Source: Halovenus rubra (lineage in GTDB: Archaea; Halobacteriota; Halobacteria; Halobacteriales; Haloarculaceae). Taken from it: a DNA stretch of 64,000 nucleotides. Position numbers and translations under genes: made by a program. The notes below the pieces were generated by a model. That model ran no database searches, was not told the DNA's origin, and saw only the letters and a list, made by a program, of their open reading frames with translations. Where the stretch lies: NCBI RefSeq assembly GCF_026586665.1, contig NZ_JAODIY010000013.1, positions 62,001 through 126,000 on the forward strand, given 5' to 3'. Shown one piece after another: positions 1 to 64,000 of this stretch (within the stretch, counting starts at the first letter, position 1; the number at the start of each line of letters is the position of its first letter).

Positions 1-481
1 GACTACCGAGAGCGAACACGGTGAAGGAGTCCGTGTCGTCGCTGATACAGGTGTTCTTGCTGGGGACTTGCTTCTTGGCAACGCCTCGCGTGCGGTACTC
101 GACGAGGTGAGAGGCCACCACTGGGTCGTTCTCGTTGCCAGCGACGAACTCCTTGCGGTGACTCGTGAAATCATTGCTGCGCTGACGACAACAACCCTAG
201 CAGATGACTGGCACGAACAAATCAGGCGAGAGCGTGTTTCTGTCTCACATCCGCCCGGAGACCATCCGGCGCTGGCGTCTGCCTACCGTGGTAACGCCCG
301 GCACCTCGTGACCACTAATGAAGAGCTGACTGCAACCGGGATGAATCTCTCTGTCCAATCTCATATGGAACTGAGTATCCGCCCACCGGACGCGTTTCAG
401 ACACTGTTTGAACCAGAATCACTGTATGAGGGTCTGTTCGAGGAGGCATATCCGGGACCCGACCGGGACCCGCGAGCCTGA
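1..481 (+). CDS. PIN-like domain protein, 5' end outside the window
   Basis: Only the C-terminal part is present; the reading frame is open from base 2 with no start before it. The visible part begins with an Asp-containing strand (VVADTGVLAGDLL) followed by a helix, and later has NARHLVTTNEEL, the pattern of PIN nuclease folds in which acidic residues line a metal site. About 159 residues are visible. PIN domains usually cut RNA, often as toxins, but no antitoxin partner is visible and haloarchaea carry solitary PIN-like proteins of unknown role. It converges on the ITPase gene with a one-base gap between stop codons. The fold is inferred from pattern only. Confidence 0.6.
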   Translation, partial: TTESEHGEGVRVVADTGVLAGDLLLGNASRAVLDEVRGHHWVVLVASDELLAVTREIIAALTTTTLADDWHEQIRRERVSVSHPPGDHPALASAYRGNARHLVTTNEELTATGMNLSVQSHMELSIRPPDAFQTLFEPESLYEGLFEEAYPGPDRDPRA

Positions 482-482
482 C

Positions 483-1130
483 CTAGCGGTTGGTCTGTGC
501 GTGCCAGTCAGCAAACTTCGCCAGTGCCCGTCCACGGTGAGAAATTGCGTTTTTTTCTTCAGTATCCATCTCGGCAAACGTTGTGCCGTCGTACTCAAAG
601 ATAGGGTCGTATCCAAACCCACCGTCGCCACGTGGTGAGACAATTTTCCCGGGAACAACGCCCTCAAACAGTTTCACCGGCACGTCAGCCTCGTCGACTT
701 GTGCATCAGTTGTCGCACTCGCACGCTCGTCAGCAGCGAGGTCCTGTCCACGGCGCTGGTCGTTAACCGGCTCTGGCGTCGCTTCGAACGGCTCGCCGTC
801 GCAGTAGGCGAGGACACCACGGAAGGCTGCACTCTGTGAGGCTTCTCGGCTGACGAGGTCTGCAACCCGCTCGAAACCGACTCGCTCTTGGACGTACGAT
901 GAGTAGGGGCCGGGAAAGCCATCGAAAGCATCGATAGTGAGCCCAGAGTCATCGACTACCACTGGCTCATCGAGCCGTCTGTAAGCAGCACGCGCACCGT
1001 AGGCAGCAACGGTTCCCAAATCAACTGCCTGCGGTTCAACGTAATCGAACTCAACCTGTTCGACCGGCTCGTCGAGATACTCCCGGGCTTCCTGTACTTT
1101 TCCGGGGTTCGTCGTGACGAACGTGACCAT
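483..1130 (-). CDS. XTP/dITP diphosphatase (Ham1/RdgB/ITPA family)
   Basis: A 215-residue house-cleaning pyrophosphatase that hydrolyses dITP, XTP and ITP so that they are not built into nucleic acid. The N-terminus FVTTNPGK and the acidic motif VVDDSGL (residues 58-64), GGFGYDPIF (170-178) and SHRGRAL (197-203) are the family signatures. The ATG at 1130 was chosen because the family begins directly with this strand; the frame stays open upstream but that part has no family similarity. Residues about 117-152 are an acidic, low-complexity insertion between YCDGEPF and the VPVKLFEG strand, making the protein longer than the usual 185-195 residues. Function is confident. Confidence 0.93.
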   Translation of the reverse strand: MVTFVTTNPGKVQEAREYLDEPVEQVEFDYVEPQAVDLGTVAAYGARAAYRRLDEPVVVDDSGLTIDAFDGFPGPYSSYVQERVGFERVADLVSREASQSAAFRGVLAYCDGEPFEATPEPVNDQRRGQDLAADERASATTDAQVDEADVPVKLFEGVVPGKIVSPRGDGGFGYDPIFEYDGTTFAEMDTEEKNAISHRGRALAKFADWHAQTNR

Positions 1131-1167
1131 ATCTTCGGTCAGAGGAGATAATGAAAATAGGCGTCGA

Positions 1168-1449
1168 TTAGTCGACGACAACCTCAACCGGCTCGTTGTC
1201 TTCCTCAGTTGCTTCGTCATCGTCGCCGGTGCTGTTGCGTTCCTCTTGGAAAAGAAGCGCTCCAACAACTGCGAGGACAATCCAGGACCGCCAGTTGGCA
1301 AGGTTCAATGTGTACCCCACGCCGAACTCTTTTTCGACGAGCATCCCCTCATCAGGCTGCCAGTAGCCAGACAGCAGCCGTTTGAGGCTTGGCTTCTCGA
1401 AGTTGTACGGGATTCCAAACAGCTCGCCGGATGTTGGCTGATCTGACAT
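1168..1449 (-). CDS. Small membrane protein, DUF5808-like
   Basis: A 93-residue protein with the N-terminal stretch GELFGIPYNFEKPSLKRLL and YWQPDEG, then one hydrophobic segment (about residues 54-69, WIVLAVVGALLF) and a very acidic tail. The first part matches my memory of the haloarchaeal DUF5808 family, whose function is not known. The start at 1449 (MSDQPTSGE) is preferred over a frame extension beginning at 1491 because the extension has no haloarchaeal character and would overlap the next gene. It sits between the ITPase and the large DUF2298 protein, all on the minus strand, so co-transcription is possible. Confidence 0.75.
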   Translation of the reverse strand: MSDQPTSGELFGIPYNFEKPSLKRLLSGYWQPDEGMLVEKEFGVGYTLNLANWRSWIVLAVVGALLFQEERNSTGDDDEATEEDNEPVEVVVD

Positions 1450-1487
1450 AGTACTGCGTAGTACTGCTGGGATTAAGATGGTTTTCA

Positions 1488-3842
1488 TCACGAAAGGCGC
1501 GTATGGTTCACACGGTAGATTGTCACGGCCTCGTTCTTGAACGCAATTGTGATACCGTCGACCGTGTCGAAGTCGTTGATGCGATAGAACGTTTCGCGCT
1601 CACTAGTACCTACGTAAATATACTCCACATCATATCGTTTAAGCGTCTTAACGGCGTTGTCGAGCGACCCGACATAGAGCTGTTCAATAGCACCTGCTCG
1701 CTCCTCAAAGGCCTCTTCACCGCGATATCCGACCTGATGGTCCCATCCAACAACAGAGACTGCATCTGTCAGCACTGAGGCAGCAGACCGCCAGTTGTAG
1801 GTATCTCGTCCCGGTGCCTCGGCGATGGTTGGCTTGCCCTGCTCGTCAAGCCAGTACAGGCCTTCCATCTCCTCTGCCCTGTCCTCGTCGTGGGTTGCCA
1901 GCCCGTCAAACGTTCCCTCCGAGGGAGAGAACACATCGTAACCAACGTTGTTGTGGACAGCCAAAATACCGAATGGGAGACTGGTTGCGACGACGCCGAC
2001 GACCAGTACGAGAGCGAGGAGGGCAGGGCCAACACGACCAAGTGCTACACGCGAGGAGACGCTTTTTTTCTGTGTCTGCATCGTCCTGAACGTCTGTACC
2101 TGTTCGATAGCACGTGAAACGAGAACTGCGGCTGCACCCCCAGCAGCAAGTCCGGCAAGTGTCCACCCCTGAACTGCGACTTTGAGTGTTGTATTCCACC
2201 GGACACGCTCGAAAGGATATACCTTTGCGTGAACGAGTTCCAGTGAAAGCAACAGTCCGAAACCAGCAACCAATAAGACCCCAATAAAGCCGGCACGTTC
2301 TGTTCGAACAAGCCACCATGCGACGAGCAAAAACGCGGTGAGAACAGCTGTCACCGCCCATGTGCTGGGAAGCAAAACACCGAGGCCCACGACAAAAACG
2401 CCTGCAACACCGAGATGGCCTCGTGACAGTTCAAAGAGAGACGGAGTTCGAACTGCGAAGTAGCCACCAAAGAGAAGCAAGAGACCAGTGTATAGCGTGA
2501 GAAACGGCCCAAGAGCAGTACGCGGGGGGAGAATCCCAATTCCTTCGTTTGTTGGAACATGGCCAAACACGAGAAACGGCGATGCAATCACGATACCGAT
2601 AACCCCTACCGGGATCGCTAAGATAGCAGCAACGGTAATACGCCACACCTCGGCAGGAACTCGCGTTCGAAGCTGGGTAGATTTCTCATCAGCAAGTGGA
2701 CTCAGCGAGCCAGCCAGTCGGTCAGGAAGCATGGATGCTGGGTGAGACGGTGCAGCCGCGAGTGCGAGCCAGGCAAGGCCGACTGCAGTTGGAAGCGACC
2801 ACGTGTTCATGAACCCAAACAGCCCAGCGACGGTACCGAGACCGCCATACAAAACAGCAACACGCCTCCAACGTTCCTCGGCAGGGGTGCAGTAATAACT
2901 GTACGCAATCGCAGCCGCGAACACGACGTATCCAGTTGAGAGTGTGTGACCGTGGAGGTCTGATTTGATAAACGAATACAGCGGGAATTCGTACAGTCCA
3001 CCCTCAACGACGTACCGCTCGTAGAACCACAGCCAGTCACCAACCCCACCCTGTGAACCAATCGCTTCTTGCATCGACATACCACGTTCTTCGATGAGTC
3101 CGCGGAAGGCTGGCTCTCCGTAACTGGTCGTGATGTCGTCGGGAAGTCGACCGAATAGTTGGCGAATAAACGTAACAGAACTCCCAGCAAGCGCAACGAA
3201 AAACGCCCCGAGAACACCGCCAAGATGGTACGACCGGTCGCGCGAAGCGACAACAGCACCTACCAGTCCGTACGCGCTAACAAAGAGAACTGCATAGAAC
3301 GTGGTAAGCCCAAGATAGTATCCGTATCGAATTTCAGTCCCGGTCAGCATCGAGAGTGTCGCAACCTGTAGTTGGGTACCGTAGTAGTATCGTAACTCTT
3401 CGCCAGCGAACCAGAAATCCGTCGGTGGCAGACTTTCGCTCCCGGCAAGCGTGTTCGTAAGGCCGTAGTGGAGGAACTGCTCGCCACCGGCTGCTGTGAT
3501 GCCCGTTGTGTGAATGATATACAGCGTAAACAACAAAAATCCAGTAAAGAACACACCACACGACACAGCAACTGCTCGCCAATCGGGAACGTTGCCGAGT
3601 CGGTACGCAGCCCCTGAGAAGCTAGTGATGAGAACAACCCCCAGAACGACGGTGTGAAGCCCAAACGTAACCTGCCCGGCGAGTAAAGTGAATGTTGCCA
3701 GTAAGACCAGCGTCACAGGAAGCGAAAACGCCGCGCCACGACGAGGTAACGGAGAGAAAACGAGTGCAGAGATCGGTGCGCCGATGAGAGTCAGAAGGGT
3801 GAGGATGACTCCCCACCGGAGGATGAGAATGTACTCCATCAT
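1488..3842 (-). CDS. DUF2298 polytopic membrane protein
   Basis: A 784-residue integral membrane protein with about 14-16 hydrophobic segments spread over residues 5-600 and a soluble C-terminal part. It matches the archaeal and chloroflexal DUF2298 family (TIGR 'Chlor_Arch_YYY'), which looks like oligosaccharyltransferase or PMT-type glycosyltransferases: multiple membrane helices with long extracytoplasmic loops carrying acidic and aromatic residues (ELRYYYGTQLQVATLS, YERYVVEGGLYEFPLYSFI, KSDLHGHTLS). The C-terminal soluble part has WRSAASVLTDAVSVVGWDHQ and ends in a small beta domain. A role in cell-surface glycosylation is an inference only. Two adjacent ATG codons (3842 and 3839) can both serve as start. 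Confidence 0.85.
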   Translation of the reverse strand: MMEYILILRWGVILTLLTLIGAPISALVFSPLPRRGAAFSLPVTLVLLATFTLLAGQVTFGLHTVVLGVVLITSFSGAAYRLGNVPDWRAVAVSCGVFFTGFLLFTLYIIHTTGITAAGGEQFLHYGLTNTLAGSESLPPTDFWFAGEELRYYYGTQLQVATLSMLTGTEIRYGYYLGLTTFYAVLFVSAYGLVGAVVASRDRSYHLGGVLGAFFVALAGSSVTFIRQLFGRLPDDITTSYGEPAFRGLIEERGMSMQEAIGSQGGVGDWLWFYERYVVEGGLYEFPLYSFIKSDLHGHTLSTGYVVFAAAIAYSYYCTPAEERWRRVAVLYGGLGTVAGLFGFMNTWSLPTAVGLAWLALAAAPSHPASMLPDRLAGSLSPLADEKSTQLRTRVPAEVWRITVAAILAIPVGVIGIVIASPFLVFGHVPTNEGIGILPPRTALGPFLTLYTGLLLLFGGYFAVRTPSLFELSRGHLGVAGVFVVGLGVLLPSTWAVTAVLTAFLLVAWWLVRTERAGFIGVLLVAGFGLLLSLELVHAKVYPFERVRWNTTLKVAVQGWTLAGLAAGGAAAVLVSRAIEQVQTFRTMQTQKKSVSSRVALGRVGPALLALVLVVGVVATSLPFGILAVHNNVGYDVFSPSEGTFDGLATHDEDRAEEMEGLYWLDEQGKPTIAEAPGRDTYNWRSAASVLTDAVSVVGWDHQVGYRGEEAFEERAGAIEQLYVGSLDNAVKTLKRYDVEYIYVGTSERETFYRINDFDTVDGITIAFKNEAVTIYRVNHTRLS

Positions 3843-3925
3843 CGTTTGGAGGAGAGGGCCAGGGGTAAATATCTTCTTTCTGTCAGCTGATGAGCCGACT
3901 CGTTCGATGGAAGAAACAGCCAGTG

Positions 3926-5548
3926 TTACTGATACCGACCGCGGGCTTCAATCTCACGCAACTGGTCGATGACGGTTTCGTTTCCGACTGTGCTGTACGC
4001 CACCTCCGCGGCGTCCATCAGTTTGTCAGCATCATCGTCTGTGCCTGCAAGACTTTGAGAGAGGACGTGAAGGTCCATTGCGTGGTCTTCTGGGTTTTCG
4101 GTGTAGTATCCCAGCCCAAAGTCGATGAGGAACACCCACCCTCGATCAGTGTCACACTCTACGCGAACATTCCGTGTCGTCGGGTCGCCGTGGACGAATC
4201 CAGCCTCGTGAATCCGTCCGAGGTGGCGGGCGACTGTTTCGACGTGCTCGACCGAAAGCGCTTCGCGAAGGTCAACGTCGCCGACATGCTGAAAGGTGAG
4301 CGTCGTTTCCTCAACATCGACATCTAAAACCAGCGGGGTCGGGACGCCAGCGTTGCGCGCTTTACTCGTAAGGCGAGCCTCCTGTCGTGTCCGTTCTTCT
4401 CTGAGGCGTTCGTCGAGTACTGGGTGACGGTACTCTCGTGGGTTCCGTTGTTTGATGACTCGCTTATCGTTGATGGTGACGGTTGCCTCAGCTCCCGTGA
4501 CAGTCTGTTTGTCAACCCCAGAGTTTGTGTCCGGTTGCTTGTTGGCCCCGCGCCACGTCACAGGGACCTGATCCGGCCGGAACTCAGAGTCGATAGCTGA
4601 CGCGTCGATAGCAACCGTGTCGTCGGCGGCGTACATCTTCGAACCAAGAACAGCAATCATCCCGGCGTTGTCACGCAAGAATCGGTTACCGGGAACAAAA
4701 AAGTCGGCCCCACGCTGGGCACACATCGAGGCGAGCATCGACTGGAGGCGTTGGTTTTGCCCGACACCGCCACCGAGGACGAGTTCATCGCTTCCAGTGA
4801 GTGAGAGTGCCCGCTCGGACACCTCAGTAAGCATCGCAAAGATGTTTTCCTGAAGCCCATGGCACACATCTTCGACAGGCGTCCCGTTATCGACGGCATC
4901 CTTCGCGGCGGACATGATTCCTGAAAACGAGAAATCCATCCCCTTTACGACGTACGGCAGGCCGACGTACTCGCTGTCGGTAGCAGCTTGTTCGACTTTT
5001 GGCCCACCGGGATGTGACCAGCCGACGTGGCGCGTGAATTTATCGATAGCGTTGCCGACACCGGTATCCATCGTCTCTCCTAGCACACGGTACCGCCCGG
5101 TCCGATAGCCCAGAATGTGGGCGTTTGCACCGCTAGCGTTAAGACAGACTGGCGACGAAAGGCCAGATCGGTGGCGACCGATTTCGAGGTGTGCCACCAT
5201 GTGATTAACTCCGACAAGCGGAACATCGAGGCGTTGTGCAACTGCGCGAGCGGTAGTGCCTGCAAGACGAAGACAGGGTCCCAGACCCGGCCCGCGGGAG
5301 AACGCGACTGCATCAACAGGTCTCCCATCTGATTGTGCTTGTGCCTTTGATAGCACTGATTCGGCGACTTTAGGGAGGTACTCAGCCATGTGTTCGGCGG
5401 CTTCTCGGGGGTGGATTCCACCACTTTCGGGCTGATAGGCTTCCGTTTCGATGTGGACCGTGTCAGTTGGCCCGTCGTACAGGGCAGCACTCGCCGCCCA
5501 TGCCGTCCCTTCGATTCCGAGTACCCGCAGGTCGCGCGCTGTCTCCAT
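3926..5548 (-). CDS. kae1-bud32: KEOPS Kae1-Bud32 fusion (tRNA t6A37 synthesis)
   Basis: A 540-residue fusion. Residues 1-330 are Kae1/TsaD, the enzyme that transfers the threonylcarbamoyl group to A37 of ANN-decoding tRNAs: metal ligands HMVAH (H116, H120), FSRGPGLGPCLR near residue 85 and LVLGGGVGQNQRL near 256. From about residue 350 it is Bud32, a small atypical kinase/ATPase that stimulates Kae1: KQRNPREYRHPVLDERL, VHGDPTTRNV with the catalytic Asp, and FLIDFGLG. Such fusions are known in several euryarchaea. The joining segment (about 330-355) is acidic and low in complexity. Other KEOPS subunits (Pcc1, Cgi121) are not in the window. Confidence 0.97.
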   Translation of the reverse strand: METARDLRVLGIEGTAWAASAALYDGPTDTVHIETEAYQPESGGIHPREAAEHMAEYLPKVAESVLSKAQAQSDGRPVDAVAFSRGPGLGPCLRLAGTTARAVAQRLDVPLVGVNHMVAHLEIGRHRSGLSSPVCLNASGANAHILGYRTGRYRVLGETMDTGVGNAIDKFTRHVGWSHPGGPKVEQAATDSEYVGLPYVVKGMDFSFSGIMSAAKDAVDNGTPVEDVCHGLQENIFAMLTEVSERALSLTGSDELVLGGGVGQNQRLQSMLASMCAQRGADFFVPGNRFLRDNAGMIAVLGSKMYAADDTVAIDASAIDSEFRPDQVPVTWRGANKQPDTNSGVDKQTVTGAEATVTINDKRVIKQRNPREYRHPVLDERLREERTRQEARLTSKARNAGVPTPLVLDVDVEETTLTFQHVGDVDLREALSVEHVETVARHLGRIHEAGFVHGDPTTRNVRVECDTDRGWVFLIDFGLGYYTENPEDHAMDLHVLSQSLAGTDDDADKLMDAAEVAYSTVGNETVIDQLREIEARGRYQ

Positions 5549-5615
5549 TCTCTATCTGTTTCTCTCTCGGGGATTGAAAAGACGACTTCGGTATCGAGAC
5601 GACCAGTTGCTCGTT

Positions 5616-6041
5616 TCAGTACGAGCGGACGAGATGAAGGTCGTACGTTTCGTCTGTCGTTATTTTACCGAATGGCGTCCGGTGCTCCGTCTCCTCTGAC
5701 TCTGTTGTCGCGCCGACGTAGACAGCGCTTGCCTCGACTTCGTGGGCAGCACGCCGGATATGGTCGCCAACGCCGTTCTCTATTGTTGCCCCTGAGTCGA
5801 GATAGTTGCGCTCGGCCTCGTCAGTCATTTCGTCGATTTTCCGTTTGAGCTCCGCCCGCGCCGAGTCAATAGCGAAATCTTCCTGTGGCTGTATCCATTT
5901 GCGGCGTTCAGCATACTCAGAACCAGTGGGAACAAACGTCACGGCGACAACGTCTTGTTCGAGTGCTTTGCCGTGTTTGACCGCGCGGTCTAGTGCTGCT
6001 TCTGAGACGGGCGAGCCGTCGTACGGAACTAGAAAGACCAT
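5616..6041 (-). CDS. UspA-type universal stress protein
   Basis: A single-domain, 141-residue universal stress protein. It starts with the typical strand MVFLVPYDGSPVSEAALDRAV and ends with the beta5 strand, with VYVGATTESEETEHRTPFGKI where the family places its nucleotide-binding loop GX2GX9G(S/T). That loop is only partly conserved here (no classical second and third Gly spacing), so ATP binding is uncertain. A TATA-like sequence (GATATG on the coding strand, around 6065-6070) lies about 26 bases before the start, which suggests a leaderless transcript. It is divergent from egsA. Confidence 0.88.
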   Translation of the reverse strand: MVFLVPYDGSPVSEAALDRAVKHGKALEQDVVAVTFVPTGSEYAERRKWIQPQEDFAIDSARAELKRKIDEMTDEAERNYLDSGATIENGVGDHIRRAAHEVEASAVYVGATTESEETEHRTPFGKITTDETYDLHLVRSY

Positions 6042-6132
6042 GGACGCATCTATGATACCGCAGGCATATCAATCTATCCGGGCGAGACCGATATATCAGT
6101 ACGCGACAGGACCCTGAGTACTTAACTGGGTA

Positions 6133-6146
6133 GGCCGGAAACGGCC
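6133..6146 (+). promoter_or_regulatory. GNRA-capped hairpin directly before egsA
   Basis: GGCCG (6133-6137), GAAA loop (6138-6141), CGGCC (6142-6146): a perfect 5-bp stem closed by a GNRA-type tetraloop, ending three bases before the egsA ATG at 6150. If transcription starts from the upstream ATATATC (6091-6097) the hairpin lies in the leader; if it starts from the nearer ACTTAA (6120-6125) the message would be leaderless and the hairpin would only exist as DNA symmetry. Confidence 0.45.
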
Positions 6147-6149
6147 ACT

Positions 6150-7208
6150 ATGTTCGAGAAGTCGACGTGGATTCGGTTGCCTCGCAACGTAGTCGTGGGG
6201 CACGGTGTCCTCGACCAGACGGGTGAGGCAATCTCCGAGTTACATCTCAGCGGCGCGCCACTCGTCGTCACAAGTCCAACCCCAAGAGAAGTCGCAGGAG
6301 AGCGTGTCAAGGCTGAACTGGGTTCACTCGGTGAAACACCGGAGATGGTCGTCGTCGAGCAGGCGAGCTTCGACGAGATTGAGCGCGTCATCGATGTCGC
6401 ACGCGACCTCGAACCGGGATATCTGGTCGGAGTCGGTGGCGGCAAAGCAATCGATATTGCAAAAATGGCTGCGGCAGACCGAAATCTTGGGTTTATTTCT
6501 GTACCGACCGCCGCGAGTCACGACGGCATTGTCTCTGGTCGCGGGTCGGTCCCTGACGGTGGAACGCGTCACAGCGTCGCTGCGGACCCACCACTTGCTG
6601 TCGTTGCAGATACAGAAGTCCTCGCTGAAGCACCGTGGCGACTTACCACCGCAGGCTGTGCAGATATTATCTCGAACTACACCGCAGTGCGAGACTGGAA
6701 GTTGGCAAACCGACTGCAAAACGCCCAGTATTCAGAGTATGCGGGGGCGCTCTCACAGATGACCGCCGAAATGCTCGTCGAAAACGCAGACTCACTCAAA
6801 CGAGGCCTCGAAGAATCAGCGTGGGTCGTCGTCAAGGCGCTTGTCTCTTCAGGTGTCGCGATGAGTATTGCCGACTCCTCGCGGCCAGCGAGCGGGGCAG
6901 AACATCTATTTTCCCACCAACTGGACAGATTGGCGCCGGGCGATGCCCTCCATGGTCATCAGGTCGGGGTCGGGTCAGTCTTGACAGCGTATCTGCAAGA
7001 TGGTGAACGTGGTGACTGGCGAAACGTCAGGGATGCACTCGCAACTATCGGGGCACCGACGACCGCCGACGAGCTGGGAATTGACGACGAAACCGTCCTC
7101 GAAGCTCTGACTACGGCGCATGAAATCCGGGATCGATATACGATACTTGGTGACGGTATCAACCAAGATGCGGCTCATGAGGCCGCAACTGTCACCGGCG
7201 TTCTCTAA
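6150..7208 (+). CDS. egsA: sn-Glycerol-1-phosphate dehydrogenase
   Basis: This 352-residue NAD(P)-dependent enzyme reduces dihydroxyacetone phosphate to sn-glycerol-1-phosphate, the backbone of archaeal ether lipids. It has the glycerol dehydrogenase-like fold: WIRLPRNVVVGHGV at the N-terminus, the nucleotide-binding GVGGGKAIDIAKMAA, and the zinc ligand region with Asp in PTAASHDGIVS, His in EHLFSHQLD and His in ALHGHQVGVGS. Length is that of the family. A TATA-like ACTTAA lies 28 bases upstream of the ATG and a GNRA hairpin lies between. It converges on the next gene with 5 bases between stop codons. Assignment is secure. Confidence 0.97.
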   Translation: MFEKSTWIRLPRNVVVGHGVLDQTGEAISELHLSGAPLVVTSPTPREVAGERVKAELGSLGETPEMVVVEQASFDEIERVIDVARDLEPGYLVGVGGGKAIDIAKMAAADRNLGFISVPTAASHDGIVSGRGSVPDGGTRHSVAADPPLAVVADTEVLAEAPWRLTTAGCADIISNYTAVRDWKLANRLQNAQYSEYAGALSQMTAEMLVENADSLKRGLEESAWVVVKALVSSGVAMSIADSSRPASGAEHLFSHQLDRLAPGDALHGHQVGVGSVLTAYLQDGERGDWRNVRDALATIGAPTTADELGIDDETVLEALTTAHEIRDRYTILGDGINQDAAHEAATVTGVL

Positions 7209-7213
7209 CTTAG

Positions 7214-7690
7214 TTAGGGTGCCACTACGTCTGGAATCTTCGCCGTCGTGTGCCAGACAGCCTCAGCAGCTGGTGTCTCTGATTCGGGGGTGCCCACGAA
7301 GATAACTGCCAGCCGGTACACTGCTTTCTCGTCAGGTTCGGCACCGTGGACTCCAAGAATCGTTGCTTGTTCGATATGCTCTATCTGACAGGAGATACCA
7401 GTCGCCGCCTCGACGCTTTTTACCGCACTATATTCGAACGTTTCGTCGCTCGTTCTCGCGGACGGCAACGCCAACTCAGTACCATCTTTGATATGCAATA
7501 TCTCAGACTGGTCGTTTTCGATTTTTGTATAGAGGTCGACACAGCCAACATCGGCGCGCTCGCGCTCTCTCTGGTATTCAGTAGACGTAACCGACACTGT
7601 CGTCTGATTGATTGGAAAGGAGCCATATGACTCTTCGAGAGCAGACAGATACGCCTCGACGGTATCTTGGGACTGCTCTTCCACTCCCAT
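7214..7690 (-). CDS. Haloarchaeal protein, probably a degenerate Nudix fold
   Basis: A 158-residue protein whose ATG at 7690 is preferred over an upstream start because the extra residues are not haloarchaeal in character. The N-terminal helix DTVEAYLSALEESYGSFPI followed by paired strands with VGCVDLYTKI and AVYRLAVIFVGTPES, and a helix followed by ATGISCQIEHIEQATILGV, follow the order of a Nudix hydrolase, where the last piece would be the end of the Nudix box (REVxEETGV). The acidic metal ligands of the box (REUXEE) are absent, so hydrolase activity is unlikely. Function unknown; the fold is my inference from the pattern. Confidence 0.65.
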   Translation of the reverse strand: MGVEEQSQDTVEAYLSALEESYGSFPINQTTVSVTSTEYQRERERADVGCVDLYTKIENDQSEILHIKDGTELALPSARTSDETFEYSAVKSVEAATGISCQIEHIEQATILGVHGAEPDEKAVYRLAVIFVGTPESETPAAEAVWHTTAKIPDVVAP

Positions 7691-7931
7691 ACCCGATTGT
7701 TTAGTCACCGAACAATAAAGCCAAGGGGAGACTCTCAAAATCGAAAAGACGGTCCAAAAGATGCCACACACAGCCCGTATTTAGTAATTATCAATAGCCC
7801 CAACTTAATGTGTATCGCTCCCATGACAGGGCGTGTCCCGACAGAACCATTGCAGATAAGCAACTGGCCCGACAACGGAGTTCGCTGTCCGATAGTACGT
7901 TTTTTGACTGTTGGTGTCCCAAAGGCACACA

Positions 7932-9800
7932 ATGAGTGAACTCGATTACGAAAAACTGGGTCTAGTTGCGGGGTTGGAAATCCACCAGCAGCTTGACACT
8001 GAGACGAAGTTGTTTTGTTCCTGTCCAACAGCGCTACGGGAGCCTGAAGCATCTACTCACCGGTTTACCAGGTATCTGCATCCGACAAAAAGCGAGCTTG
8101 GCGAAATCGACGAGGCGGCGTTAGAAGAGAGTCGCGTCGACCGCGAGTTTGAGTACCTCTCTTATGACTCGACTTGTCTGGTCGAGGAAGATGACGAGCC
8201 ACCGTCTCGAGTCGACAGCGAAGCGCTTGCAACGACGCTTGAGATTGCACAGCTTCTGGACATGAGCGTTATCGACCAAATTCACGTCATGCGAAAAATC
8301 GTTGTCGATGGCTCGAACACCTCCGGTTTCCAGCGCACGATGCAGGTCGCCGTCGACGGCGAAATTGAGACAAGCGACGGCCCGGTCGGTATCGAGGACC
8401 TCATGCTCGAAGAAGAAAGCGCACAGCGTATCGAGGAGACCGACGCCGGTGTCAGGTACAGCCTCGACCGTCTTGGCATCCCGCTCGTCGAAATCGGGAC
8501 GAAGCCAGACATCAGAACGCCCGCACAGGCCAGAGAAGCCGCCGAGAAAATCGGGATGTACCTGCGCTCGACCGGACAGGTCAAACGCGGCCTCGGAACC
8601 ATCCGACAGGATGTAAACGTCTCCATTGCCGATGGAGCGCGAGTCGAAATTAAAGGTGTCCAGAGTCTCGATGATATCGACGATATCGTCCGCAACGAGG
8701 CCCGCAGACAGGTCGAACTCCTCGATATTGCAGAAACACTTCAGGCCAATGGCGCACACGTTGGTGAGCCACAAGACGTATCAGCAGTGCTCGAAGGGAC
8801 CGATAGTAGCGTCATCAAACGTGCACTGTCAGGTGATGGTACGGTGATGGCAGTTCCTCTCTTCGAGTTCGATGGGTTCGTCGGCAGAGAGCTACTTCCC
8901 GACAGACGGCTCGGCACCGAGTTCGCTGACCACGCCAAACGTCACGGCGCAGGTGGGATTTTCCACACTGACGAGCTTCCTGCTTACGGCATTACTGAAC
9001 AAGAAGTCGAAGCACTCGCTGCTGCGGTTGGGGCCGGTCCCGACGACGCAGTCGCGCTGGTTGCAGACGACGAGGAGACTGCGTCGCTGGCAATTGATGC
9101 TGTGACCAAGCGGGCAGAAGTCGCTATTGAGAGAGTACCAGAGGAGACCCGAGACGCGGACGAAGACGGGATGACGCGGTACCTGCGACCACTACCCGGA
9201 GCGGCACGGATGTACCCCGAGACCGACGTGCCACCGGTTGACCCGGACCCCGCGGAAATTGAGACACCGGAACTCCTCACTGAGAAGGTTACCCGGTATC
9301 ATGAGGCGTTCGGTCTCGACGAAACGCTTGCCGAACAGGTCGCGTACGGTCGACGGATGGCTCAATTCGAGCGGGCCGTCGAAATGGGTGTCGACCCGAC
9401 ACTCGCAGCAGGGACACTTGAATCGACAGTGACGGAGCTCCGACGTGATGATGTGCCCGTCTCAAAGTTGACTGACCGGCACTTTGACGAGTTGTTCGAA
9501 GTACTGGCTGACGGTGAACTCGCCAAGGAAGGGGTCCCGGAACTGCTCACTGCTCTCGCAGAGAACCCAGACCTCTCAGCGGAGGAGGCCGCCGAGCAAG
9601 AGGAACTGGGCAGTGCCGGGGAAGACGAGGTCCGCAAGGCTGTTGTCGAAGTCGTTGAACGACACACAGACCAAATCGAGGCCGAAGGAATGGGCGCGTT
9701 CTCGGCGCTTATGGGTGAATGTATGGGGGCACTGCGCGGAAAAGCAGACGGTGATGTTGTCAGCGACGTGCTCCGCGAAGAGATTCAGAAACGAGCCTGA
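7932..9800 (+). CDS. gatE: Glu-tRNA(Gln) amidotransferase subunit E
   Basis: GatE (622 residues) binds misacylated Glu-tRNA(Gln) and transfers ammonia, made by the asparaginase-like GatD, onto the activated glutamate; this is the archaeal route to Gln-tRNA. The N-terminal kinase-like cradle domain begins LGLVAGLEIHQQLDT and contains FCSCP, RQDVNVSI and EIKGVQSLDDI; the GatE-specific insert related to the AspRS GAD domain spans roughly residues 270-420; the C-terminal YqeY-like helical tail ends with FSALMGECMGALRGKADG. The ATG at 7932 fits the family start; seven upstream codons are not part of it. GatD is not in the window. A TTTTTTGAC box about 28 bases upstream suggests a leaderless transcript. 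Confidence 0.97.
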   Translation: MSELDYEKLGLVAGLEIHQQLDTETKLFCSCPTALREPEASTHRFTRYLHPTKSELGEIDEAALEESRVDREFEYLSYDSTCLVEEDDEPPSRVDSEALATTLEIAQLLDMSVIDQIHVMRKIVVDGSNTSGFQRTMQVAVDGEIETSDGPVGIEDLMLEEESAQRIEETDAGVRYSLDRLGIPLVEIGTKPDIRTPAQAREAAEKIGMYLRSTGQVKRGLGTIRQDVNVSIADGARVEIKGVQSLDDIDDIVRNEARRQVELLDIAETLQANGAHVGEPQDVSAVLEGTDSSVIKRALSGDGTVMAVPLFEFDGFVGRELLPDRRLGTEFADHAKRHGAGGIFHTDELPAYGITEQEVEALAAAVGAGPDDAVALVADDEETASLAIDAVTKRAEVAIERVPEETRDADEDGMTRYLRPLPGAARMYPETDVPPVDPDPAEIETPELLTEKVTRYHEAFGLDETLAEQVAYGRRMAQFERAVEMGVDPTLAAGTLESTVTELRRDDVPVSKLTDRHFDELFEVLADGELAKEGVPELLTALAENPDLSAEEAAEQEELGSAGEDEVRKAVVEVVERHTDQIEAEGMGAFSALMGECMGALRGKADGDVVSDVLREEIQKRA

Positions 9801-9804
9801 AAGG

Positions 9805-10239
9805 TTACTCCCAGGCGATTCGTTTGCTGGTGTATCCCCCTATCAGCGCTGCGAGAGGCGCACCGAACACCGTAAAGGTGAATCCGTGAATCAGCGACGA
9901 AAACGAAACAGACAGTCCATGGGCGAGTAGGCCAACACCTGCCCACACGACAATACCGAGCGAGAGACCAGCAGATGCTGCGACCGCTCCCTCCAGAAAG
10001 GGGTGATACTGTTTCTTGTCGATTCGGCCGACAGTAATGCCGGCGGGGAAGCCGCCAACGAGTGGACCGCCCACCGCGGCAACTGTGGTTGGCCAGACAA
10101 GCTTCGATGCCTCCTGTGGATCGAGGTCGTCACCACTAACCCAGATATCAGTGAGCGGGTCAATCATAAAAAGCGCTGTGACGATTACTGCACCTACGAG
10201 AGCACCTTTGAGTGCTGAGTGTAGAGAAAACCGGCCCAT
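9805..10239 (-). CDS. Haloarchaeal four-helix membrane protein
   Basis: A 144-residue integral membrane protein with about four hydrophobic segments (near residues 8-25, 47-66, 80-105, 112-137), rich in Gly and Ala, resembling the DUF5518-type small membrane proteins of haloarchaea. A charged loop RIDKKQYHPFLEG lies between segments 2 and 3. No catalytic motif is visible and I assign no function. An AT-rich box (ATTTAATTAT on the coding strand, near 10261-10270) is about 27 bases upstream, compatible with a leaderless transcript. It converges with gatE, with 4 bases between the stop codons. Confidence 0.75.
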   Translation of the reverse strand: MGRFSLHSALKGALVGAVIVTALFMIDPLTDIWVSGDDLDPQEASKLVWPTTVAAVGGPLVGGFPAGITVGRIDKKQYHPFLEGAVAASAGLSLGIVVWAGVGLLAHGLSVSFSSLIHGFTFTVFGAPLAALIGGYTSKRIAWE

Positions 10240-10334
10240 ATACTCTGGATATAAGCAAAGATAATTAAATCGTATGGAAAAAGAAATCCGGGTACGGACG
10301 TGTAGTCATTCAAATCTCTTGGCACATGCCACGC

Positions 10335-11099
10335 TCACTTATCTGTCTCGCCTGTCCGCTCAGACTGGGCACTGCGTTGGGTTCCCTCGCGAAGTAGACC
10401 TTGTAACGTTCGTGTTTCCCTAGGTGTCGGGTGTGCCCGGCCGAGGAGGCGACGAAACATCCGGGCAGCTTTATTCCGTTTTGGTTTCGGGTGGTCGACA
10501 GCAACGAGATACGATTCAAACTGGTCATGTAGCCGTTCGAGTTCTGACTCCGCGACGCGTTCATGGAGTTTGTCAGGGTGCTGTGTGCTCTGGACAGTAA
10601 GCGAACGGAGTTCGTAACAGATTACCGTAGCTGCCTGCCCAAGATTGAGAGATGGATACTCCTCGCTGGCTGGGATAGAACACAGCGCATCGATTCGAGC
10701 GAGTTCGTCGTTTACCAGTCCGACACGTTCACGGCCAAAGACGATGGCAATATCGGAGTCTACTCCCGAGAGGTGGTCGGGCAACTCGTCAGGAGTCATC
10801 GCAGGGTATCGGACGTGGCTTTGGGGGTCTTCGTTCGTGGTGGCCGTACAGCCGATTGTGTAATAGTTCTCGACCAACGAATCGAATGTAATTTCGGTTG
10901 CGTTAGGAAGAATATCCTCGCGAGCACGTCCAGCGAACCCGTACGCTTCACCGTCGGGGTCCAGTGATGGCGGGTCAACTAATACAAGCTCCGACAGGCC
11001 AAAGTTCTTCATCGCACGGGCGATTGTGCCGACGTTTCCCGGCGTCTCCGCGTCCACGACGGCCACCGTAATCTCGCCCGGAATCGGTTGTTCGGTCAT
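10335..11099 (-). CDS. TrmJ-like tRNA 2'-O-methyltransferase (SpoU/SPOUT)
   Basis: A 254-residue SPOUT methyltransferase that uses S-adenosylmethionine. Motif 1 is AETPGNVGTIARAMKNFG, motif 2 is IVFGRERVGLVNDEL and motif 3 is IPASEEYPSLNLGQAATVI, which together form the trefoil-knot SAM site. Archaeal TrmJ methylates the 2'-OH of C32 in tRNA. The C-terminal part carries a helical extension (HERVAESELERLHDQFESYL) and a basic region KPKRNKAARMFRRLLGR, as in TrmJ. The start at 11099 (MTEQPIPGEI) was chosen because the open frame upstream is unlike the family. A TTTTTAC box around 11123 suggests a leaderless message. Confidence 0.9.
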   Translation of the reverse strand: MTEQPIPGEITVAVVDAETPGNVGTIARAMKNFGLSELVLVDPPSLDPDGEAYGFAGRAREDILPNATEITFDSLVENYYTIGCTATTNEDPQSHVRYPAMTPDELPDHLSGVDSDIAIVFGRERVGLVNDELARIDALCSIPASEEYPSLNLGQAATVICYELRSLTVQSTQHPDKLHERVAESELERLHDQFESYLVAVDHPKPKRNKAARMFRRLLGRAHPTPRETRTLQGLLREGTQRSAQSERTGETDK

Positions 11100-11254
11100 T
11101 ACACGTACCTCGGTCACCAGTGAGTAAAAACGCCCTGATACACCGACTTTCTCGTCGTGAACTGCCGATATCAATGGTGCACGATAACAATAAACGTGGT
11201 AACGGAATTCGGTAAGAAAACTTATACCGGAAGAGCATAAAACGACGGATGACG

Positions 11255-11297
11255 GCCGAAAGGGCACATGGGCAGGGGTGTCTTGTGCCACTTCGGC
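11255..11297 (+). ncRNA. Candidate structured RNA or operator upstream of mptE
   Basis: GCCGAA (11255-11260) pairs with TTCGGC (11292-11297); after a 2x2 internal loop, GGCACA (11263-11268) pairs with TGTGCC (11284-11289) around a 15-base loop. Twelve perfect pairs in two nested helices are unlikely by chance. An outer ACCGG (11226-11230) can also pair with CCGGT (11303-11307). A TATA-like ACTTATAC (11220-11227) lies where a promoter for a transcript beginning at the base of the stem would be. A second TATA-like element (TTTATATT, 11307-11314) follows and probably drives mptE, so the dyad may instead act as DNA. Confidence 0.4.
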
Positions 11298-11359
11298 TCA
11301 ACCCGGTTTATATTGAGAAAAAACTACCAGCGACAGATACATCACCACTGGGAAAGGAG

Positions 11360-11392
11360 ATGGGGTATTCAATGGGTGTTGCTAACGGATGA
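11360..11392 (+). CDS. Micro-ORF overlapping the mptE start
   Basis: A 10-codon frame (MGYSMGVANG, stop TGA) whose stop overlaps the mptE ATG in an ATGA junction. An AGGAG (11355-11359) lies too close to the first ATG but 12 bases before the internal ATG at 11372, which would give a 6-codon peptide. If translated, ribosomes would terminate exactly at the mptE start and could re-initiate there. Translation is not shown; the ATGA arrangement could be chance. Confidence 0.3.
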   Translation: MGYSMGVANG

Positions 11393-12090
11393 ACTTCGAG
11401 ACGTGGGAACCGGTCTACGACCGCGTCCTTGAGGCATTCGGATACGGACCGAACGGTGACAAAAAGGCTCGCGATAGGCTGGCAGACCTCTATTTAGAGA
11501 CAGGCAACTCCGTCGAAGAGACGCTCTCAACGCTGGAGTTTGCAGGCGAGACGGTGGCGGTCACAGGGGGTGCCGAGTCTCTCAAAGATGATCTCGACAT
11601 GGTCGAACAAGCAAGTTCCGTAGTCGCAGCATCTGCCGCCGCTCGCTCCCTGAGAGAGGAAGGGTTTGCTGTCGATTGCATGGTCACTGACCTCGATGGC
11701 GCTCCGGAAACAGCAAAAACGTTGACGTCGAACGGCGTTCCAGTCGCAGTCCATGCTCACGGCGATAATATCCCGGCACTAGAAGCACATTTCCCTGATT
11801 TTGACTCAACAGCGGTCATCCCGACAACGCAGGCCCGGCCAACAGAAACAGTTCGCAACTTTGGCGGGTTCACAGACGGTGACCGCGCGGCCTTCCTCGC
11901 TGACCAGTTGGGAGCGACGGAGGTTGTCTTTCCCGGCTGGGAGTTTGATGATAAAACGGTTCGTCCAGAGAAGCGCCAGAAGCTGGCGTGGGCAGCCCGG
12001 TTACTTCACTGGCTCGAACACCGCCGGGATGAGCGCTTTACCGTGCTAGACGGGCGACGCGACGACATTGATATATCACCGTTCGGGTGA
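11389..12090 (+). CDS. mptE: 6-Hydroxymethyl-7,8-dihydropterin pyrophosphokinase
   Basis: A 233-residue member of the DUF115/MptE family, the archaeal enzyme that pyrophosphorylates 6-hydroxymethyl-dihydropterin in folate or methanopterin-type coenzyme synthesis and replaces bacterial FolK. The N-terminus MNFETWEPVYDRVLEAFGYG is typical of haloarchaeal members; the core has VAVTGGAESLKDDLD, the acidic MVTDLDGAPE and VHAHGDN. The ATG at 11389 fits the family start. It converges on menE with 9 bases between stops. The 5' region carries a TATA box (11307-11314), a nested hairpin and a coupled micro-ORF, described separately. Confidence 0.92.
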   Translation: MNFETWEPVYDRVLEAFGYGPNGDKKARDRLADLYLETGNSVEETLSTLEFAGETVAVTGGAESLKDDLDMVEQASSVVAASAAARSLREEGFAVDCMVTDLDGAPETAKTLTSNGVPVAVHAHGDNIPALEAHFPDFDSTAVIPTTQARPTETVRNFGGFTDGDRAAFLADQLGATEVVFPGWEFDDKTVRPEKRQKLAWAARLLHWLEHRRDERFTVLDGRRDDIDISPFG

Positions 12091-12099
12091 ACAAAGGCG

Positions 12100-13596
12100 T
12101 TATTCGAGTTGTCGTCGGACCGCTTCCCTGTCGACGGTCCCTGAAGCAGTTCGGGGTACCCTCTCTTCGAACTGAATCAGTTTTGGCACCTTGTAAGGTG
12201 CAAGGTTGTCCCGACACCGCTCGCGAAGGCGCTGCTCGGTTGTGTCAGTTCCCTCAGCAGGAACGACAATTGCTGAAACACGTTCCCCCCACTTTTCGTC
12301 TGGCACCCCGACAACCGCTGCATCTGCAACCGTCTCCAATGAGAGGAGTACATCGACGACCCCAGCAGGGGAGACGAGTTCCCCTCCGGTGTTGATTACA
12401 TCGTCTACGCGCCCATTGACCCACAGTCGGCCAGCTTCGTCTTGATATCCTAGGTCGCCGGTATGGAACCCATACTCGCTGAACCGGCTCTCAGTTGCAG
12501 CCTCGTCGAGATATCCTGGCGTGACGGTCGGCCCATCGACAACAATTTCTCCTTCAACACCCGGCGCTGCAGGTGTTCTGTCGTTCAAAATAGTCACTGT
12601 AGTCCCGACCAACGGTTGGCCGACCGTACCCGGATACCGCTCTTGTTGTGCCGGCCGAGCAACTGAAATGCCAGACGCAGTTTCTGTCATCCCATAGGTG
12701 GTGTAGACCGGAACCTCGGCCTCGTTTGCCCGGGTGAGCAGTTCCTCTGTTGTGGGTGCACCGCCCAACAGAACAGTATCGAGCGACGTACTGGGTCGCC
12801 AGCCATGTTCAAGCAGTCGCTTGAGCTGGGTTGGAACAAGCGATACCTGTGTTATCTGACGGTCATTGAGGACTGTTGCAGTCGCTGACGGGTCGAACTC
12901 CGGTTGCAGGACCAACGTAGTGCCATAGCAGACGGTCCGTACCGCCGGAGCAAGCCCACCCATGTGAGAGACAGGGAGACAGCACAGCCAGCGGTCCCGA
13001 GCGTCAAGACCAAAACGGAACGCGGAGGCTGTCGCGCTTGCGACGAGATTGCCCAGCGTGAGACGGACAGCCTTTGGACGACCAGTCGTCCCGGATGTGA
13101 ACAGAATAAGTGCTGTTTCGTCTCGTTCCCACTGCGCTGGGCGCTGGTCAACCGTGGCAGCGGGGGTGTGTTGTATGAGCGAATCGGCTGTCACTGTCGG
13201 ACAATCGATAGCGTCCGGAACCGTCTGACTCCCAGCGCCCACGACAAGCATGTCTACCCCCGCAATTGCCGCGTGGGTTTCAGTCTCATCCGCCGTTAAT
13301 GTTTGCTGTATCCCGACCGCAGTCCAGCCAACCTCCCACAGCGCGTACAGTGTCGTGACAAACGGGATTCCGGGCTGGAAGAGATAGCCAACACGGAGCT
13401 GGTCACCCACAAGCCCATGCTCCTGGGCGAACTGCCACAATCCGTCTGCGACGTGACTAACTTGCTTTGCGAGGTCGGCATAGGTCAGACACTCCGTATC
13501 TTGTGGCGCAATCACTGCAGCCCTATTCGGTGTGGCTGCACAGCGGTCGAAAAGTGGACTTCGAGCCGGCCATTTATCTGGCGTGTATCGGGACAC
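12100..13596 (-). CDS. menE: o-Succinylbenzoate-CoA ligase
   Basis: An adenylate-forming enzyme (498 residues from the GTG at 13596) that activates o-succinylbenzoate with ATP and CoA in menaquinone synthesis. Signatures: LFTSGTTGRPKAVRLT (P-loop-like A3), TTYGMTETASGI (A5), FHTGDLGYQDEAGRLWVNGR (A7) and DDVINTGGE (A8), with YKVPKLIQF near the C-terminal Lys-bearing motif. The start is uncertain: the GTG lies one base after the menC stop (TAACGTG), which would couple the two genes; an ATG at 13629 would give 11 more residues and a 32-base overlap with menC. Last gene of the menA-menC-menE operon. Confidence 0.93.
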   Translation of the reverse strand: MSRYTPDKWPARSPLFDRCAATPNRAAVIAPQDTECLTYADLAKQVSHVADGLWQFAQEHGLVGDQLRVGYLFQPGIPFVTTLYALWEVGWTAVGIQQTLTADETETHAAIAGVDMLVVGAGSQTVPDAIDCPTVTADSLIQHTPAATVDQRPAQWERDETALILFTSGTTGRPKAVRLTLGNLVASATASAFRFGLDARDRWLCCLPVSHMGGLAPAVRTVCYGTTLVLQPEFDPSATATVLNDRQITQVSLVPTQLKRLLEHGWRPSTSLDTVLLGGAPTTEELLTRANEAEVPVYTTYGMTETASGISVARPAQQERYPGTVGQPLVGTTVTILNDRTPAAPGVEGEIVVDGPTVTPGYLDEAATESRFSEYGFHTGDLGYQDEAGRLWVNGRVDDVINTGGELVSPAGVVDVLLSLETVADAAVVGVPDEKWGERVSAIVVPAEGTDTTEQRLRERCRDNLAPYKVPKLIQFEERVPRTASGTVDREAVRRQLE

Positions 13597-13597
13597 G

Positions 13598-14620
13598 TTA
13601 CAACCGCTCCGGAAGGCCAATTCCTGCATCCTGTGGCACCGAAATTTCGCCATCAATGATTGGCGCAGGGTCCGAAGCAAGGTCGGTTTCGAGCAATGCC
13701 CCTGTTGCAAGACCACACGGCCTGACATCAGGAATCCGTGCCGCAACGTGTACTGCCCCTGTCCGCGCAACAACCGCGTCAATTGTGTTCGAAATGACCG
13801 GGTCGATACCTGCCTCCTGTGCCCGCAACGCGGCTGCGACTGCTCTGTCAGGCCCACCAAGCACCATCGGCTTTATGATGACGACATCAGCAGCGTCGGA
13901 CTCGATAACGTCCTCGATATCATGAGAAACAAGCGATTCGTCGAGCGCGATATCGACAGACCCTCGTAACTCAGCGTGGGCACTCAAATCGGCGGTCGAC
14001 AGTGGTTGTTCGACGTATTCCACATCCAAGACAGCAAGTGAGTCAATCGCCTGTCGTGCTTCAACGGGCGTCCATGCACCGTTTGCGTCAACACGAATAG
14101 CAATCTCGTCACCTACCGCATCACGGATAGCACGTACCCGCTCAATGTCTTCCTCGATACCGTTGGTCCCGACCTTGAGTTTGAGCGTCTGGAACCCTGT
14201 CTTGACGGCTTCGCGTGCCCGGTGTGCCACCGCACTAGGCGTTCCATCACCGGACAGTGTCGCGTTGACTGGCACGCTCTCGACGAGGTCATCACGACCC
14301 AGCGAGCGGTAGAGTGGTTCATCGCTTGCTCTTGCACGTGCTTCTGCAAAGGCCAGCGAGAGGCCGTGACGAGCAGCCGGCGTGTCGAGTTTTGCGAGGG
14401 CAACGCCCCAGTCTAGTTCTGTCGCGATATTCGCGCCACGGTTGAGTGCCTCCCGACACTCTTCGTAGGATTCAGTCCAGCCTGGAAGCGGCGTCGCTTC
14501 CCCAACCCCATGGCGACCGTTGTACCCGACAGTTACGAGGAACCCGTTACGTTGCTGAATAGTTCCTCTCGCTGTCCCGAGTGGGTCCGCCAACTCGACA
14601 GAGAACGGCTCGACATCCAT
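13598..14620 (-). CDS. menC: o-Succinylbenzoate synthase
   Basis: A 340-residue enolase-superfamily enzyme that dehydrates SHCHC to o-succinylbenzoate. The catalytic set is visible in order: Lys of LKLKVGTNG, metal ligands Asp of RVDANGAW, Glu of VEYVEQPL and Asp of DIALDESL, and the second Lys of VVIIKPMVLGG. The capping domain at the N-terminus begins VEPFSVELADPLGTARGTI. Its ATG overlaps the menA stop and its stop is followed at once by menE, so it is the middle gene of a translationally coupled operon. Related muconate or dipeptide-epimerase functions are excluded by the context. Confidence 0.95.
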   Translation of the reverse strand: MDVEPFSVELADPLGTARGTIQQRNGFLVTVGYNGRHGVGEATPLPGWTESYEECREALNRGANIATELDWGVALAKLDTPAARHGLSLAFAEARARASDEPLYRSLGRDDLVESVPVNATLSGDGTPSAVAHRAREAVKTGFQTLKLKVGTNGIEEDIERVRAIRDAVGDEIAIRVDANGAWTPVEARQAIDSLAVLDVEYVEQPLSTADLSAHAELRGSVDIALDESLVSHDIEDVIESDAADVVIIKPMVLGGPDRAVAAALRAQEAGIDPVISNTIDAVVARTGAVHVAARIPDVRPCGLATGALLETDLASDPAPIIDGEISVPQDAGIGLPERL

Positions 14621-15576
14621 CAGAGGGTCACCCCACTTGTGGCCAGTCCAGTTGTGAACAAGAGGGCATACATCGCAAATAGCTGCCCTGTCCGTTCGAG
14701 CGCGGGGTTGAGTGCCTCACCGTCAGTCTGGGTACAGACAGTACGGGCAACTCGGACTGCAAGTGGGAGTGAGATACCAGTGAGGAGGACTGCTGGTGTG
14801 TATCCGAAACCACGCCAAAGGAGTACCGGAACAGCGTAAGCAGCCCCGACCAGCCCCAGATATTCGACGCGTGACCAGCGGTAGCCAACGAGCACTGCAA
14901 GCGTCTGTTTCCCTGTTTTTTGATCCGTTTCTCGGTCACGAATGTTGTTGACGACGAGAATCGTCGTCGCAAGTCCACCAGCGGCGATACCCACGAGAAC
15001 AGCACTCGCAGTGACAGTCTCAGCGGGCACCCAGAGCGGAAGTGGTCCGGCATCAAGTGCAACGATTGCCTGAACGTAGTAGGTCCCGGAGACAGCAATG
15101 AGACCAAAGTAGACGAACACAAAGAGATCACCCAGCCCGTAATAGCCGTAGGGGTATGGACCGCCAGTGTAGAGAATCCCGGAGATAATGCTGGAGAGCC
15201 CGACGATAACGATAGGTAGCCCGCCGACGTATACGAGTGAGACACCGACAACAAGTGCGAGGGCATAGGTCCCAGCCATGGCTTGCCTAACGCGTCTGGG
15301 GTCGATAAGCCCGCCAGCAGTAACGCGTGTAAACCCCTCTCTATCTGCAGTGTCGGCACCATTGATGGCGTCGTAGTAGTCGTTGGCAAAATTGGTTCCA
15401 ATCTGGATGAGGAGTGCGCCAACGAGGGCCGCAAACGCAGGCCAGGGTGCAAACACCCCATCGGCGACTGCAAGCCCAATTCCCATGAGGACGGGTGCTG
15501 CACCGGCCGGGAGGGTCTGGGGGCGCATCGCTGTGAGCCAGGCTTCCCGCCGGGACATTTCAGCGGTCGCTGTCAT
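14620..15576 (-). CDS. menA: 1,4-Dihydroxy-2-naphthoate prenyltransferase
   Basis: A 318-residue UbiA-family membrane enzyme that attaches the polyprenyl chain to 1,4-dihydroxy-2-naphthoate, giving demethylmenaquinone. About eight to nine membrane helices are visible. The first Asp-rich motif, which binds the prenyl diphosphate through Mg, is NDYYDAINGADTADREG; the second is NNIRDRETDQKTGKQTLAV. The N-terminus has RREAWLTAMRPQTLPAGAAP, as in MenA. It is the first gene of the menA-menC-menE operon. A TATA-like TATATAACC on the coding strand lies immediately upstream of the ATG. Other men genes (menF, D, B) are not here. Confidence 0.96.
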   Translation of the reverse strand: MTATAEMSRREAWLTAMRPQTLPAGAAPVLMGIGLAVADGVFAPWPAFAALVGALLIQIGTNFANDYYDAINGADTADREGFTRVTAGGLIDPRRVRQAMAGTYALALVVGVSLVYVGGLPIVIVGLSSIISGILYTGGPYPYGYYGLGDLFVFVYFGLIAVSGTYYVQAIVALDAGPLPLWVPAETVTASAVLVGIAAGGLATTILVVNNIRDRETDQKTGKQTLAVLVGYRWSRVEYLGLVGAAYAVPVLLWRGFGYTPAVLLTGISLPLAVRVARTVCTQTDGEALNPALERTGQLFAMYALLFTTGLATSGVTL

Positions 15577-15628
15577 TGGTTATATATCCGTGCGCGAGCC
15601 TCAAAGCCACTACGGTTATCGGTGGTCT

Positions 15629-16834
15629 CTATACGATATCGTTCTCGTGGAACTGTGCGATATCGGCTTCAGAATAGCCAAACTCATCGAGGATCTCGTC
15701 AGTCTGTTCGCCGAGTAGGGGTGGATGTTTGTCAAACGCGGTCGACATCCCATCGAAGTTCATCGGCGTTCCGGGCATCTCGACCTCACCTGTCGCCGGA
15801 TGCTCGATAGCTCGCCGCATGTTCCGTGCCTCGACTTGCTGGTGTGAGAAGACATCTGCCATATCGTTGACTGGCGTGGCTGGCACGTCGTGTTCCTGGA
15901 GTAGCGTGACAGCATCATCAGTTGTATACTCCGCAATCTCGTCGCTGAGCAGTGCTTCTAGCTCCTCGCGGTTGTTGACACGCTGTTCGTTGGTCGCGAA
16001 TCGCTCGTCTTCAATGAGGTCCTGACGGTCAAGTGCAGCACAAAAGCGTGGCCAGATGTGCTCCGAGGCACACGCGACGACTACCCAATCATCTTTGGTC
16101 CGGAACGCCTGATACGGTGCAATTGTTGGGTGGCGACTACCCATCCGCTCGGGCGGCTCGTCCGTGGCGAAGTAGTATGAGGCCATGTAGGTTTGCCAAG
16201 CGACCATTGTATCGAAGAGGCTGACTTCGATTCTGTCGCCACCAGCATCGGCAAACTCACGACGGAAGAGGCTAGCGAGAATCGCCTGCGTAGCGTACAT
16301 CCCCGCACCAATATCAGCGATAGCGACGCCGACACGGACCGGTTCAGAATCGGGTTCTCCTGTTATCGACATCATGCCGCCCTCAGCTTGCATGATGAGG
16401 TCGTAGGCTGGGCGGTGTTTGTCTGGTCCGCTTTCGCCATAGCCGCTAATCTTGCAGTAGACCAGTTCAGGGTTTTCCTCACGGAGATCGTCGTATCCAA
16501 GCCCCCATTCTTCCATCTTGCCAACCCGGAAGTTTTCAACCAGTACGTCCGCATCGCTGGCAATATCGCGGAAGATTTGACGACCCTCCTCACTGGCGAG
16601 ATTGAGCGTTACCGAACGTTTGTTTCGGTTGATGCTAAGATAGTAGGCAGATGCCTCGGAGTCTTCGTACGTTGGTGGCGTCCAACCCCGTGTCTGGTCA
16701 CCGGTTCCTGGCCGTTCTACCTTGATGACATCGGCCCCGAGGTCTCCCAACTGCATCGTACAGAACGGTCCCGAGAGAACGCGCGAGGCGTCAAGAACCG
16801 TAATTCCCTCAAGTGGTTCCTCGTTTGTCTGCAT
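15629..16834 (-). CDS. CaiB/BaiF CoA-transferase, glutarate-type (SUGCT-like)
   Basis: A 401-residue class III CoA-transferase. LEGITVLDASRVLSGPF, GDLGADVIKVERPGTGDQTR, AYYLSINRNKRSVTLNL and the catalytic Asp in RPAYDLIMQAEGG (D145) mark the family. Several stretches (GDQTRGWTPP, YYLSINRNKRS, IAPYQAFRTKDDWVVV) are closer, from memory, to succinyl-CoA:glutarate CoA-transferase than to formyl-CoA or carnitine enzymes. The upstream neighbour is a glutaryl-CoA dehydrogenase-like gene on the same strand, which fits a glutarate pathway. The start at 16834 (MQTNEEPLEG) was preferred because the open frame above it has no family similarity. Substrate is inferred. Confidence 0.88.
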   Translation of the reverse strand: MQTNEEPLEGITVLDASRVLSGPFCTMQLGDLGADVIKVERPGTGDQTRGWTPPTYEDSEASAYYLSINRNKRSVTLNLASEEGRQIFRDIASDADVLVENFRVGKMEEWGLGYDDLREENPELVYCKISGYGESGPDKHRPAYDLIMQAEGGMMSITGEPDSEPVRVGVAIADIGAGMYATQAILASLFRREFADAGGDRIEVSLFDTMVAWQTYMASYYFATDEPPERMGSRHPTIAPYQAFRTKDDWVVVACASEHIWPRFCAALDRQDLIEDERFATNEQRVNNREELEALLSDEIAEYTTDDAVTLLQEHDVPATPVNDMADVFSHQQVEARNMRRAIEHPATGEVEMPGTPMNFDGMSTAFDKHPPLLGEQTDEILDEFGYSEADIAQFHENDIV

Positions 16835-17071
16835 TATCTCTCCTTGCGTCCGACAGTCTCTTGAAAGGCGTGGATTCGAGACCGTGTAATCCCGGCTGCA
16901 TCCTGCAGTCTGTGAGCATCCGTTATTGCTGTGTGACAGCGAATACAAGTTCGAGACAGACGAAAGTCCAAACACAGGCGCTTTTATCCCTTCCGAGACT
17001 GCAGCGGCCGGTGTTTGACATCGTTAGTATCGCATCTGTGAAACTTGCTGCAAAAACGGAACAGCGGGTAG

Positions 17072-18241
17072 CTAGTCAGGGTTGTACGCGGGGATGCCTG
17101 TCAGGTCTTCACCAATAATCAACGTGTGGATGTCGTGGGTGCCCTCGTAGGTGTAGACAGTCTCCATGTTGACCATGTGACGCATTGGCGAGTAATCGAG
17201 TGTAATACCGTTTCCGCCGAGCATCTCACGGGCGATGCGGGATTGGTTGCGCGCCATTCGGACGTTGTTGCGTTTGGCCATCGAGACGTGCTGTGGGCGC
17301 ATCTCGCCGCTTTCTTTGAGTTCTGCGAGCCGGTAGGCGAGCAGTTGCCCAAGGGTAATCTGGGTGGCCATCTCGGCGAGTTTGTCTTGTTGCATCTGGA
17401 ACCGGGCAATTGGACCGCCAAACTGGTCTCGGTCGGTCGTGTACTCACGTGCTGTTTCGAAACTGTCCCGTGCGGCACCAATGGCACCCCAAGCGATACC
17501 GTATCGGGCCTGTGTGAGACAGGCGAGTGGTCCTTTCATGCCCTCCACATTCGGGAGGATATTCTCTTCGGGCACCCAGACGTTGTTGAGGCCAATCTCG
17601 CCGGTGATTGAGGCCCGAAGCGAAATCTTTTCGTCGATTTTGTTGGTGGTGACGCCGTCACGGTCCGTCTCAACGAGGAAGCCACGCACTGGCGTGTCCG
17701 GGTCCGAGGTATCTCGTGCCCAGACGACTGCAACGTCCGAGATTGGGGAGTTTGTAATCCACGTTTTCGACCCGTTGAGAACATAGCCGTCCTCGTCGGC
17801 TTCGGCGCGGGTCTCCATGGCAGACGGGTTTGACCCGTGTTCGGGTTCTGTGAGACCGAAACAGCCAACAGCTTCGCCGCTGCCCAGTTTCGGCAGCCAC
17901 TCATCTTTCTGTGCGTCAGATCCGAAGGCGTGAATTGGGTACATCACAAGTGCCCCCTGAACACTTGCCATCGACCGAAGTCCGGAATCACACGCTTCGA
18001 GTTCTTGCATGAGGAGTCCATACGCTGTCTCGCTCACATTCGGAAGGTCGTACCCATCGAGATTTGGTGCATAGAACCCCATTTCTCCCATCTCGGTGAT
18101 GATATCTTTTGGGAAGGTCCCCTCTTCGTAATGTTCCGCAATATCCGGGCGGACACGCTCGTCGACGAATTTGCGAGCCTCGTCCCGAATCAGGCGCTCT
18201 TCCTGGGATAGTTTCGATTCCAGGTCGAAGTAATCGAGCAT
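17072..18241 (-). CDS. Acyl-CoA dehydrogenase, glutaryl-CoA type
   Basis: A 389-residue FAD enzyme. The catalytic Glu is E366 in TYEGTHDIHTLIIG; CFGLTEPEHGSNPSAMETRA, TWITNSPISDVAVVWARD and ARYGIAWGAIGAARDS are family signatures. These segments and the tail ITG-like DLTGIPAYNPD resemble human and bacterial glutaryl-CoA dehydrogenase (oxidation and decarboxylation to crotonyl-CoA) more than short- or medium-chain enzymes. The N-terminal part with RSMASVQGALVMYPI matches the glutaryl-binding region. A CoA-transferase follows 237 bases downstream on the same strand; the intervening DNA shows no gene. The electron acceptor ETF is not in the window. Confidence 0.9.
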   Translation of the reverse strand: MLDYFDLESKLSQEERLIRDEARKFVDERVRPDIAEHYEEGTFPKDIITEMGEMGFYAPNLDGYDLPNVSETAYGLLMQELEACDSGLRSMASVQGALVMYPIHAFGSDAQKDEWLPKLGSGEAVGCFGLTEPEHGSNPSAMETRAEADEDGYVLNGSKTWITNSPISDVAVVWARDTSDPDTPVRGFLVETDRDGVTTNKIDEKISLRASITGEIGLNNVWVPEENILPNVEGMKGPLACLTQARYGIAWGAIGAARDSFETAREYTTDRDQFGGPIARFQMQQDKLAEMATQITLGQLLAYRLAELKESGEMRPQHVSMAKRNNVRMARNQSRIAREMLGGNGITLDYSPMRHMVNMETVYTYEGTHDIHTLIIGEDLTGIPAYNPD

Positions 18242-18325
18242 AATATGACGATTTGACCGGTCACTCTTAGGCCTTTAGGTTCAGTGACGGGTTTTCTAAT
18301 GTGTTATGCCAGCAAAAGTAGACAG

Positions 18326-18739
18326 TTACTCGTCTTCTATCTCACGGTCTCGCTGTGTCTCCGTTCGCTCGGCGTACTGCCGGGCGTCGTGAACCGATTC
18401 GGTTTCGAGCAGCCGTTCAACCCGCCGGTCGAACTCTTCGTCACTGAACTCACCGCGTGCGTAGCGCTGTCGTAGTTCATCAAGCGCGTCTTCTGTTTCG
18501 GTGGGCCGCTCTGTGCTTCGCTCATTACGTTCGGGCTGGTCATCCGTTTCCTGATAATACTGGACGAGGGCAAGTGACAGCGGGAGCACACCCCCGAAAC
18601 CGACAACAAAAACGACCCAGAATGACTCGATGCCGACAACAGACAGCCCAAACGCGACAACTAATGTGAGGCCAGTTACAGCACTGGAGACAACTTGGGC
18701 TAATGGGCTTTCTTCATCAGATGAGGACTCAGTAGCCAT
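18326..18739 (-). CDS. SHOCT-domain membrane protein
   Basis: A 137-residue protein with two hydrophobic segments (about residues 15-36 and 39-60) and a soluble tail that ends in a SHOCT motif: ALDELRQRYARGEFSDEEFDRRVERLLE. SHOCT is a short helical motif found at the ends of many prokaryotic proteins, thought to serve oligomerisation. A charged linker rich in Glu, Arg and Thr separates the two parts. Function is unknown. It lies 84 bases upstream of the acyl-CoA dehydrogenase gene on the same strand but has no evident link with it. Confidence 0.82.
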   Translation of the reverse strand: MATESSSDEESPLAQVVSSAVTGLTLVVAFGLSVVGIESFWVVFVVGFGGVLPLSLALVQYYQETDDQPERNERSTERPTETEDALDELRQRYARGEFSDEEFDRRVERLLETESVHDARQYAERTETQRDREIEDE

Positions 18740-18807
18740 CTATCAGTACGCAGTAATGTGGGAGAGAGCATCAAACCGGTTTCGGTACACATAACGAGTC
18801 GGCGCGC

Positions 18808-19590
18808 TCAAAGCTGTGCGAGTACATCGTCTATCTCTCCAAGCGAGTCGATAACGAAGTCAGGGTCAACTGGACTGGTCTCGATGTCTGCTGTGCTGGC
18901 AATTCCTGTCTCCGTGAGCACGGTCGTCATCCCTGCACGGTCACCCATCGCAAGGTCCGTGTTGAGTCTGTCACCAACAATAAGGCACGACTCTGCCGTT
19001 GTATCAAGGCGGGAGAGAGCGAACTCCTGAGCCGTTTCAGAGGGTTTTCCCAGAATCGCGTCGGGGTCTCTCCCCAGCGTCGCAGCGACCGACCCGATCA
19101 TCGAACCTGACCCCGGGATATGCCGGCCATCTTCCGCAGGGAACGTCCGGTCTGGGTCAGTACCGAGGAAGGTTCCGCCGTCGTTAACCGCATCGAGGGC
19201 TCGCTGAAGATCTTCGTATCCAAACTGGGGCGTCCACGAGGCAAGCAGTATATCCGCCTCTTCTGGGTCATCGGTTACATGAAGTTTCGCCCCGTGTAGT
19301 TGCTCACGGAGTCCCTCCGCGCCGATAACCAGAATCTCGTCGTCAGCGTGGTGCTCTCGAAGATACTGAGTCGTCACGACGCCCGAGGAGCACGCTTCGT
19401 GAGGATCCGTTGGAATACCCATTTCCGAGAGGTGAGTTGCGTATTCCGTTCCATCTCGGACTGGATTGTTCGAGAAAAAAAGCGTATCGAGGCCCGCATT
19501 TCGAAGCGTTCTGACCCCCTCGGGTGCGCCCGGAATGACAGTCCCACCACGGTATACTGTTCCGTCGAGGTCGATGATTGCGCCGTCCAT
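18808..19590 (-). CDS. HAD-IIA family phosphatase (NagD-like)
   Basis: A 260-residue HAD hydrolase of the NagD/p-nitrophenyl phosphatase subgroup. Motif I is IIDLDGTVYRGG (nucleophile D7, general acid D9), motif II is FFSNNPVRDG, the cap domain of type C2 follows, and motifs III-IV are ILGKPSETAQEFA and CLIVGDRLNTDLAMG. Members dephosphorylate small sugar or nucleotide phosphates. ATG at 19590 is preferred over a start six codons upstream because the family begins right before motif I. No pathway context. Confidence 0.9.
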   Translation of the reverse strand: MDGAIIDLDGTVYRGGTVIPGAPEGVRTLRNAGLDTLFFSNNPVRDGTEYATHLSEMGIPTDPHEACSSGVVTTQYLREHHADDEILVIGAEGLREQLHGAKLHVTDDPEEADILLASWTPQFGYEDLQRALDAVNDGGTFLGTDPDRTFPAEDGRHIPGSGSMIGSVAATLGRDPDAILGKPSETAQEFALSRLDTTAESCLIVGDRLNTDLAMGDRAGMTTVLTETGIASTADIETSPVDPDFVIDSLGEIDDVLAQL

Positions 19591-19638
19591 ACCAATCCCG
19601 TTGACCACAGCGGCATAACACCAGTGGTCACAGGATGG

Positions 19639-21057
19639 TTAGGATTCAGCTCTGAGCTTTCGTTGCCACCGTGAACCAACGCGACGCGAAAGCAAAACCC
19701 CGACAACTGCCGCCCCAACTGAGAGCGCAATAGCGGTGACTGTCGATGTTGTCGGTGCGGTACTGTATGAGAGCGACGTGACGAGCAATGGTGTCCCAAC
19801 CATTGCAAGGGCGACACCGTAGGCAGCAAACAACGATGTCTCGAACAGCAACTCACTGGCCGAGAATCCGGTCAGGTAGGCCGTGACACCGTAGACGTAA
19901 ACTGAAACAAGCGGAAAGATAACGAGGCCAATTAGGAGTTCAGAGACGGGATACCAGAGGCCAGCAACCGCAAGATAGACCACACCCATCGGAAGTGAGA
20001 GCGCAAAAAACGCCCGCCGTTTCCCACGGAAAACGGCACCTATCTCAGTGGGATAGCGAAGGTACTCTCGCGGGTCATCAGACTGTGTCACCCAATTATA
20101 CGTCGTGAACGTCCCGAGGGCGAGCAACGTCCCGAAGCCGATACCAGCAGAGGGTTCGATATAGGTAGCTGCTGCGACACGGTCGAGCAAAAGCGCCGCA
20201 ACCGCAAAGAGAATTCCAAGCGAGAACGCGACTTTCCACACCGACCCGCTCGAACGTGTTACCTCCAGCAGCGGCCGTGCAGTCATCCCATCCCCAAGCG
20301 AGCGAAGTTGTTTGAATCGGTCGGATTCGATTCGTCTGACGCTCCTGTCCGACGAGGGTTCAAAGGCCAGCGGACCTGCTACAAGTAAAACGAGCAACGG
20401 CACAAACCCGTTGGCAACCGCTGCCATCGAACGGTCAAGATACGAACCGTACGGCGTGTACGCTACAAGCTCTACTGGTCCGGCGATAAACCCAGCACCA
20501 AGCGCTGCTAGAATCGCCAAAACGGCACCGCGACTCCGGCTTGCTACCCCGGCAACTGTGAGGCTCATCGCCGCCCCGAACGCAAACGTTCCAGTCACGG
20601 TCAACCAAAGTAACGCAAGATTTGTCGCCGACAGCTCACCAACAAACACCAGCGGAACGAAGCCAGTAACGATGGGCGTCAGAAAGAACAAGAAATAGTA
20701 GACGAGGTCCTTAATCAAAAAGATAGAAAGGAGTCGGCGAAGCGAGATAGGTAGCGTGCGAGCAGAAAAGACGAGCAGCGTCATATCCCCGAGAACATCA
20801 CGCATCGCGTCTCGGCCGATAAGGCCTGCAGTGCCAACTTGCAGGCCAAAAAAGAAGACAACGAGATGGATGCCAGCGACAACGGTATCCATCGAGGTGC
20901 CGGTCAAGCCGAGGAGCCACGTGGCCCCAGTAACCACAATCATGATAAAGACTGGAAACACCGCGAACCGACGCGTCCCAAACAATGACGTGTGCATCCG
21001 AAACTCCTCGATGAGCATCCGCCAGAACAGACCGCCTGTGAACCCGCTGTTGGTCAC
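19639..21057 (-). CDS. ABC transporter permease
   Basis: A 472-residue membrane protein with around ten to eleven hydrophobic segments. It begins with GTG at 21057, in a GTGA overlap with the stop of the ATPase gene, which indicates translational coupling. The N-terminal cytoplasmic stretch MLIEEFRMHTSLFGTRRFA leads into a first membrane helix as in ABC-2 type permeases, and about 45 charged residues near 220-265 (SSDRSVRRIESDRFKQLRSL) split the protein into two halves. Substrate is unknown; ABC-2 systems export drugs, polysaccharides or lipids, but nothing here tells which. Confidence 0.87.
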   Translation of the reverse strand: MTNSGFTGGLFWRMLIEEFRMHTSLFGTRRFAVFPVFIMIVVTGATWLLGLTGTSMDTVVAGIHLVVFFFGLQVGTAGLIGRDAMRDVLGDMTLLVFSARTLPISLRRLLSIFLIKDLVYYFLFFLTPIVTGFVPLVFVGELSATNLALLWLTVTGTFAFGAAMSLTVAGVASRSRGAVLAILAALGAGFIAGPVELVAYTPYGSYLDRSMAAVANGFVPLLVLLVAGPLAFEPSSDRSVRRIESDRFKQLRSLGDGMTARPLLEVTRSSGSVWKVAFSLGILFAVAALLLDRVAAATYIEPSAGIGFGTLLALGTFTTYNWVTQSDDPREYLRYPTEIGAVFRGKRRAFFALSLPMGVVYLAVAGLWYPVSELLIGLVIFPLVSVYVYGVTAYLTGFSASELLFETSLFAAYGVALAMVGTPLLVTSLSYSTAPTTSTVTAIALSVGAAVVGVLLSRRVGSRWQRKLRAES

Positions 21058-21785
21058 GACCGACCAGCCTCCACGGGTTCTCTGTCTCCAACCTCGGTAG
21101 CAAACGTCTCTAACAATCCATTCTCTTCGAGCGCCTGTGGGTCCCGCTCAGTGACGAGTTCGCCGTCAGCGATTATTCCGACTCGGGTACAGAGGTCCTC
21201 GGCGACCTCCATGAAATGTGTCGATAAAAAGAGCGTGTTTCCGGCCTCACAGTACGACGTGAGAATGTCTTTGACCTCCGCTTGCATCAAGGGGTCGAGA
21301 TTGACAAGCGGCTCGTCGATAAAGACTAGCTCCGGTTCGTGAATAAACACCTGCGCGAGCATGACTCGCTGTCGTTCACCTTCCGACAGGTCTGTCGAGA
21401 GCGTATCGAGTATCCCTCGGAATTCGAGCTTTCCCGACCACTCTTCGATTCGAGCGTCGATATCTGAGATGTCGCGCACGTCACCAACGAACTGAAGATA
21501 CTCTCGTGGCGTCAGAAAGCTTGGTGGGTCTTCCCGTTCGGGCAAAATCCCGACCGAACGCCGGACATCGAGTGGATTCTCGACCGGGTCGGTATCGAGG
21601 ACCGACACAGAGCCCGACGTTGGGATGCGTTGACCGGTGAGAATCTCGATTGTGGTGGTTTTTCCGGATCCGTTCGGTCCCAGAAGGCCGTACAGTTCAC
21701 CCCGGTCGACAACCAGATCGAGGCTGTCGAGTGCGCATATGTTGCCGTACTGCTTCGCCAAGCCCTTCGTCTCGACTGCTGGCAT
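21054..21785 (-). CDS. ABC transporter ATPase
   Basis: A 243-residue nucleotide-binding subunit: Walker A GLLGPNGSGKTTTIEIL, Q-loop before GILPEREDPPSFLTP, signature LSEGERQRVMLAQ, Walker B LVFIDEPLVNLDP, and switch His in LFLSTHFMEV. The architecture is that of ABC-2 exporters of the CcmA/NatA type. It is the first gene of a two-gene operon with the permease downstream. The 70-base space to thrS carries no clear promoter on this strand besides an AT-rich stretch around 21806-21815. Substrate unknown. Confidence 0.92.
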   Translation of the reverse strand: MPAVETKGLAKQYGNICALDSLDLVVDRGELYGLLGPNGSGKTTTIEILTGQRIPTSGSVSVLDTDPVENPLDVRRSVGILPEREDPPSFLTPREYLQFVGDVRDISDIDARIEEWSGKLEFRGILDTLSTDLSEGERQRVMLAQVFIHEPELVFIDEPLVNLDPLMQAEVKDILTSYCEAGNTLFLSTHFMEVAEDLCTRVGIIADGELVTERDPQALEENGLLETFATEVGDREPVEAGRS

Positions 21786-21856
21786 TACCTTCTAGCTATG
21801 CGTGTGGGTACTTATACTGTGGCCGTAAGCTCGTAGAATTGATAGCGGTCTGGGCC

Positions 21857-23797
21857 CTACTGCAGGAAGTCCGGTTCGATGCGTTTGTTGCCGACTTCGT
21901 CTTCAAGATGGGCCCGAAACTCGTCGACTGAGAAGTCTTTCTGTTGGTTTTCAAACCGGTCACGAACCGAAACCGTTCCCTCATCTTCCTCGTCGTCGCC
22001 AACGATAATCATGTACGGGACGCGGTCATCGTGGGCTGCCTGGATTTTCTTGCCCACAGTCCATGAACGGTCCTCGATTTCGACTCGGAACTCGCCGAGG
22101 TCGGCGTTTTTGAGTCGCTTGGCGTAGCCGATATTGTCGTCAGAAACCGGGAGGATACGGACCTGCTCGGGCGCAAGCCACGTCGGGAAGTCACCGCCGA
22201 AGTGCTCTATCATCACGCCCATGAACCGCTCGAAACTGCCAAGCAGCGCTCGGTGGACCATCACCGGCTGGTGGTCCTCGTTGTCTTTGCCGACGTAACT
22301 CAAATCGAGGCGCTCCGGGATGTTGAAATCGAGTTGCACCGTGCCGATAGTCCACTCACGCCCAAGTGCGTCGCGTGCGTCTAACCCGATTTTTGGCCCG
22401 TAAAACGCTGCCTCGCCGGGTTCAACATCGTAGTCAAGGCCGATAGATTCAAGCGAGTTTCGCAGTCCCTGCGTTGCTTCGTCCCAGATATCGTCGCTAC
22501 CGACCGCGTTGTCGCCTTTGGTCTCCAGTTTGTACAGAACTTCGAAGTCAAACAGACTATAAATCTCTTCAATTATTTTGAGTGTCTGAGTGATTTCTTC
22601 TTCAATCTGGTCACGGCGGATAAACGCGTGGCCGTCGTCTTGGGTCAGCCCGCGAACGCGCAGGAGTCCCGACAACTCGCCGGACTGCTCGTTACGATAG
22701 ACGGTTCCAAACTCGGAGAACCGGACCGGAAGGTCACGATAGGAGTACTGCCCCTCCGAGTAGATATGAGCGTGGTTCGCACAGTTCATCGGCTTGAGAC
22801 CATACTCGGTCTCGTCTTGGTCCCACGCAAACATTTCGCCTTCCTCTTTGAATGCCTCGTAGTGGCCAGTCGGTTTCCAGAGTTTTGCCTTATTCAACTC
22901 GGGCGTCCAGACCTCGTCGTAGCCAAGTTCCTCGTTTTTGTCTCTGATATACTCCTCTAGCTCGCGACGAATCTGCATCCCATTGGGGTGATAATGCGCA
23001 CAGCCTGGCGAGTGGTCCGGGACCGAAAACAAGTCCATCTCTTGGCCGATTTTGCGGTGGTCGCGCTCCTCGGCCTCCTTGCGACGCTGAATGAACGCTT
23101 CTAAGTCGTCCTCGCTTTCAAACGCCGACCCGTAGACTCGAGTGAGTTGGTCGTTTTCCTCGTCGCCACGCCAGTAAGCGGCAGACATCTCCAGCAGCGT
23201 TATTGCTCCGATTTCGCCGGTCGAGTCGACATGAGGGCCTTCACACAGGTCTTCCCAGTCATCCTGAATGTAGAACGAGACAGTCTCTTCGCCGCTGGCC
23301 TCGTTTTCCAGAATGCCCTGCTTGTAATGGTTGTCTTCGTACTGCTCGACAGCCTCCTCATGGGGCCGTTCGACGCGTTCTAGCTCGTAATCTTCCTCAA
23401 CGATGTCGACCATTTCAGCCTCGATTTTGTCGAGGTCTTCCTCATCGAGGTCGACACCTGAGATGTCGTAGTAGAAACCGTCGTCGGTCGACGGACCAAT
23501 AGCAAGCTTTGCCTCGGGATAGTGTCGGTGAAGGGCTTGGGCAAAGACGTGAGCGCCTGTATGACGGAGCACGTCAAGATACTCAGCGCTATCTTCGGTG
23601 ACAATCTCAATCCGACAGTCTTCGGTCAGCGGAGTCGCTTTGTCGACGAGGTCGCCGTCGACGACGCCAGCGATTGTATCCTGCCCCAGTCCAGGGCCAA
23701 TTTCGAAGGCGACATCCTCGACCGTTGCACCGCGCTCAACTTCTAGCTCCGAGCCGTCTGGTAGGACGACAGTTATGGTAGACGCTTGTTGTGACAT
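21857..23797 (-). CDS. thrS: Threonine-tRNA ligase, bacterial type
   Basis: A 646-residue class II synthetase. An N-terminal TGS domain (residues 1-65) is followed by the bacterial-type editing domain, whose zinc-like site is visible: HTGAH (H79, H83) and LCEGPHV (C185, H189). The catalytic core has [27 protein letters not shown] split over the zinc-binding Cys, motif 2 [23 protein letters not shown] and motif 3 [16 protein letters not shown]; the anticodon-binding domain ends the protein. Most archaea use a different, DTD-like editing domain, so this gene was probably acquired from bacteria by the haloarchaeal ancestor. A strong Shine-Dalgarno GGAGGT sits six bases before the ATG at 23797 and fixes the start. 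Confidence 0.97.
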
Positions 23798-23913
23798 CTG
23801 TATACCTCCCCCGAGAGAACCGTATCGGGGCTGTGCTGATGCCGTGGCTGGTCGGGCGGCCCACGGCAGAACTGACAGGTGTCGCTCACAGCGGGCCTGT
23901 AAAACGGACACCT
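23798..23913 (-). promoter_or_regulatory. Structured 5' leader of thrS with three hairpins
   Basis: Read on the coding strand, three hairpins follow each other before the thrS ATG. P1 pairs AGGTGTC (23913-23907) with GACACCT (23883-23877) and contains an inner ACAG/CTGT helix around GCCCG. P2 pairs GCCGTGG (23867-23861) with CCACGGC (23847-23841). P3 pairs CCCCGA (23830-23825) with TCGGGG (23814-23809), and its 3' arm runs into the Shine-Dalgarno GGAGGT (23809-23804). An alternative ACAGG/CCTGT pairing competes with part of P1. A TTTTTGACC element lies further upstream (around 23944-23954) and may be the promoter. Confidence 0.5.
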
Positions 23914-23995
23914 ACCATCATGTCATCCCTTTTCCGGTCCCCGGTCAAAAAGATTGCGCTCGCAAATCTGTGTCCTGTTTCCGCCCCACAGCCAC

Positions 23996-24790
23996 TCACG
24001 ATTTGTCTGAGTCGGCAATAAAGGCCCTCGTGTTGGCGTCAACCTCATGGATGAACGAGTTATCAGGGCTCCATTCAGAGATGGTCTCGTTACTAATTGA
24101 GACTGTCAGTGTTTCTCCGGCTCCGACAGTGAACCGAACCGGTTCCGGTCTTCCCTCGCCACGTGACGCGGTTGTACATCGGAAGATACCGTCGCGACTC
24201 CCTCGGTTTTCAACTGCAAGCTCCAGGTTCGTCTTTCCGTTTTGCTCTCCGATGTCTGCCGATGTCAGATGGAACTCGGGGGCAACATCGAACGAACTGA
24301 CCAGTTCTTCCGGAACACGCCAGCTCGGGCTAATTCCTCGTGTAAACCGAACACTGGCCGATTCAGCCGTGCCGATAGGCATCCCCAACCCAACCTCTTC
24401 GCTATTCTCAGTTATCGCGATAGCCGTGGGAATTTCCGTCCCTGACACGGCTGTCTCACCGTTGGTTTCAAGAACAAGGTTCGAACCGATGTCGTCGCTT
24501 TGTATCCTATTAGCTGAGATAGACACCCGAAGAAACTGGCCGTCCTCTGGTTCGTACACTCTATTATTTTGGCGAGGGGCGATAATCGAACGGCGGAGTT
24601 GGGTCGCAGTCACGCGTAGCGTGCCACCGTCAGCCTCGACGATGCTACCATTGTCTACCGTAACACCGCTGCTTTCGGCACTCCCGACAGCAACACGCTC
24701 AGTCCCGATGTCAGTATCGTCATCAAGACATCCTGCTGATACCGTGCCAACTGTTGTACTCGCCACCGCGAGAAACGACCGGCGGTCCAT
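23996..24790 (-). CDS. Tat-exported lipoprotein, unknown function
   Basis: A 264-residue secreted protein. The N-terminus DRRSFLAVASTTVGTVSAGC carries an RR motif of the Tat type and a lipobox Cys at residue 21, after which an acidic spacer begins. The mature part is beta-rich and looks like two immunoglobulin-like domains (EDGQFLRVSISANRI; GKTNLELAVENRGSRDG; VRFTVGAGETLTVSI), reminiscent of the haloarchaeal surface proteins with paired beta-sandwich domains. No catalytic motif. It lies upstream of thrS on the same strand, with the structured leader between them. Confidence 0.82.
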   Translation of the reverse strand: MDRRSFLAVASTTVGTVSAGCLDDDTDIGTERVAVGSAESSGVTVDNGSIVEADGGTLRVTATQLRRSIIAPRQNNRVYEPEDGQFLRVSISANRIQSDDIGSNLVLETNGETAVSGTEIPTAIAITENSEEVGLGMPIGTAESASVRFTRGISPSWRVPEELVSSFDVAPEFHLTSADIGEQNGKTNLELAVENRGSRDGIFRCTTASRGEGRPEPVRFTVGAGETLTVSISNETISEWSPDNSFIHEVDANTRAFIADSDKS

Positions 24791-24863
24791 GCCATATCTT
24801 CCAACAGCACTCTCATATACCTGTTGGCAGTGAGAATAGAGTGCCTTCTGGCGGTCCTAAATA

Positions 24864-25811
24864 TTAGTCTGCGAGCGCCTCGCCGGAAGCCGTCGTGGCG
24901 TTGGGGTCCTGTATCCAAAGATCGCCAAAGAGATCGTCTTGCTGGAGGCGAATCTGACCACGGTGTGAGAGAAAGAGCAAGCCGAGGTACGTCTCGACCC
25001 GCGACCCGCCAACTTCGGCCACTTCTTGAAAAAGGACCTCGGTTCGACCCTGATCGTACTGCTCTCGAACAGTGGCGTACACGTCGTCGATGATAACGTC
25101 GATTTCTTCACCGTGTGCCTTTTCAGTCACGTCAGCTTCAGTCGGTTCGTCGTCCATCCGAAACTGGTCGGCCGAGCGATAATCTAGTTCCTGCGTGCCG
25201 CGGTTGTACTGCTCGGGAGAGTCGCTAGTGTCGTACTCACGGGACTCTTTCCACCAGTTGTCTCGTTCTGCCTCGCGGAGGTCACGGACCAGTTCGTCGA
25301 GCGTCTGTGGCATCCCGCGTGCTCGTTTTCGCTCTAGCCGTCGGTCCATCTCCTCTTCGAGCGTGGCGAATGGGTCTGGCTCGTCCAGTGGTTCGTCACC
25401 AGCCATAGCCTGTTCCCATGGCTCGGGAGCCTGCTCGTCGTCCTCATCATCGGAGAGCATCGCGTCACTTTTCATCCGAAGGAGGACACTCGCATAAAAG
25501 AGCGCGCGCCCAGAGGACCCGAGGTCAGCCCTGTCTACCCGGTCGAGGAATTTGTCGGTCACTTCTACGATATCGATATCCCAAGGGTCAATGTCTCCGT
25601 CCTCGGCAAGTTGGACCAGAACCTCGACCGGTTCGACTTCTTCGTCGTCTGGCTCTCTGTCTCCACTCTCTTCGGTGGGGCTTTTAGTACCAGTCGACTC
25701 CGCGTCGGTCTCGTCGGCATCAAACAGCTCAGTTGAGTCCTCAGCGGGCGGGTCACGCTCGTCGTGTCCAGTGATGTCCAGTGGAATCTCTGAATCAGTC
25801 ACGGTTGCCAC
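24864..25811 (-). CDS. scpA: Segregation and condensation protein A (kleisin)
   Basis: A 315-residue kleisin that bridges SMC heads. A long acidic, disordered N-terminus (residues 1-58) is followed by the ScpA core: PVEVLVQLAEDGDIDPWDIDIVEVTDKFL, then LFYASVLLRMKSDAML; the C-terminal winged helix has VLFQEVAEVGGSRVETYLGLLFLSHRGQI. It starts with GTG at 25811, 11 bases after the smc stop, so the two genes form an operon. An ATG at 25816 is out of frame. ScpB is not in the window. The acidic stretches between domains are typical of haloarchaeal ScpA. Confidence 0.94.
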   Translation of the reverse strand: MATVTDSEIPLDITGHDERDPPAEDSTELFDADETDAESTGTKSPTEESGDREPDDEEVEPVEVLVQLAEDGDIDPWDIDIVEVTDKFLDRVDRADLGSSGRALFYASVLLRMKSDAMLSDDEDDEQAPEPWEQAMAGDEPLDEPDPFATLEEEMDRRLERKRARGMPQTLDELVRDLREAERDNWWKESREYDTSDSPEQYNRGTQELDYRSADQFRMDDEPTEADVTEKAHGEEIDVIIDDVYATVREQYDQGRTEVLFQEVAEVGGSRVETYLGLLFLSHRGQIRLQQDDLFGDLWIQDPNATTASGEALAD

Positions 25812-25822
25812 CCCATAGCGAG

Positions 25823-28800
25823 TTAATCATCGGCTGGTACCTCCGACCCGCCTGAGAGGTCGATTCCGGTCACTGCAGAGACATTGTTCTCTTGCATCGT
25901 CACTCCGATTGCGCGCTCAGACCGTTCGAGCATCGCCGACCGGTGAGAGACGACAACAAACTGGGCCTCTCCCGCGAGTTCATCGACAAGTTCACCGACG
26001 AGTTCTGCGTTCGCTGCATCGAGGAATGCATCAACCTCGTCCAGCGCGTAGAACGGTGCCGGGTTGTGACGCTGGATTGCGAAAATAAATGCAAGTGCAG
26101 TCAACGATTTCTCACCGCCACTCATGGCGTTAAGCCGCTGAATCGGCTTATCTCCCGGTTGGGCTTTCATTGTTAGCCCACCCTCGAATGGGTCAGCCTC
26201 ACTTTCGAGGTGCAGTTGTCCGGTGCCGTCCGAGAGACGTTCGAAGATTGTTTGAAACTGCTCGTCGATTGCCGTGTAAGATTCCATGAACGTCTCTTTT
26301 TTGCGCGCTTCGAATTTGTCGATGCGGTTGCGAATGCCATCGGCCTCTTCGACGAGCGTCGCTTTCTTGTCTTGGAGCTCAGACAGTTCCTCTTGGACCG
26401 TATCGTACTCCTCAATTGCGAGCATGTTGACTGGTTCAAGCGCAGACATCTCGCCTTCGAGCCGGGCAATCTCTGCTTCGACTTCGTCGTGGTCGGGGAC
26501 CTCCTCGGGATCGTAGTCTCCGACCTCGCTTTCGAGTTCCGTTATCTCCCAGTCAAGTGTCTCTTTGTCCTGACGCAACTCCGTGAGCTCTGTCTCAGTT
26601 TCTGAGACACGCTCTTTGGCTTCGTCGCGTTGTGTCCGTGCCTCGTCGACATCCTTGCGAAGCGATTCTCGCTCGGATTTGAGCTCGGCGAGTTCCGCTT
26701 CGAGCTCTGCCACTTCTGTTTCCTTTTCGTCGAGTTCAGTTTCCTTGTCTGTGATTGTCGCTTCGAGAGTCTCGATTTGTGCCTCGGCGTCGGCTTTGCG
26801 GTTCTGTGCGTCTTCGATTGTCTCGTTGCGTTCCTCGATTGCTTCTTCGGCGTACTCTTTTTCGAGCGTTACCTGGTTGAGTTCGCTTTCGATGTCGTCA
26901 ATACGAGCGTTCGCGTCATCGATTTCTTCCCGAATTGATTCCGCTTTTGCCGTCAGCTCCGGCAGTTCCGAATCTGCCACCTCGGCCTCCAGTTCGTCGA
27001 TAGCTGACTGGATTATGGCGATAGCTTCGTTCTGGTCGGCAATTGCCGCTTCGAGCTCATCCATCTTGTCCGAGACCTCCTCACGGTCGGTCTCAATTTC
27101 GTCGAGTTCGTCAGTTAGCCGTGTGATTCGAGACTCTGTTTCGGCGACCTCGCTTTCGCGTTTCTCGATATCGGACTCGATTTCTCGAACCTGCTCGGCA
27201 GCCTCAGTTTCGCGGTCACGAGCGTCTTCGAGTCTGTCCTCAAGTTCACGAACCTCTGTCCGGACCGACTGTCGCTTCTCTTCGAGTTCGTTGATACGGG
27301 CCGCAACTCGTTCGAGTTGGCCATCGGTCCCCTCAAACGAGTAGCGAGACCCTTTCTTTGACCCACCCGTCATCGCCCCCGACTTCTCGACGAGGTCGCC
27401 ATCCAGCGTGACAATGCGGAAATTACCCATCAGTTCACGGGCCGTCTCGATGGTGTCGACGACAAGGGTGTCGCCGAGTACATACGAGAAGATACCTGCG
27501 TACTCCCGCTCGAAATCAACGAGATTGTACGCGAAATCAACGACACCCTCGTGGTCGGGCAGGGACGGCAACGAACGTTGACTCATCTTCGTGATAGGCA
27601 AGAACGTTGCCCGCCCCGCGTTGCGGGATTTAAGAAATTCAATACAGCGTTGGCCCACCTGGTCGTCATCAGTCACGACGTTCGCCAGTCGTCCACCAGC
27701 AGCTGTCTCACACGCTGTTGCGTACTGATTCGAGACACTCCCGAGCTGGGCGACAGTTCCGTGAACACCGTCGACACCGGCGTTTAGAATGGCGGTCACT
27801 GCGCGACCATATGAGCTATCGCCCGACTGTCCCGCCTTGGCTTCGAGTTCTGCGTACTCTTGTTGTGCGGCGTTGAGTGTGTCCTCGATATCATCAAGGT
27901 CGCCTTGCCGCTCTCGTTTCTCGATTCGCAAGTCGTCTACCACTTTCCCGATTGTCTCGTGGTTCTCGTTTGCTTTTTCGAGTTCTACTTCGAGGTCCTC
28001 GATATCCGCTTTTATTTTTGGAATCTGTGCCGTTGCTTCTTCAATTGCCTCTTGCTTTTCGCGTTTCTCTGAAGATCGCCGACGAGCCTCATCGAGCAGC
28101 CGATCTTGCTCGCGCTGGAGGTCGTTTTTCTCTGCTTTTGCTGCCTCTAGTTCCTCTTTTTTGCTCTGGAGGTCGTTTTTGACTTCCTCGAACTCCTCGC
28201 CAACGTCGTCGATACGAGCCTCGACTGCGTCGAGTGACTGCTCTTTTTCCTGAACGTCAGCGGCAATAGATGACTTCTCAACTTTCAGCTCTCGGATATC
28301 ACCTTCAAGCTCATCGAGTTCTTCTTGTTTGCGGTCAATCTCGACAAATGCCTGCTTTCGGTCGCTTTCGGCGTCTTCAATACGGGCCTGTTGTGACTCG
28401 ATTTTGTCTTCGAGGCGGGCAATATCACCTTTTATTTCTTCCATCTCGCGCTTGATGGCGAGTTGCTCGTCTTCGCCTTTGCGCTCAATTTCGCCGTTGA
28501 GATGGTCCAGTTCGCTTTCAAGTCGCATCAGTTCACCCTGATGCTCGTCGAGGGTCGACTGGCGCGTTTCGAGTGTCTCGGTTGTCTCCGTAATAGTATC
28601 CTCGACAGTGGCAAGCTCCTCGCGTTTCGTTTCAAGCTCGGCCGCCTTACGATAGCTCTCGTATGTTTCTTTCTCTTCTCTGAGAGTCTGATACTGGAGG
28701 GCAGTCTGGCGTTCGTCTTCGAGTTGGTCGAGGCGGTCAGTTTTTTCTTCAATACGGAGTTCAGCCTCTTCGATTCGGTCCTCGACGACATCGAGTTCCT

Positions 28801-29395
28801 CGAAGGCGGCGTCTTTCTTTTCGTCAAATTGTGCAACGCCGGCGATTTCGTCGATAATCTCTCGCCGCGTTCCGGGCGTCATGTTGATTATCTCAGTTAC
28901 GTCGCCTTGCATCACGACGTTGTAACCTTCAGGTGTGATGCCTGCTTGTGCAAGCAACTCTTGGATATCCGAAAGGTTCACCGACCGCCCGTTGATGTAG
29001 TAATAAGAATAGTAGTTTTCTTCAGTCTCTTTGACCCGGCGTTTGACCTGAATTTCGTCGACATCGCCAATATCCTCGGTGCCAGCAGCGTTGATAACCT
29101 GGGACCGCTCCAGTGTCCGGTCGGAGTTGTCAAAGATTACTTCGACGCTTGCCTCGCGCTGTCCCTGAAATGATTCGCCATCTTGGTGACCCGGATTGTA
29201 AATGAGGTCCGTGAGTTTCTCAGCTCGGATACCTGAGGTTCGGGCTAAGCCAAGCGCGAACAGAATTGAGTCGATGACGTTCGACTTTCCCGAGCCGTTT
29301 GGGCCAGTTACAGTCGTGAAGTCCTCGTAGAATGGGATTCGGGTTTTCTGTCCGAAACTCTTGAAATTATCGAGGACGAGCTCTTTAATGTACAT
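25823..29395 (-). CDS. smc: Chromosome segregation ATPase SMC
   Basis: An 1190-residue SMC protein. Walker A FTTVTGPNGSGKSNVID (about residues 27-43) is at the N-terminus; the signature LNAMSGGEKSLTALAFIFA, Walker B PFYALDEVDAFLD and the D-loop are at the C-terminus. Between them are two long coiled-coil arms (about 170-500 and 670-1010) of Glu/Lys/Gln-rich heptads, separated by the hinge (about 510-660) with Gly-rich pieces such as GVDGVHGTVAQLG and GDLVEKSGAMTGGSKKG. Length and domain order are normal. It is followed by scpA; upstream is a small coiled-coil gene on the same strand. Confidence 0.98.
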   Translation of the reverse strand: MYIKELVLDNFKSFGQKTRIPFYEDFTTVTGPNGSGKSNVIDSILFALGLARTSGIRAEKLTDLIYNPGHQDGESFQGQREASVEVIFDNSDRTLERSQVINAAGTEDIGDVDEIQVKRRVKETEENYYSYYYINGRSVNLSDIQELLAQAGITPEGYNVVMQGDVTEIINMTPGTRREIIDEIAGVAQFDEKKDAAFEELDVVEDRIEEAELRIEEKTDRLDQLEDERQTALQYQTLREEKETYESYRKAAELETKREELATVEDTITETTETLETRQSTLDEHQGELMRLESELDHLNGEIERKGEDEQLAIKREMEEIKGDIARLEDKIESQQARIEDAESDRKQAFVEIDRKQEELDELEGDIRELKVEKSSIAADVQEKEQSLDAVEARIDDVGEEFEEVKNDLQSKKEELEAAKAEKNDLQREQDRLLDEARRRSSEKREKQEAIEEATAQIPKIKADIEDLEVELEKANENHETIGKVVDDLRIEKRERQGDLDDIEDTLNAAQQEYAELEAKAGQSGDSSYGRAVTAILNAGVDGVHGTVAQLGSVSNQYATACETAAGGRLANVVTDDDQVGQRCIEFLKSRNAGRATFLPITKMSQRSLPSLPDHEGVVDFAYNLVDFEREYAGIFSYVLGDTLVVDTIETARELMGNFRIVTLDGDLVEKSGAMTGGSKKGSRYSFEGTDGQLERVAARINELEEKRQSVRTEVRELEDRLEDARDRETEAAEQVREIESDIEKRESEVAETESRITRLTDELDEIETDREEVSDKMDELEAAIADQNEAIAIIQSAIDELEAEVADSELPELTAKAESIREEIDDANARIDDIESELNQVTLEKEYAEEAIEERNETIEDAQNRKADAEAQIETLEATITDKETELDEKETEVAELEAELAELKSERESLRKDVDEARTQRDEAKERVSETETELTELRQDKETLDWEITELESEVGDYDPEEVPDHDEVEAEIARLEGEMSALEPVNMLAIEEYDTVQEELSELQDKKATLVEEADGIRNRIDKFEARKKETFMESYTAIDEQFQTIFERLSDGTGQLHLESEADPFEGGLTMKAQPGDKPIQRLNAMSGGEKSLTALAFIFAIQRHNPAPFYALDEVDAFLDAANAELVGELVDELAGEAQFVVVSHRSAMLERSERAIGVTMQENNVSAVTGIDLSGGSEVPADD

Positions 29396-29422
29396 AGGGA
29401 TGCTCGCGGAGTGACGACGGCC

Positions 29423-29710
29423 TCACGCGATGATGATATCGTCTTCCGTCTCCTCCGTGTTATCTTCCTCGTCGTATGCCTCGCTTTTAGTTGCTTCGCC
29501 TGTGTCCGGCGATTCTTCGGTTTGAGGCGGGTCGGCTGCTGTCGTCTCGTCGCTTGACGATTCGGGAACGAATCCAAGCTGGTCGTCGACTGCACCCTCC
29601 AGCTCGCGGATTCGGACCTTGGATTCGACCAATTCGTCGGTCAGCCCTTCGACCGAGGCCTCAAGTTCCTGAACTCGTGCTTCAAGTTCCTCGACTCTGT
29701 TGCCACACAT
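29423..29710 (-). CDS. Small coiled-coil protein upstream of smc
   Basis: A 95-residue haloarchaeal protein: a short coiled coil (NRVEELEARVQELEASVEGL, continuing to about residue 38 with LVESKVRIRELEGAV) and a long acidic, disordered tail that ends DDIIIA. It resembles a DUF7518-type family of bZIP-like proteins that I recall from haloarchaea. ATG at 29710 is chosen since the upstream residues do not continue the heptads. It lies 27 bases before smc on the same strand, and smc-scpA follow, so an accessory role to SMC is possible but not shown. Confidence 0.8.
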   Translation of the reverse strand: MCGNRVEELEARVQELEASVEGLTDELVESKVRIRELEGAVDDQLGFVPESSSDETTAADPPQTEESPDTGEATKSEAYDEEDNTEETEDDIIIA

Positions 29711-29918
29711 ACTAATCATCGTTCCTGCCGTCGCATATAAACATACGTCAGACAATGATGTTCGATCTTACACATATCTCTGTAGGGTTGTCTGGAAAGC
29801 TTCGCAGTGTAGAACATAGTTGTGACTGGCACGTTCGATACAAGCAAAACGGCGACCACAAACAGACGTGTTCAGCCGAGGGAACACATTTTATTTGAGT
29901 CCAACAGAAAGTAGAGCT

Positions 29919-30566
29919 ATGAGCGACCCCCGGCGACGGACCCTACTTACGATGGTTGTGTCAGTCGGACTTGCTGGATGCCTAAACGAGACCGACGACT
30001 CCTCTAACTCTAGGGACCCGTCCCCGACAGAGAGTCCCTCGTCGGCGACGGCGACGGCGACAGCGGACCCATCAACGCCAACGCCAACCCCAACGGAAAA
30101 CGAGTCGGATACGACAACACCACCTGAGAAAGCCACGCAAACGCCGACAGAAGGGACCGACAGAGAGATATTCTCCGACTACGAGATGGAAACAGTCTCG
30201 GTACAGACGACCGGGGGAGAGGGGTTGGGTTCAGTTCGTGCCGCTATCGCAGATACGCCATCTCTTCGGCAGACTGGCCTCAGCGATACTGAAACCCTCC
30301 CGGAGAACTATGGGATGTTGTTTGTCTTCGATTCTGTTGATGACTGGACGTTCATAATGCCGGATATGGATTTTGGCATCGATATTATTTATGCCGATGC
30401 TACGGGCGAGATTACGACGATTCATCATGCACCTAAACCCGGTCCCGACGAGGATGGAAGCGAACAAGAGTACCCCGGACGGGGCCAGTATGTCCTCGAA
30501 GTGAACAAAGAATGGACAACAGAACGCGGCGTCGAAAGAGGAGATATTCTCGATTTCCAGCTGTGA
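29919..30566 (+). CDS. DUF192 lipoprotein
   Basis: A 215-residue lipoprotein. DPRRRTLLTMVVSVGLAGC provides a Tat-like RR motif and lipobox Cys; residues 25-85 are a Ser/Thr/Pro-rich spacer typical of haloarchaeal lipoproteins. The C-terminal domain is DUF192: VRAAIADTPSLRQTGLSDTE, then GMLFVFDSVDDWTFIMPDM and DIIYADATGEITTIHHAPK. Known DUF192 proteins are small beta-barrels without an established enzymatic role. ATG at 29919 fits the signal peptide; the longer frame upstream would bury it. It converges with the AAA ATPase gene with 12 bases between stops. Confidence 0.88.
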   Translation: MSDPRRRTLLTMVVSVGLAGCLNETDDSSNSRDPSPTESPSSATATATADPSTPTPTPTENESDTTTPPEKATQTPTEGTDREIFSDYEMETVSVQTTGGEGLGSVRAAIADTPSLRQTGLSDTETLPENYGMLFVFDSVDDWTFIMPDMDFGIDIIYADATGEITTIHHAPKPGPDEDGSEQEYPGRGQYVLEVNKEWTTERGVERGDILDFQL

Positions 30567-30578
30567 CCAATTAGCCGT

Positions 30579-31904
30579 TTAATCGTGGCTGTGGTCGCTT
30601 CCGTCACTGTCGAAGCTTCCACCTGCGACCAAGGCGTCGTGGTCTCCTTCAATCATATCGAGATTTTTGAGTGTGTCACGTTCCTCGAAATCCTCGACCG
30701 CATCGACGAGGTCTTGCTGTGTGAGGGTTGTCCGTTCTTCGGTCAATGCTTCGAGAACAGCTTCACGAAGCACGAGCCGAAGGTCGCTTCCGGTAAGCCC
30801 CTGTGTCAAGTCGGCTATCTTGTCGGGTTCGAAGTCGACAATATCCATCTCTTCGGTGACAATACGCAGGATATCAGCCCGCATCGGCGAGTCGGGTTTC
30901 GGGAAGTTTACAATCTCGTCAAACCGCCGCCAAGCTGCCGCATCAAGCTGGTCTGGGTGGTTGGTTGCCCCAATAAGCAACACCTCGTCGCGAATGAGCG
31001 ATACCTCGTCGATGCTTTTTAACAGTGTATTAACTGCGCGTTTGATTGCAGCGTGTTCGTCACTGGCACGAGTCTTGGCCACGAAATCAAACTCGTCGAT
31101 GAACAGGATACACGGCGAGAGACGTTTGGCAACTTCGAATGTCTTCTCGACGTTTTTAGCTGTCTCCCCGAGATACTGGCTTGTAATCATCGACAGTTTG
31201 ACTTCGACACTTGGCAGCCCAAGTTTACTGGCGAGTGCGCGTGCGACAGACGTTTTTCCCGTTCCGGGCGGTCCAACGAACAGGAGTTTTCCGATTTCAC
31301 GCAGGCCAACGTTCGCAAGGTACTCCCGGTGTTCGATGGCCTTAACGATTTTTTGAATTTCGCCTTCCTGTTCGCTCGTGAGGACGATATCGTCGAGTGA
31401 TAGCTCGATTTCCTCCGGTGCGCGAACGTCGACGAGGTCGAGCATCTCGTCTTCTTCGTCTTCGTCAAAGTACTCGTCGAGCAGAGCATCGATGAACGCT
31501 CTGTCTGCTCGGGCTGGTCGGTTGCTGTCGCGAGCAAGGTCGTAGCTCACGTCGTGCTCGTCTTCATATTCCGCAGCAAGGACTGGATTCTCGGCAAGTT
31601 GGGCCTCTTCGGCGTGATTGAGATACCACTCCGCTGCCATCGAGCGGTCGGTAAACTCTAGACTCCCAGAGAAGTTGTCGTGGTCAGTAAACATGAGTCC
31701 CGAAACTGCTTCCCACGGCCGGTCGACACCGGTCGCCTGTGACGCTGTGTCGACCGTGACCGAAAGGGGTCGTTCAATTGAGCCTTCACTCCAGAAGGGT
31801 GCTCGGTAGGACGGTGGCAGGTCGTCAGAGTCGAACTCTTGGTTTTCAGTGTACGTAAGCGCCGTCAGCATGAACTCAACGACAGCAAAGTCCGAATCGG
31901 TCAT
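30579..31904 (-). CDS. AAA+ ATPase
   Basis: A 441-residue ATPase. The N-terminal half (1-190) is an acidic domain (ALTYTENQEFDSDDLPPSYR, EYFDEDEEDEMLDLVDVR) without a domain I recognise. The AAA core follows: Walker A LLFVGPPGTGKTSVARAL, Walker B CILFIDEFDFVAKTR, sensor 1 VLLIGATNHPDQL, the arginine finger area AAWRRFDEIVNFP and sensor 2 GLTGSDLRLVLREAVLEA. The sequence is nearest to proteasome-type or Cdc48-like single AAA modules, but without the coiled coil or OB domain of PAN. The tail is acidic and rich in Ser, Asp and His. Substrate is unknown; I see no target gene nearby. Confidence 0.9.
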   Translation of the reverse strand: MTDSDFAVVEFMLTALTYTENQEFDSDDLPPSYRAPFWSEGSIERPLSVTVDTASQATGVDRPWEAVSGLMFTDHDNFSGSLEFTDRSMAAEWYLNHAEEAQLAENPVLAAEYEDEHDVSYDLARDSNRPARADRAFIDALLDEYFDEDEEDEMLDLVDVRAPEEIELSLDDIVLTSEQEGEIQKIVKAIEHREYLANVGLREIGKLLFVGPPGTGKTSVARALASKLGLPSVEVKLSMITSQYLGETAKNVEKTFEVAKRLSPCILFIDEFDFVAKTRASDEHAAIKRAVNTLLKSIDEVSLIRDEVLLIGATNHPDQLDAAAWRRFDEIVNFPKPDSPMRADILRIVTEEMDIVDFEPDKIADLTQGLTGSDLRLVLREAVLEALTEERTTLTQQDLVDAVEDFEERDTLKNLDMIEGDHDALVAGGSFDSDGSDHSHD

Positions 31905-32007
31905 TGCTCAATGGCTTGGTTGTGGGCAGGAATAAGTCAATCGAACTTCGGATTGGGAGCTCAAAGCAAAGCGAACTCACTTACAGGTCGCTCCGTTAGT
32001 GCTCAAC

Positions 32008-32652
32008 ATGAGCATGCGACAGACCGCAGCCGAGGTTGCAGTTGTCGATTACGGTCTGGGGAATCTCCGGAGTGTCACGCGAGGCCTCGAACGAGCGGGG
32101 GCTGCTGTCGATGTGACCGACGAAATGGATGCCATCGCTGCGGCGGATGGCATTGTGCTCCCCGGCGTTGGGGCGTTCAGCGAGGGGATGGAAAACGCTG
32201 GGCCGTTCCGTGACCTGCTCGTCGAGGAGGCGGAGGCCGGAACGCCGCTCTTTGGAATCTGCCTTGGGATGCAGATGTTACTCTCCTCTAGCGAGGAAGC
32301 GGAGTACGCTGGTGAGGGCGAAGCGCGCGGCCTTGGGCTTATTCCGGGAACAAATCGCCGCTTTCCTGAAACAGTCAAAATACCGCAGATGGGCTGGAAT
32401 ACACTGACTGTCCAGCGCGACCACCCACTTGTGGACGGAGTCAACGGCGAGTACGCGTATTTTGTTCACTCATACTATGCCGACCCCGAAAATGCGGACG
32501 CTGCCGTCGCAACAACGGACTACGGCGTCGATTTCCCAAGCATCATCGCCAACGAGCGTGGGAACGTCTTCGGGACTCAGTTCCATCCTGAGAAATCTGG
32601 CGAGACAGGACTGCAGATTCTACGAAACTTTGTCGACCTCTGTACAGAGTGA
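32008..32652 (+). CDS. hisH: Imidazole glycerol phosphate synthase, glutaminase subunit
   Basis: A 214-residue class I glutamine amidotransferase. The nucleophile is C85 in FGICLGMQML; H193 and E195 in GTQFHPEKS complete the triad. VAVVDYGLGNLRSV at the N-terminus and KIPQMGWNTL are HisH features. It supplies ammonia to HisF for histidine synthesis and purine recycling; hisF is not nearby, so the histidine genes are dispersed. The ATG at 32008 is preferred; ATG at 32014 and a GTG at 31999 are also possible. An ACTTAC box about 27 bases upstream points to a leaderless message. Confidence 0.96.
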   Translation: MSMRQTAAEVAVVDYGLGNLRSVTRGLERAGAAVDVTDEMDAIAAADGIVLPGVGAFSEGMENAGPFRDLLVEEAEAGTPLFGICLGMQMLLSSSEEAEYAGEGEARGLGLIPGTNRRFPETVKIPQMGWNTLTVQRDHPLVDGVNGEYAYFVHSYYADPENADAAVATTDYGVDFPSIIANERGNVFGTQFHPEKSGETGLQILRNFVDLCTE

Positions 32653-32664
32653 GAGTCGGCTGGT

Positions 32665-33573
32665 TTACTCCGCGGTCGTCGGTAACTGTTGTACACCAGC
32701 AGACTCTGTCGGCTTGCCAAACGTCTCAGGATGAAAGACAGCCGCGAGATGTTCAACCGCGTCGACAAGGCGTGGTGTCCACCGTGTCAAGTAGGCGCTT
32801 CCGTCAAGTGCATAGACACGCTCTTCTTTGACTGCCTGTAGCTCGTGCCATTCTTGATGCTCCGTGAGTTCGTACAGTTGGCGGTGTGTCCGTTCGAGGT
32901 TGAACCCACAGGGAGCGACAACGATGACCGCAGGGTCGAGCGCCAACAGCCGGCCCCAGTCGATTGGAACAGAGTCTTCGCCAGAGGCAATGATTCCATA
33001 CTCGCCGCCGGCGGCTTCGACCACATCGGGGACCCAACGCCCAGCCTGTCGAAGCGGGTCTAACCACTCTAAAACCGCTGTCCGGGGTCGACTTTCATCG
33101 GGAAGACGACGGTTTACAGTCTCGATACGCTCTCGAAGTGACCCAACTAGCTCTGTCGCCTCTGTATCAGCACCAGTAGCTGCTCCAACGTCACGGATGC
33201 AGTCGAAAACGTCCTCAAGTGTGCTCGCCTGTAACGCAAGCACGTCGGGGTCAGACTGGAGGTCTGTCAGCGTCTCATCGACGAGTATCTCGTCGACTGC
33301 ACAGACGCCACAGACCCCCTGCGTGATAATAAGGTCGGGTTCTACGGCGTCGATAGTCGCTGTCTCCATCTCGTAGAGGTGGCCGTCAGCGGTCGCCGAC
33401 CGAACTTGCTCATGCCTCTCAGCGCTTTCCTCCGCGTCCACTTTAGACACGTCAATTGTCGGGAGGTCCGTCGCTGCCGGCGGGTAATCACAGGAATGTG
33501 AGACTGCCACCGGCTCAATTCCGAGGGCGTACAGGATTTCGGTTGAGGACGGCGAGGTTGAGATAACTCTCAT
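32665..33573 (-). CDS. Corrinoid-binding protein without signal peptide
   Basis: A 302-residue protein with the BtuF/FecB-like fold: MRVISTSPSSTEILYALGI at the N-terminus, VDAVEPDLIITQGVCGVCAVDE in pieces (DAVEPDLIITQGVC and CGVCAVDEIL), DVFDCIRDVGAATG, and a C-terminal helix WTPRLVDAVEHLAAVFHPE. It starts directly with the first beta strand, without any secretion signal, so it is probably cytoplasmic; many haloarchaea and bacteria have such cobalamin-binding proteins beside cobamide genes. A CxxC pair near residue 90 (CGVC) may bind metal or corrinoid. It lies four bases after a signal-bearing homologue on the same strand. Function is inferred. Confidence 0.85.
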   Translation of the reverse strand: MRVISTSPSSTEILYALGIEPVAVSHSCDYPPAATDLPTIDVSKVDAEESAERHEQVRSATADGHLYEMETATIDAVEPDLIITQGVCGVCAVDEILVDETLTDLQSDPDVLALQASTLEDVFDCIRDVGAATGADTEATELVGSLRERIETVNRRLPDESRPRTAVLEWLDPLRQAGRWVPDVVEAAGGEYGIIASGEDSVPIDWGRLLALDPAVIVVAPCGFNLERTHRQLYELTEHQEWHELQAVKEERVYALDGSAYLTRWTPRLVDAVEHLAAVFHPETFGKPTESAGVQQLPTTAE

Positions 33574-33577
33574 CCCG

Positions 33578-34774
33578 TCAAGAACCTCTGCGGAGACGGC
33601 TCGTGCCCAGTGCCATAACCGAAAGCACGACTGCGCCAAGAGCAACAGCGATGCCGAACCCGGAACCGTCATCGTCGCTATTCGAATCCGACACAGGAGT
33701 CTCTGTTGGCTCGTCAGTTGCTGTCGGCTCGTCGGTTGCCGTCATCTCTGGCGTGCTCGGCTCCTCGGTCGACGTGGTTTCTGGTGTCGCTGTCTTCTGT
33801 GGCGTTTCCGTTGCTGTCGGCGTCGACTCCGCCGCATCGACTGCTTCAGCGTACGCCTCGGGGTGGAACGTCTGTGCAAGTTCCGTGATCGAGTAGATGA
33901 TTCGTGGCGCTGGACGGTTGAGTGTAGTTATATCGACAATGACTGTCTGGTCTTGTTTCACAGCAGCCGTCTGGTTGTAACCTTCACCGTTGGGCACCTC
34001 GGGCGAATCCGAATTGAGGACAATCCACTCCGGGTTCTCTGACAGAACAATTTCCTCGTTTACCGGCTGGTACCCTTCAATACCTGCATCAGCTGCAATG
34101 TTGTTCCCGCCAGCAGTTTCGAGAATTTCGTGAATGTGGGTTCCAGTACCCGTCGTGTATCCGTAGAACGTGTAAAGTACGTCTGTTTTTTCTTTGCTTT
34201 CAACCGCGTTTTCGACAATTTCGAGCTGTTCATCCATCCAGTCGACCGTTTCCTGTGCCCCTTCACACGCACCAACGAGCTGGCCCGTTTCGAGCGTTCG
34301 CTGTCGAACCTCGTCAATAGAGCCGGCGGTTGGGTACGCATAGACAGTCAGTCCGGCGTCACGGAGTGTTTTGACATCTTCTTTTGTTGTAACCGTCGAC
34401 AGTGGTGCGAGGACGATATCGGGCTGCATGTCGATGACGATTTCGTGACTAATTGTCTGCCCCTCGTTCGAGATATTCTGCCGCTTTGCAGCGCCTTCAA
34501 GATTCGAGGCATGTTTCGTCACGCCTGTCACCTTTTCTTTTGCGCCAATTTCCCACATCGTCTGGGCAGCACTCGGGTTGAGTGTCACAACAGAGTCGGG
34601 TTCTTCTTCGACGGTTACCTCTGTTCCTGTGGCGTCTGTCTGTGTAACCGGAAACTCACACTCCGGTGCTTCCTGCCCCATCGTTGTATCGGTAGCGATA
34701 CCGGCCCCCGTCACGGTACCAACTATTCCGACAGCCAATACGACCGTCAGCACGATGCTGATTGCTCGTTTCAC
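33578..34774 (-). CDS. Surface-anchored corrinoid ABC substrate-binding protein (BtuF type)
   Basis: A 398-residue secreted protein. Starting at the GTG at 34774, RAISIVLTVVLAVGIVGTVT forms a signal peptide. The FecB/BtuF domain covers about 30-310 (DSVVTLNPSAAQTMWEIGA, QPDIVLAPLSTVTTKEDV, GYTTGTGTHIHEILETAGG). A Thr/Pro/Glu-rich spacer with tandem repeats follows, then GSGFGIAVALGAVVLSVMAL and a basic tail: this resembles a PGF-CTERM anchor processed by archaeosortase. BtuC and BtuD are not here. It faces the cobamide operon and shares its upstream region, and a dyad covers its TATA box, which suggests joint control by corrinoid supply. Confidence 0.9.
   Translation of the reverse strand: MKRAISIVLTVVLAVGIVGTVTGAGIATDTTMGQEAPECEFPVTQTDATGTEVTVEEEPDSVVTLNPSAAQTMWEIGAKEKVTGVTKHASNLEGAAKRQNISNEGQTISHEIVIDMQPDIVLAPLSTVTTKEDVKTLRDAGLTVYAYPTAGSIDEVRQRTLETGQLVGACEGAQETVDWMDEQLEIVENAVESKEKTDVLYTFYGYTTGTGTHIHEILETAGGNNIAADAGIEGYQPVNEEIVLSENPEWIVLNSDSPEVPNGEGYNQTAAVKQDQTVIVDITTLNRPAPRIIYSITELAQTFHPEAYAEAVDAAESTPTATETPQKTATPETTSTEEPSTPEMTATDEPTATDEPTETPVSDSNSDDDGSGFGIAVALGAVVLSVMALGTSRLRRGS
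33708..33743 (-). repeat. Two-copy 18-base tandem repeat in the spacer of the corrinoid-binding protein
   Basis: GGCTCGTCAGTTGCTGTC (33708-33725) is followed by GGCTCGTCGGTTGCCGTC (33726-33743), two 18-base units differing at two positions. On the coding strand they give TATDEP-type repeats within the Thr/Pro/Glu linker before the membrane anchor. Variation in copy number would change linker length. Confidence 0.75.
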
Positions 34775-34788
34775 GCCCAACCGTTGCG

Positions 34789-34810
34789 AGTAAAGCAATA
34801 AATATTTACT
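34789..34810. promoter_or_regulatory. Dyad covering the TATA box of the corrinoid-binding gene
   Basis: AGTAAA (34789-34794) and TTTACT (34805-34810) form a perfect 6-base dyad with a 10-base spacer; the spacer and arm contain the AT-rich ATAAATATTTA that lies about 28 bases before the start at 34774 and is the likely TATA box. A protein bound here would block promoter access. It lies between the corrinoid-uptake gene and cbiE, so a cobamide-responsive repressor is a natural but untested idea. Confidence 0.45.
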
Positions 34811-34871
34811 TATCTCAAATCTATTTGACTGCGTGTTAGTTCAGACACAGATGAGGGGGAGCTAGTGCCAG

Positions 34872-35633
34872 ATGAGTGAGCCAAACCCCGCACGAATTGC
34901 GGACAGTCAGCCGGAGCATGATGTCACGGGCGACGTGGTTCATGCAGTTGGTGTCGGTCCAGGAGACACATCGTTTCTGACCGATAGAGCGATGACATTG
35001 GTCGAACAGGCAGACGTTGTCGTCGGGTTCGAAACAGTTACCGACTGTATTAAGGACCTAACTGGTGCCGAAATACTGGCATGTAGTTACGACGACCAGA
35101 CGGCAGTCCTCACGCAGTTTGGCCGCCGGGTAGCTGACGGTGCAAGCGGTGTTGCAGTACTCTGGGGTGACCCCAACGTGTCGGGGTATCAGTTCCTTGG
35201 TCGTGTCGAGAAGGCAGTCGACGACCCTGTCAAGGTGATTCCAGGCGTCTCGTCGGTGCAAATTGCTGCTTCACGGGCACGAACGCCGCTCGAACAGGCG
35301 ACGTTTGCCAGCCTCCACCGACGCGGCGAGGTTGTCGATGACCTCGACCGCCTCGCTGACGCGGCAACGGATGGTCGACACCTCATCGTCATCGTCCGGC
35401 CCTACGACTGGATGCCCCAAGATATCGCGGCAGGGTTGGTCGAACGGGGCGTCCAATCGGACCGGCCTGCGCTAGTCTTAGAGGAACTCACCCTGCCAGA
35501 CGAATCAATCGAGCAGACGACAGTCGGCGGTCTCGCTGCGACCGATGGCAAAAAATCATATTCCGACCGGTCAATACTCGTCGTACGAACAAAAACAAAT
35601 GACAGAGAACACACACATGGAACACAAAGATAA
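34872..35633 (+). CDS. cbiE: Cobalt-precorrin-7 C5-methyltransferase
   Basis: A 253-residue SAM-dependent methylase of corrin ring synthesis. VHAVGVGPGDTSFLTDRA is the N-terminal SAM-binding loop of the tetrapyrrole methylase fold; VTDCIKDLTG, VAVLWGDPNVSGYQFLGR (GDP motif) and VIPGVSSVQIAASRA follow in order and identify CbiE rather than other C-methylases. An N-terminal extension of about 20 residues is present. The remaining ring-methylation genes are elsewhere. It is the first gene of the operon; GGGGGAG before the ATG is a possible ribosome site. Its last 35 bases overlap the adenosyltransferase gene. Confidence 0.93.
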   Translation: MSEPNPARIADSQPEHDVTGDVVHAVGVGPGDTSFLTDRAMTLVEQADVVVGFETVTDCIKDLTGAEILACSYDDQTAVLTQFGRRVADGASGVAVLWGDPNVSGYQFLGRVEKAVDDPVKVIPGVSSVQIAASRARTPLEQATFASLHRRGEVVDDLDRLADAATDGRHLIVIVRPYDWMPQDIAAGLVERGVQSDRPALVLEELTLPDESIEQTTVGGLAATDGKKSYSDRSILVVRTKTNDREHTHGTQR

Positions 35634-36291
35634 CCAACAGGCATCTGAAGAACCAAACGCAGTCCAAGAGCGAGAGATTACACCATCGACACCCGAGGAG
35701 TTCGGTCTTGTCCAAGCGTGGTGGGGAGATGGGAAAGGAAAGACGACAGCCGCTCTCGGCATGGGCTTTCGAGCGGCTGGACAGGGGTATCGAGTTCACC
35801 TCTTGCAGTTCATGAAAGGCGGAGCAGACAGTGTAGAAGACGTTCGCGGGGAGTACAACGCTATCGCAGCAATGCCAGCCATCTCCTACGAAAACGCCGG
35901 GCATTACGGATGGCACGGTCGCCTCGACAACTCTAGCGACGAAGACCACGAGTCGGAAGCGACGGCTGGCCTAAAGCGGGCCACAGAGCTACTCGACGCA
36001 GCTTCTGAGAGCGACCTGAAATCGTCGTTCCCGCTTGACAGCGACCCGGAAGACGGTGTTCATATGCTGATTCTGGACGAAATCCTGTACGCGGCAAATC
36101 GAGGGCTTGTCGACCCCGAGGACGTACTCGGTCTCATCGAACGAAAGCCCGCTAATCTTGAGCTTGTCCTCACCGGCAGCCACGACAGCCCAGAGTTCCT
36201 TTATGACCACGCCGACCTCGTCACCGAGGTTGGCAAAGAGAAACACCCCATCGGGCAAGGGCAACCAGCACGGAAAGGTACCGAGTTCTAA
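35599..36291 (+). CDS. cobA: ATP:cob(I)alamin adenosyltransferase, CobA/BtuR type
   Basis: A 230-residue enzyme that adds the adenosyl group from ATP to cob(I)inamide or cob(I)alamin. The P-loop is [45 protein letters not shown] and [19 protein letters not shown] are family signatures. Here the N-terminus has a 37-residue acidic extension before [13 protein letters not shown]. The ATG at 35599 lies inside the end of cbiE. The gene is followed 4 bases later by cbiP. This CobA family is unrelated to uroporphyrinogen methylase, which is also called CobA. Assignment is secure. Confidence 0.95.
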
Positions 36292-36295
36292 CTGC

Positions 36296-37804
36296 ATGGC
36301 TACCACGCTGCTCGTCGCGGGGACGGCAAGCCATGTCGGTAAGAGCACTGTTGTCGCCGGTCTTGCACGGCTCCTCGCCAGCCACGGCGTCGACGTCGCC
36401 CCATTCAAAGGCCAGAACATGAGCAACAATGCACGGGCCGTTCTCACGCCCAATGGCTCGTGGGGAGAGATGGGTGTCTCACAGTACGTTCAGGCACGGG
36501 CCGCAGACGTAGCACCCACAACAGACCACAACCCAGTTCTACTAAAGCCGCGTGGCGACAGCGAAAGTCAACTCGTTATCGATGGCCAGGCAGTCGGACA
36601 TTATGAGGCCGGAACGTACTATGAAACGCATTGGGACGACACCCGGAAGGCTGCCAAACGCGCTCACGCCCGCCTCGCCGAGGACCACGACGTAATACTC
36701 GCGGAAGGTGCCGGCAGTATCGCGGAGATTAACCTTCACGACAGGGACTTGGCCAACATCGAGACGGCGCGATTTGCGGATGCATCGATTCTGCTGGTGG
36801 GCGACATCGAGAGAGGTGGAGCTTTCGCAAGTCTCTATGGCACGCTCGAACTGCTCCCCGCGGACATCCGGCGTCGTGTTGAGGGCATCGTGATAACCAA
36901 ATTCCGAGGCGATCCCGACTTGCTCGATCCGGGCATCGACGAACTCGAAGCCAAAACGGGCGTCCCCGTTGTCGGCGTACTCCCCTACGACGACCCCGGT
37001 CTGCCCGCTGAGGATAGCGTCTCTCTGCCAGCCGAAGGGAACCGCAAAACAGTGGGAGAAGACAGCCAAACAGAGACGGTAACGGTCGGTGTCGTTCGGT
37101 TGCCCCATATCTCAAATTTCACCGACTTCGAACCGCTTGCCCGTGTCCCCGGCGTTCAGGTGACGTATCTTCCAGTAGAGGCGGAGTTCGGAGCTGTGGA
37201 TGCGCTTGTGCTGCCAGGAACAAAGAACACGGTTGACGACCTGCTGGCGCTGCGAGAGGCGGGCGTCGGCGAGGCAGTTGCCTCATTTTCTGGACCAATC
37301 GTCGGCATCTGTGGCGGGTATCAGATGCTCGGTGAGCAAATCACCAACGCGGGCATCGAGTCGACAGTAGACCGCGACACTGTGTCTGGGTTCGGACTAC
37401 TCCCCGTCAAAACGCGCTTTCAGCGGGAAAAACGGGTACAGGAGGCAACTGTCTCAGTCGACGGAACAGGGCCTATCAACGGCGCAACTGGGTCCGTCAC
37501 GGGATACGAGATACATATGGGTCAAAGCGAGCCACTGTCGACGATTTCACAGCCACTGGGTGAACAGAGTGCCGTGCACGGAAGCGTTCTTGGGACGTAC
37601 CTGCACGGACTGTTCGAGAACCGGAACGTCCGGTCAGCATTCGTCGAGACCGTTGCGAACCAGGCAGGTGTCGACCGGTCGACACACCCCAGTACTCACC
37701 ACTCACCCTACGATAGGGCCCGAGACCTCGTCACAGAAATCGAGCAGGAGTGGTTTGAGACTGTTTTTCCGGAGGCTGTCACCGACATGGAGGCGAGCAG
37801 ATGA
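36296..37804 (+). CDS. cbiP: Adenosylcobyric acid synthase (glutamine-hydrolysing)
   Basis: A 502-residue amidotransferase (CbiP/CobQ) that amidates four side chains of adenosylcobyrinate diamide. The ATP-binding N-terminal domain starts [20 protein letters not shown] and has [13 protein letters not shown] and [15 protein letters not shown]; the glutaminase domain has the nucleophilic Cys in [11 protein letters not shown] and the His in [11 protein letters not shown]. The ATG at 36296 fits the P-loop start. It overlaps the HAD gene by 4 bases (ATGA), so translation is coupled. Full length, no anomaly. Confidence 0.96.
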
Positions 37805-38463
37805 CACGAAGTGCCCCAGTTCAAGGGACGAGTTTCGACTGCTTTGGGACACTCATTGATGTTGACCGCACAGCTAACCCTGCACCGCGTATCGCCCGGG
37901 AGTTGTCAGCCCGTGGTGTTTCCGTTCCACAGGATTGGAACGAGGCCTACAGAACACCACAGGTTGACGCTGCCCGGTACGAGGAGGTACCGCTCCCTAT
38001 CCATGTTCGAGCAGTACTTGAAAATCGGTCAGTCGACGTTCCTTCACCGCAGTCGAGTACTGTTCAGGACGCTGTACTGGCTGCTTTCGATGCGACCGTA
38101 CAGACCCGTAGCGGGGCAGTAAGCACAGTCGAAGCAACAGCTAAACACGGCCCAGTCGGAATCCTCTCAAATTGCAGCGTGCCAGGGCTTGTTGAACGCT
38201 CGCTGGCCAAATCAGCACTCGATTCCGAGCAGTTCGATGTCGTCGTGACAAGTGTGGACTGTGGCTGGCGAAAGCCTGACCCGCGAGCGTTCGAAGCGAT
38301 TACGGCACATCTTGACGTGCCGTTGTCGGCACTTGTTCATATCGGTGACGACCCCGAGACCGACGGTGGCGCGAGTAAGACAGGTGCAACGGCCGTTCTC
38401 GTTAATGAGGTTCCGCTCACAGATGTCCCGGATTTTATAACTCAGGACGGAGGCGACTGTTAA
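37801..38463 (+). CDS. HAD-type protein inside the cobamide operon
   Basis: A 220-residue HAD hydrolase-like protein that overlaps cbiP by 4 bases and is followed 5 bases later by cbiB. Motif I is [10 protein letters not shown] (nucleophile D13), motif [10 protein letters not shown], motif [17 protein letters not shown] and motif [13 protein letters not shown]. The residue two after the nucleophile is Phe (F15), not the Asp that serves as general acid in most HAD phosphatases; this dehalogenase-like form is also seen in other archaeal members. Its place suggests a step in nucleotide-loop assembly, for example removal of the 5'-phosphate of alpha-ribazole or cobamide, for which no CobC/CobZ is visible here. 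Role unproven. Confidence 0.82.
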
Positions 38464-38468
38464 TACCG

Positions 38469-39398
38469 ATGGCGGTGGTTCCACCTGCTACTGGCGTTGT
38501 CGCACTTGCACTGGTGTTTGACATACTGGTGTCGGAGTTTCCACGCGGGTTCCATCCAGTCGCGCTGTTTGGACGTGTTGTTGGCCACTGCGATCGTAAC
38601 TGGACGTATCCCGTAACCACGGGAATAGTCCTCGCGCTCGTCTTGCCGCTGACAGCCGCAGCTGTCGTCGGTAGTCTCACCGCGGTCGCATTCAGTATCC
38701 AGCCGGTTGTGGGTGTTTGTGTGGCCGGAGTCGCGCTGTTCAGTACTGTCAGTCTGCGGATGCTGTTTGGGGCTGCTACAGGGGTCATCGGCCTCACAGA
38801 GTCAGACGTATCACAGGCGAAAACCGCGGTTCGTGCCCTGGTCGGCAGAGAGACTGACGGACTGTCGCCCAGAAAGCTTCGGAGCGCAGCCGTCGAAAGC
38901 GCCGCAGAGAACCTGGCAGACGGGCTAGTCGGACCGCTTTTTGCGTTCGGTATCGGCGCACAGCTGTCAGTTGTGGTCGGCATCGCAGCGGCAACAGCAC
39001 TCAAAGCAGTCAACACGATGGATTCAATGCTTGGTTACCGCTCGAAGCCAGTTGGGAAAGCGAGCGCACGGCTTGACGACCTGCTGTTGTGGGTACCGGC
39101 CCGAGTTACGGCGCTTTTGCTTGCTGTGGTTTCACTGAATCCACGGTCTCTTTGGGCAGCACGCAAGTGGGTCACGGAGCCGTCGTCACCGAATTCGGGG
39201 TGGCCGATGGCAACGATTGCGACTGTGGGACGCATACAACTCGACAAACCAGGTGCCTACACGCTGAACCCAGACGGCGACCTTCCGTCTGTCGCGGAGG
39301 CGAGGCGTTGTGTTCGCATTGTTGGAGTGACTGGTGTCTTTACGTTCATTCTCACAGGCGTCGCGGTTAGTGTCCCGATGGGGGTCGTTCCATGGTGA
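38469..39398 (+). CDS. cbiB: Adenosylcobinamide-phosphate synthase
   Basis: A 309-residue membrane protein that links adenosylcobyric acid with aminopropanol phosphate. About five to six hydrophobic segments are visible. FDILVSEFPRGFHPVALFG corresponds to the family opening; ESAAENLADGLVGPLFAF, KAVNTMDSMLGYRS and DLLLWVPARVTAL are its conserved core, and WPMATIATVGRIQLDKPG near the end completes it. CbiB works with CobD, encoded three genes later, which makes the aminopropanol phosphate. It overlaps cobS by 7 bases. Confidence 0.95.
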   Translation: MAVVPPATGVVALALVFDILVSEFPRGFHPVALFGRVVGHCDRNWTYPVTTGIVLALVLPLTAAAVVGSLTAVAFSIQPVVGVCVAGVALFSTVSLRMLFGAATGVIGLTESDVSQAKTAVRALVGRETDGLSPRKLRSAAVESAAENLADGLVGPLFAFGIGAQLSVVVGIAAATALKAVNTMDSMLGYRSKPVGKASARLDDLLLWVPARVTALLLAVVSLNPRSLWAARKWVTEPSSPNSGWPMATIATVGRIQLDKPGAYTLNPDGDLPSVAEARRCVRIVGVTGVFTFILTGVAVSVPMGVVPW

Positions 39399-40135
39399 TA
39401 TCGGCGCTTCGTGGTGCAGTTGGCTTTCTCACCCGCGTCCCGGTTGGTCGCGATAAACAGGCTTGGGAAGCGTTCAGAGCATCGCCAACTAGTCTGCCAC
39501 TAGCCGGATATTTGATCGGGTTTGTAGCGGCCGTTGCACTGGTGGTTCCAGCTCCAAATACGACAAACGCCGCGCTGTTTGTCGTCTGGCTGTATCTCCT
39601 CACGGGAATTACGCATCTGGATGGTTTAGCTGACCTTGGGGACGCACTCGTCGTTCATGGCTCGGCTGATGAACGGCGGGCTGTCCTGAAGGATACAACG
39701 CTTGGCGTCGGTGGCACGGCCGCTATCGTCATCTCGGTGGTCACGCTGATACTCGCTGTTTTGCCACTCGCAACCGACCCCTGGACAGCAGTTGCACTCA
39801 TTATCACAGCAGAGGTGACGGCAAAATTCGGGATGGCAACGCTGGTTTGTACTGGGACTGCAATACACGAGGGGTTAGCATCCGCGATGACCGAATCGGC
39901 GACCCCACGGACACTGGTTGGGCCAGTCGTTGTGGCCTTTCCTGTTGTTGTACTAACGTGGCCCCATCCAACCGCAGCAGTCGCATTCGCCGCGGGTCTG
40001 ACAGCGGTGGTTGTTCTCCGCTGGTGGGCTCGGCAACACCTCGGCGGTATCAACGGGGATATATTGGGTGCAGGGAACGAAATAGTGCGTCTCGTTTCGC
40101 TTCATGCGGGGGTGATGGCGTGGACGCAGTTGTGA
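39392..40135 (+). CDS. cobS: Adenosylcobinamide-GDP ribazoletransferase (cobalamin synthase)
   Basis: A 247-residue integral membrane enzyme that joins adenosylcobinamide-GDP with alpha-ribazole or its 5'-phosphate. Signatures: ALRGAVGFLTRVPVG at the N-terminus, the acidic metal site LTGITHLDGLADLGDALV, RRAVLKDTTLGVGG and LGGINGDILGAGNEIVRL. About six hydrophobic segments separate them. Its stop overlaps cobY. It needs the GDP-activated precursor made by CobY and the ribazole made by CobT, both encoded directly downstream. Confidence 0.96.
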   Translation: MVISALRGAVGFLTRVPVGRDKQAWEAFRASPTSLPLAGYLIGFVAAVALVVPAPNTTNAALFVVWLYLLTGITHLDGLADLGDALVVHGSADERRAVLKDTTLGVGGTAAIVISVVTLILAVLPLATDPWTAVALIITAEVTAKFGMATLVCTGTAIHEGLASAMTESATPRTLVGPVVVAFPVVVLTWPHPTAAVAFAAGLTAVVVLRWWARQHLGGINGDILGAGNEIVRLVSLHAGVMAWTQL

Positions 40136-40677
40136 TGTGTGGTGGAAAGGGTTGCCGGCTCAAGAGCGATACCGAGAAACCCCTCGTCGAAATCGGTGGT
40201 GTCCCCATGGTCAAGCGCGTTCTGTCTGCTCTCGGTGAGAGTGACGTCGACGCCGTCTACGCCGCAGTCTCCCCACATGTACCGCATACGGCGGAATCAC
40301 TCAAATCGAGCCCTGTTACCCGTATCGATACACCTGGAGACGGCTACGTAGAAGACCTCACGGTCGTTCTCGATACGCTGGAGTTACCAGTTCTGACAGT
40401 TGTTGCAGACCTCCCGCTGGTTACCGGAAAGATAATCGATACTGTTCTCGACAGCCACAGCGGAGGTGCACTCGGTGTCTACACACCAGCAGTAGTCAAG
40501 CGCCAACTGGGAGCGAGCCTCGACTTAACAGTCGACCGCGAAGAGAGAGAACTTGCACCGACTGGATTGAATATCGTCGGTGACGGCACGGAGACAACAT
40601 ATATGACACACAACATCCGACTTGCAGTCAACGTGAACCGACCGGAAGACGTACAGCTAGCCGAGGATCTTATATGA
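40120..40677 (+). CDS. cobY: GTP:adenosylcobinamide-phosphate guanylyltransferase
   Basis: A 185-residue nucleotidyltransferase (CobY), the archaeal non-homologous replacement for bacterial CobU. The signature is DAVVMCGGKGCRLKSDTEKP followed by VEIGGVPMVKRVL; VVADLPLV carries the metal-binding Asp and GLNIVG follows near the C-terminus. The GTG at 40120 is preferred to the ATG at 40135, because GTG gives the full opening strand and is preceded by a good Shine-Dalgarno (GGGGGTG, 40108-40114). It overlaps cobS by 16 bases and cobT by 4 (ATGA). Confidence 0.95.
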   Translation: MDAVVMCGGKGCRLKSDTEKPLVEIGGVPMVKRVLSALGESDVDAVYAAVSPHVPHTAESLKSSPVTRIDTPGDGYVEDLTVVLDTLELPVLTVVADLPLVTGKIIDTVLDSHSGGALGVYTPAVVKRQLGASLDLTVDREERELAPTGLNIVGDGTETTYMTHNIRLAVNVNRPEDVQLAEDLI

Positions 40678-41663
40678 AATTTGCCGTGGTTGTTGGGTCG
40701 ACAGAGACAGCGACGATTGAGGGTATTAGCGCTGCTGGGGCTGTCCCGGAAGCGACCTACCACACGCCTGCTGCTGACTTGGAGATTGTTGAGTACGGAA
40801 AGCCGGTGTTTGCCCCGCAGATGCCAGTGAGCCCAACCGGGTGTCCGACACCAGCACTCATCACCCGCGCAGTTCGAGAGCTCGTCTCGTTCGACACTGT
40901 CGCCGTCGAATCGGGACTGGTGACTGAATCAGCGACACCAACAGTCACAGTGGGTGACAAACCTGGTGCCGATATCCGCAGTAACAAGCCGGTACCGGAC
41001 GCGACCGAACGGTTCGAACGAGCGAGAGCAGTCGGTCGAGCGTTGAACGATGAAGAACTCATTATCGGAGAGAGCATTCCCGGCGGAACGACAACAGCAC
41101 TCGGCGTACTGACCGCACTAGGCGAGCCCTACAACGTCTCGTCCTCGCTGCCTGAGAACCCAATAGAGCGTAAACAGGAGCTAGTCAATGCTGGGCTGGA
41201 GGCAAGCAGTATTGAGGCGGGTGCACTCGCGGGAGAGCCACTCAAAGCAATTACGCTGATGGGCGATCCAGTTCTCCCTGCAGTGCTGGGGTTGACTGTC
41301 GGCGCAAATGAGAGAGGAATCGATGTGATGTTGGCCGGCGGGACCCAGATGGTGACTGCTGGAGCGCTCGCTCGTCACTTCGGCGTTCAGGATGAGCTGA
41401 GGGTAGCGACAACGGTATTCGTAGCGGACGATACGCCAGAGTTACACCAGGCCAGCGACGAATTAGCGTTCGACCTAACAGTGACTGACCCCGGATTCGA
41501 CCAGTCCTCTCACGACGCATTGACTGGGTTCTGTCGTGGGGAAGCAAAAGAGGGTGTCGGAATGGGGGGCGCGCTGGCACTGGCCGACCGGAACGGCGTT
41601 TCGGACAAAGAGCTACGACAACAGATTGTACGGCGATACGAGGCTGTAACCGATGGACCCTGA
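40674..41663 (+). CDS. cobT: Nicotinate-nucleotide phosphoribosyltransferase, archaeal CobT type
   Basis: A 329-residue enzyme of the archaeal CobT-like group that transfers ribose phosphate from NaMN to the lower-ligand base, giving alpha-ribazole phosphate. SPTGCPTPALITRAV, IIGESIPGGTTTALGVL, LMGDPVLPAVLGLTVGA and VMLAGGTQMVTAGALA are the conserved blocks; the C-terminal CRGEAKEGVGMGGALALA contains the Glu expected to act as base. It overlaps cobY by 4 bases and cobD by 11. The lower ligand used here is not determinable from sequence; haloarchaea are thought to use or import dimethylbenzimidazole. Confidence 0.93.
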   Translation: MKFAVVVGSTETATIEGISAAGAVPEATYHTPAADLEIVEYGKPVFAPQMPVSPTGCPTPALITRAVRELVSFDTVAVESGLVTESATPTVTVGDKPGADIRSNKPVPDATERFERARAVGRALNDEELIIGESIPGGTTTALGVLTALGEPYNVSSSLPENPIERKQELVNAGLEASSIEAGALAGEPLKAITLMGDPVLPAVLGLTVGANERGIDVMLAGGTQMVTAGALARHFGVQDELRVATTVFVADDTPELHQASDELAFDLTVTDPGFDQSSHDALTGFCRGEAKEGVGMGGALALADRNGVSDKELRQQIVRRYEAVTDGP

Positions 41664-42660
41664 TAGCACAGCAACCGTCGGTCGTGTGCCCCACGGCGGC
41701 GAGGAAGCGGTAGAATTGGATTTTAGCGCAAATACAAACCCCGAAATGCCGTCCGGTGTCAGGGACATCTACAACTCAGCACTCGAAGCGGCACGGTCCT
41801 ATCCACCGGAGCCACCGACGGCATTCTGTGAGGCTGCAAGCGATTACATCGGTTGCGATGCCGATTCGATTGTCCCAACGCCCGGTGGATTAGCTGCGAT
41901 ACGACTTGCCATTGAGGTGACTGTTGAGCCAGATGATTCTGTCTTGGTGCCGGCACCGAGTTTCGGTGAGTACGCTCGAGAAGTGACACTCCAAGGTGCA
42001 ACGCCGACGATTGTCGACCAGCAAAACATCGTAGAGCGTGACCCCACACCACATGCGATGGCAATTATCTGTCACCCAAACAATCCAACAGGCCATGCCT
42101 ACAGCGCGGGCCAGCTCAAAGCGTTTGCGAGGCGCTGCCGGGCGGCCGAAACGACGCTACTCGTCGACGAGGCGTTCCTTGACTTTACCGACCGGCCGTC
42201 GCTTGCCGGGGTAGATGGAGTCATCGTCGCTCGGTCACTGACAAAGATGTTTGGACTACCGGGCATCCGAGCAGGGTTTGCCGCTGGGGACAACCAGACA
42301 ATAGCAAAGATGGCAGCGACGCGTCGACCCTGGAACCTTGGCGCACCTGCACTGTCTGTCGGAACCTACTGTCTGAAACAATCGTCGTTCATCGAACGGA
42401 CAAGAACGCGTGTTCGAGAAGAACGTGAGCGACTCACCGAAGCGCTTTCCGAGACGTTCGATGTATCTCCCTCCGAGGCCCCGTTTCTGTTGCTCGACGT
42501 GGGAGAGGGGAACGTCGATTCGGTGCTCACGGCCACACGTGAGAGAGGTATCGCAGTCCGTGACGCCAGGACATTCAGGGGTCTAAACTCGCATATCCGC
42601 ATCGCTGTTCGTCTGCCAGCGGAGAATGACCGCTTACTGACGGTGTTACGCGATGTTTGA
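41653..42660 (+). CDS. cobD: L-Threonine-O-3-phosphate decarboxylase
   Basis: A 335-residue PLP enzyme of the aminotransferase class I/II fold, related to histidinol-phosphate aminotransferase. The PLP Lys is in VARSLTKMFGLPGIRAGF; DFSANTNPEMPS, IICHPNNPTGHAYSA and LLVDEAFLDFTD are the other cofactor contacts. The context in a cobamide operon distinguishes it from HisC: it makes (R)-1-amino-2-propanol phosphate for CbiB. No threonine kinase (PduX type) is visible in the operon. It overlaps cobT and cbiZ. Confidence 0.93.
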   Translation: MDPDSTATVGRVPHGGEEAVELDFSANTNPEMPSGVRDIYNSALEAARSYPPEPPTAFCEAASDYIGCDADSIVPTPGGLAAIRLAIEVTVEPDDSVLVPAPSFGEYAREVTLQGATPTIVDQQNIVERDPTPHAMAIICHPNNPTGHAYSAGQLKAFARRCRAAETTLLVDEAFLDFTDRPSLAGVDGVIVARSLTKMFGLPGIRAGFAAGDNQTIAKMAATRRPWNLGAPALSVGTYCLKQSSFIERTRTRVREERERLTEALSETFDVSPSEAPFLLLDVGEGNVDSVLTATRERGIAVRDARTFRGLNSHIRIAVRLPAENDRLLTVLRDV

Positions 42661-43357
42661 AACGGAAGTCTGTGAAGGGGTACTCCAAGTCTGTCGGCCA
42701 TCAACCCTCTGGCTTTCGAGTGGCTGGCAAGGTGGAACACAACAGGGAGCCACAGCGTACAATATCTCCGTTCCCGAAGGATGGGACCGGCAAGACCTCG
42801 ACAGCTACGTGAGAGAGCGCCAAGAACGAGCAGGGTTCTACCGTGAGGGGCCAACACTGCTAACTGGTGTCAACCTTAGCCACGCACGAGGTGCACGGTA
42901 CGGTCCGGTGACAGTGTACGCGACGGCCGGTGTATCTAACCCGGGTGTGTTGCCATCCGAACCACCGGCGTCATCACAGAGCGATGCAACCAAAGAGCCA
43001 GACACTGACGGTGGGACAGTCAATCTCATTGTAGGAAGCGAGCGAGCGCTTGGCGACGGCGCACTTGCCAACTTACTCGCAGTCGTTGTCGAGGCAAAGA
43101 CTGCAACGCTGCTCGCCGAAACTGGGTTTCCCGGCACGACAACTGATGCTGTTATTGTCGGCTGTGACCCCAACGGACAGCCGGCCCAATATTCCGGAAC
43201 AGCAACTCCGGTTGGTGCCGCAGCCAGGGCATGTACACGAGATGCACTGCTTGCAAGCCTTGGCTCTCGCTACCCCAATAGCGAGTATCCAGCGACACTC
43301 GAAGACGCCGAATACGGCGTGCAGACAACAGTTATGCCCGATGTGTTCACTGTGTGA
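42653..43357 (+). CDS. cbiZ: Adenosylcobinamide amidohydrolase
   Basis: A 234-residue CbiZ protein that removes the aminopropanol side chain from imported adenosylcobinamide to give adenosylcobyric acid, so that the cell can rebuild cobamides with its own lower ligand. Family blocks: STLWLSSGWQGGTQQGATAYN, LTGVNLSHARGARYGPV, ATAGVSNPG, GGTVNLIVGSERALGDGALAN and TTDAVIVGCDPNG. A short acidic insert (residues 105-120) separates two blocks. The salvage step works with the uptake protein encoded to the left. Last gene of the operon. Confidence 0.95.
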   Translation: MFETEVCEGVLQVCRPSTLWLSSGWQGGTQQGATAYNISVPEGWDRQDLDSYVRERQERAGFYREGPTLLTGVNLSHARGARYGPVTVYATAGVSNPGVLPSEPPASSQSDATKEPDTDGGTVNLIVGSERALGDGALANLLAVVVEAKTATLLAETGFPGTTTDAVIVGCDPNGQPAQYSGTATPVGAAARACTRDALLASLGSRYPNSEYPATLEDAEYGVQTTVMPDVFTV

Positions 43358-43381
43358 GTGTATCAAGACAGCTTAATCGCC

Positions 43382-43401
43382 CGAGAGATGATGATATCTC
43401 G
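43382..43401 (+). terminator. Stem-loop after cbiZ
   Basis: CGAGAGAT (43382-43389) faces ATATCTCG (43394-43401) with a four-base loop and one mismatch, 25 bases after the cbiZ stop. There is no T-tract, so it is not a clear terminator and may simply stabilise the 3' end of the operon transcript. Confidence 0.35.
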
Positions 43402-43452
43402 AATACCACACTACTACAAACCGGGTCGACGAACCACGGTTATGAACAGGTC

Positions 43453-43487
43453 GGGCGAGAGTTGCTTCAAACAAAAAGTGTTCGCCC
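43453..43487. promoter_or_regulatory. Dyad upstream of the PhaC-like gene
   Basis: GGGCGA (43453-43458) and TCGCCC (43482-43487) form a perfect 6-base dyad with a 23-base spacer, 47 bases before the chosen start. It may be an operator or a hairpin in the leader. Spacing is long and the arms are short, so significance is modest. Confidence 0.3.
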
Positions 43488-43533
43488 AGCGGCTAGGAGA
43501 TAGCTCAAATTGGCTTTTTCGGAGGTGTCGCTC

Positions 43534-44625
43534 GTGAGCTGGGAGGAGCCACCGTCACCATATATCCAGCGTCATCTCGCACACCTCGGTGTGAGGGCAA
43601 TCGAACGCGGAACAGTTACACCCGAGCGGATGATGACAATGATGACGTCCGCGGTCGGCCAGACATCCAGCGAAATTATTTACGAGGAAAACAAGCTCGA
43701 AGTTCACCGATACGAGCCGGATGAGCAGCGATTTGCGACACCAATCTGTCTTGTCTATGCACTGGTTAATCGACCCTATATCCTTGATTTACAACCAGAC
43801 CGGAGTGTCATCAAAGCGTTGCTCGAGGCCGGCTTCGAGGTGTACCTCATCGATTGGGGTGAGCCATCACGCCTCGATACGGCGCTCGGCCTCGAAGACT
43901 ACGTCTGCCGATATATCGATAACTGTGTAGCGACCATCTGTGACCGAGCAGGCGTCGAGTCCGTTCATCTGTTGGGCTACTGTATGGGTGGAAGCCTCGC
44001 TATCATGTACGCATCACTTTTTTCGGACAACGTCCGAACACTTTCAGCTATGGCGACGCCAGTTGTCTTCGACGAGACAGGTGGGTTGCTCGAACGCTGG
44101 GCCCGCTTCTATGACCCAAAGACCGTCACCGAGACCTACGGAAATGTCCCTGCAGAGCTACTTGCAAGCCAGTTCGCGCTGATGGAGCCTGTCGAGAACC
44201 TCCTCTCGAAATATATCCGGTTTTTTGAGAACATCGAAGATGAAGACTTCGTCGAAATGTTTGCCCGGATGGAGCGCTGGACGTGGGACGGCGTCGACGT
44301 TGCCGGGCGCGTGTTCAGAGAGTTTGTCGATGATGTCTACCGGAATAACCGGCTCATCGAAGGAGAGATATCGCTCGGCGGCGAGACAGTGACGCCAAGT
44401 GAGCTAACGGTTCCACTTCTCCAGATTGTCGGAACACAAGACCATATCGTTCCACCCGAGTCAAGCACAGTTCTCAACAATGTTGTCGCTACGGACGACG
44501 AACACATCGTCGAGTTCCCTGCAGGCCATATTGGAATTTCTGTTTCCGGGCGTGCACACAGTGAGCTCTGGCCGGAGGTCTGTTCGTGGCTTGGCCAGCG
44601 CAGTGTCCCAAAGCATACCGAATAA
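43534..44625 (+). CDS. Class III PHA synthase subunit PhaC-like protein
   Basis: A 363-residue alpha/beta-hydrolase of the PhaC family. The lipase box is LLGYCMGGSLAI with nucleophilic Cys (C150); the Asp is in IVGTQDHIVPPESS and the His in FPAGHIGISV. YALVNRPYILDLQPDRS and LIDWGEPSRLD are typical of class III synthases, which polymerise hydroxyacyl-CoA. The start at GTG 43534 is fixed by GGAGGTG six bases upstream. Haloarchaeal PhaC normally has a longer C-terminus and works with PhaE encoded next to it; no phaE is visible here, so this may be a second, divergent synthase or a related acyltransferase. Confidence 0.85.
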   Translation: MSWEEPPSPYIQRHLAHLGVRAIERGTVTPERMMTMMTSAVGQTSSEIIYEENKLEVHRYEPDEQRFATPICLVYALVNRPYILDLQPDRSVIKALLEAGFEVYLIDWGEPSRLDTALGLEDYVCRYIDNCVATICDRAGVESVHLLGYCMGGSLAIMYASLFSDNVRTLSAMATPVVFDETGGLLERWARFYDPKTVTETYGNVPAELLASQFALMEPVENLLSKYIRFFENIEDEDFVEMFARMERWTWDGVDVAGRVFREFVDDVYRNNRLIEGEISLGGETVTPSELTVPLLQIVGTQDHIVPPESSTVLNNVVATDDEHIVEFPAGHIGISVSGRAHSELWPEVCSWLGQRSVPKHTE

Positions 44626-44737
44626 GTAGCACGGTACTCGGACATGCAGCCATCTTTTGACGTGTACTATTACAACAAACAACTGAACCAATCACCGAGA
44701 GGATAGGATTCTTGAACACACGGGGAGAGAACGATGT

Positions 44738-45628
44738 ATGGAGAAAAAACAACTACTGCTGGTCGATGCATTCGCCGACGAGCCACTGGCGGGTGTCCCT
44801 GTGCCGGTCGTTCTCGACGACACAACCCAGTCACAGCTTCGTTCGATTGCCGACGAGTTCGGAGCCGATGGCGCTGTTTCACTCAGCGACGACGGCGTGC
44901 GGTACGTAGAGCACGAGGGGACACATGGCTTCGTTGCGGGTGCTGTCGCGGGCTGGACAGCACTAGCAGAGCACAACAAGAGAGACGATGAGACAGCGAT
45001 AACGGTAATCAGCAGCGATGGCAAAGAGACCGAGTATCCCGTAGGGTATGATGGCTCGCGAGATGTTCGTGTTGAAATACCGGACCAGCGTATCGAACCC
45101 GTATCGGTTTCTCTTGACAGAGTCGCCCCTGCGTTGGACGTGACAGTCGAGGCACTGTCGAACGTCACTGAGGAGTTACCTGTCGCACGAGCGAAGCGGT
45201 TCGGCGGGACACTATTTGTCCCCGTCGGGTTCATTGATGACCTCGGTGCCTGCTCGCCAGACCGGGAAACACTGGCGGCCGTGCTCTCAGAGACAGGGAG
45301 TACGAGGGTGTGTGCATTTACCTTCGATACGCTTGGCCGGCGATCAGATGTGCAAGTTCGTCTCTTCGACCCGGCAACACATGCGTGCGAGCGAGCCACA
45401 AGTGGGGTTGCAGTCGCTGGATGTGGCCAGTATCTTGGGAAGCACAATGCCTTCGACGGTGATATCGAGACACTCCGGGTTGAGTGTGGGTACTTCCGTG
45501 ACCGGCCGGGGACCATTGAGACCACGCTCGACACTAGTTCACATGTTGGGGGCCGTGGACTGACGGTGTCGGAGACGACAGTTTCGGTCCCAGAACCGAA
45601 TGACGGCAGTGATATTATCGAGCTCTAA
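44738..45628 (+). CDS. PhzF-fold protein lacking the catalytic glutamate
   Basis: A 296-residue protein of the PhzF/diaminopimelate epimerase-like fold: LLLVDAFADEPLAGVPVPVV at the start, IADEFGADGAVSL in the first domain and THACERATSGVAVAGCGQYL in the second, corresponding to the DPVTGSA helix of PhzF. PhzF enzymes have IAxEFNxSETxF with a catalytic Glu at about residue 45; here G45 takes that place. The second site, normally Asp-Pro-x-Thr-Gly, is also altered (DPATHACERATSG). It may thus not be an isomerase. No phenazine genes are nearby and substrate is unknown. Confidence 0.78.
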   Translation: MEKKQLLLVDAFADEPLAGVPVPVVLDDTTQSQLRSIADEFGADGAVSLSDDGVRYVEHEGTHGFVAGAVAGWTALAEHNKRDDETAITVISSDGKETEYPVGYDGSRDVRVEIPDQRIEPVSVSLDRVAPALDVTVEALSNVTEELPVARAKRFGGTLFVPVGFIDDLGACSPDRETLAAVLSETGSTRVCAFTFDTLGRRSDVQVRLFDPATHACERATSGVAVAGCGQYLGKHNAFDGDIETLRVECGYFRDRPGTIETTLDTSSHVGGRGLTVSETTVSVPEPNDGSDIIEL

Positions 45629-45690
45629 GCGGGAGTATCTCACTCGAAAAGAGAACAGTCCGGGCCTGGCTTGGACAGTCCAGAAGCTTC

Positions 45691-45697
45691 TTTATCG
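45691..45697 (+). promoter_or_regulatory. TATA box of ppsA
   Basis: TTTATCG (45691-45697) lies about 28 bases before the ppsA ATG at 45723 and follows a purine-rich GAAGC that could act as BRE. The spacing predicts a leaderless transcript starting at or next to the ATG. Confidence 0.5.
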
Positions 45698-45722
45698 TGC
45701 TTGAAGTTGCATCACATACGCT

Positions 45723-48011
45723 ATGGCTGTACTCTGGCTGGACGATATCGGGGGCGATGACCTCGATACGGTTGGTGGCAAAGCTGCCTCGCTTGGCGAG
45801 ATGTGGGCTGCTGACTTGCCTGTACCACCGGCATTCGTTGTCCCGACCGAGACGTATCGTGCGTTTATCGAAGAAACTGGTATCGACGAAGAACTGTTCG
45901 ACATCGTCGGCGTGGGGGCTGACGACCCGGACCTCGCAACGGCCGCAAAAGAGGCCCAAGAGCTTATTACCGAAACACCAATGCCCGACTCGCTTCGCGA
46001 GGAAATCCTCGACGCTTTTGACACAGTCGGCGAGGATGCCTCGGTTGCTGTGCGGTCATCGGCGACGCTCGAAGACCTAGAAGGTGCGTCCTTTGCAGGC
46101 CAACAAGAGACGTTCCTCAACATTACCCGCGAAAGTGTCGTCGACCGCGTCCGTGAATGTTGGGCATCGCTGTTTACGCACCGAGCACTGTACTATCGTC
46201 AAGAACAGGGGTTTAATCACCACAAAGTCGATATTGCTGTCGTCATCCAAGAGATGGTCGACGCCGACAAAAGTGGCGTTATGTTCACAAGTAACCCCTC
46301 GACTGGTGCACCAGAAATCACAATCGAGGCTGCGTGGGGTCTTGGCGAAGCTGTTGTCTCAGGAGCTGTCACGCCCGATAACTACGTTATCGAGCGGTCG
46401 ACAGGAGATCTAAAGGCGAAGACGATCGCCGAAAAGAAGGTAATGCACGTCCGAGATGCCGAAACCGGCGAGACTGTCGAGCGCGAGGTCCCAGATGACA
46501 AGCAAAGCGAGCGGGTCCTCTCTGAGGCTGAGCTCACAGAGCTTCGTGAAACTGGTGAAATGATTGAGGAATACTACGGCCAACCTCAGGACGTGGAGTG
46601 GGCAGTTCACGACGGTGATGTGTATTTGCTCCAGTCAAGGCCAATTACCACGATAGACGAAGCAGAAGAGCCAACACAGGGAAGTGCCTCCGATGAGGGA
46701 ACCGGAACTGGTCTCGCTGGGGGCAGCGAGGACAGTGAGCTTATCTTATCCGGGCTTGGCGCGACACCCGGCCAAGCATCCGGAGAAGTCCGTCTTGTCA
46801 CCAAGCTCGACCAACTCGACAAGGTAGAGGAGGGCGATATTATCGTTACCGAGATGACCACACCCGATATGGTGCCGGCGATGAAGCGAGGGGCAGGCAT
46901 CGTCACTAACGAGGGTGGAACAACCTCTCATGCAGCAATTGTCTCACGGGAGCTTGGTGTTCCGGCCGTCGTCGGGACTGAAACCGGCACCGAAGAGCTG
47001 ACAGATGGGCAACTGGTAACTATCGACGGCGATAAAGGGACCATCACAGCAGGCGGAAACACCGAGACAAAAGCAGATGACGAGGATGCCGTCGAACAGG
47101 TGCGCCCCGATACACCGGTCAAGCCGATGACCGCGACCGAGGTGAAAGTGAATGTCTCAATTCCCTCTGCAGCCGAGCGTGCAGCGGCCACTGGAGCCGA
47201 TGGTGTCGGGCTGCTCCGTATCGAACACGTGATACTCTCGCTCGACAAGACACCCGAGAAATTCATCGCCGATAACAGCAAAGGCGAGTATATCGAAGCA
47301 CTCGTCGAAGGGGTTCGGACCGTCGCAGACGAGTTTTATCCGCGCCCAGTCCGTGTTCGGACCCTCGACGCACCGACCGATGAGTTCCGCCAGCTCGAAG
47401 GTGGTGAGGATGAACCTGTCGAGCACAATCCAATGCTGGGGTATCGGGGCATTCGGCGCAGTCTCGACAAGCCCGAGGCGTTCCGTCACGAGCTCGATGC
47501 GTTCCGAAAGCTGTACGAGTTGGGCTACGACAACGTCGAGATCATGCTCCCGCTAATCAACGACGCAGAAGACATTCACCGGGCAAAGCGCATGATGAAA
47601 GACGTAGGTATCGACACGAACAAACGGACCTGGGGCGCGATGATAGAGACGCCAGCAGCTGCACTCTCTGCTGATGCGATTGCCAAATCTGGTGTCGACT
47701 TCGTCAGCTTTGGGACAAATGACCTTGTCCAGTACACGCTCGCTATCGACCGCAACAACGAGCGCGTCGCAGACCGGTACGAGGCGATGCATCCGGCGGT
47801 GCTCGACCTCATCTCCGACACGATTGATGTCTGTCGTGAGCACAATGTGAGTACGAGCATCTGTGGGCAAGCTGGCTCAGACCCCGAGATGGTTCGCTAT
47901 CTCGTCGAAGAAGGGGTCACCTCGATCAGTGCAAATATCGACGCTGTCCGCGACGTGCAACACGAGGTCAAGCGGGTCGAGCAGCGCCTGTTGCTTGAGT
48001 CCGTTCGGTAG
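45723..48011 (+). CDS. ppsA: Phosphoenolpyruvate synthase
   Basis: A 762-residue enzyme that converts pyruvate, ATP and water to PEP, AMP and phosphate, the entry to gluconeogenesis. Domains in order: ATP-grasp (residues 1-340; VGGKAASLGEMWAADLP, SVAVRSSATLEDLEGASFAG, WGLGEAVVSGAVTPDNYV), phosphohistidine domain (GGTTSHAAIVSRELGVPAVV with H403) and PEP/pyruvate barrel (LDAPTDEFRQLEGG, NPMLGYRGIRR, SFGTNDLVQYTLAIDRNN, and SICGQAGSDPEM with the catalytic Cys). Linkers at about 315-330 and 445-455 are acidic. Length is that of the family. Followed 66 bases later by mfnA on the same strand. Confidence 0.97.
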   Translation: MAVLWLDDIGGDDLDTVGGKAASLGEMWAADLPVPPAFVVPTETYRAFIEETGIDEELFDIVGVGADDPDLATAAKEAQELITETPMPDSLREEILDAFDTVGEDASVAVRSSATLEDLEGASFAGQQETFLNITRESVVDRVRECWASLFTHRALYYRQEQGFNHHKVDIAVVIQEMVDADKSGVMFTSNPSTGAPEITIEAAWGLGEAVVSGAVTPDNYVIERSTGDLKAKTIAEKKVMHVRDAETGETVEREVPDDKQSERVLSEAELTELRETGEMIEEYYGQPQDVEWAVHDGDVYLLQSRPITTIDEAEEPTQGSASDEGTGTGLAGGSEDSELILSGLGATPGQASGEVRLVTKLDQLDKVEEGDIIVTEMTTPDMVPAMKRGAGIVTNEGGTTSHAAIVSRELGVPAVVGTETGTEELTDGQLVTIDGDKGTITAGGNTETKADDEDAVEQVRPDTPVKPMTATEVKVNVSIPSAAERAAATGADGVGLLRIEHVILSLDKTPEKFIADNSKGEYIEALVEGVRTVADEFYPRPVRVRTLDAPTDEFRQLEGGEDEPVEHNPMLGYRGIRRSLDKPEAFRHELDAFRKLYELGYDNVEIMLPLINDAEDIHRAKRMMKDVGIDTNKRTWGAMIETPAAALSADAIAKSGVDFVSFGTNDLVQYTLAIDRNNERVADRYEAMHPAVLDLISDTIDVCREHNVSTSICGQAGSDPEMVRYLVEEGVTSISANIDAVRDVQHEVKRVEQRLLLESVR

Positions 48012-48077
48012 CGTTGCTGGCGTCTCTCTGCTGGGGAGACCACAGAAGCTAAACCATTTCCTCTCCAAAAACTGTCT

Positions 48078-49151
48078 ATGCAGAAGGTACAGCAGGCGGG
48101 TATCGAGGGGATGCAACCACAGGATTTTGACCGCGTCCTCACATCGATGTGTACCGAACCACACCCGGTGGCCCGCGAGGCCGCCGAGCGTTTCCTCGCC
48201 ACAAACCCTGGCGACCCCGGAACCTACCAGACGGTTGCCGACCTAGAAGGGCGGGCTATCGAGCTTCTCGGGGCCATAACCGGGCTATCAGACCCGGCAG
48301 GATACATCACTAGCGGCGGCACAGAAGCCAACATTCAGGCGGTTCGAATTGCCCGGAACCGCGCTGAGACGAACAATCCAAACGTTGTCGCGCCCAAGAG
48401 CGCACATTTTAGTTTCCGAAAGGCAGCAGAGCTTCTGGATGTCGAACTCCGGACAGCACCGATGAAAAACCACCGTGCGAACGTCGGCGCGATGAACGAA
48501 CTCGTCGATAGAGACACTGTAGCACTGGTTGGCGTCGCTGGCTCGACGGAGTACGGCGTGGTCGACCCAATTCCCGAAATTGCCGAGTTGGCGAACGACG
48601 CCGACGCGCTGTGTCACGTTGACGCCGCCTGGGGCGGGTTCTATCTCCCGTTCACCGATAAAGACTGGCAGTTCGAACAGGCCGATATCGACACGCTGAC
48701 TATCGACCCGCATAAAGTCGGGCAGGCTGCGGTCCCAGCGGGGGGCTTGCTCGCCCGCTCAGCAGAGATATTCGATCCACTCGCTATCGACACGCCATAT
48801 CTGGAAACGACATCTCAGATAACGCTCACCGGCACCCGGAGCGGCGCTGGTGTTGCAAGCTCCGTTGCGGCGATGGAGGCACTCTGGCCTGGTGGCTACC
48901 GCGAGCAATACGAGATATCGATGGATAACGCCGCGTGGCTCGCAGAGCAACTCGAAGCTCGGGGCCACGATGTGTTTGGCCCGGAACTCCCGCTTGTGAC
49001 AGCTGATCTATCAGTGCCAATGACAGACGAACTCCGTGACCGCGGCTGGCGCGTGTCCAAAACCGGTAGCGGCGAACTGCGTATCGTCTGTATGCCTCAT
49101 GTAACGCGGTCGATGCTCCGGTCGTTCGTTGCTGACCTCGACTGGTTCTGA
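48078..49151 (+). CDS. mfnA: L-Tyrosine/L-aspartate decarboxylase MfnA
   Basis: A 357-residue PLP-dependent decarboxylase of group II. The PLP Lys is K213 in [48 protein letters not shown] and [18 protein letters not shown] are family blocks. In methanogens MfnA makes tyramine for methanofuran; in haloarchaea, which lack methanofuran, the expected role is aspartate to beta-alanine for coenzyme A. The start ATG at 48078 fits. Its end overlaps the open frame but not the chosen start of the next gene. Confidence 0.94.
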
Positions 49152-49203
49152 CGGTCATGATAAAAGCAAAAATACCTATACGCAACCGCCCTCATCGACA
49201 GAT

Positions 49204-49950
49204 GTGACAACGGTTGGGATTCTCACCGACATACACATGCGGACAGAGTATCGGTCTGAGGTGGCCGACAGTCTTTTGACTATCTATGAGACGTTGTCGC
49301 ATCATAATCCCGACCACGTATTCGTTTTGGGAGACCTCATTCAGGACAGCGACGACCCAGACACCGACAAAGAACACGTCGAACTGGTTGCTGAGTTGCT
49401 GGCTCCGTTTCAGGTCACCTACCTGCTTGGAAACCACGATACGGTCAACCTCACACGGGCCGAAATCGGTGAGATCGTTGGTCAAGAGACGTTTTACGGA
49501 CAGCTAACTATCGACGACACCACTTTTGTCTATCTCGATTCTCAGATGGGCGATCACCGAGTACTCGGAGAAGTTGATGAAAGTCAGCGTGAATGGGTAG
49601 CAACGACGATGGATTCGGAGCCAGTCGTCTTAGTTCACCATCCTATCGCCCCGTTTTCGCTACGGAACAATCCCTGGTTCTCAGACGCACCGGCACGGGC
49701 ATTCCTCCGAAACCAGCAGGCGGTACTCGACACAGTCTGTCCGGCGGCCCGCGCGACAGTCAGCGGACATATCCACCAGACGACAGCGCTTCGATACCGA
49801 GGCGTCCCTCACCTTTCGGTTAACGCCGTCAGCAAGGAAACCGAAGACCGTCCCGTCACCGGCACGTGGGCATTGCTCGATTTCGAGGACAGGCTGACTG
49901 CCGACCTGTTCGTCGAGGATACTCATCAACGAACACTCCAACTCAAGTGA
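49204..49950 (+). CDS. Metallophosphoesterase
   Basis: A calcineurin-like phosphoesterase (248 residues from the GTG at 49204). Metal-binding motifs in order: VGILTDIHMR (DxH), VFVLGDLIQD (GD), YLLGNHDTVN (GNHD), VLVHHPIAPF (H) and VSGHIHQTT (GHxH). The spacing is like cyclic-nucleotide or Icc-type phosphodiesterases, but substrate is unknown. The GTG was chosen because the family begins with this strand and the longer frame runs into mfnA; a TACCTATA-like box about 30 bases upstream (49171-49178) fits a leaderless transcript. Converges on the next gene with 6 bases between stops. Confidence 0.88.
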   Translation: MTTVGILTDIHMRTEYRSEVADSLLTIYETLSHHNPDHVFVLGDLIQDSDDPDTDKEHVELVAELLAPFQVTYLLGNHDTVNLTRAEIGEIVGQETFYGQLTIDDTTFVYLDSQMGDHRVLGEVDESQREWVATTMDSEPVVLVHHPIAPFSLRNNPWFSDAPARAFLRNQQAVLDTVCPAARATVSGHIHQTTALRYRGVPHLSVNAVSKETEDRPVTGTWALLDFEDRLTADLFVEDTHQRTLQLK

Positions 49951-49956
49951 GCGTGC

Positions 49957-50661
49957 TCACTGGGAGGAAACACAGAGCATATCGAGCAAGTCACCGGGTG
50001 ATTCAAGAACGTACTCCGGAGTCGGTGTTGGGTCCGTTGTCTCACCGTTGGCAATCCAAGCAGCACTGATGCCAGCATTGTGTGCACCGACAACGTCGGC
50101 TTGGAGGCTGTTACCAACGTAAATTGCCTGTTCGGGGTCGGTATTGACAGCCGACAGCGCTGTCTCGAAGGGTTCTGGGTCCGGCTTTGCCGCCGTGTCG
50201 TAGCCTGCATGGACGACCGTCTCAAAGCAGTCGATGCCCAGTGTTTCGAGTTTCTGTGATTGCATGCCCGGGCCACCGTTCGTGACGGCGGCAAGCCGGT
50301 ACTCCCCAGTGAGATTGTCGAGAAGTTCCTGTGCGCCGTCGAGCCAGCCGATTCTCGTGTGGTCGCGTTCTGCTGCGTACGCACGGGCAACGGCCCGAGC
50401 AGTTTCAGGGTCTCGGCCTTTCTCCTGTGCGATATCGGTGAAGCAGGCCTCGCGGTGGTCATCGACATCGTCACTGTCCTCAAGGAATGTTTCGTACCGC
50501 TCGACGTACTCTTGAGACGAAAAGAACGGTTCGACGCCAGCACGGTCAAAAGCGAGCGGCAGGAGGGTGGCGGTCGACCGCTCGTACTCACAGAGCGTCC
50601 CGTCAATATCGAAAACAACAGCCTCGACAGCAGCTAGTATCTTCTCCTCAGAGTGTGACAT
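49957..50661 (-). CDS. HAD family phosphatase
   Basis: A 234-residue HAD hydrolase, subfamily IA. Motif I VVFDIDGTLCEYERS has both catalytic Asp (D18, D20); motif II is AAVTNGGPGMQ; motif III is GYDTAAKPDPEPFETAL and motif IV IYVGNSLQADVVGA. The alpha-helical cap (residues 35-100) is that of phosphoglycolate phosphatase-like or 5'-nucleotidase-like members. The ATG at 50661 was chosen since upstream residues do not fit. Substrate unknown. Confidence 0.9.
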   Translation of the reverse strand: MSHSEEKILAAVEAVVFDIDGTLCEYERSTATLLPLAFDRAGVEPFFSSQEYVERYETFLEDSDDVDDHREACFTDIAQEKGRDPETARAVARAYAAERDHTRIGWLDGAQELLDNLTGEYRLAAVTNGGPGMQSQKLETLGIDCFETVVHAGYDTAAKPDPEPFETALSAVNTDPEQAIYVGNSLQADVVGAHNAGISAAWIANGETTDPTPTPEYVLESPGDLLDMLCVSSQ

Positions 50662-50798
50662 TGAGACAGCGTATGAACAGTCGGAACAAAAATGACTCGG
50701 CAAAAAGTTCTCTGGCTATGAATCGAGGGAAAATCCTCGAAGAGCACAAACTGAGTTCCTTTAGCGAGAAAATCGCGCCGTTGACGGCCTGGAGGTTC

Positions 50799-51335
50799 TC
50801 ATCCAGTGGGTTGCTGCGGGGACTGCAGTTGCTCCGGCGAAACGAGAGCTGACGCCTTTGCCGAGGTGAGCGAATCGATAAGCTCGTATGGATCACCGGT
50901 AATCTTCATTGCACCAATTTGGCCATACTCTTCGTTCACTTCGATATCGGTTTGCGATTGGAGAGCTTCTTTGAGTGCAGTGAGTGCCTCCTGAATCAGT
51001 TCTTGTTGGCGCTGGATAGCTTCTGACTGGCTGAGTTCACCAGCCTGCACTTGCTGTCGCAGTTTTTTAACTGCTTGTTGGTCCGGTTCGCTGACAATCC
51101 CAATACTTCGAGTATCTCCTTCACCGGGGACGATACCGTTGTCTTCGTCGGAGCCGCCGTCTTCGTTAGAGCCGCCGTCTTCGTCTGACTGAGAACTTTG
51201 TGTGGCTGCTTCCGGTGCTTTGTCGTCAGCAGATTCTTCAGAGTCCAAAATACCTGAACAGCCAGCAAGAAGGGCAGTACCGCTTACAGCGGCACTTTGT
51301 AGGAACCGTCGTCGCTTCGTCAGTGGGTCTTCCAT
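50799..51335 (-). CDS. Tat lipoprotein with helical mature part
   Basis: A 178-residue secreted protein. KRRRFLQSAAVSGTALLAGC is a Tat signal with lipobox; the next 45 residues are acidic and Gly/Asn-rich with a small internal repeat. The remainder is an alpha-helical stretch (QAVKKLRQQVQAGELSQSEA, then QRQQELIQEALTALKEALQS) and a beta-like tail. The pattern resembles small haloarchaeal exported proteins of unknown function. The start ATG at 51335 is at the signal peptide. It is divergent from metG. Confidence 0.8.
   Translation of the reverse strand: MEDPLTKRRRFLQSAAVSGTALLAGCSGILDSEESADDKAPEAATQSSQSDEDGGSNEDGGSDEDNGIVPGEGDTRSIGIVSEPDQQAVKKLRQQVQAGELSQSEAIQRQQELIQEALTALKEALQSQTDIEVNEEYGQIGAMKITGDPYELIDSLTSAKASALVSPEQLQSPQQPTG
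51142..51186 (-). repeat. 18-base tandem repeat coding for an acidic linker
   Basis: TCTTCGTCGGAGCCGCCG (51142-51159), TCTTCGTTAGAGCCGCCG (51160-51177) and a 9-base partial third unit (51178-51186) are consecutive. They encode repeats of the DEDGGSN type in the lipoprotein linker after the lipidated Cys. Slippage would change linker length in frame. Confidence 0.75.
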
Positions 51336-51449
51336 AGCAGTTAAACGGAGAAGATGCAAGGGAAAAAGAATTGTTACCTGTGATTGAGGCAACAGTTGCC
51401 CATTTCCAGAACCGGCTTTCTTTTTACACCGCATCACACACGTTTGGGT

Positions 51450-53564
51450 ATGAGCCACGAGGAACTACCCACGGAACAGCCAGCAGTGGTGACAGTGGGG
51501 TTACCGTACGCGAACGGTGACCTTCACGTTGGCCACCTGCTTGGGTATGTAACCGGGGATGTGTACGCTCGCGGACTCCGCCGCATCGGCCAACAGACCG
51601 CATTCGTCTGCGGGTCCGACATGCATGGGACGCCTATCGCAGTCAATGCCGCAAAACAAGGGCGTAACCCCGAGGAGTTGGCACTCGAATACCACGAGCA
51701 ATACGAGGAGACATTCCCCGAGTTCAACGTCGAATTTGACCACTACGGACACACGCACGACGAAACAAACACGGAGACAACACAGGAGTTTGTCCAGACG
51801 TGGTTGGACGAGGAGTACATCGTCGAGAAAGAAATCGAGGTCGCGTGGGATGCGGAAGCAGACGAGGCGCTGCCAGACCGATTCGTCGAGGGAACCTGCC
51901 CACACTGCGGGGAGAAAGCCCGCGGCGACGAGTGTGATGAAGGCTGTCAGCGACATCTCGAACCGGGCGAAATCGAGGACCCAGTGAGTGTCAGAACTGG
52001 CAACCCGGCAGAGTACCGGAAACAGCCACACAAATTCCTCCGTCTTTCTGATTTCCAAGAGTATCTGCAGGAGTTCATCGACCGACTCGAAGGAACAGAG
52101 AAAGCCAGCAACCAGCCCCGCGAGTGGATTGAAGGCGAGTTACAGGACCTCTGTATCACGCGAGATATGGACTGGGGGGTTGATTATCCCGGTGACGACC
52201 GCGAGGATCTCGTGCTTTATGTCTGGGTTGACGCCCCTATCGAGTACGTCTCTGCAACCAAACAGTACTCCGAACAGGTCGGAACAGATGTCTTCGACTG
52301 GGAGGAGGTCTGGAAACTCGACGGCGAGACACACCCAGATACCGAGTGGGACGTGGAATGGAGCGACGACAACGGTGAGATTATCCACGTCATCGGAACA
52401 GACATTATCCAGCACCACTGCGTCTACTGGCCAGCGATGCTCCGCGGTGCGGGGTACAACGAACCGCGGTCAGTCATCGCAACAGGATTCGTCGGCATCG
52501 ACGGCAAGTCGCTATCGACCTCGCGAAACCGAGCTATCTGGGCGAAAGAGTACCTCGATACTGGCTTCCACCCGGACCTGCTGCGGTACTATCTCACCAC
52601 GGGGTCGGGCGTCGAGTCGGACATCGACTTTTCGTGGGACCGCTTTGCCGAACGGGTCAACGGCGAACTCGTCGGCAATCTGGGCAACTTCTGTTACCGT
52701 GGGCTGCTCTTTGCCAACCGCAACTACGACGGAACCCCAGATGTCGACCCCAGCACAGAGGTCCAAGAACGCATCGAGGACGCAATCGAGACCTTCCAGA
52801 CGGCTGTTAATGAGTCTGATGTGCGGACGGTCGGCGAAGTTGCCATCGATCTTGCGGACTTTGGCAATGAATACATCCAGCGCAACGAGCCATGGAACCT
52901 CATCAGCGATGACCCCGAGGCGGCAGCTGTTGTTATCCGTGACTGTGTCCAGTTGACCAAGGCCTGTGCCGTTCTCATGCAGCCGATTATGCCAGAGAAG
53001 GCGTCTGCTCTCTGGGACCAGCTCGGTGAAGATGGCGACGTCACAGCAGTTGGGCTAGAGGAAGCGCTCGCGACACCATCCGACGAGTTCGGTGACCCGA
53101 GCGAACTGTTCAACCAAGTCGAAGACGAGACAATCGAAGACCTGAATCAGCAGCTTCGTGAACGTATCGAGAAGACGAGCAAAGATGAGGACGACGACTC
53201 TGACGACGAGGAAACACAGATGACTGAGATTGACCCCATCGAGGACGACCGTATCAGCTTCGAACAGTTCAAAGGAATCGATATGCGCGTCGGTGAGATT
53301 GTCGACGCAGAGCCAATCGAGGACGCCGACGAACTCGTCAGGCTCGAAGTCGATATCGGCGTCGAAACACGGCAGGTTGTTGCCGGTCTTAAACAGCTCC
53401 ACGATGTTGAAACATTGCCCGAGACACGTGTCGTTTTGCTCGCAAACATGGAGCAAGCTGAACTCTTTGGCTTCGAATCCAACGGAATGGTCCTCGCAGC
53501 AGGCGACGAGGCCGACCTGCTGACAACCCACGAGGACGCCCCGCTTGGCACACGCATTCGGTAG
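51450..53564 (+). CDS. metG: Methionine-tRNA ligase with C-terminal tRNA-binding domain
   Basis: A 704-residue class I synthetase. GLPYANGDLHVGHLLGYVTGD contains the HIGH motif (HVGH), GKSLSTSRN is the KMSKS equivalent, and the zinc-binding insert is CPHCGEKARGDECDEGC. The anticodon-binding helical domain spans about 395-560. After an acidic linker (about 570-595) the C-terminus (about 600-704) is an OB-fold tRNA-binding domain of the Trbp111/EMAP type: FEQFKGIDMRVGEIVDAEPI and RQVVAGLKQL, with LANMEQAELFG. The ATG at 51450 is the family start. Confidence 0.97.
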   Translation: MSHEELPTEQPAVVTVGLPYANGDLHVGHLLGYVTGDVYARGLRRIGQQTAFVCGSDMHGTPIAVNAAKQGRNPEELALEYHEQYEETFPEFNVEFDHYGHTHDETNTETTQEFVQTWLDEEYIVEKEIEVAWDAEADEALPDRFVEGTCPHCGEKARGDECDEGCQRHLEPGEIEDPVSVRTGNPAEYRKQPHKFLRLSDFQEYLQEFIDRLEGTEKASNQPREWIEGELQDLCITRDMDWGVDYPGDDREDLVLYVWVDAPIEYVSATKQYSEQVGTDVFDWEEVWKLDGETHPDTEWDVEWSDDNGEIIHVIGTDIIQHHCVYWPAMLRGAGYNEPRSVIATGFVGIDGKSLSTSRNRAIWAKEYLDTGFHPDLLRYYLTTGSGVESDIDFSWDRFAERVNGELVGNLGNFCYRGLLFANRNYDGTPDVDPSTEVQERIEDAIETFQTAVNESDVRTVGEVAIDLADFGNEYIQRNEPWNLISDDPEAAAVVIRDCVQLTKACAVLMQPIMPEKASALWDQLGEDGDVTAVGLEEALATPSDEFGDPSELFNQVEDETIEDLNQQLRERIEKTSKDEDDDSDDEETQMTEIDPIEDDRISFEQFKGIDMRVGEIVDAEPIEDADELVRLEVDIGVETRQVVAGLKQLHDVETLPETRVVLLANMEQAELFGFESNGMVLAAGDEADLLTTHEDAPLGTRIR

Positions 53565-53602
53565 CGTTGCGGTTTTGTCCCCTGAGGGATTATCTGGACC
53601 CG

Positions 53603-53908
53603 ATGGGAACCGGTAGTGACGAGCCAGATACGCCAGGGAACGGAGAACGGTCCGATGATGACGGTCCACCACAGTCTGCCTCCGGAACGCTGGCAGAAGA
53701 TGAACAGGAAGACGAGTGGCGGTTTTCGCTCGACGACTTGCCAGCGACCGACACCGAAAACGGCAAGCCAAATAGCAACGTCGCCGGGACATTAGAGACA
53801 CACCAGCCACTCGAACCGGGCAGTATCGACCGCGAGAATGCGTTCTTTGTCGTCGTTGGCATACTCCTGATTCTCGGACTAGTCGTCGGCGCGCTGTTGG
53901 GCTTGTAA
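53603..53908 (+). CDS. Small acidic membrane protein downstream of metG
   Basis: A 101-residue protein with a long acidic N-terminus (residues 1-70, with the block DEWRFSLDDLPATD) and one C-terminal membrane helix (about 80-101; FFVVVGILLILGLVVGALLGL is the last stretch). It resembles a small haloarchaeal family (DUF7312-like). ATG at 53603 is one choice; a start at 53567 is possible but would lie two bases after the metG stop. Likely co-transcribed with metG. Function unknown. Confidence 0.7.
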   Translation: MGTGSDEPDTPGNGERSDDDGPPQSASGTLAEDEQEDEWRFSLDDLPATDTENGKPNSNVAGTLETHQPLEPGSIDRENAFFVVVGILLILGLVVGALLGL

Positions 53909-53910
53909 TT

Positions 53911-54825
53911 TCAGAGAATTCGTTTGCCAAGCGCGCTCGCAGCGAGTTCACAGGCGAGTTCTGCGGTGCGGTTTTGCCTGTCGAGAATCGGGTTCACTTC
54001 AACCATATCGAGCGCACAGAGAATCTCTGCGGCCTCTCTGTAAACCAGTTCCAGAGCAGCGTGGCCTTCACGGTAAGAAATCCCACCCCGGACGGGTGTT
54101 CCGACACCCGGAGCTTCATCTGGGTCAAGAAAGTCCATGTCGAAGCTGACATACAACTGGTCGATATCATCGAGCACCGCATCGAGTGCGTTCTGTGTTA
54201 CTGTTGTAATACCGTGCTCGTCGATATCTGACATCGAGTACGCGTGAATTGCACTGTCTTGGATGTACTTCTGTTCACCTTCGTCGACGCTTCGGAGGCC
54301 GACCATCGCCACGTTCGAAGGGTCGACGTTGGGGCAGTGCGCCCACTCTTTGCCGTCGAACGGGCCACGGCCGAGAATTGCTCCGAGTGGCATCCCGTGG
54401 ATGTTGCCACTTGGCGTGGTCTCAGGCGTGTTGAGGTCAGCGTGTGCGTCGAACCAGATAATACCTGTCGACTGGTCACGAGTACTCCCGTTGGCTGTTC
54501 CAATTGCAATAGAGTGGTCGCCACCGAGTACCAGCGGGAACCGTCCGGCCTCGTGGGCTTTTCTCACACGTTCGGCAACGCGTTTACAGACTGTCCGGGT
54601 TTCGTCGAGGTACTTTGCTTTCCCACCGAGAGTGTCCCCAGCATCAGGGTCACCCGATTCGGGCCGTGGCACTGTGACATCGCCACTATCGGCTGTCGCT
54701 TGGTCGATTGCGTCAAGTTCATCGCTGAGTCCCCCGTATCGAATAGCTGACGGTCCCATATCTACACCCCGTCTATCAGCTCCGAGGTCCATCGGGACCC
54801 CAAGAATTTCAACTGTCCTGTCCAT
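53911..54825 (-). CDS. rocF: Arginase
   Basis: A 304-residue ureohydrolase. The binuclear manganese site is spread over GGDHSIAIG, IIWFDAHADLNTP and YVSFDMDFLDPDEAPG; GVPMDLGADRRGVDMGPSAI at the N-terminus is a mark of arginase rather than agmatinase. It hydrolyses arginine to ornithine and urea. The end of the gene faces the previous gene with 2 bases between stops. On the other side it is divergent from a DNA-binding regulator whose dyad lies between the two genes. Agmatinase remains a minor alternative. Confidence 0.92.
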   Translation of the reverse strand: MDRTVEILGVPMDLGADRRGVDMGPSAIRYGGLSDELDAIDQATADSGDVTVPRPESGDPDAGDTLGGKAKYLDETRTVCKRVAERVRKAHEAGRFPLVLGGDHSIAIGTANGSTRDQSTGIIWFDAHADLNTPETTPSGNIHGMPLGAILGRGPFDGKEWAHCPNVDPSNVAMVGLRSVDEGEQKYIQDSAIHAYSMSDIDEHGITTVTQNALDAVLDDIDQLYVSFDMDFLDPDEAPGVGTPVRGGISYREGHAALELVYREAAEILCALDMVEVNPILDRQNRTAELACELAASALGKRIL

Positions 54826-54901
54826 ACTGGCGACTGACGCGGAACCAAAAAAAGGGATTCGCTTGACCGTCGAGACAGCAAACTACTGCTGTAGAGTGAT
54901 G

Positions 54902-54922
54902 GGCGGTTTTTATCAGACCGCC
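54902..54922. promoter_or_regulatory. Dyad between arginase and regulator genes
   Basis: GGCGGT (54902-54907), 9-base spacer, ACCGCC (54917-54922). It ends four bases before GTTTAAGG (54926-54933), the likely TATA box of the regulator gene (28 bases before its ATG at 54956). Its place suggests an autoregulatory operator, or a site for joint control of the divergent arginase gene. The spacer contains a second AT-rich TTTTATC. Confidence 0.4.
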
Positions 54923-54955
54923 GGGTTTAAGGACGAAACTGACGAATTTTTCAGC

Positions 54956-55489
54956 ATGTCATCTATCGAGTTGACGTCCAGTCAGCAAACGATTCTGCAG
55001 GAACTCGTTAACCTCTATAGGGAAGCCGAGCAAGCTGTGAAGGGGGAAGAAATCGCCGAGCAGGTTGACCGCAACGCTGGAACCGTTCGCAACCAGATGC
55101 AGAGCCTAAAGGCGCTCCAACTTGTCGAAGGCGTACCTGGGCCAAAAGGCGGGTATAAGCCAACATCGACGGCATACAAAGCCCTCGATATCCAGGATAT
55201 GGACCAAGCAGCAGATGTACCGCTGGCTCATAATGGAGAGCAAGTCGAGAAAGCAAACGTCGCGGAGATAGACCTGACGAGCGTCCACCACCCCGAGAAA
55301 TGCCGTGCCAACATTACGCTTCAGGGCTCACTCACCGACTTCAGTGAAGGTGATGACGTGACAGTCGGGCCAACACCACTGTCCCAACTCCAAATTGTCG
55401 GCAAGGTCGACGGTATCGACGATACCGACAACGCACTTGTGTTGACAATCGAGGATATGGAAGCACCAATCGGAGCGACAAAAAAGTAA
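54956..55489 (+). CDS. Rrf2/winged-helix transcription regulator
   Basis: A 177-residue DNA-binding protein of a haloarchaeal Rrf2-like family. The winged helix covers about residues 5-75: ELTSSQQTILQELVNLYREAE, VKGEEIAEQVDRNAGTVRN and VEGVPGPKGGYKPTSTAY. No Cys cluster for an Fe-S site is seen in this region. The second half (about 85-177) is a beta-rich domain with an acidic surface, probably for ligand binding or dimerisation, ending GIDDTDNALVLTIEDME. The ATG at 54956 fits; the frame is open upstream to 54263 but that part runs antisense to the arginase gene and is spurious. Confidence 0.85.
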   Translation: MSSIELTSSQQTILQELVNLYREAEQAVKGEEIAEQVDRNAGTVRNQMQSLKALQLVEGVPGPKGGYKPTSTAYKALDIQDMDQAADVPLAHNGEQVEKANVAEIDLTSVHHPEKCRANITLQGSLTDFSEGDDVTVGPTPLSQLQIVGKVDGIDDTDNALVLTIEDMEAPIGATKK

Positions 55490-55511
55490 CCACACCGTGC
55501 AGGCGACAGGC

Positions 55512-56405
55512 CTACAGGATGCGAAACTGCACAGTCCAAAACGCGTCCCACGCAGAGTTGAGTGCTTGCTCTGGCTTGCCAGTCGCGTCAACCGTTGCTG
55601 TCTTGTCGGCTAAATCTGCGACGGCTCCAAGAACTGACCGTTCGCCGACGATAAACAGCCGGTCTGTCTCTCGCTCGGCCAGTGCTGTCCGGCATCGGTC
55701 GAGATGATTCTCTATTTGCTCATCGCGGAGTCGTTCAAACCGCGCCTGTGAGAACCCACCTTTCGAGTGTTGACTCTTAAGCTCGCTATCGAACCCGTGA
55801 AACGCTGTCCGCTGGTCTTTTTCGTACGTCCCCATCGCGAACAGGTCAGAGCGGACAAGCGCGAGCGTGTAGCGGCCACGTGGCTGAAACCACTCGCGGT
55901 CGAAACGAAACTCTGTCCCCCACTCCGAAAACGGCTCCGGCGCAACTGGCGGTCGAAGACAGGCCGAGACAAGACCAGCGTCGTCCACGAACACAACGCA
56001 TGGACTCGCCCGTGAGACAAGTGCGGCACGGTCTCCCAACGCATCCTGCACTTTGGCAGGGAGGTTATGGCCGTCCTCGACGTACGCCGAGAGCGCGCCT
56101 TCAGGTTCCGTCTGGAACGACGAGAGTCGCGAGAGTACTTCGTCAAGACGGGAACCTGCAAGCGTGGTTTTCCGACGGATAGAGAGCGTTACCTCGTCAG
56201 ATTGGAGGCGGTCAACCTGATCTTCGAGCTGTGTGACTCGGTCTTCAAGCGCGTTGACCTGACGCTGTGCCTCCTGTTTCTCTGTGGCTGCCTCTGTGCG
56301 CCGTCGTTGTTCGGCCGAGAGTTGCTGTTCGAGCGAGTCGCGCTCAGCCTCAAGGTTCTCGATACGCTCTTTGAGTTTTGTCCGACCCAGCAGGTCGTCG
56401 AGCAT
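55512..56405 (-). CDS. Vms1/Ankzf1-like release factor (VLRF1 domain)
   Basis: A 297-residue protein. A coiled coil (residues 10-72) is followed by an eRF1-like domain of the VLRF1 type. HSKGGFSQARFERLRDEQI (residues 213-231) resembles the loop of eukaryotic Vms1/ANKZF1, in which a Gly-x-x-Gln motif cuts the ester bond of peptidyl-tRNA; here it is GGFSQ with Q220. Eukaryotic Vms1 frees stalled chains on 60S subunits. The archaeal role is not known to me, but ribosome rescue is the natural hypothesis. The start ATG at 56405 gives a full-length protein; the 18 codons above it do not look like part of it. Confidence 0.85.
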   Translation of the reverse strand: MLDDLLGRTKLKERIENLEAERDSLEQQLSAEQRRRTEAATEKQEAQRQVNALEDRVTQLEDQVDRLQSDEVTLSIRRKTTLAGSRLDEVLSRLSSFQTEPEGALSAYVEDGHNLPAKVQDALGDRAALVSRASPCVVFVDDAGLVSACLRPPVAPEPFSEWGTEFRFDREWFQPRGRYTLALVRSDLFAMGTYEKDQRTAFHGFDSELKSQHSKGGFSQARFERLRDEQIENHLDRCRTALAERETDRLFIVGERSVLGAVADLADKTATVDATGKPEQALNSAWDAFWTVQFRIL

Positions 56406-56459
56406 CACCTCACACGGCAACGCCCGTGCGTAAAAAGGCCGCGACATCTTGAGCGTCAA

Positions 56460-56834
56460 CTACTGATACGCTCCACCCTCGGACTGCTGGTCGTGCCCGA
56501 CAGTCGCCATGCCAAGTAGCCGGGACGCGTGCTCGGCCTTTGCCAACAACACTTCGCTCCACGTCGGTGGGTTCTTGACCGTCTGCCTGTCCAGCAGGCC
56601 CTCTGGCACAGCGAGTGTATCTGCGGGCACCCCGTCGCTGCCTTCTACGGCAAAGTGTGTCGAACCAATTTTCATCACAAGGGGCACATCGAGTCGTGCA
56701 ATTCCCTCATCGTCAGCATAAAGCTGTTCGTTTACGTGTTCGTGTTGCTCACGGCACATTTTCGCTGTCTCATCGCTACTCGGCTCGACGTACAAACGGC
56801 CCAAGTAATAGCCGCTTGAAAACTGTTCAAACAT
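56460..56834 (-). CDS. Haloarchaeal DUF5802-like protein
   Basis: A 124-residue soluble protein with FEQFSSGYYLGRLYVEPSSD at the N-terminus and a beta-rich central part (VPLVMKIGSTHFAVEGSDGV) followed by LAVPEGLLDRQ and WSEVLLAKAEHASRLLG. I recognise it as the DUF5802 family, restricted to haloarchaea, function unknown. Its TATA box (TTTTATATA on the coding strand, 56861-56869) lies about 30 bases before the ATG, so the message should be leaderless. The Vms1-like gene follows 54 bases downstream on the same strand and might be co-transcribed. Confidence 0.82.
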   Translation of the reverse strand: MFEQFSSGYYLGRLYVEPSSDETAKMCREQHEHVNEQLYADDEGIARLDVPLVMKIGSTHFAVEGSDGVPADTLAVPEGLLDRQTVKNPPTWSEVLLAKAEHASRLLGMATVGHDQQSEGGAYQ

Positions 56835-56860
56835 GCGGTACGGTCACACATAACATGCGC

Positions 56861-56869
56861 GTATATAAA
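56861..56869 (-). promoter_or_regulatory. TATA box of the DUF5802-like gene
   Basis: TATATAAAA on the plus strand (56862-56870) reads TTTTATATA on the coding strand and lies about 30 bases upstream of the start at 56834. It is one of the best TATA matches in the window and predicts a leaderless transcript. Confidence 0.55.
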
Positions 56870-56978
56870 AGATGTTTGCCGAACATTTATTACGAAGTTA
56901 TATCAGGGCCTCCCGTCGGGTGGATTTGTAGCGAGTCCGCGACACACCAATGTATAAAAGCACGTGTTTTGAGACAGG

Positions 56979-57194
56979 TTAGTTTTCGGTCGTATCGACT
57001 CCTGCTGCCTCGTTTATCGGGCATTTTTGTGTTGTTCCAGTAAATAGCATAATGAGCCCAAATAGGACAGCCACCCCACCAACTGCGAGCCCGACTTCCA
57101 GTACATCACCGACAATCGCTGCCCCCGCTGTCAGGCCGAGTACTCCAAGCACGATACGTCCCGTTCGGTCGATTCCACCGACATTCTTTTTCAT
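56979..57194 (-). CDS. DUF2892 / YgaP-like membrane protein
   Basis: A 71-residue protein: MKKNVGGIDRTGRIVLGVLG, two hydrophobic segments (about 13-33 and 37-56) and a short tail with TQKCPINEAAGVDT. The N-terminal NVGGIDRTGRI motif and the closing CPxN are the hallmarks of the DUF2892 family, found next to rhodanese modules and as small stand-alone membrane proteins. Its role is not established. The ATG at 57194 was chosen over a start five codons upstream. It is divergent from the ArsR-like regulator gene. Confidence 0.87.
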   Translation of the reverse strand: MKKNVGGIDRTGRIVLGVLGLTAGAAIVGDVLEVGLAVGGVAVLFGLIMLFTGTTQKCPINEAAGVDTTEN

Positions 57195-57320
57195 CAGTGC
57201 ATAATACATTATTAATGATTATAAACTTTCCTCGAAAAGAGAGAAACGGGTGTTTCATGCCCATTGCTGTCCGGCAGTACAGCCACAGGTTTTTATTGAG
57301 GACTGCCGTATCACCGACAG

Positions 57321-58208
57321 ATGGACTCCGCGGAATTTCTCGATATACTTGGCAACGAAAATCGCCGCCGTATTCTACAGTTGCTGGCCAGAAAGCCGTG
57401 TTATGTGACAGAAATAAGTGAGTTCCTCGGCGTGAGTCCGAAAGCCGTTATTGACCACCTTCAGAAGCTCGAAGAAGCGGGATTAGTTCACAGCCGAACA
57501 GACGACAGACGACGAAAATACTTCTCTATCAACCGGCATGTCCGTCTTGAGGTAACGGTGTCGCCATACGAGTTTGGCACAAAGAGTGCCTACCCATCGA
57601 GTACACGACTTGACCTGACATCCTGTCGCCGTCTGAGTATCGACCTTGATGCAGAGATTCCGTCCAACGAGGCAGACGAAGACTGTCGATCAAAGCAGTC
57701 TGACAAGACACAGACACTCCGAGAAGCGATACAAGCGGCCACACAATCGGTCAACGGAAACAACGATGAGGAACAAAGCAATCAGCTTGCCGAGAGAGAG
57801 CAAAAACGCGACGCCGAAGAGTCTCGTCGGAATGCAACGAATGGCGGACAGCAGCTGGGATACGGAGCCGAGCCGGAGCGACTTCTCTCCGGGTCAAACC
57901 AGACAGTCGTCGAACTCGCGTTGCGACTCAATGACCTCAAACAACTGGAACGGGAACTCTCACTTGCTCAGCGCTGGACGCAAGGTCAGATAATGGAGTT
58001 GCGAGATGCGCTTGGTGAGGCTGTCGGAAATGGCGACCCACGCCTTATCTCAGAGCTGCTGTTGGCACTGGCAGACGGCCCGAAAGAGTCAGAAACGCTT
58101 GGTCGAAAACTCGATGCGCCGGTTTCCGTTGTCGAAGAAGTCTTGGAGGAGTTAACCACCGATGGGGTCGTATACAGAGACGGTCACGAGTGGCATCTGG
58201 ACACGTAA
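57321..58208 (+). CDS. ArsR-family regulator with two winged helices
   Basis: A 295-residue protein. The N-terminus (residues 1-75) is an ArsR-type winged helix: FLDILGNENRRRILQLLARK, EISEFLGVSPKAVIDHLQKL and RRKYFSINRHVRLEVTV. No metal-binding Cys pair of the ArsR type is evident. After a beta-like piece, residues about 110-190 are a polar, Gln/Asn/Glu-rich linker. Residues about 200-295 hold a coiled coil and a second, weaker winged helix (LADGPKESETLGRKLDAP, LEELTTDGVVYRDGHEWHL). A TTTTATTG box (57290-57297) lies about 28 bases before the ATG. Target genes are unknown; the divergent DUF2892 gene is a candidate. Confidence 0.87.
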   Translation: MDSAEFLDILGNENRRRILQLLARKPCYVTEISEFLGVSPKAVIDHLQKLEEAGLVHSRTDDRRRKYFSINRHVRLEVTVSPYEFGTKSAYPSSTRLDLTSCRRLSIDLDAEIPSNEADEDCRSKQSDKTQTLREAIQAATQSVNGNNDEEQSNQLAEREQKRDAEESRRNATNGGQQLGYGAEPERLLSGSNQTVVELALRLNDLKQLERELSLAQRWTQGQIMELRDALGEAVGNGDPRLISELLLALADGPKESETLGRKLDAPVSVVEEVLEELTTDGVVYRDGHEWHLDT

Positions 58209-58209
58209 C

Positions 58210-58692
58210 TCAGTTAATGTCGCGGGTCAGTCCACGACGGAAGTCACGACCAAAGTAGTGGCCCACAACAGCCGCGCCCGCACCACCAAGTAACCCAAGA
58301 CCGAGCAATACGGTTGACCCAAACGTAATCACCAGCAGGTTTCCAAGCAGTGCCGAGCCACCGCCGACTGCGCCCCCGGCAAGCAAGAGCTCAAGATATC
58401 GACTCTCGCTACTACCGGCACCGTACGCAAAGCCAGCGCCACCGAGGCCGAGCAGACTCCCAAGCAAGCCAAGAAACGGAATCAGACTGAACAGTGCCGA
58501 GAAGACGACGCTTAAAACCGTGGCAACGACGAGACCTCGACTAGAAAGTACCCGCCCAAGCGTGCGGCCATACAGTGAGCGAGCGAGTCCACCCGATGTA
58601 TTTTCTTCCGGTGGGCTGGATTCATCAATCCCAACGTCGACATCGACGTTCAAGTCGACATCGTCGGTTTTCTGCGTCTGGCGTTCACTCAT
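58210..58692 (-). CDS. Gly-rich membrane protein
   Basis: A 160-residue membrane protein. After an acidic N-terminus (QKTDDVDLNVDVDVGIDE) it has about four hydrophobic segments rich in Gly, Leu and Ala (FSALFSLIPFLGLLGSLLGL; YLELLLAGGAVGGGSALLG; VLLGLGLLGGAGAAVVGHYF), and a short basic tail. I do not recognise a family with known function. The ATG at 58692 (MSERQTQKTD) is preferred over the open frame extending to 59073, because that extension is antisense to the PDCD5 gene. It converges on the ArsR-like gene with one base between stops. Confidence 0.78.
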   Translation of the reverse strand: MSERQTQKTDDVDLNVDVDVGIDESSPPEENTSGGLARSLYGRTLGRVLSSRGLVVATVLSVVFSALFSLIPFLGLLGSLLGLGGAGFAYGAGSSESRYLELLLAGGAVGGGSALLGNLLVITFGSTVLLGLGLLGGAGAAVVGHYFGRDFRRGLTRDIN

Positions 58693-58739
58693 AAACAGGC
58701 CTAGGTCCTCGGATGGTTTTGTTCTTTGGCTCCGTTTCT

Positions 58740-58757
58740 GACCCAAGAATCTGGGTC
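58740..58757. promoter_or_regulatory. Perfect dyad upstream of the PDCD5 gene
   Basis: GACCCA (58740-58745), six-base spacer AGAATC, TGGGTC (58752-58757). It lies in the divergent region, 52 bases before the PDCD5 ATG and 48 bases from the start of the membrane protein gene, so it could be an operator for either side. It might also form a hairpin in an RNA leader. Confidence 0.35.
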
Positions 58758-58809
58758 GCTGGTTTGCCGGTTCGTAATCGTTTTCCCAATCACTTGCCAA
58801 TAGACATCT

Positions 58810-59157
58810 ATGAGCGGCGAACCTAGTGAAGACGAACTCGAACGAATTCGAGAGAAGAAAAAAGAACAGCTCAAAGAACAGTCTGGAGAACCAGACGAAG
58901 AAGCAATCGAGCAACAGCGTCAACAACAAGAGGCCCAGAAGAAAGCCATTCTGCGAAAGAACTTGACTGATGGCGCACGCAAGCGTCTTAATACCGTTAA
59001 GATGTCCAAGCCCCAAGTCGGTGAGCAGGTCGAACAGCAAGTTATTGCGCTGGCTCAAAGCGGTCGGGTTCAAGGGAAAATTGACGAAGAGAAAATGAAG
59101 GCTATTCTAAAAGAACTTACGCCTGACTCCAAGAGCTTCGATATCAAACGCCGATAG
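58810..59157 (+). CDS. PDCD5-family DNA-binding protein
   Basis: A 115-residue archaeal PDCD5 homologue. The N-terminal helix [19 protein letters not shown] is highly charged; the core ([40 protein letters not shown]) forms the three-helix bundle; the tail ends in SFDIKRR. Archaeal members bind DNA without known sequence preference; in eukaryotes PDCD5 assists chaperonin CCT. Length and composition are typical. It lies one base before a PP-loop ATPase gene and is surely co-transcribed with it. Confidence 0.92.
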
Positions 59158-59158
59158 A

Positions 59159-59752
59159 ATGGATGTCGGCGTCCTCTATAGCGGCGGAAAAGACTCGACA
59201 CTAGCTGCACTCCTACTGGAGCCGTTCGGTAACGTAACGCTGCTCTGTTGTACGTTCGGTGTGACCAACGATTACGAACACGCACAGGAGGCCGGCAGTA
59301 GTGTCGGGTTCGAAACACAGCGTGTCGACCTTGACAGTGGGGTGGCAACAGCGGCTGCCGAACAAATTGTTGACGACGGCTACCCGCGTAACGGGATTCA
59401 GACAATCCACGAACACGCAGTTGAACATGTTGCAGACCTAGCGTTCGATGCGGTTGCGGATGGCACTCGTCGAGACGACCGGGTGCCGACAATCTCGCGG
59501 CCACTCGCCCAGAGCGTCGAAGACAGATACGATGTGTCCTATCTCGCCCCACTCGCCGGCATTGGACGCAAGGCCATTGATTCGATGGTCGAAGCCAAGC
59601 TCCGGACTGAGACAGGTCCCTCACCGGAGATTCCAAAAGGCGATTACGAGGCTGAAGTTCGGACGCTTATTGCTGCGGAGTACAGCGACAACCGCGTCGA
59701 AGACTTGTTTCCCGAACATACCCAATCACGCGTCCGTGGCCGGCAAAAATAG
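59159..59752 (+). CDS. PP-loop (N-type) ATP pyrophosphatase
   Basis: A 197-residue adenine-nucleotide alpha hydrolase. The PP-loop is VGVLYSGGKDSTLAALLLEP; VTLLCCTFGV follows as the second strand. Two Cys (LLCC) sit near the site. RRDDRVPTISRPLAQSVED and LAPLAGIGRKAIDSMV are conserved in a haloarchaeal and methanogen family. The fold is that of tRNA thiolases, asparagine synthetase and diphthine-ammonia ligase; the specific reaction is unknown. The C-terminus is basic (HTQSRVRGRQK), compatible with RNA binding. Coupled with PDCD5 through a one-base gap. Confidence 0.85.
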   Translation: MDVGVLYSGGKDSTLAALLLEPFGNVTLLCCTFGVTNDYEHAQEAGSSVGFETQRVDLDSGVATAAAEQIVDDGYPRNGIQTIHEHAVEHVADLAFDAVADGTRRDDRVPTISRPLAQSVEDRYDVSYLAPLAGIGRKAIDSMVEAKLRTETGPSPEIPKGDYEAEVRTLIAAEYSDNRVEDLFPEHTQSRVRGRQK

Positions 59753-59797
59753 CGTCCGGTATCGTGACAAGGTATTCGACGACCGTTTCGTTGGTTG

Positions 59798-60232
59798 TCA
59801 CCACGTCCGTGTCGGGAGCAACTCATCAGCTTCTACAACTCTATTTTCGCCCTCGACAGGAACGATGACGCGCATCTCTTCGTTATAGTCGACGAGCATC
59901 TCTCTACACGTCCCACACGGCGGAATTATGCGCGTTTCGTCTTCGTCGTGAGCCGGCATTGGATAAGAAACTGCGGCACAAGTAACAATGTCGTCGTGAC
60001 TGTACCCGTCAGCGATTGCTGAGCCTATCGCCACAGGCTCACCACAAGATGAGGCTCGCCCGACGGCTGTCGGCAGGCTCACGCCTTCATACACACTTCC
60101 GTCGGTCATTCGAATGCCTGCGGCAACAATATGTGCCCCATCGAAAAAGTCCAGATCGACGGTCGCTTCATTTGTTTTAGTAATCTGGTCAATAAGGTTC
60201 TCGTCGTTGGAAGTGAGTTGTGTTGTCTCCAT
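59798..60232 (-). CDS. cdd: Cytidine deaminase
   Basis: A 144-residue deaminase that converts cytidine and deoxycytidine to the uridine forms. The zinc ligands are the Cys of SSCGEPVAIGSA (CGEP, where the Glu is catalytic) and the two Cys of IIPPCGTCREMLVDY. The N-terminal part includes EATVDLDFFDGAHIVAAGIR, a strand that normally carries the substrate-binding Asn-Glu. The start ATG at 60232 was chosen because residues upstream do not fit. It is divergent from hisS. Confidence 0.9.
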   Translation of the reverse strand: METTQLTSNDENLIDQITKTNEATVDLDFFDGAHIVAAGIRMTDGSVYEGVSLPTAVGRASSCGEPVAIGSAIADGYSHDDIVTCAAVSYPMPAHDEDETRIIPPCGTCREMLVDYNEEMRVIVPVEGENRVVEADELLPTRTW

Positions 60233-60269
60233 AGCTGGATGGTTGGTGCGACGAGCATGGGTCTTGTGG

Positions 60270-60301
60270 GTGTGGGATTTAGGCAACGAGATAACCCACA
60301 C
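60270..60301 (+). promoter_or_regulatory. Dyad in the region upstream of hisS
   Basis: GTGTGGG (60270-60276) and CCCACAC (60295-60301) form a perfect 7-base dyad with an 18-base spacer, ending 44 bases before the hisS ATG. It may be an operator or a hairpin in the hisS leader. The spacer holds GGATTTAGG, a possible TATA-like element. Confidence 0.4.
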
Positions 60302-60345
60302 TCTGAGACGGTGGTTTCAAGCGCGCGGTCCCCAAACTGCGGAGT

Positions 60346-61656
60346 ATGTACGACGGAATCAAGGGGTTTTCAGATATATACCCCGAAGAAATGACAGCTT
60401 ATCGTGAGGTCATTAATACAATAGAAGACACCGCCCGAGGGTACGGCTTCCGAGAGATTGAAACACCTGCGATGGAGCCAGCAGAGATGTATATCGACAA
60501 AAGCGGCGAGGAAATTGTCGAGGAACTCTACGCGTTCGAGGATAAAGGGGGACGACACGTCTCGCTCACGCCGGAGTTGACGCCAACAGTCGCGCGGATG
60601 GTCGCCGCTCGCGGCCAAGAGTTGACCAAGCCAATCAAATGGTTCTCGACGCGCGCCTTCTGGCGGTATGAAGAGCCTCAACAAGGTCGCTTCCGTGAGT
60701 TCAACCAGACCAACGTCGACATCTTTGGCTCGTCGGACCCCGCTGCTGACGCAGAGATTCTCGCATTCGGGGCGAACATTCTGACCGGCCTCGGACTCAC
60801 TGGTGAAGACTTCGAGTTTCGTGTCTCTCACCGAGATATCCTCATAGAATTGCTGCAGGCCTTCGATGGTGACGTTAACGTGCGTGAGGCAATACGGGCA
60901 GTCGATAAGTCCGAGAAAGTCGAATATGACGAGTATATTCGTCTACTCGTCGACGCCGGACTGAGCGAAGAGCAGGCCGAAACGTTCGTCGACCTGCTGT
61001 CGGCTGGCAACGACGACCTAAACGAGCTTGTCGCGTTTACCGAACGTGTCGAACCTGCTGTCGAGAACCTCCAAGCGGTGCTCGCTGCAGCCGAGGACTT
61101 TGGCGTACGTGAGTACTGTGAAGTGTCCCTTGAGACTGCTCGCGGTCTGGACTACTACACCGGTGTTGTCTTCGAGTGTTTCGACGCCGAAGGCGAGATA
61201 TCACGAGCAATCTTCGGTGGCGGCCGATACGACAATCTCATCGAATCCTACGGCGGACCGGCGATGCCGGCTGTCGGTGTTGCGCCGGGTGTGATGAACT
61301 CGACACTCCCTCTGTTGCTCCAACGTGCGGGCGTCTGGCCCGCCGAAGAACTCGCTACTGACTACTACGTTTTGCAGGTTGGGGAGACGCGTTCGGTTGC
61401 CGCCCGTATCGCACGCCAACTTCGTGAGCGGGGCCATGTCGTCGAAGCTGACGTGTCCGGGCGCAGTTTCGGTGCACAACTCGACTACGCCGACGCTATC
61501 AACGCCGAGACGGTTGTCATCGTCGGCGAACAAGACCTCGAAAACGACGAGGTGACACTCAAGGAGATGGACAGTGGCGACCAGTATCAGGTCTCGATCG
61601 ATGCATTCCCCGGTGATTACGCACGGCCCACTATTGACGACTTCCAGTCTAGCTAA
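60346..61656 (+). CDS. hisS: Histidine-tRNA ligase
   Basis: A 436-residue class II synthetase. Motif 1 is in TPAMEPAEMYIDKSGEE, motif 2 is RYEEPQQGRFREFNQTNVD, the HisA loop is ETARGLDYYTGVVFECFD and motif 3 includes AIFGGGRYDNLIESYGG. The anticodon-binding domain (about residues 335-425) has TDYYVLQVGETRSVAAR and VVIVGEQDLENDEVTLKEM. The N-terminal start MYDGIKGFSDIYPEEM is close to that of other archaea. Length is normal. Convergent with the transducer gene. Confidence 0.97.
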   Translation: MYDGIKGFSDIYPEEMTAYREVINTIEDTARGYGFREIETPAMEPAEMYIDKSGEEIVEELYAFEDKGGRHVSLTPELTPTVARMVAARGQELTKPIKWFSTRAFWRYEEPQQGRFREFNQTNVDIFGSSDPAADAEILAFGANILTGLGLTGEDFEFRVSHRDILIELLQAFDGDVNVREAIRAVDKSEKVEYDEYIRLLVDAGLSEEQAETFVDLLSAGNDDLNELVAFTERVEPAVENLQAVLAAAEDFGVREYCEVSLETARGLDYYTGVVFECFDAEGEISRAIFGGGRYDNLIESYGGPAMPAVGVAPGVMNSTLPLLLQRAGVWPAEELATDYYVLQVGETRSVAARIARQLRERGHVVEADVSGRSFGAQLDYADAINAETVVIVGEQDLENDEVTLKEMDSGDQYQVSIDAFPGDYARPTIDDFQSS

Positions 61657-61667
61657 CAGACCAGTCT

Positions 61668-63125
61668 CTATCTGGAACTCGTTAGCTCCGAGACAGTGTG
61701 ATTGATGTCTGATACCATTTCGGCCTGATTATCAGTACTGTCGACAATATCGTCGACTGACCCAGAAACGGTGTCGGCCTTTTTTACAGTCTGGTCGACC
61801 ATATTTGCTATTTTTTCAGTGCTGGCAGCCTGGTCGTCAGTGGCGTCGGCGACTTGTGTAATGCCGTCTGCGGTCTCCGAGACTGCACTGACAATGTCAT
61901 CGAATCGAGCCATTGCATCTTGTACCTGCTTGACGCCGTGGTCGACACGTTCGGTGGTCTCCTCCAAGTTGGAGACGGTCTGGTCTGTTTCAGAGCGGAT
62001 GTTTGCTACCATCTCCTCGATATCGTTTGCGTGTTCTTGGGACTCCTCTGCAAGGGATTTGACCTCATCAGCGACAACAGCGAACCCTTCACCGGCTTCA
62101 CCGGCACGAGCGGCCTCAATAGAGGCATTCAGCGCCAGCATATTCGTTTGCTCGGCAATACTGTTGATAACCTCGACAACCTCGTCAATTTCTGCCACGC
62201 GCTGTTTGAGTGTGTCAACATCACTAGCAACATTGTGTGCCGACTCGCCGACTGTTTCGATGGTTTCGACCGCGTCTTGGGCTGACTCGCTGCCAGCGGT
62301 GGCAAGCTCTTCGGCACGTGTACTTGTTTGTTCGACCTCTTGGGCTGTTGAAGCAATTTCCTCGACAGTCGCGCTTAGATTGCTGACTTCTGCCGATATT
62401 TGCTCGATATCGTTGACCTGTTCGGCAGTTAGGGCATTTATTTCCTGTGCGAAGTCAGCGACCTCATCGGCTGTATGGTCGAGCTCGGCAACGTCAAGTC
62501 GGACCTCTTCAATGAGTGCTTCGACTTGTGTACCCATCGTCTCGACGCCTTCAATAATACGCAAAAGTTTGTCGTCAAGCAGAGTGTCCTCAGTATCGAA
62601 GTCAACCTCTGCATCGAGGTTCCCTTGCTGGAACTCCGCCATCGTGTCGATGACTGCGTCGAACAGCTGTTCCAGTTCTTGCTGGTGGCGAGCGGAGTCC
62701 GAAATGTCCTGTATGATTTCTATAACACCAGCTAATTCGTTGTTCTCGAAGATAGGTGCAGCGATAAACCAGATATCGCGGCCCTGGAACGTTGAATTAT
62801 CCTCGTAGACGTTCGTCGAGTCAGCACTGAGTAGTGCATACTCTTCATCAGCAATACCGACTCCAGCATTGTGTTCATGAGCAGTATAGGGCGCTTCGAT
62901 AACACGCTCGGCAAGCGTTTTTCGCGCCTCGTCCTCGTAGAGCATAGAACCCAGCTCCTCATTATCCAGTTCCCTGAAATCAACCCCGAGCAGTTCGATT
63001 GTCTGCGTATCTTGTGCGATAACTTTCCCGTCTGTGTCAAGAATAAACGACGGAAGATCAATCATGTTCAGAACTGATTCGACGCCAAACCCGTCCGTTG
63101 TGGTCTGTGTTACTGCCTCGCTCAT
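61668..63125 (-). CDS. Soluble PAS-MCP signal transducer (Htr type)
   Basis: A 485-residue methyl-accepting chemotaxis protein without membrane helices, so probably cytoplasmic. An N-terminal PAS domain (about 15-140) begins [20 protein letters not shown] and has [21 protein letters not shown] helical linker leads to the coiled-coil signalling domain, whose tip is [20 protein letters not shown] followed by [16 protein letters not shown]. Possible methylation Glu/Gln pairs lie on both arms. It would signal to CheA/CheW, which are not in the window. The ATG at 63125 was chosen; a TTTTTAATC box about 30 bases upstream predicts a leaderless message. Confidence 0.94.
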
Positions 63126-63302
63126 CAGGCTACGTGTTCTCACACCTTGGATTAAAAACTCCCCGTCTATTATCAATATTAAAAATGGAAGAGGGCGCGA
63201 GTGTTTTCGAACGGCTCGTTTGGGGACCGATAATACCAGCTCACCGGAGAAACTCGTTCCAAGCCCGCGGTAATTAAATACCCCACTGCATTACAGAGTG
63301 GT

Positions 63303-64000
63303 ATGGAGGTCTCGGTAGTAGTCCCGACACTCAACGCCCGTGATCAGCTTGCGGGCTGTCTGGATTCACTCACCGAGCACGCGCCCGATGCCGAGCGTAT
63401 CGTGGTCAACGGTCCGTCTTCAGATGGGACAACAGGTATGATTCAGGACCGAGACGACGTAGACGTGCTTGTGGAACTTGCGGACCGGCAAGTTACCGTG
63501 GCGCGAAACGCAGGAATCGATTATGCGACGGGAGACTGCATCGCATTTGTCGACCAAGCAGCGACTGTAACACCCACGTGGAGAGAAGCAATTGAGGACG
63601 GTCTTTCAACAGCCGATGCTGTCACTGGGCCAACAACTGCACAGGCAAACGGTGAGGCTGAGATGAGAGAGCCAGAGTCACGAACTATTGCAGGCCGAGA
63701 AGTCACGTATTTTAACCCCGGAAACGTCGCGTTCATGCGTGCTGTCCTCGATGAGTTTGACGGCTTCGATGAGTATCTCGAAACCGGTGGGTCACGTGAT
63801 ATGGCACACCGGATCGCTGGCCAGTCATACCGTGTTGATTGGGACGACAGAATGCGTCTCAAACGAGAAATTGGGACCGACGGCGGGGAGCGGACAACCA
63901 ATTGGAGCTCAAAATATCGGTCGCTTGCCTACCGTCTCGTGAAAAACTACAATCTCCGTCCGACTGTCGTTCGTCGATTGTTGGCGCATGCGGCCACTGA
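63303..64000 (+). CDS. Family 2 glycosyltransferase, 3' end outside the window
   Basis: The frame is open from ATG 63303 to the window end (232 codons visible, then two bases). It starts EVSVVVPTLNARDQLAGCLD and has the GT-A features VVNGPSSDGT, RNAGIDYATGDCIAFVDQAA (DXD-like region) and FMRAVLDEFDGFDEYLETGG, so it transfers a sugar from a nucleotide-sugar donor, probably at the membrane. The DXD is replaced by VDQ, which some GT2 members tolerate. A TAATTAAATA box (63271-63280) lies about 28 bases before the ATG. Substrate unknown. Confidence 0.88.
   Translation, partial: MEVSVVVPTLNARDQLAGCLDSLTEHAPDAERIVVNGPSSDGTTGMIQDRDDVDVLVELADRQVTVARNAGIDYATGDCIAFVDQAATVTPTWREAIEDGLSTADAVTGPTTAQANGEAEMREPESRTIAGREVTYFNPGNVAFMRAVLDEFDGFDEYLETGGSRDMAHRIAGQSYRVDWDDRMRLKREIGTDGGERTTNWSSKYRSLAYRLVKNYNLRPTVVRRLLAHAAT

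Follow-up and report, generated by a model that had tools for sequence, protein, structure and literature searches.

Within the window, the 64,000-nucleotide stretch of Halovenus rubra DNA analysed here, thrS lies on the minus strand (21857..23797, with its ATG at 23797) and encodes a bacterial-type threonyl-tRNA synthetase (ThrRS) of 646 amino acids matching the NCBIfam model TIGR00418 (threonine--tRNA ligase). The window's genome belongs to the same genus as Halovenus salina and H. aranensis. An earlier note on this DNA had described a three-hairpin RNA leader at 23798-23913 preceding a strong GGAGGT Shine-Dalgarno (SD) of thrS, and the SD is indeed present on the minus strand (23809-23804). 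We identified a short upstream ORF (uORF) within the same leader (23886..23918, minus strand), reading ATG GTA GGT GTC CGT TTT ACA GGC CCG CTG TGA, with a second ATG in frame at 23921. The interval given in the earlier note contains the hairpins and begins 5 bases late, cutting the start codon of the uORF at 23918.

A promoter-like sequence of the BRE/TATA type, GCGCAATCTTTTTG (23946..23959, minus strand), is common to Halovenus thrS leaders, the upstream regions of 15 Halovenus thrS genes sharing a promoter-like GCGCAATCTTTTT followed by ATGGTAGGTGTCCGTTTTACAGG about 26 nt further on. In 89 of the 98 haloarchaeal leaders the uORF ATG follows the start of the promoter box by 33-34 nt, a spacing that is consistent with a leaderless translation start at this ATG and argues against a transcription start downstream of P3, the hairpin that ends on the SD. 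SD-like sequences are missing upstream of thrS in 74 of the 98 leader-bearing haloarchaea.

The uORF is conserved with the consensus M-x-G-x-x-[F/P/L]-T across 98 distinct haloarchaeal and 16 nanohaloarchaeal leaders, all leader counts being drawn from related genomes and thus not representing independent events. Within the window's family the form M-x-G-x-x-F-T, with a variable end, precedes thrS in several other genera. A genome-wide search utilizing a covariance model of the uORF and hairpin P1 (R2), built solely on this family, identified one match each in 128 of 392 Halobacteriales genomes, representing 40 of 95 genera. The downstream gene was checked for approximately 90 of the 128 matches and was thrS in every case, 30 of 30 by tblastn and the 60 further matches by fetching the locus and reading the thrS start downstream. 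The same uORF precedes thrS in Nanohaloarchaea, a separate phylum in which ThrRS is 61-68% identical to that of the window. Reading upstream of other synthetase genes (two Pfam families, four genomes) revealed no uORF of this kind. In many haloarchaea, including Halorubrum, Halomarina and Halorientalis, thrS is leader-less and stands directly behind its promoter. The single match per genome, the location of all fetched matches at thrS and the covariation of P1 described below together lend good support to the suggestion in the earlier note of a synthetase-specific control element, here at an archaeal thrS.

The frame-0 Thr codon of the uORF is invariant in all 114 distinct leaders. In the GC-rich haloarchaea this codon is ACA in 98 of 98 leaders, against 1 of 253 Thr codons (0.4%) in the thrS genes themselves, where ACA is the rarest Thr codon, and the codon before it is TTT in 96 of 98, against 8 of 251 Phe codons (3%); both backgrounds were taken from 15 thrS genes of the same haloarchaea. 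On the basis of these counts we predict a +1 shift site at TTT ACA (23898..23903, minus strand), with Phe in the P-site and Thr in the A-site. The 16 nanohaloarchaeal leaders contain TTT, CTT, CCC or CCT followed by ACC, ACT or ACA, and such synonymous Thr codons indicate that it is the decoding of Thr which is conserved. The conserved feature is thus Thr decoding behind a pyrimidine-rich, predicted slip-prone codon, and TTT/CTT/CCC/CCT followed by ACN supplies the slip-prone P-site codon and slowly read codon that characterise +1 frameshift sites of the RF2 type. Upstream of the site, AGGTG (23909..23913, minus strand), which also forms part of the P1 5′ arm, is complementary to the 16S 3′ end (CACCT) and is a possible internal SD; the 16S 3′ end GGATCACCTCCT was found in genomes G000 and G253. 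GGTG is present 5 nt upstream of the slip codon in 96 of the 98 haloarchaeal and 13 of the 16 nanohaloarchaeal leaders, and the conserved RGGTG, which would pair with the 16S 3′ end, lies 5 nt from the slip codon, or 7 nt when counted from its AGG core.

All three of the hairpins in the earlier note, P1, P2 and P3, exist in the sequence and were recovered by folding the leader. The fold energy of the leader is ordinary (z = -0.33; 72 of 200 shuffles equal or better) and is therefore uninformative. P1, first described as AGGTGTC (23913-23907) paired with GACACCT (23883-23877) plus an inner ACAG/CTGT, can be extended to 10 bp between a 5′ arm GGTAGGTGTC (23916-23907), containing the G of the uORF ATG, and a 3′ arm GACACCTGTC (23883-23874) directly after the uORF stop, both on the minus strand. 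The compensatory changes in relatives that had been proposed as a check were found for P1: in an alignment of 18 sequences with loops removed and 3′ arms chosen by hand, 87% of cells were paired and 8 of 12 pairs had changed on both sides, giving a covariation score above all 500 shuffles, while sliding the register reduced pairing to 29-41%. In a blind MAFFT alignment the pairing of P1 was 80% versus 28-57%. P1 is thus strongly supported as a real hairpin in haloarchaea by its covariation; it was not seen in nanohaloarchaea. Two Halovenus leaders, L094 and L095, retain P1 and the Thr codon and have lost both TTT and GGTG, with the leader down to 72 nt and the GG/CC pairs of P1 replaced by AA/TT in L095; they may reveal the action of P1 without a frameshift site.

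The inner stem ACAG/CTGT (23888..23900, minus strand) was seen in the fold of the window and is weak in Halovenus. Outside this genus its place is taken by a GGGC/GCCC-type hairpin directly 3′ of ACA, with stems exchanged in several lineages, which could add to a ribosome pause. P2 (GCCGTGG 23867-23861 / CCACGGC 23847-23841, minus strand) was likewise seen in the window fold and is unconfirmed by alignment folding, RNAalifold run on 14 aligned relatives having returned no shared structure for the P2-P3 region. P3 (CCCCGA 23830-23825 / TCGGGG 23814-23809, minus strand), which ends on the SD, is not general in relatives, a P3-like stem at the SD occurring, as judged by eye, in some Halovenus only. 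Opening and closing of P3, the switch envisaged in the earlier note, cannot be general since P3 is not conserved and most leaders have no SD, and we rejected P3/SD gating in this role.

From the predicted shift site the +1 frame (23798..23899, minus strand) reads without a stop into thrS in the window genome. In nanohaloarchaea this frame is open from the Thr codon in 15 of 16 leaders against 3.2 expected from dinucleotide shuffles, with 1 stop against 24.7 expected, and in haloarchaea it is open to within 33 nt of the thrS ATG in 93 of 96 leaders against 62.6 +/- 4.5 expected from shuffles. The conserved +1 frame is thus open up to a putative functional end: in 13 of the 16 nanohaloarchaea its first stop and the thrS start together form ATGA (-3 to +10 in the remaining ones), and it falls between -33 and +40 of the thrS start in 86 of the 98 haloarchaea, 27 of these 98 having it between -11 and +5. 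The -1 frame follows the same end rule in only 15 of the 98 haloarchaeal leaders. Stops overlapping the start or within about 10 nt of it, the arrangement used in termination-reinitiation, are thus the form seen in nanohaloarchaea and, in part only, in haloarchaea, where 51 leaders have the +1 stop 13-40 nt past the ATG, an overlap longer than is usual for haloarchaeal termination-reinitiation. Nine of the 98 haloarchaeal leaders do not fit the rule: four have the +1 stop at -47 to -69, three have it deep within thrS, and two show none in the 51-59 nt available. In three of the 98 (the window, L195 and L253) the +1 frame is fused to thrS, and together with its good SD this suggests that the window copy may be partly freed from coupling.

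Where +1 stops fall inside thrS they are mostly made of the rare codons ATA or GTA. ATA accounts for 37 of 61 Ile codons with a leader versus 0 of 36 in leader-less thrS (Fisher p 1e-10), and the ATA:ATT ratio is 37:2 with a leader versus 7:11 in the background, though ATT is equally AT-rich. Although leaders range from 72 to 268 nt in length, 74 of the 98 haloarchaea and 15 of the 16 nanohaloarchaea have the uORF start in the thrS frame, which we interpret as a secondary consequence of the need for the +1 frame to finish at the start codon; among the 24 haloarchaeal uORFs out of frame with thrS, 21 obey the +1 rule, for example with TGACATG in Halosimplex and ATGGCTAA in L156-L158. The in-frame relation had also suggested stop-codon readthrough, which was rejected given the many frame-0 stops between uORF and thrS in nanohaloarchaea (33 in 322 codons after the uORF stop), and an intron or ribosome bypass, which were dropped because neither predicts a frame rule.

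The uORF, the invariant Thr codon and the conserved +1 frame, none of which the earlier note had recognised, all point to ribosome frameshifting. A leaderless start, a slip codon, a rare cognate codon, an early frame-0 stop and a +1 frame ending at thrS form the layout that a +1 switch needs, and given that, as observed here, the uORF, its codon choices and the frame architecture are conserved, P1 covaries and the element is specific to thrS, we consider that the thrS leader is probably a ribosome-operated sensor of charged tRNA-Thr acting through such a switch. We infer from these features the frameshift itself, its dependence on Thr-tRNA, its coupling to thrS and the role of P1, as follows. 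The transcript would begin at the uORF ATG or immediately upstream of it, and ribosomes would translate the uORF as a leaderless message. When Thr-tRNA is plentiful TTT-ACA would be read in frame 0 and the ribosome would terminate after 10-18 codons, long before reaching thrS. Under Thr-tRNA shortage it would instead wait at the rare Thr codon, and the peptidyl-tRNA on TTT (CTT or CCC in some relatives) would slip by +1, starved or hungry codons being known to favour +1 shifts (PMC5009743). The shifted ribosome would then run through the open +1 frame and terminate at the thrS start, at an ATGA, TGATG or TGACATG junction or within an overlap of about 10 codons, such that thrS is translated by termination-reinitiation coupling. 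In Haloferax volcanii such coupling has been measured for ATGA and TGATG junctions (PMC6728339, PMC10666635) and depends sharply on distance (PMC10666635). In the window and the two other fusion-type leaders the +1 frame would instead continue straight into ThrRS, a shift at TTT-ACA in such hosts yielding ThrRS with the N-terminus MVGVRFQARCERH. Extra ThrRS would restore charging, closing a negative feedback loop. P1, which contains the G of the uORF ATG together with AGGTG, could shut the 5′ end in the absence of ribosomes, and probably does so while the uORF carries none.

Certain features count against this model. A single Thr codon makes a small sensor, the spacing between AGGTG and the slip codon is longer than in RF2 and offers no obvious +1 push, and P1 is unexplained by frameshifting alone. 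A rival explanation is ordinary amino acid attenuation, in which a ribosome stalled at the Thr codon would hold P1 unpaired, and translation or transcription of thrS would be controlled by P1 or its partner strands with no frameshift. The Thr codon never varies, it lies within the covarying P1, and the uORF stop immediately precedes the 3′ arm, as in a classical leader-peptide attenuator; a cognate codon does stand in a conserved short leader ORF, though as a single conserved codon. Attenuation predicts neither a +1 frame open to and ending at the thrS start, nor the TTT, nor the out-of-frame ATA and GTA stops, and P1 was not seen in nanohaloarchaea. Nor did we find a conserved alternative pairing or U-run in the leaders or, with P1 alone conserved and no general SD, the mutually exclusive hairpins of a terminator or ribosome binding site sequestrator, and we regard this explanation as improbable.

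We assign a similarly low likelihood to a pair of overlapping uORFs read without any frameshift, one from the leaderless ATG in frame 0 and the other from a GTG in the +1 frame, with only the GTG ORF reaching and coupling to thrS. Such a GTG, part of the GGTG motif, does lie just upstream of the Thr codon in 15 of 16 nanohaloarchaeal and 96 of 98 haloarchaeal leaders. It stands about 8 nt from the leaderless 5′ end, leaving no room for a ribosome-binding site, and leader L023 has no ATG, GTG or TTG at this place, yet keeps the open +1 frame and the ATGA. Two starts would also leave unexplained the invariant frame-0 Thr codon and the TTT, CTT or CCC preceding it.

The earlier note had further suggested that the leader may bind ThrRS itself, the uORF then being incidental to a structured RNA operator like that of E. 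coli thrS. The covariation of P1 and the constant position of the element before thrS would be expected of such an operator, but its primary sequence is conserved as frame-0 codons with synonymous Thr changes, P1 tolerates the GG/CC to AA/TT exchange in L095 and is not seen in nanohaloarchaea, and no NGU anticodon-like loop is conserved among the leaders read. The conserved parts have the look of neither a tRNA-Thr mimic nor a T-box, and an Rfam scan covering 22000-26500 with E values up to 10 listed no T-box and nothing above threshold, so that direct binding by ThrRS is not supported and appears very unlikely. That the hairpins arose by chance in an unregulated leader, as a fold energy no better than shuffles might suggest, is the least credible explanation, being already refuted for the uORF and P1 by thrS-specific recovery over 40 genera and two archaeal phyla, covariation and invariant rare codons, though P2 and P3 may be chance structures.

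In bacteria, it is textbook knowledge that mRNA leaders control aminoacyl-tRNA synthetases. The E. coli thrS operator and the Firmicute T-box resemble the present case in controlling thrS through its leader. The haloarchaeal leader, as far as its sequence can tell, lacks the defining features of a T-box and gives no hint of an operator like that of E. coli, its conserved parts being codons and an open +1 frame in place of tRNA-like or T-box elements. Leader-peptide attenuators of the pheM and thrL type likewise sense aminoacyl-tRNA through cognate codons in a short ORF, but utilize a run of codons and a terminator hairpin and are bacterial, whereas the thrS leader is archaeal and leaderless and would act through one codon, a frame change and coupling. 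The autoregulatory +1 frameshift of bacterial RF2 (prfB) shares with the thrS leader a slip-prone pyrimidine codon before a slowly read codon and a possible internal SD upstream of the shift site. The internal SD of prfB, expected about 3 nt upstream of the shift codon in RF2-type sites, is more closely spaced than AGGTG is here, and its slow codon is UGA instead of a Thr sense codon. In prfB the output is the full-length protein, while in the thrS leader the proposed shift would occur in a separate uORF and its output, fusion variants excepted, would be coupling to the next gene. In the telithromycin-induced ermC leader shifted ribosomes continue into the spacer and thereby activate the gene behind it, as proposed for thrS; ermC differs in that the signal is a drug and the system bacterial. 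We are aware of no dedicated, conserved frame in ermC that would end where the gene starts. The telithromycin frameshift is reviewed in PMC5009743 (section 28). By analogy, the proposed thrS leader would place RF2-like autoregulation in a leader peptide and share its output route with ermC under telithromycin.

Termination-reinitiation at overlapping haloarchaeal genes utilizes the same ATGA and TGATG junctions (PMC6728339, PMC10666635), but at thrS the upstream frame would be reached only after a frameshift and many leaders overlap for longer. Programmed frameshifting in archaea provides a precedent for recoding; a 2021 review lists a single cellular frameshift (-1, in a fucosidase gene) along with examples from haloarchaeal viruses, and no leader sensor is among them (PMC8211752). 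A 2016 review knew of no example of hungry-codon frameshifting making functional trans-frame proteins (PMC5009743). In a literature search that reached few subscription papers, we found no description of a haloarchaeal thrS leader or of mRNA-leader control of archaeal aminoacyl-tRNA synthetases. To our knowledge no natural counterpart of such a frameshift switch has been described. We lean towards the view that in haloarchaea and nanohaloarchaea hungry-codon frameshifting itself serves as a natural sensor, with a leaderless uORF, a +1 slip at TTT-ACN and thrS switched on by coupling or fusion. If true, a regulatory sensor built on hungry-codon frameshifting would have its first natural example, a cellular gene of archaea would be found to use a +1 frameshift, and leaderless uORFs would gain a working role. 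The element is present in about one third of the sampled Halobacteriales genomes as well as in nanohaloarchaea, and the long-standing suggestion that starvation frameshifting could be exploited becomes testable.

A number of further observations were made at thrS and other loci. Leader-less haloarchaeal thrS genes (for example L100-L135) usually start with ATGAGC right behind a TCTCAACACACTTATCC-like promoter, whereas leader-bearing ones start with ATGTCA and are rich in TCA, a pronounced change of codons at the 5′ end. A second thrS on a plasmid of Halovenus salina (L022) matches only residues 123/153-646 and is N-terminally truncated or divergent. Around the uORF stop, nanohaloarchaeal leaders such as L024, L160 and L172 contain a conserved small hairpin whose stems are exchanged (CAGCT/AGCTG, CTAGA/TCTAG); behind it lies a possible second thrS promoter, a TTCAAAACCTTTTCTATAAA-like stretch. 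Approximately 100-120 nt upstream of valS in two Halovenus (L274 from G000 and L277 from G002) a GC-rich hairpin lies behind GTAGTA with its stems exchanged (GGGCC-gtctt-GGCCC versus GGGGC-gtttct-GCCCC), and may represent a separate leader element.
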